This document shows positions 1 through 13,857 of a DNA stretch of 13,857 bases, piece by piece. The notes below the pieces were generated by a model. The model was not told the origin of the DNA. It ran no database searches and saw only the letters and a program-made list of their open reading frames with translations. Location: NCBI GenBank assembly GCA_016201575.1, contig JACQCN010000446.1, forward strand, positions 1 through 13,857, in the 5' to 3' direction. The first letter of the stretch is position 1. The number at the start of each line of letters is the position of its first letter. Origin of the DNA: Candidatus Rokuibacteriota bacterium (lineage in GTDB: Bacteria; Methylomirabilota; Methylomirabilia; Rokubacteriales; CSP1-6). The position numbers were made by a program, and so were the translations under genes.

Positions 1-572
1 AGCACGCCCTTGGGGATCTTGCCGCCGAGCTTCTGGAACCTCTGGGGGTCCTTCAGGAACTCGATGATCTCCCGCAGCTCCTCCTTGGCCTCGTCGACGC
101 CGGCCACGTCCTGGAAGGTGACCTTGTTCTGCTTCTCGGAGATCAGCCGGGCGCGGGCCTTGCCGAAGGACAGCGCCTTGGCGCCGCCGCCCTGCATCTG
201 GCGCATGAAGAAGATCCATACGCCGATGAAGAGCAGCATGGGCACCCACTGCAGGAACATCCCGTACCAGGGGTTCGCGTCCGGCGGCCGGACGGCGATC
301 TTCACGCCGTTGTCGCGGAGCGTCTTCACCAGGTCCGGGTAGTCGAGGATGTAGGTCTTCTGGGTGGGCCCCCCGTCCTTCAGGTTGTAGGTGACGAAGT
401 TGCCCCGGATCACCACGGACTCGACGCGCCCCTGCTCCACCGCCTTCAGGAACTCCGAGAAGTTCGGCTGGTCCTGGCCGCCTTGCTGGCTGCCCTGGAA
501 GACGGTGAACAGGAGGATGACGATCAGGCCGATCACCATCCAGAGGGCGAGGTTCTTGTAGACCTGGTTCAT
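1..572 (-). CDS. ftsH: ATP-dependent zinc metalloprotease FtsH, N-terminal part (runs off the left edge)
   Basis: FtsH is a membrane-anchored AAA+ protease that extracts and degrades membrane and cytosolic proteins. About 190 codons are visible. They start MNQVYKNLALWMVIGLIVIL, a first membrane span at about residues 7-25. A short periplasmic domain follows (about 30-105), then a second span around MLLFIGVWIFFMRQ, and then the linker into the AAA module, with VTFQDVAGVDEAKEELREI. The window ends at PKGVL, just before the Walker A loop, so ATPase and zinc motifs cannot be checked. The ATG at 572 gives the usual FtsH N-terminus. It is the last visible gene of the argS-SPOR-hpt-ftsH series, 45 nt after hpt; hpt next to ftsH is a common bacterial order. 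There is no Shine-Dalgarno before the ATG; see the promoter entry. Confidence 0.97.
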   Translation of the reverse strand, partial: MNQVYKNLALWMVIGLIVILLFTVFQGSQQGGQDQPNFSEFLKAVEQGRVESVVIRGNFVTYNLKDGGPTQKTYILDYPDLVKTLRDNGVKIAVRPPDANPWYGMFLQWVPMLLFIGVWIFFMRQMQGGGAKALSFGKARARLISEKQNKVTFQDVAGVDEAKEELREIIEFLKDPQRFQKLGGKIPKGV

Positions 573-588
573 AGCAAGGAGTATAACA
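573..588 (-). promoter_or_regulatory. Candidate extended -10 promoter for a near-leaderless ftsH mRNA
   Basis: On the minus strand the hpt-ftsH gap contains TGTTATACT, an extended -10 (TGN plus TATACT) with the hexamer at 585-580. Only CCTTGCT separates the hexamer from the ftsH ATG, so a start 6-8 nt downstream would fall at or next to the ATG. No good -35 is present and no Shine-Dalgarno lies in the gap. Extended -10 promoters can work without a strong -35. This is inferred from sequence only; ftsH may simply be co-transcribed with hpt. Confidence 0.35.
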
Positions 589-617
589 CGCGGAATTGAC
601 TGGCCGTTTCCGCCCGG

Positions 618-1148
618 TCAGGCCTCGTCCAGGGCGGCCAGGTAGGGCAGGTTCCGGTAGAGCCCGTCGTGGTCCATCCCGTAGCCGATGATGAACACGT
701 TCGGGATCGTGAATCCCACGTAGTCCAGCTCAACGTCCACCTCCCGTCGCTCGATCTTGTCCAGGAGCGTGCAGATCCGGAGGCTCTTGGGATGCCGGGT
801 GGCCAGGTTGCGTTTCAGGTAGGAGATGGTGCGGCCCGAGTCGATGATGTCCTCGACCAGGATCACGTCGCGGTCCTCGATCGAGATGGACAGGTCGGAG
901 GTGATCTTGACCACGCCCGAGGACGCCGAGCCGGTCCCGTAGCTCGAGACCGAGATGAAGTCGGTCGTGAGCGGCGCCGCGACGGCGCGGATCAGGTCGG
1001 CGAAGAAGATCACCGCGCCCTTGAGGACGCACACGAGGAGGGGGTTGGCGTCGGCGTAGTCCCGGGCGATCGCCTGCCCCAGCGCGCGCACCCGCTGGGC
1101 CAGCTCGTCCTGGTTCACCAGCACCCGCCCCACCGCCCCGACGGCCAT
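618..1148 (-). CDS. hpt: Hypoxanthine phosphoribosyltransferase
   Basis: A cytosolic purine-salvage enzyme that transfers phosphoribose from PRPP to hypoxanthine or guanine. The 176-residue length fits bacterial Hpt. Visible motifs are LKGA (about 42-45), the flexible-loop segment SVSSYGTG (67-74), and the PRPP loop VEDIIDSGRT (98-107). Near the C-terminus come VELDYVGFTIPN and GYGMDHDGLYRNLPY. The open frame extends far upstream, but that part is low-complexity shadow of the neighbouring genes; the ATG at 1148 lies 8 nt after the SPOR-gene stop and follows a GGGGG run. GTG codons a few residues downstream are possible alternative starts. Co-transcription with the SPOR gene and ftsH is likely. 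Confidence 0.96.
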   Translation of the reverse strand: MAVGAVGRVLVNQDELAQRVRALGQAIARDYADANPLLVCVLKGAVIFFADLIRAVAAPLTTDFISVSSYGTGSASSGVVKITSDLSISIEDRDVILVEDIIDSGRTISYLKRNLATRHPKSLRICTLLDKIERREVDVELDYVGFTIPNVFIIGYGMDHDGLYRNLPYLAALDEA

Positions 1149-1156
1149 CCCCCGGT

Positions 1157-1807
1157 TCACTTGCGGGTGACGTAGCCCGTGAGGGCGTGCTCGGCCCGGA
1201 GGCGGGCCATCGCGGCCTCCGCCTCCGCCCGCGCCGGGTAGGCGCCGACCCGCACGCGGAACCGCACTCCGGTCGCGCCGCCCTCCGACACGTAGGCGTC
1301 GCTCCCGAGCTTCTCCCGGAGTCGGTCGGCCTGGTCCCGCGACTTGAAGGCCGCCACCTGTACGGTGTAAGCGCCCCCCGGGGGCGTCCCGGACTTCGCC
1401 GCCGCGGGCTCGGGCGCGGGATCGGGTCTCGTCGGTGGAACGGCGGCGGCCTTCGGCGGCTCGGCGGCCGGGCGCCTGGGCGGCGGCGGGCCGTTGGTGA
1501 GCGGGGCCGTGAGCGTCTGGTAGAAGGTCAGCTTCTCCTGGATCTGGGGCGCCGCGTCGTCGCGGTCGCGCTCGCTCAGCCGCCGCACCCGCGTTCGCCC
1601 CTCGCCGGCGGGCGCCTCGCCGCCCGCGGCGACCCGGTCGCCCGCGAGCCCGGCGCTCGCCGTGCTTCGCGCCCACTGCCGGCCCACCAGCATGCCGAGA
1701 GTGAACGTCAGCGCGAGCACCGCGCCGCAGGCCAGCACGAAGAGGAGGCCGGAGAGCGTGCTCCCGCCGCGCTTGCCCCGTCCGCGCACCGCGCGCCCGT
1801 CCCTCAC
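1157..1807 (-). CDS. SPOR-domain inner-membrane protein
   Basis: A 216-residue protein with one N-terminal membrane span (about 16-35, LSGLLFVLACGAVLALTF followed by TLGMLVGRQW). A charged linker and a proline/alanine-rich stretch (about 95-135) follow, then a C-terminal SPOR domain (about 140-216) beginning AYTVQVAAFKSRDQADRL and containing RFRVRVGAYPARAEAEAA. SPOR domains bind septal peptidoglycan lacking stem peptides, so a periplasmic cell-division or envelope role is likely; the exact partner is unknown. The start is taken as GTG at 1807, whose last two bases form part of the argS TGA (GTGA overlap), giving translational coupling. Starts further upstream would lie within argS in another frame. 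Confidence 0.9.
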   Translation of the reverse strand: MRDGRAVRGRGKRGGSTLSGLLFVLACGAVLALTFTLGMLVGRQWARSTASAGLAGDRVAAGGEAPAGEGRTRVRRLSERDRDDAAPQIQEKLTFYQTLTAPLTNGPPPPRRPAAEPPKAAAVPPTRPDPAPEPAAAKSGTPPGGAYTVQVAAFKSRDQADRLREKLGSDAYVSEGGATGVRFRVRVGAYPARAEAEAAMARLRAEHALTGYVTRK

Positions 1808-3501
1808 ATGCTCTCCGGCGCGCTCACGCCCAGCAGGGCGAGGCCGTTGCGCACCACCTGTCCGACCGCCGCGCAGAGCGCGAGCCGGGCGACGGTGAGC
1901 GCGCGGTCGGCGCCGAGCACCCGGTTCACCTTGTAGTACGGGTGGAACTGACCGGCCAGCTCCTGGAGCCAGTACGCCACCCGGTGGGGCTCGAGCGCCC
2001 GCGCCGCGCCCGCCACCAGGTTCGGGAACTGGAGGAGCCGCTTGACCAGCGACAGCTCCTCCGGCAGGGCGAGGGGGGCGAGATCCACCGATCCCCGGTC
2101 CGGCACCGCGATCCCCTGCGCCGCCGCCTGCTTGAAGAGGCTCGCGATGCGGGCGTGGGCGTACTGGACGTAGTAGACCGGGTTCTCCGCGGACTGGCGC
2201 GTGGCCACCACCAGGTCGAACTCGAGCGGGCTGTCGTGGCGCCGCGTGAGGAAGGTGAAACGGGCGGCGTCGCGCCCGACCTCCTCGATCAGCTCCTCCA
2301 TCAGGACGAACTCGCCCCGGCGCTTGGACATGCGCACCGGCTGGCCCTCGCGCAGGAGCGTCACGAGCTGGATGATCAGCACGTCGAACGCGTCGGCCGG
2401 ATGGCCCAGCGCCTGCATGGCCGCCCGCATCCGGGTGACGTAGCCGTGGTGATCGGGCCCGAGGAGGTTGACCACCCGGCCCGCGTCCGCGAACTTCCGG
2501 TAGTGGTGGTAGGCAACGTCGACCGCGAAGTACGTCAGCTCGCCGTCCGACTTGCGGAGGACGCGGTCCTTCTCGTCGCCGAACTGCGAGGCCCGGAACC
2601 AGAGGGCACCGTCCTGCTCGTAGGCGAGCCCGCGCGCCGCCAGCTCGCGCAGCACCTGCTCGGGCAGCGCCCGGTCGCGCACGTCGCGCTGCTCCGAGGA
2701 CCACACGTCGAAGTCGACGCCGTAGTCGTGGAGCACCTTCTTCTGACCCTCCACGATCCGGGCCACCGCCCAGCCGCCGAGTTCGTCAAGCCAGCTTTTG
2801 TCACGGAGGGCATCAACGGCCGGAATTACTTCCAGACTCTCCCTGGTGACCTGGGGGTGATCCTTCAAATAGTCGCGGGCGAGGTCGATCAAGTACTCGC
2901 CCGGGTAGCCGTTCTCGGGCAGCGCCGCGTCCTCGCCGAGCGCCTGGCGCACCCGCGCCTCGAAGGACCGCGCCAGCGCCAGGAACTGGTTGCCCGCGTC
3001 GTTGACGTAGTACTCCGCCGTCACCCCGTAGCCCTGGCTCCGGAGCAGGCGCGCCAGCGAGTCGCCGACGGCGGCGGCCCGCGCGTTGACGATCACGAGC
3101 GGGCCCGTCGGGTTGGCGGAGACGAACTCCAGGCGGATCCGCCGCCCGCGCCCGTCCTCGCCCGCGCCGTACCCGGCGCCGGCGGCCAGGATCTCGGGCA
3201 GCGCCGCGCGGCACCAGTCGGGCGCGAGCGTGACGTTGATGAAGCCGGGCCCGGCGACGTCGAGCCGGCCGACGGCGGAGAGCGCGGGGAAGTGGCCGAC
3301 GATCGACTCCGCGACCTGGCGCGGAGACCGCCGCGCCGCGCGCGCGAGCACCAGCGCGGCGTTGGTGGCGTAGTCGCCGTGGGCCTCCTCGCGCGGCACC
3401 TCCCAGACGCACTCCGCGAGCGGGGGCAGGCCGGCGGCGGCGAGCGCTGTCCGGAGGCCCTCGGAGAGCTGGTCGGTCACGCTTCGCGCGGTCGTCGTCA
3501 T
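1804..3501 (-). CDS. argS: Arginine--tRNA ligase with an altered HIGH motif
   Basis: Class I synthetase that charges tRNA-Arg. The 565-residue length matches the bacterial family. In order: N-terminal Add1-type domain with HGDYATNAAL (41-50) and AGPGFINV (83-90); FVSANPTGPL leading into the catalytic core; EYYVNDAGNQ; the GPDHHGY segment; MSKRRGEF (from residue 391) as the KMSKS loop; and the DALR anticodon domain (NPVYYVQYAHARI to the C-terminus LLGVSAPESM). The HIGH position reads VIVN (136-139) where many ArgRS have HLGH or HIGN, so both histidines are missing although the surroundings are conserved. The ATG at 3501 has no clear Shine-Dalgarno; GTG at codon 8 is an alternative. The upstream DNA is a scar of a broken cobalamin gene. 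Confidence 0.97.
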   Translation of the reverse strand: MTTTARSVTDQLSEGLRTALAAAGLPPLAECVWEVPREEAHGDYATNAALVLARAARRSPRQVAESIVGHFPALSAVGRLDVAGPGFINVTLAPDWCRAALPEILAAGAGYGAGEDGRGRRIRLEFVSANPTGPLVIVNARAAAVGDSLARLLRSQGYGVTAEYYVNDAGNQFLALARSFEARVRQALGEDAALPENGYPGEYLIDLARDYLKDHPQVTRESLEVIPAVDALRDKSWLDELGGWAVARIVEGQKKVLHDYGVDFDVWSSEQRDVRDRALPEQVLRELAARGLAYEQDGALWFRASQFGDEKDRVLRKSDGELTYFAVDVAYHHYRKFADAGRVVNLLGPDHHGYVTRMRAAMQALGHPADAFDVLIIQLVTLLREGQPVRMSKRRGEFVLMEELIEEVGRDAARFTFLTRRHDSPLEFDLVVATRQSAENPVYYVQYAHARIASLFKQAAAQGIAVPDRGSVDLAPLALPEELSLVKRLLQFPNLVAGAARALEPHRVAYWLQELAGQFHPYYKVNRVLGADRALTVARLALCAAVGQVVRNGLALLGVSAPESM

Positions 3502-3512
3502 CAGAGAAAAGT

Positions 3513-3535
3513 AATCGCCGCGCGTGGCGGCGATT
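3513..3535. promoter_or_regulatory. 9-bp perfect hairpin in the argS leader
   Basis: AATCGCCGC (3513-3521) and GCGGCGATT (3527-3535) are perfect inverted repeats around a 5-nt loop. On the argS strand the hairpin is followed by ACTTTTCTCTG and then the argS ATG. The short T run makes it a poor intrinsic terminator for the broken upstream gene. It could equally be an mRNA leader structure, as it lies where a ribosome-binding site would be expected. A -10-like TATCAT lies a little upstream (minus strand, 3548-3543), so argS may have its own promoter here. Function is inferred. Confidence 0.4.
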
Positions 3536-3580
3536 GGCCCTCATGATACCGCTCCGAAAACGCCCGCCGAAGAAATTCCC

Positions 3581-3727
3581 GTCAGCGCGCGGGTCGGGGT
3601 AGCGGGTCACCGCCGGGAGGGCCGAAAGGATCGCGTCGGCCACGCGCGGAGATAGCCCCAACGGGTTGATGCTCGCGCTGAGGTCGAGCACCGCGGCGTC
3701 GCGGTGACCGCCGTGGTCCTCTCTCAT
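3581..3727 (-). pseudogene. cobD: N-terminal fragment of threonine-phosphate decarboxylase (cobalamin nucleotide-loop pathway)
   Basis: The first ~48 codons read MREDHGGHRDAAVLDLSAS followed by INPLGLSP and end at TRYPDPRA. This is the characteristic N-terminus of the PLP-dependent CobD/CobC decarboxylase that makes aminopropanol phosphate, the substrate joined by CbiB. The family is normally about 350 residues, so nearly all of the enzyme, including the PLP lysine, is missing. The ATG at 3727 overlaps the cbiB stop (ATGA), as in an intact operon. Homology stops abruptly near 3580, and the reading frame then runs out of frame into argS. Either a deletion joined this gene to the argS leader, or two loci were joined during assembly. 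Confidence 0.8.
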
Positions 3728-4638
3728 TGCCGGCTCGCCACCAGATCGGCGACCACGCCGAGCGCGCCCACGAGCGCGGCCGCCGCCGCGAGCACCCTGA
3801 GGCTGCGCCCGATGTCGCCGCCGTCCGGCGGCCGGCCCTCGCCGAGACGGTAGATCCCCGCCTTCTCGAGGACCAGGCCGAGCGCGCCGGCCATCGCCGC
3901 CATCGGCCACCCCGCGTTCGGGCTGGCGGTGCGTCCGCGGTCTCGCCGGAGGATCCGCGCGGCGCCGCGGGCGTCGGCGCCAACCAGCCCCGCGCCGGCC
4001 ACCAGCGCGAGCGCCGCGACGCGCGCCGGGACGAGATTCAGCAGGTCGTCGAGTCGCGCGGCCGCCTTGCCGAGGTACTCGAGCAGCCCGCCGCGGTAAC
4101 CCACCATGGCGTCGGCGGTGTTCACGACGCGATAGGCCCAGGCGCCGGGCAGCCCGAAGGCGAGGTAGAAGGCGATCGGCGCGACGAAGCTGTCGGTCAG
4201 GTTCTCCGCGACGGACTCGACGGCGGCCGAGGCGACGCCCTCCGCTCGGAGCCCGCCCGTGGGTCGGCTCACCAGATGGTAGCCGACCTCCGCGCGCGCC
4301 CGGGCGAGGTCGGCGCACGCGAGCGCCCGCTCGACGCGGCGCGCTCTCGACATGAGCCCGCGAAGCGAAAACGAGCACTTGAGCAGCCACGCTTCAATCA
4401 GCACTCCAAGCCAGCCAGCCCCGGAAAGGACCATCGAGAGTCGGGCGATCAGCGCGGCGACCGCGCCTGCTCCCGCGAGCACCACGAGCATCCCGTAGAG
4501 GAGTGGCGCGAGGCGGCCGCGGCGCGGGGTCGCGCGAAAGGCGAGGTCGAGTCCCCGGCCGACCCACCTCACGGGATGCCAGCGGTTGGGCGGGTCGCCG
4601 ACAGCGAGGTCCAGGACGAGGGCGACCAGGAGGATCAC
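3724..4638 (-). CDS. cbiB: Adenosylcobinamide-phosphate synthase CbiB
   Basis: An integral membrane enzyme that joins aminopropanol phosphate to adenosylcobyric acid. The 304-residue protein carries family signatures in order: LDLAVGDPPNRWHPVRWVGR near the N-terminus, a membrane span around LVVLAGAGAVAALIARL, VSRPTGGLRAEGVASAAVES continuing as VAENLTDSFVAP, VNTADAMVGYRG, ARLDDLLNLVPARV, and SPNAGWPMAAMAGALG. No frameshift or missing motif was found, unlike its neighbours. GTG at 4638 overlaps the stop of the cbiZ remnant (GTGA), and the stop overlaps the start of the cobD fragment. It lies downstream of a cobalamin riboswitch, so B12-repressed expression is likely. Its substrate-supplying partner next door is broken; cbiB may be orphaned unless other copies exist. 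Confidence 0.93.
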   Translation of the reverse strand: MILLVALVLDLAVGDPPNRWHPVRWVGRGLDLAFRATPRRGRLAPLLYGMLVVLAGAGAVAALIARLSMVLSGAGWLGVLIEAWLLKCSFSLRGLMSRARRVERALACADLARARAEVGYHLVSRPTGGLRAEGVASAAVESVAENLTDSFVAPIAFYLAFGLPGAWAYRVVNTADAMVGYRGGLLEYLGKAAARLDDLLNLVPARVAALALVAGAGLVGADARGAARILRRDRGRTASPNAGWPMAAMAGALGLVLEKAGIYRLGEGRPPDGGDIGRSLRVLAAAAALVGALGVVADLVASRQ

Positions 4639-5000
4639 GCGTGCTCCGCCTTCCAGCGCGCGATGGCGGGCACGAGAGCCTCGCGCGCCGCCCGCGCCAC
4701 GCACCAGCCCGGCTCGGTCGCCGGCCCGCCGAACTCGTGGGCGGCGCCCTGCCCCGTGGCCGCGATCACCACCGCGTCGGTCGAGGTGCCCGTCGCGCGC
4801 GAGCCGCCGTCGCACACGACGCCCGCCTCGAACAGCGCGAGGGCCCTGGCCTCGGTGCCCGCGAGCATCGCGTTGAGCAGGGCGGCCGGCCCCGGATCGC
4901 CGTCGACCACCACGATCATGTTCACCGTTCCGGCGGAGTCGGGGGGCGCCGGAGGGCGCCCATGCCCGCCGCCAGCCGGTTCGACAGCCCGACGGCGACG
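4635..5000 (-). pseudogene. cbiZ: C-terminal remnant of adenosylcobinamide amidohydrolase CbiZ, frameshifted
   Basis: CbiZ hydrolyses adenosylcobinamide to adenosylcobyric acid so that CbiB can rebuild the side chain, a salvage route consistent with cbiB directly downstream. The C-terminal half is clear: GTVNMIVVVDGDPGPAALLN, then TEARALALFEAG, then ATGTSTDAVVIAATGQG, ending in a helix before TGA at 4635. A preceding piece, VAVGLSNRLAAG, also fits CbiZ but is in another frame. Adding one base to the G6 run at 4941-4946 (C6 on the coding strand) would reconnect them. Everything before VAVGLSN is replaced by a receptor signal peptide. An internal ATG at 4919 could start a ~94-residue C-terminal fragment, but the N-terminal half of the enzyme is gone. 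Confidence 0.8.
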
Positions 5001-5089
5001 ACGACCGGCTCGAACACCTTCGCATCCTGGGCGTGCACGCCTGGAACAGCGGCGATCAGTATCACGGGGACCAGCCATGAGCGACGCAT
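4997..5089 (-). pseudogene. btuB: Signal peptide and TonB box of a BtuB-like outer-membrane receptor, truncated
   Basis: Just after the cobalamin riboswitch, a strong ribosome-binding site (AAAAGGAGTGG, about 7 nt before the ATG) leads into MRRSWLVPVILIAAVPGVHA, a good signal peptide, then QDAKVFEPVVV. The EPVVV segment resembles the TonB box at the mature N-terminus of TonB-dependent receptors such as BtuB, where VVVTAT usually follows. Here the reading continues as AVGLSNRLAAG, which belongs to CbiZ, and ends at TGA 4922-4924 after 55 codons. No plug or barrel domain remains. The receptor identification rests on the signal peptide, the TonB-box-like segment and the riboswitch context, so it is an inference. 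Confidence 0.6.
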
Positions 5090-5117
5090 CTCCCCACTCC
5101 TTTTCCAGCGAAAGGTT

Positions 5118-5312
5118 GAATGGGCACCGGCCCTGGCCGGGTCTCCTGACTCGTGGATCAGCGCGCACGTCCCGGCCTTCCCATCCCTGACGGACAGTGG
5201 CTTCCGCATCACGCGGAGGTTGGACGCCGCTCCCCACTCACAGTGGCGCGACCGTGCCGGCTTCAGCCGAGCTTCACCGGCTTCCCTCGATCCAGGGCGA
5301 ACACGGGTCAGC
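5118..5312 (-). promoter_or_regulatory. Cobalamin (AdoCbl) riboswitch
   Basis: Read on the minus strand, the class landmarks occur in order: GGGAAGCCGGTG near 5285-5274, then ACGGTCGCGCCACTGT (5255-5240), GCCACTG (5201-5195), GGGAAGGC (5182-5175), and the B12-box segment GTCAGGAGACC (5150-5140). GGCCAGGGCCGG follows, which could form the switching hairpin. About 30 nt later come the strong Shine-Dalgarno and the start of the truncated btuB reading frame. This class usually represses downstream B12 uptake and salvage genes when adenosylcobalamin is plentiful, by hiding the ribosome-binding site or terminating. Core motifs look intact although most genes it would control are broken. The exact ends are approximate. 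Confidence 0.95.
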
Positions 5313-5336
5313 GATCGACGGGGCGCTCACCTCCCC

Positions 5337-5895
5337 TCACTCGTCGGCCTCGGGCCAGGCGAGGTGGACGCTCGGGCGCCGCGTCACGGGGTGCTTGTCG
5401 ACGACGACCGCGCAGCCGTAGACGCGCGAGAGCGTGGCGTCGTCGAGCACGGACTCCGGCGGCCCGACGCGCTCCACCCGGCCGGCGTGGAGCAGGAGCA
5501 TCCGGTCCGCGATCTCGGCGGCCAGGTTCAGGTCATGCGTCACCAGCAGCACGGTGAGGCCGGCGGCGCGGTGCCCATGAGGACCATCTCCTCCACCGTG
5601 AACGGGAACGCCGGCGCGAGGTCCTGGGGGACCACCGCGACGAACCGCGCCACCTCCCGCTGCGTCATTCCCGCGAGCGGGCGCCCGGCCAGGCGGATCG
5701 CGCCACCCTCCGGCGCCACCACCTTTGTGAGGAGGCGGATCAGCGTCGTCTTCCCCACGCTGTTCGGCCCGATCACGCCGAGGATCTCGCCCGGCGCGAC
5801 GTCGAAGGTGAGCCCGGCGAGCCGGAAGCCGCCCGGCGACTTGGGTAGACGAAGCTGACGTCGCCGAACTCCACGATCGGCGCCTGGGAGGTCAC
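5337..5895 (-). pseudogene. btuD: Broken BtuD-type (B12/iron-siderophore) ABC transporter ATPase
   Basis: Three reading frames must be joined to recover a BtuD/FecE-like ATPase. Frame one starts at GTG 5895 (VTSQAPIVEFGDVSFVYP). Frame two continues with SPGGFRLAGLTFDVAPGEIL, Walker A GPNSVGKTTL and the Q-loop VPQDLAPAFPFTVEEMVLMG. Frame three resumes at AGLTVLLVTHDLNLAAEIAD (H-loop) and runs to the C-terminus VHLAWPEADE. A one-base loss near 5841-5846 explains the first shift. At about 5558-5570 roughly 85 residues are missing, including the LSGGE signature, Walker B and D-loop, so no ATPase can be made. Position next to a B12 riboswitch and cbi genes favours cobalamin transport. The permease and binding-protein genes are absent. 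Confidence 0.88.
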
Positions 5896-6053
5896 GCCGC
5901 CGCCCTCATCACCAGCGACGCGCCGCGCCGCGGCGCTTGCTCGGCGTTCCGCCCGCTCAACGGTTCACGCGGTTCCTTCATCGCCCTCATCACCAGCGAC
6001 GCGCCGCTGCGCGGCGCTTGCGATACGGAACGCTCGCCTTCGGCTCGCATCAT
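5892..6053 (-). CDS. 53-codon repeat-built ORF of unknown function
   Basis: An open frame from ATG 6053 to TGA 5892 consists almost entirely of a repeated peptide. MRAEGERSVS is followed by QAPRSGASLVMRAMKEPREP, then LSGRNAEQAPRRGASLVMRA and AA before the stop. The two QAPR(S/R)GASLVMRA units come from the 40-bp repeats listed separately; their 81-bp spacing is a multiple of three, so both are read in the same frame. The stop overlaps the GTG start of broken btuD (GTGA), and the ATG overlaps a TGA ending another open frame just after the istA remnant. It may be a repeat-derived tail of a lost permease gene rather than a real gene. No domain or function is recognised. Confidence 0.3.
   Translation of the reverse strand: MMRAEGERSVSQAPRSGASLVMRAMKEPREPLSGRNAEQAPRRGASLVMRAAA
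5901..5940 (-). repeat. 40-bp hairpin repeat, copy 1
   Basis: Identical to copy 2 (5982-6021) at 38 of 40 positions. It contains the inverted repeat GCGCCGC-GCC-GCGGCGC (7-bp stem, 3-nt loop). The only differences between copies are in the loop, GCC here and TGC in copy 2. Confidence 0.85.
5982..6021 (-). repeat. 40-bp hairpin repeat, copy 2
   Basis: Second copy, 81 bp from the first, with hairpin GCGCCGC-TGC-GCGGCGC. The stem and the 19-bp flank are identical to copy 1. The 41 bp between the copies are not repeated. Confidence 0.85.
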
Positions 6054-6106
6054 TGGTGCCCGTCACGAAATAAGAGGATCACGTTCGAGCTTGGGGTCGG
6101 GAGGAG

Positions 6107-6686
6107 TGAAAGGCGCGCTGATGGCTCGCGATCCAGTCGGGGACCTGCTGCGTGCGCGTGGCTTCGGCGTAGGTGTAGTTGGACGCCCCGAGGACGGCGA
6201 CGAACAGCTCGACCTCGATCACCTCGCCTGTGGCGGCGTCGATGATCGACGGCTTCTTCCCTGCGTAGTCGACGAAGCACTTCTCGCCGCCGAGATGCAC
6301 CTGGCGCATCGAAAGCCCGCGGCGTTTGAGCCAGCGCCGATAGAACTCGCAAAATTGGGTGTAGCGATAGCCGGCGGGATGCTGCTCCAGGTACTCGAGG
6401 TGCAGCTGTTCGAGGGTGACGCCGGGCTTCCGGCGCTCGGCATGCAGGTAGGCGCAGTCGGGCACAGCCCGATAGTGGGTGGGCGGCGTCGGGGGCCCGT
6501 ACACGCGGGGCCTCCAGCACCTCGTCGGTGAGCGTGTCGACCTGGGCCCAGTCGAGCCCGGCAGCCCGCGCCCGGCGCTCGACGGTCGAGACAGTACCGA
6601 GGCTGACCTGCAGACTTTCCGCCACCTGACGGTGGGTCCGGCCCAGGGTCTCACTTCTGTCACAGGATCTCGCGAATCTGCCCCAT
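6107..6686 (-). pseudogene. istA: IS21-family transposase IstA remnant, frameshifted and truncated
   Basis: The remnant begins at ATG 6686 (MGQIREIL, then a TGA in frame). It continues in a second frame with GRTHRQVAESLQVSLGTVST (the helix-turn-helix) and RRARAAGLDWAQVDTLTDEV. From about 6507 a third frame carries YLHAERRKPGVTLEQLHLEY, RYTQFCEFYRRWLKRRGLSM, FVDYAGKKPSIIDAATGEVI and YAEATRTQQVPDWIASHQRA. The second shift looks like an extra base in the G4 run at 6507-6510. FVDYAGKK carries the first catalytic aspartate of the DDE domain. Similarity stops at AFH (about 6107), so the rest of istA and all of istB are missing. It is inactive and lies next to the ruined B12 locus. Confidence 0.88.
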
Positions 6687-6765
6687 GGATAGTCGCTCGG
6701 TCGGGAAACCCGCCGAATCACGTACCGTGAACGCGAGAATCCTGCGAAAGTCGGGCTAGCAGCGG

Positions 6766-7167
6766 TCAGCGATTCTGCTGTACCGACCGCGTCGCGTCCA
6801 GCTCGACGTAGGTGTACCAGACCCCTTCGTGGATGTGGACCTGGAGGGCGTTGCTCGCCTTCTCGTAGACCTGGATGGTCCCCCGCCCGGATGCGGTCGT
6901 GGTGCTGACGTGGCGCCAGCCGTTGGCCTCGAGGGTCGCGCGCAGGGCCTGGCCGAGGCTCTCCGGCTCGAGCCGGCCGCGGTAGATCAGCCGGGCGGCC
7001 TTGACGCTCGGCGACTCGATGACCGTGGACTTGTCGGGCTGGTAAGTGAGACCCTTCGGAACTGGTATATCCTCGAATTCGCTGCGGGGCGGACGTGGCG
7101 CGGTGCCCGCGCACCCCGTGACGACGAACCCGATCAGGAGCAGAGACACGACGCCCATGAATTTCAT
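6766..7167 (-). CDS. Small lipoprotein of unknown function
   Basis: A 133-residue protein starting MKFMGVVSLLLIGFVVTGCA, a typical lipoprotein signal with lipobox VTGC and acylated Cys19. The mature part has IPVPKGLTYQPDKST, a segment AARLIYRGRLEPESLGQALR, then ATLEANGWRHVS and IQVYEKASNALQVHI, ending TRSVQQNR. The pattern of an IPVP start, a short beta strand with YRG, a helix ending in NGW and a later strand recalls small envelope lipoproteins, but I cannot assign a named family. The ATG at 7167 has AGGA about 7 nt upstream. It overlaps the ATG of the divergent M48 gene in one CATG. Anchoring in the inner or outer membrane is inferred; Lgt, which would lipidate it, is encoded at the other end of the window. 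Confidence 0.85.
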   Translation of the reverse strand: MKFMGVVSLLLIGFVVTGCAGTAPRPPRSEFEDIPVPKGLTYQPDKSTVIESPSVKAARLIYRGRLEPESLGQALRATLEANGWRHVSTTTASGRGTIQVYEKASNALQVHIHEGVWYTYVELDATRSVQQNR

Positions 7168-8464
7168 GGCGGCATCCTACCCCGCGCGCCGGACGGCGCC
7201 CAAGAGATTTCTGGCCGGCGTGCTGGTCGTCGCGCTGGCCCTGCCCGGCTGCGCCAGCCGCAACGTCCCGCCCATGGGCCACGGCGGCCAGCCGTTCAAG
7301 CCCGAGGCCGACGAGCGCAAGATCTGGGCGCAGGCCGAGAAGGAAGAGGAGAAGATCCAGAAGACCGCGAAGGTCTACGACGACCCGCTGCTCGAGGACT
7401 ACCTGGCCAGGATCGGCGACCGGCTCACGCCCGAGCAGGTGAAGACAGCCGGCGGCCCCGGCTTCGAGTTCCACGTGCTCCGGGACCCGACGCTGAACGC
7501 CTTCGCGATGCCCAACGGCAAGATCTACGTCCACACCGGGCTCCTCTCGCGGCTCGACAACGAGGCCCAGCTCGCCACGATCCTGGGCCACGAGATGACC
7601 CACGTCACGGACCGCCACGCGCTCAAGTTCAACCGGGACGCCCAGAACAAGATGATCCTCCTGAACGTCATCGCCATCGCCGCCTCCATCGGCGTGGCGG
7701 CGGCCGCGGGCTCCCGCGCCCAGGGCGGCGACTACGTGGGGGCGGCCGTGCTGAGCCAGACCGCGCAGGCGGTGCTGGGGCTCGGCCTGCAGCTCGCCGC
7801 CCTCGCCGCGATCAACGGCTACGGCCGCGACCTGGAGCGCGACGCCGACACGGGCGGGATGGAGAAGATGACCCACGCGGGCTATGACCCCAACGAGGCG
7901 CCCAAGGTCTTCGCGCTGCTGAAGAAGGACAGCGGGGACCACGGCGCGCTGGAGACCTTCTTCTTCGGCAATCACCCGCGGCTGGAGGAGCGGATCGAGT
8001 CCACCACCGAGCTGGTGCGGACGAAGTACGCGGGCGTCCACGGCATCGTCGACACGGAGGACTTCCCGCTCCGCACGCGCACCGTGGTCCGCGAGAACGC
8101 GCTCCTGGACATCCGCGCCGGGCGCTTCAATCTCGCCCAGGCCCAGCTCGACCGCGTGCTGGCGATCACGCCCAGGGACCCGACCGCGCAGATCTACTAC
8201 GGCGACCTCTACCGCCTGAGGGCGCAGCGGGCGCGCGCGAAGGAGGACAAGGAGTCGCTTGCCAGGCTCGCCCTTGAGCGCTACGAGCGGGCGGCGGCGC
8301 TCGATCCCTCGTCGCCCGACCCCCTCCGCCAGCTCGGCTTCCTCTACTACCAGCAGAAGGACGCCGAGCGCGCCAAGGAGGCGTTCCGGAAGTACCTCGT
8401 CCTCAAGCCCGACGCGCCGGACGCCAAGCGGATCAAGGAGTACCTTATCGAGCTCGAGCGGTGA
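7166..8464 (+). CDS. M48-family zinc metalloprotease lipoprotein with TPR tail (BepA/LoiP-like)
   Basis: A 432-residue periplasmic protease. The N-terminus has a lipoprotein signal, RFLAGVLVVALALPGC, with lipobox cysteine at residue 29. The M48 domain follows: NAFAMPNGKIYVHTGLLSRL, ILGHEMTHVTDRHA with HEMTH at 142-146, and LERDAD with the third zinc ligand Glu224. NHPRLEERI follows in the family's usual place. The C-terminal third carries TPR-like repeats: AQLDRVLAITPRDPTAQIYY, ERYERAAALDPSSPDPLRQL and AKEAFRKYLVLKPDAPDAK. This architecture resembles BepA, involved in outer-membrane protein quality control. The start is uncertain: ATG 7166 or 7157, neither with a clear Shine-Dalgarno. It is divergent from the small lipoprotein. 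Confidence 0.93.
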   Translation: MAASYPARRTAPKRFLAGVLVVALALPGCASRNVPPMGHGGQPFKPEADERKIWAQAEKEEEKIQKTAKVYDDPLLEDYLARIGDRLTPEQVKTAGGPGFEFHVLRDPTLNAFAMPNGKIYVHTGLLSRLDNEAQLATILGHEMTHVTDRHALKFNRDAQNKMILLNVIAIAASIGVAAAAGSRAQGGDYVGAAVLSQTAQAVLGLGLQLAALAAINGYGRDLERDADTGGMEKMTHAGYDPNEAPKVFALLKKDSGDHGALETFFFGNHPRLEERIESTTELVRTKYAGVHGIVDTEDFPLRTRTVVRENALLDIRAGRFNLAQAQLDRVLAITPRDPTAQIYYGDLYRLRAQRARAKEDKESLARLALERYERAAALDPSSPDPLRQLGFLYYQQKDAERAKEAFRKYLVLKPDAPDAKRIKEYLIELER

Positions 8465-8510
8465 GAGTCCTTCCGCCGGGTCAGACCGGTCGGACGGAGG
8501 TCGGTGGGGG

Positions 8511-8702
8511 CTAGCGCAGGTGCAGCAGCAGGACGATCCCCGACAACCACACGAGCGCGCCGAGGATCACGCCGGTCAGGACTCCGCGGAACGGGACCAG
8601 CGCGGCATCGGTCTCGGAGACCTCGGAAGCGCGGCGGGGATTGCGCACGGCATGGGCGACGCCGGACGCCTCGAGTCGGGGAACACTGGTGTTCGTCGCC
8701 AT
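8511..8702 (-). CDS. Small single-span membrane protein, unknown function
   Basis: A 63-residue protein starting MATNTSVPRLEASGVAHAVR, with a hydrophilic N-terminal half and one C-terminal membrane span (about 41-61), GVLTGVILGALVWLSGIVLL, ending HLR. An upstream in-frame ATG at 8729 would add nine residues (MDYALDGAI). The ATG at 8702 has GATGGGG at a usable distance. It converges on the M48 gene with 46 nt between stops. The family is not recognised. The membrane span and the lack of another candidate on this stretch make it plausible, but it is short and could be spurious. Confidence 0.55.
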   Translation of the reverse strand: MATNTSVPRLEASGVAHAVRNPRRASEVSETDAALVPFRGVLTGVILGALVWLSGIVLLLHLR

Positions 8703-8969
8703 GATGGCCCCATCTAGAGCATAATCCATTCCAACCAGTTATGGGTTCGGCGAGTGGACCCGCAGCGGAGCCTCGACGTTCGGGTAACCGCACCCTTAGC
8801 GGACAGGCGAGAGGGCGCACGATCGGACCCCAGGGCGCAGCCGGCGCGGGAAGCTGTGACAATTTGTCTGCCTCCGGGTGACAGCCCGCGTCGCCCGTCG
8901 CCGCCCGGGATGGCGCCCCTCCGCGTCGTGTTAGAGTGCGGGCAATGATCGAAGGGAACGGGCGCTGAG
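8703..8969. other. Intergenic region between divergent genes, no recognised element
   Basis: These 267 nt separate the small membrane protein (minus) from the glycosyltransferase (plus) and must hold the promoters of both. I see no convincing -35/-10 pair, tRNA, terminator or repeat. GAAGGGAACGG 9-19 nt before the glycosyltransferase ATG may serve as its ribosome-binding site. A seven-codon frame (ATG 8945) ends at TGA one base before that ATG. Confidence 0.4.
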
Positions 8970-9959
8970 ATGCGCTGGCTGATCGTCCTTCCGTCGGAAG
9001 GCCCGGAGCACATGGGGATGGACTTCCGCGCCGAGCTGGAGGCGATGGGGCACGCCGTCTCGACCTTCGCCTACCGCCGGCGCAACCCGCTCTACAAGAA
9101 CAAGGGCACGAAGGCCGCCTACCAGCTCTGGATCCTCCGGCGCCTCGAGCGCGCGTGCGTGGCCTGGCGGCCCGACTGCGTGCTCGTGATCAAGGGCGGG
9201 CCGATCACGCCGGGGCTGATCCGGCGGGTGAAGGCACGGGTCGACACGCTCTTCGTGAACTTCTTCCCCGACAACCCGCTCCTGATGATCCCCTTCGAGT
9301 GCATCGAGGCCTACGACATCTTCTTCACCAAGGAGCGCTACGCGCTCCGGCAGCTCGAGCAGGTCGGCCTCCACAACCTCTACTACCTGCCGATGCACTG
9401 CGTGCCCCGCTTCCACCACCCGGTCGAGCCGACGCCCGAGGAGGCGCGGGCGCTGGAGGGCGTCGTCGCGTTCGTGGGGAGTCGGTACCTCTACCGGGAG
9501 CGGCTCCTCAAGGAGCTGGCCGCCTACCCGCTCCGGATCTGGGGGCCGGGGTGGGACGAGGCCGCGGCGGCGCTGCGTCCGCTGATCGCGGGCGGCGCCG
9601 TGTGGGGCCGCGACAAGCTGGCGATCTACTGCGGCGCCCGGCTCTCGCTGAACCTCCACCATCCGCTCAACGACATCGTCGGGGTGAACACGCGCACGTT
9701 CGAGCTGGCGGCCGCCGGCGCCTGCCAGGTCGTCGACCTCAAGGACGACCTCCCCGCCCTCTTCAAGCCCGGCGAGGAGGTCGTGGCCTATCGCGACCTG
9801 GCGGACCTCGACCGCCAGCTCGACTACTATCTGGCGCACCCCGAGGAGGCGCGGGCGATCGGCGCCAACGCGCACCGCCGGGCGATGGCGGAGCACACGC
9901 TGCGGCACCGGATCGACGAGATGCTGCTCGCGATCGAGGAGCGCTTCGGCCGCCTGTGA
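8970..9959 (+). CDS. CgeB-family glycosyltransferase
   Basis: A 329-residue protein like the CgeB / glycosyl transferases group 1 family, first named from a Bacillus spore-coat gene but common in non-sporulating bacteria. It starts MRWLIVLPSEGPEHMGMDFR, a Rossmann-like N-terminal domain. The C-terminal domain has VVAFVGSRYLYRERLLKELA, LRIWGPGWDEA, AIYCGARLSLNLHH, VNTRTFELAAAGACQVVD and LFKPGEEVVAYRDLADLDRQ. The run from VNTRTFELAAAG to the acidic GEEV resembles the family's sugar-nucleotide-binding end. It is cytosolic and the acceptor is unknown. It stands alone, not in a polysaccharide cluster; the next gene is 195 nt away. No frame damage is seen. Confidence 0.88.
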   Translation: MRWLIVLPSEGPEHMGMDFRAELEAMGHAVSTFAYRRRNPLYKNKGTKAAYQLWILRRLERACVAWRPDCVLVIKGGPITPGLIRRVKARVDTLFVNFFPDNPLLMIPFECIEAYDIFFTKERYALRQLEQVGLHNLYYLPMHCVPRFHHPVEPTPEEARALEGVVAFVGSRYLYRERLLKELAAYPLRIWGPGWDEAAAALRPLIAGGAVWGRDKLAIYCGARLSLNLHHPLNDIVGVNTRTFELAAAGACQVVDLKDDLPALFKPGEEVVAYRDLADLDRQLDYYLAHPEEARAIGANAHRRAMAEHTLRHRIDEMLLAIEERFGRL

Positions 9960-10081
9960 GTCACCGGGACTCGGACGTAATGACCGTGTACAGGCTGGGC
10001 CGAACGAGTCGAAGAGTTCGTGGGCAGCCCGTGACCGGCATTGCGTCCAGAGGCAGGCCTTCACCCCGAGCCTCGCGCCGC

Positions 10082-10153
10082 TTCGAGCGCCGGCTTTGCC
10101 GGCGCAATCCCGGGGGGAGGTTCGGAAGGGGGGCGGAGCCTCCCTCCGAGTGA
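10082..10153 (+). repeat. Dispersed hairpin repeat A, ending 1 nt before the thrC-like gene
   Basis: Starts TTCGAGCGCCGGC, loop TTT, GCCGGCGCAA (8-bp perfect stem), then a G-rich stretch, then CCTCCCTCCGAGTGA. It is related to repeat B before lgt: the first 26 bp match except for two loop bases, and both end in CCCTCCGAGT followed by the end of a stop codon. Read in frame it encodes FERRLCRRNPGG to AEPPSE-stop, where B encodes FERRLRRRKSVL to AEAPSE-stop. The rest of the 9960-10154 gap shows nothing I recognise. Confidence 0.8.
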
Positions 10154-10154
10154 G

Positions 10155-11393
10155 ATGGTAGAGTCGCTCGCCCGCGACCTCGTGTGCATCGACTGCGGCG
10201 CCGTCTCCCCGCTCGGTTACCGGCTCGAGTGCGATAAGTGTCGCGGCCTGCTGGAGCTCCGCTACGACCTGGATCGGCTGCGAGCGAAGGGACCGGCGCT
10301 CTTCGCCGGCCCCGGGCTCTGGCGGTACGCCGCCGTGCTGCCCGTCGGCGATGCCGCCCACCGGGTGACGCTCGGCGAGGGCGGCACGCCGCTCCTCGAG
10401 TGCCCGCGCCTGGCCCGGCAGCTCGGGGTCCGGCGCCTCCTCCTCAAGTACGACGGCAGCAACCCCACGGGAACCGTGAAGGACCGGACGTCGGCGACCG
10501 CGGTCGGCGCCGCGCTCCAGTTCGGCTACACCGCGACCTCGGTGGTCAGCTCGGGCAACGCCGGCTCCTCGATCGCCGCCTACTCGGCGCGCGCGGGCCT
10601 GCGCTCGCTGATCTTCGCCTACGAGCGGGCGTCGGCCCCGAAGCTCCTGCACATGTCGGCCACCGCCTCGGACCTCATCATTTACAAGGGCGTCTACGAC
10701 GACCTGATCACGCTGTGGGACCGGCTCGTCGAGGAGCGGCTCTTCTTCGACTGCGGCGCTTCCCGCAACCCCTACAAGCACGAGGGGAAGAAGACGCTGG
10801 CCTACGAGATCGCCGAGCAGTCCGGCTGGGCGCCGCCCGACGTCGTGGTGGCGCCGGTGGCCGTGGGCGAGACGTTCATCGCGACGGCGCGCGGGTTCCG
10901 CGAGCTGCGCGACGCGGGCCTGATCGCCCGCCTGCCGCGCATGGTCGCCGCGCAGGCCACCCGCGCCAACGCGATCGCGCGCGCCTTCCGCGACGGGACG
11001 GCGATCACGCCGATCAAGATCGGCTACACGGTGGCCGAGGGCCTGGCGGCGGGGAGTCCGGGCCGCAAGGGCGACTGGGTGCTCCGCCTCCTGCGCGAGC
11101 ACGACGGGCTCGCCGCCGACGCGGAGGACCAGGAGATCCTCGACGCGCAGCGGCTGGTGGCGCGCGCGGAGGGGATCTGGGCGGGGCCGACGGGCGTGGC
11201 CACGGTGGCGGTGCTGAAGCGCCTCCTGGAGGGCCGGCAGCTCGACCCCGCCCAGACGATCTGCGCGATCATCAGCGAGACGGGGCTCAAGACGGAGGCC
11301 GCGCTGCCCAGCCGCGAGGGCACCGCGTTCGACCTCGACTCGCTCCGCCGCCTCGTCGTCGAGCGCCTGTCCGGGCGCGGACGCCCGGGCTAA
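10155..11393 (+). CDS. thrC: Threonine-synthase-like PLP-dependent enzyme
   Basis: A 412-residue fold-type II PLP enzyme resembling threonine synthase (O-phosphohomoserine to threonine). An N-terminal zinc ribbon has CIDC (11-14) and CDKC (26-29), as in the longer ThrC group. GEGGTPLLECPRLARQLGV follows. The PLP lysine lies in NPTGTVKDR (Lys109), and the phosphate-binding loop is SSGNAGSSIAAYSA (from 132). Two places differ from usual ThrC: TVKDR rather than SFKDR, and APVAVGETF where a glycine-rich GNGGN-type loop is common. A related beta-elimination or replacement enzyme therefore cannot be excluded. The ATG at 10155 is chosen for the ribbon start; only weak GAGTGAG precedes it. Repeat A ends 1 nt before it, and an inverted-repeat element begins right after its stop. 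Confidence 0.82.
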   Translation: MVESLARDLVCIDCGAVSPLGYRLECDKCRGLLELRYDLDRLRAKGPALFAGPGLWRYAAVLPVGDAAHRVTLGEGGTPLLECPRLARQLGVRRLLLKYDGSNPTGTVKDRTSATAVGAALQFGYTATSVVSSGNAGSSIAAYSARAGLRSLIFAYERASAPKLLHMSATASDLIIYKGVYDDLITLWDRLVEERLFFDCGASRNPYKHEGKKTLAYEIAEQSGWAPPDVVVAPVAVGETFIATARGFRELRDAGLIARLPRMVAAQATRANAIARAFRDGTAITPIKIGYTVAEGLAAGSPGRKGDWVLRLLREHDGLAADAEDQEILDAQRLVARAEGIWAGPTGVATVAVLKRLLEGRQLDPAQTICAIISETGLKTEAALPSREGTAFDLDSLRRLVVERLSGRGRPG

Positions 11394-11508
11394 TGTCCTG
11401 TCTCCGACGCTCCGTTACAATGCACCGCGTTGAGTTTGCGCCAGTTGCCGCGGAACACGTCGCCAATGTCATCGTTACCCACTGTCAAACAATCCCTGAG
11501 ACGGGACA
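11394..11508. mobile_element. 115-bp inverted-repeat element (MITE-like or IS-end remnant)
   Basis: Bounded by TGTCCTGTCTC (11394-11404) and GAGACGGGACA (11498-11508), imperfect terminal inverted repeats matching at 10 of 11 positions, starting TGT and ending ACA. The interior is clearly less GC-rich than the neighbours. It begins directly after the TAA of the thrC-like gene and encodes no transposase. CTA occurs just before (one extra A between) and just after, which might be a short target duplication. Confidence 0.6.
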
Positions 11509-11554
11509 CTAGCTGGCGCCCGCCCGGGCCGCGCCCCGGCGCGGCGCCATACCC

Positions 11555-12148
11555 GTGCCCGTTCTCCGGCCTCCCCTTCCCCGCGAGTTCTACCTCCGCC
11601 CCGCGCGCGTCGTCGCGCGCGACCTGCTCGGCTGCCGGCTGATCTCGACGGTCGGCGACGCGCTGACGGCGGGACGCATCGTCGAGACCGAAGCGTACCT
11701 GGGCCCTGACGACGCCGCCTCGCACGCCGCCATCCGCCCGATCGCCGCGCGCGCGCTCTTCTACGGCGAGGGCGGTCATGCCTATGTCTTCCGGATCTAC
11801 GGCCTCCACCATTGCCTCAACGCGATCACCGGCCGCGCCGGTCGTCCCGGCTGCGTCCTGATCCGGGCCCTCGAGCCGATCCGGGGCCTCCCCGTCATGG
11901 CGCGGCGCCGCGGTCTCCGGGCCGAGTCGGTCGCGCTCTGCAACGGGCCGGGGAAGCTCGCGGAGGCGCTCGGGATCACGCTCAGGCAGAACGGGGCGGA
12001 CCTGACGCGCGGGTCGCTGGTGATCGCGCCGCGCGACGGGTCTCGCGACTTCGCGGTCGGCGTGGGGACGCGCGTCGGTATCACGCGGGCGGTCGAGCAG
12101 CCGTTGAGGTTCTGGATTCGTGGCAGCCGCTACGTCTCGCGGGCGTAG
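11555..12148 (+). CDS. mpg: DNA-3-methyladenine glycosylase (AAG/Mpg family)
   Basis: A monofunctional base-excision repair glycosylase that removes alkylated purines and hypoxanthine. The 197-residue length is typical. It starts VPVLRPPLPREFYLRPARVV, then ARDLLGCRLI. RIVETEAYLGPDDAASH carries the catalytic glutamate (Glu46 here) with Tyr48 and His57, at the same spacing as human Glu125, Tyr127 and His136. Further motifs are HAYVFRIYGLHHCLNAI, RPGCVLIRALEPI, CNGPGKLAEALGI and VGVGTRVGITRAV. It starts with GTG at 11555, with no clear Shine-Dalgarno; the sequence before it is low-complexity GC. No frame damage. It converges with the lipoprotein gene downstream (12 nt between stops). Confidence 0.93.
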   Translation: MPVLRPPLPREFYLRPARVVARDLLGCRLISTVGDALTAGRIVETEAYLGPDDAASHAAIRPIAARALFYGEGGHAYVFRIYGLHHCLNAITGRAGRPGCVLIRALEPIRGLPVMARRRGLRAESVALCNGPGKLAEALGITLRQNGADLTRGSLVIAPRDGSRDFAVGVGTRVGITRAVEQPLRFWIRGSRYVSRA

Positions 12149-12159
12149 CGGCGGAGACG

Positions 12160-12600
12160 TTACTTCTGGGAGAGCCCGCTGCCCTGCGGCGTCCCGGTCA
12201 GCAGGAAACCGCCGTTACCGACGTGGCAGGGATCGGCGATCCCCTGCAGGACCGCCACGGTGTGGCACAGCTCGTGGACGTCGATCTCGAAGGCCATCTG
12301 CGACGGCAGCGAGTCCGTGTAGCGCACCACCTTGACGGCGCGGACCTGCTCGCCCCCGGGCATCGGCATCGGCCACGAGAGCTGGCCGCCCATGATCTGC
12401 CCCGCCGCCTCCACCCCGCGGCACTCGCGCGCGACGACCTCGTGGTCCTCGCTCACCACGAGCGTGACCAGCGACACGGAGTCGGGAAGCTGCCCGAAGT
12501 GCGCCGACCGGGTCGTCGCGCATCCCTCGATCAGGAGCGCCGCTCCCCGGACCGCGACGAGCGCGGCGAGCCGGCGAGCGGAGCTGACGATCGCACGCAT
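12160..12600 (-). CDS. Putative lipoprotein with an HELCH motif, unknown function
   Basis: A 146-residue protein with an N-terminal hydrophobic stretch, RLAALVAVRGAALLIEGC. Cys27 could be lipidated, although Glu at -2 is unusual for a lipobox. The mature part has VSLVTLVVSEDHEVVAREC, GGQLSWPMPMPGGEQVRAVK, and AFEIDVHELCHTVAVLQGI with ADPCHVGNGG. HELCH (109-113) fits the HExxH zinc-ligand pattern, and a Cys-His pair follows at 125-126, but the protein is short and I recognise no protease family. ATG 12600 is chosen for a compact signal; a TTG at 12636 would add 12 residues. The start is preceded by a hairpin and no ribosome-binding site. It may belong to a family of small uncharacterised lipoproteins. 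Confidence 0.65.
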   Translation of the reverse strand: MRAIVSSARRLAALVAVRGAALLIEGCATTRSAHFGQLPDSVSLVTLVVSEDHEVVARECRGVEAAGQIMGGQLSWPMPMPGGEQVRAVKVVRYTDSLPSQMAFEIDVHELCHTVAVLQGIADPCHVGNGGFLLTGTPQGSGLSQK

Positions 12601-12601
12601 G

Positions 12602-12623
12602 CCCGGCAAAAAAGCAAGCCGGG
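12602..12623 (-). promoter_or_regulatory. Hairpin immediately before the lipoprotein start codon
   Basis: On the gene strand CCCGGC, loop TTGCTTTTTT, GCCGGG, then C and the ATG at 12600. The 6-bp GC stem occupies the place of the ribosome-binding site, so it could hinder initiation or mean the real start is elsewhere (TTG 12636). Function not shown. Confidence 0.35.
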
Positions 12624-12686
12624 TGCCCGTGCCCAAATCTCTTGAAAATCACGCCGTCGTCATGTGTGTGCGCGTTGCATGTTTTT

Positions 12687-12714
12687 CTGACACGCGGACA
12701 CCGCTTGCTGACAC
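12687..12714 (-). repeat. Direct repeats of GTGTCAG upstream of the lipoprotein gene
   Basis: On the minus strand GTGTCAG (12714-12708), GTGTCCG (12701-12695) and GTGTCAG (12693-12687) stand in a row, the outer two exactly 21 bp apart. They lie about 90-115 bp upstream of the lipoprotein start. This could be an operator with half-sites on one DNA face, or the multiple terminal repeats of an IS21-type element end, which would match the istA remnant elsewhere in the window. Confidence 0.4.
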
Positions 12715-12774
12715 CCATAGCCGTCGTCGACAAGTGAAGAATTTAAGGTGCCACCGCCGCGGTCGTGTGCTATC

Positions 12775-12865
12775 GACCTTTCACTTCCGAATGGGTACGA
12801 ACCCTGCCTACGCCGGCGCTCTCGCGCGGCGGGAGCACGGTGTATCCATTGGGTGGTGAAAGGTC
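12775..12865. repeat. 91-bp element with 24-bp inverted repeats, just downstream of lgt
   Basis: The arms 12775-12798 and 12842-12865 are inverted repeats matching at 20 of 24 positions, with GACCTTTCAC at each outer end and AATGG and TAC shared further in. A 43-nt GC-rich centre contains smaller hairpins. It starts 10 nt after the lgt stop. As RNA it would be a long hairpin that could protect or end the lgt transcript; as DNA it looks like a miniature inverted-repeat element. No clear target duplication. Confidence 0.6.
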
Positions 12866-12875
12866 AATGCGGCGG

Positions 12876-13655
12876 TCAGGCGGGCTGGGCGCGCTTCATG
12901 AGCTTCGGCACCCAGACGATCGCGAGCAGGATGCCGGCGGCGCTCGCGAGCTGGGCCACGCGGAAAGGCCCGAGCATGAGCGCGTCGACGCGGAGCCGCT
13001 CGATCCACAGGCGTCCGAAGGAGTACCACCCGAGGTAGGCGAGGAAGAGCGCGCCCGGCGCGCGCTCGAGCCGGTGACGGCTCGCGATCAGGATGACGAG
13101 CACGATCAGGCTCCACACGGACTCGTAGAGGAAGGCCGGGTGGAAGAAGTCCGCCTGCACGTAGAGGAGCGGGCGATGGGCGGGGGAGACGTAGAGCCCC
13201 CACGGCAGCGCGGTCGGGAGGCCGAACGCCTCCGCGTTGAAGAAGTCGCCCCAGCGGCCGATCGCCTGCCCGAGCGCCAGGGCCGGGGCCGCGGCGTCGA
13301 GGCAGCGGCCGACGGGGAGCCCTCGCCGCCACGCGTAGGCGCCGCCGGCGAGGAACCCGCCGATCAACCCGCCGTGGATCGCGGCGCCGCCCTCCCACAC
13401 CGCGAGGATCTTCCACGGCACCGCCCCGTAGTAGTCCCAGGAGAACAGCACGTAGTAGAGGCGCGCCCCGACGAGGCCGCCGAGCAGCGCGAGCTCGCCC
13501 GCCTTGAGCATCTCGCGGGGATCCAGGCCGCGGCGCCCGGCCGCGCGCGCCGCCACCCAGAGCCCGGCGCCCATCGCCAGCGCCACGACGACTCCGTACC
13601 AGCGCAGCGTCAGCGGCCCCACGTGGAGCAGCACCGCGCCGGGCGAGCGGAACAC
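12876..13655 (-). CDS. lgt: Prolipoprotein diacylglyceryl transferase
   Basis: An integral inner-membrane enzyme that transfers diacylglycerol from phosphatidylglycerol to the lipobox cysteine, the first step of lipoprotein maturation. The 259-residue length and multiple membrane spans fit. It starts VFRSPGAVLLHVGPLTLRWY. Family motifs are GARLYYVLF (about 63-71), IHGGLIGGFLAGG (93-105) and the signature GRWGDFFNAEAFG (133-145), followed by HPAFLYES and LGWYSFGRLWIERLR. The GTG at 13655 is chosen because the N-terminus matches the family and the preceding repeat-B frame ends 4 nt before it. No frame damage. Three lipoproteins that would be its substrates are encoded in the window. Confidence 0.95.
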   Translation of the reverse strand: MFRSPGAVLLHVGPLTLRWYGVVVALAMGAGLWVAARAAGRRGLDPREMLKAGELALLGGLVGARLYYVLFSWDYYGAVPWKILAVWEGGAAIHGGLIGGFLAGGAYAWRRGLPVGRCLDAAAPALALGQAIGRWGDFFNAEAFGLPTALPWGLYVSPAHRPLLYVQADFFHPAFLYESVWSLIVLVILIASRHRLERAPGALFLAYLGWYSFGRLWIERLRVDALMLGPFRVAQLASAAGILLAIVWVPKLMKRAQPA

Positions 13656-13659
13656 CAGC

Positions 13660-13734
13660 CTACTCGGAGGGGGCCTCGGCGGCCCCCTCGGATGCCTCCA
13701 GAACCGACTTGCGCCGGCGGAGCCGGCGCTCGAA
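13660..13734 (-). repeat. Dispersed hairpin repeat B, ending 4 nt before lgt
   Basis: On the minus strand TTCGAGCGCCGGC, loop TCC, GCCGGCGCAA, a spacer, then a second hairpin GAGGGGGCC-GCCGA-GGCCCCCTC, ending CCTCCGAGTAG. Same orientation and position relative to the downstream start codon as repeat A. Hairpin 1 has an identical stem and a different loop. Confidence 0.85.
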
Positions 13735-13857
13735 CACCCGGAGTCGATGATTCACCGCTACACCGACACGTACCTGGCGCGCATCATTCACGAACCGTAC
13801 CACGGGAGCCGGGCGGGTGGCGCGGCAGGCAGGCCCGTCCGCCCGCAGGGAGTGGGG
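13735..13857. other. Right edge: undecided coding content
   Basis: On the minus strand a frame is open from the window edge through repeat B to TAG 13660 (residues include APVVRFVNDARQVRVGVAVN, then HRLRVFERRLRRR). This could be the tail of a gene upstream of lgt. On the plus strand ATG 13746 opens MIHRYTDTYLARIIHEPYHG to the edge. Neither is recognised, and both have GC-rich third positions, so I cannot choose between them. Confidence 0.3.

Follow-up and report, generated by a model that had tools for sequence, protein, structure and literature searches.

A dispersed two-hairpin repeat family of Rokubacteria lies preferentially against the stop codons of opposite-strand genes

The window, that is the whole stretch of 13,857 nt analysed here, is contig C117 of a draft genome (G000; 77% complete, 2.57 Mb, 471 contigs) and carries two similar palindromic repeats, which were recognised by sequence inspection and by profile match (E values 1.5e-17 for repeat A and 2.6e-14 for repeat B). 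Repeat A (10082..10153, + strand), whose reading direction is used for the whole family below, has its core at 10085-10105 in the form GAGCGCCGGC-TTT-GCCGGCGC, and hairpin 1 is a perfect 8-bp stem (10087-10094/10098-10105). Hairpin 2 lies within about 10112-10147, and the repeat ends in CCTCCGAG and a TGA (10151-10153), 1 nt before the ATG (10155) of a gene for a PLP-dependent, threonine-synthase-like (thrC-like) enzyme with a PALP domain (10155..11393, +). Repeat B (13660..13734, -) has its core at 13731-13711 (-) as GAGCGCCGGC-TCC-GCCGGCGC, differing from repeat A in the loop alone, with the hairpin 1 stem at 13729-13722/13718-13711; a G/C-rich hairpin 2 follows, then CCTCCGAG and a TAG (13662-13660), 4 nt before the GTG (13655) of lgt, encoding prolipoprotein diacylglyceryl transferase (12876..13655, -). 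The first-pass annotation had described just this pair, with its 8-bp stem, its TTT and TCC loops and its stop codons 1 and 4 nt before the start codons, and the sequence agrees. On translation both repeats are open in one frame, FERRLCRR...PSE and the stop in repeat A and FERRLRRRKSVLEASEGAAEAPSE and the stop in repeat B. Upstream of repeat A lies a glycosyltransferase-like gene (8970..9959, +; stop codon 9957-9959). The genome has a second lgt-like gene at L037 (1161-1944), about 59% alike to the window lgt (12876-13655); both genes bear a repeat of the family, the window lgt at its start and the L037 copy at its stop. Elsewhere in the window, a cobalamin riboswitch (5119-5310, -; 74 bits) stands ahead of a CobD/CbiB-type gene (3727-4638) and was the single Rfam match at gathering score when the window was searched, the repeats giving no match. 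In addition, two 40-nt direct repeats (5901-5940 and 5982-6021), 95% alike and 81 nt apart, lie near a short open frame (6082-6504) without a Pfam match.

The proposal that the two repeats belong to a dispersed family, which could be traced by a 26-bp hairpin core, was borne out, and G000 is far from a two-copy genome. Searched with at most 2 mismatches, the core pattern gave 184 forward and 185 reverse matches, against 16 and 12 in the reversed control, and since most sites match on both strands the family amounts to about 180 sites. The stricter 24-base pattern gave 91 and 89 matches and none in the control. An 80-column profile, built from 90 copies with exact cores, was run on the 80 contigs of G000 (597,707 bp) that hold the first 100 listed places; it found 130 matches with E<0.01, among them 124 with E<1e-6, and no match at E<0.01 on the same 597,707 bp reversed. 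These copy numbers, far above the reversed controls, confirm a repeat family and not a chance similarity. Of 40 genomes searched, 27 had matches: G000 and each of the 26 further members of its order. The remaining 13, from the same class but outside the order, had none. The copy numbers are very unequal: G001, G003, G011, G013, G016 and G021 have 1-4 matches each over both strands, close to the control, and within the genus of the window G002 has about 200 matches and G001 is at background. A longer pattern matched 94 stretches in a collection of named genomes, and among the 80 matches listed, 79 are from metagenome-assembled genomes of Candidatus Rokubacteria/Rokuibacteriota and one is from a genome labelled Acidobacteria. 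To date the family is known only from the Rokubacteria order. Near-identical copies are scarce (a twin at 0.97 or more in 3 of 124 and 9 of 72 copies), so that no recent burst is seen.

The family core is about 75 nt long and consists of hairpin 1 (GCGCCGGC-NNN-GCCGGCGC) and a hairpin 2 made of G and C runs, in the layout TTCGA-GCGCCGGC-NNN-GCCGGCGC-AA...GGGGGAGG...(C)GGA(A)GGGGG...CCCCC(T)TCCGA. Conservation of the stem with a free loop, which had been suggested from the two window copies, holds for the family. The inner stem of hairpin 1 could be parsed in 266 of 290 copies and is CCG/CGG in 251, CGG/CCG in 4 and CTG/CAG in 1, counts to be read with the bias that a profile from exact cores favours the CCG/CGG stem and that the outer stem is fixed by the search pattern. 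The last two forms, five stems in all, are altered on both sides with pairing kept, and the other 10 parsed stems are not Watson-Crick (a few with G-T). The loops vary freely, TTT in 119, TTC in 54 and TCC in 53 copies, and in G002 the copy that precedes the thrC-like gene has the stem GCGGCGGC/GCCGCCGC. The types of hairpin 2 differ in the loop and the outer pairs, with two-sided changes from TCGGA/TCCGA to TCGAA/TTCGA in 7 copies and to CCGGA/TCCGG in 3, and a one-sided change, TCGAA opposite TCCGA, in 32. Several subfamilies carry left arms of 20-40 nt, of at least three types. One of these, read toward the neighbouring gene, resembles CGCGAGAGGAGGGTAGTCCA-GTGAGC and includes a Shine-Dalgarno-like stretch, and in 7 of 13 such arms 31-33 nt separate the left end of the model from the called start. 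The left-arm motif was rejected as a separate native site, as it has few matches outside the elements (four samples: 1, 3, 2 and 5), close to the coding rate in three of them and above it in the named loci. Loop-loop complementarity between the hairpins was also rejected (17 of 80 against 16.4 in shuffled sequences). Direct tandem pairs about 76 nt apart occur at L063, L083 and L089. Seven G002 copies (among L234, L235, L237, L249 and L257) share a right flank beginning TGGGCAACGAAGTA, and an eighth, at L241, has a close variant of it; this type of flank was seen in neither of the other two samples.

The placement relative to genes was analysed for the same 290 copies (124 from G000, 72 from G002 and 94 from named loci), a non-random sample whose contigs and loci were mostly chosen for holding the repeat, with genes called by a purpose-written codon-usage finder, so that stop positions are more reliable than starts, and calls of small genes are uncertain. 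A right-hand gene was called for 276 copies and none for the other 14. In 105 of the 276 (38%; 45/124, 21/72 and 39/94 by sample), representing 105 different genes, an opposite-strand stop codon stands no more than about 8 nt from the right end, which is the hairpin-2 end, against an expected 2.8% for uniform insertion into element-free intergenic DNA. A sense start codon stands equally close to the right end in 28 of 276 (10%; 11, 3 and 14 by sample), where 3-4% is expected, and repeats A and B both belong to this class. As for the other copies, the right-hand gene starts at 9-40 nt in 32, overlaps the element in 23 and is far away in 54 on the side of its stop and in 34 on the side of its start. 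The left end meets a sense stop in 10 of 290 copies (3, 2 and 5) and an antisense start in 0, 0 and 2. Accordingly, the first-pass annotation was right that position and orientation are biased, and mistaken in taking start codons as the chief site. The peak at the stop is sharp, with 45, 20 and 39 copies in the bin from -5 to 5 of the model end against 0, 2 and 0 in the bin from 5 to 15, and in 122 parsed cases, from 108 different genes, 0-8 nt separate the stop from TCGGAGG. The stops of these 108 genes are TAG in 54, TGA in 27 and TAA in 27, compared with TGA 1051, TAG 504 and TAA 178 among all called stops (chi-square p 4e-14), so that TAG and TAA are over-represented at element-adjoining stops. 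Moreover, convergent gene pairs are enriched around the elements (21/113, 12/69 and 22/87 versus 59/555, 58/578 and 53/546) and divergent pairs are depleted. Two sequence-based causes of the stop placement were tried and rejected. Targeting of A/T-rich flanks, in a flank-weighted model, predicts 3.0% against the observed 38%, and a pre-existing TCGG after the stop was present within 12 nt in 3 of 32 empty orthologues (a set filtered for matching C-termini), with a background of 7%.

Comparison of syntenic orthologous junctions, in which one element can enter several comparisons, showed 49 of 77 to be empty, with a median gap of 53 nt, and 28 to be occupied in both genomes. Eleven of 12 orthologous junctions of the thrC-like gene are without the element, the twelfth (in G002) having one, and none of 8 lgt junctions has it. 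By eye, upstream stop and start are in contact or overlap (GTGA, for example) at 9 of the 11 empty thrC-like junctions, and the upstream stop stands directly at the start at 5 of the 8 lgt junctions. Repeats A and B therefore probably arrived at junctions of this abutting kind. For some empty sites, loss of the element, or a remnant too weak to pass E 1e-6, may be the explanation instead of a pre-insertion state. In a comparison run without a filter on matching C-termini, the C-terminus lay within 3 residues of that of the orthologue in 34 of 36 comparisons for stop-abutting genes and in 338 of 384 for element-free genes. The same C-terminus in element-free orthologues indicates that the stops beside the elements are native, and truncation of genes by element-supplied stops was rejected. 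It could be supposed that the repeats are vertically inherited native terminators, converged in sequence in a G/C-rich genome, as their post-stop position and their enrichment between convergent genes would fit. We judge this very improbable, since the copies share far more than a stem, not all orthologous junctions and not all species of one genus have them, many copies stand before start codons, and no U-tract occurs in the copies read; the empty orthologous sites largely refute it.

The shared open frame of repeats A and B had been taken as a sign of a role in translation, either by coupling to the next start or by adding tails to upstream proteins. Tails do occur. About 14 called genes end in tails read antisense from the element (SEGGSAPLPNLPPG..., LGGGLRPPSEPPPG..., SEGASAAPSETSP...), about 4 others in tails read in sense, and in about 3 genes the sense reading extends the N-terminus, all counted by eye; most element-encoded tails were identified in this way and few were compared with orthologues. 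Where the element lies just upstream of the stop and could be compared, the protein is longer by 16-35 residues in 4 of 5 comparisons (4 genes), the orthologues ending 0-4 residues past the junction. Most of the tails seen are read antisense, and the glycosyltransferase-like protein of the window is not among the tailed ones, as its gene ends at 9959, short of repeat A, and does not read through into it. Annotators should take note that, where Rokubacteria proteins end in sequences like SEGGSAPLPNLPPG..., the repeat encodes the tail. Coupling, in which ribosomes would translate the element in its sense frame and, from the stop there, re-initiate at the next start codon, appears quite improbable to us. 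The window copies, with TGA or TAG 1-4 nt before a start codon, and the start-proximal subset would suit it, as would the few genes that read into the element in sense, namely 7 overlaps beyond 12 nt on the left side and the sense tails and N-terminal extensions given above; one sense-reading gene in the ERRLCRR frame is an 81-aa call (G000|169). Start-proximal copies are, however, the minority class, a left sense gene overlaps the element in 7 of 145 copies, hairpin 2 would cover the region expected for the ribosome-binding site, and the open frame is a by-product of the conserved repeat sequence.

A mobilising enzyme was looked for in the incomplete drafts. The RAYT-type transposase that the first-pass annotation proposed to seek (Y1_Tnp, PF01797) was undetected in G000, G002, G009, G015, G017-G020, G025 and G026, which are 10 of the 12 copy-rich genomes (those with 40 or more matches), and matched in G008 and G012. 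Copy number is not tracked by reverse transcriptase (in 6 of 16 genomes), IS110 (13 of 16) or integron integrase (over the cut-off in 7 of 16). Integron-type integrases are found in pieces in G000 (C5:237-1185, C217:3715-4338 and C265:5126-5527, with only C5 over the curated cut-off) and, over the curated cut-off, in six relatives. That the repeats are attC-like recombination sites of an integron, which likewise stand after stops in one orientation, is hardly credible. The copy-rich G000, G009, G017 and G019 do have an integrase over the cut-off, but the copy-rich G002, G008, G015 and G018 have none and the copy-poor G004, G011 and G021 have one; furthermore, the flanking genes keep their synteny around empty sites, and an attC site is one long imperfect hairpin, unlike the two hairpins of this element.

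A pure filter acting on random insertions is unlikely to have produced the observed pattern, as it must forbid +9 to +30 nt from the stop and yet allow 0-8 nt and far sites. Targeting accounts for the sharp peak, the missing age trend (the stop-abutting fraction is flat with divergence, 0.39, 0.42, 0.42 and 0.29 by quartile) and the insertions that damage a stop. If targeting were everything, the repeats could be functionless selfish insertions aimed at stop codons by a mobilising enzyme or a process linked to translation or transcription, with the survivors mirroring the targeting. The sharp placement with the next 10 nt almost empty, the lack of an age trend and the landings slightly upstream of the stop, which cost the gene its stop in the tail comparisons, are in line with this; no enzyme was found among the candidates searched, and a short flank preference fails to reproduce the placement. 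We regard it as conceivable but rather unlikely. More speculative, and in our opinion unlikely, is a mobile palindrome that needs no RAYT and, with a fixed orientation, is aimed at the stop codon as such (about -12 to +8 nt) by a link to the ends of translation or transcription and not by the DNA sequence; it would then provide a ready-made post-stop hairpin, and one subfamily would also equip the following gene with a ribosome-binding site and a start region. The reading that we favour, with some confidence, is that the repeats are REP-like, non-autonomous palindromic elements that probably act as hairpins just after stop codons. New copies would enter at gene ends through some machinery, and in the usual position the mRNA of the gene would carry two hairpins directly after its stop codon. 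By analogy with the REPs of Escherichia coli these might serve as a 3'-end element, such as an exonuclease barrier, a weak terminator or a ribosome-stalling hairpin. The start-codon copies, including those of the window, are a minority; they are probably insertions that were tolerated where a stop and a start had overlapped or abutted. Against simple selection for an mRNA hairpin stands the folding prediction, which is not favoured on the gene strand: in 240 of 264 copies the predicted energy is lower on the other strand, that is, in the reading direction of repeat A.

Several known systems resemble this family in part. Rickettsia palindromic elements can be read in frame as parts of proteins, and the Rokubacteria element is readable within proteins too; the difference is that about 18 called genes have element-encoded C-termini and most copies lie outside genes. 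The first-pass annotation knew of no family placed in this way, but published REP families sit in much the same manner. The GTAG and CGTC REPs are short high-copy palindromes, mostly between tandem and convergent genes, which crowd 3' ends and provide stop codons, with some lying within ORFs; in two species most conv-REPs are <20 bp from both 3' ends and uni-REPs are near the 3' end of the upstream ORF, and the CGTC REPs seem to lack a dedicated transposase (PMC3733652). The Rokubacteria family is alike in being a high-copy intergenic palindrome near 3' ends with a preference for tandem and convergent genes. It differs in having no GTAG or CGTC tag beside hairpin 1, whose flanks, by eye, are mostly TTCGA...GCAA or GCCA, with GTAG only in some left arms and well off the stem. 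It also differs in its two unlike hairpins (about 75 nt) with arms, its host lineage and its strong end-specific orientation to the stop, and, from the GTAG type, in that RAYT was undetected in most of the copy-rich drafts. In E. coli, 260 of 496 REPs, the class within 15 nt of a stop, were proposed as translational regulators in an earlier work cited in PMC12306157, whose own count within 15 nt is 446 of 4,072. Post-stop hairpin function in our family would fit this work, by analogy, in that a hairpin close behind the stop is a candidate post-termination regulator, although the sequences are unrelated and the Rokubacteria placement is tighter (0-8 nt). As a yardstick, 9 pattern-defined REPs in 294 kb of K-12 included 1 within 15 nt of a stop, a set too small to compare orientation. 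A literature search gave no paper on such repeats in Rokubacteria among the matches listed. The present data extend REP-like families to a lineage that is deep and uncultured, and they give numbers to a known and unexplained REP pattern, that of repeats halting almost exactly at stop codons; presence and absence at orthologous junctions, together with the sharp spacing of 0-8 nt, make it possible to test targeting against selection. Thus stop-codon placement is a known REP trait, and the new features are the family itself, the lineage that hosts it, its unit of two hairpins and the tightness specific to one end.
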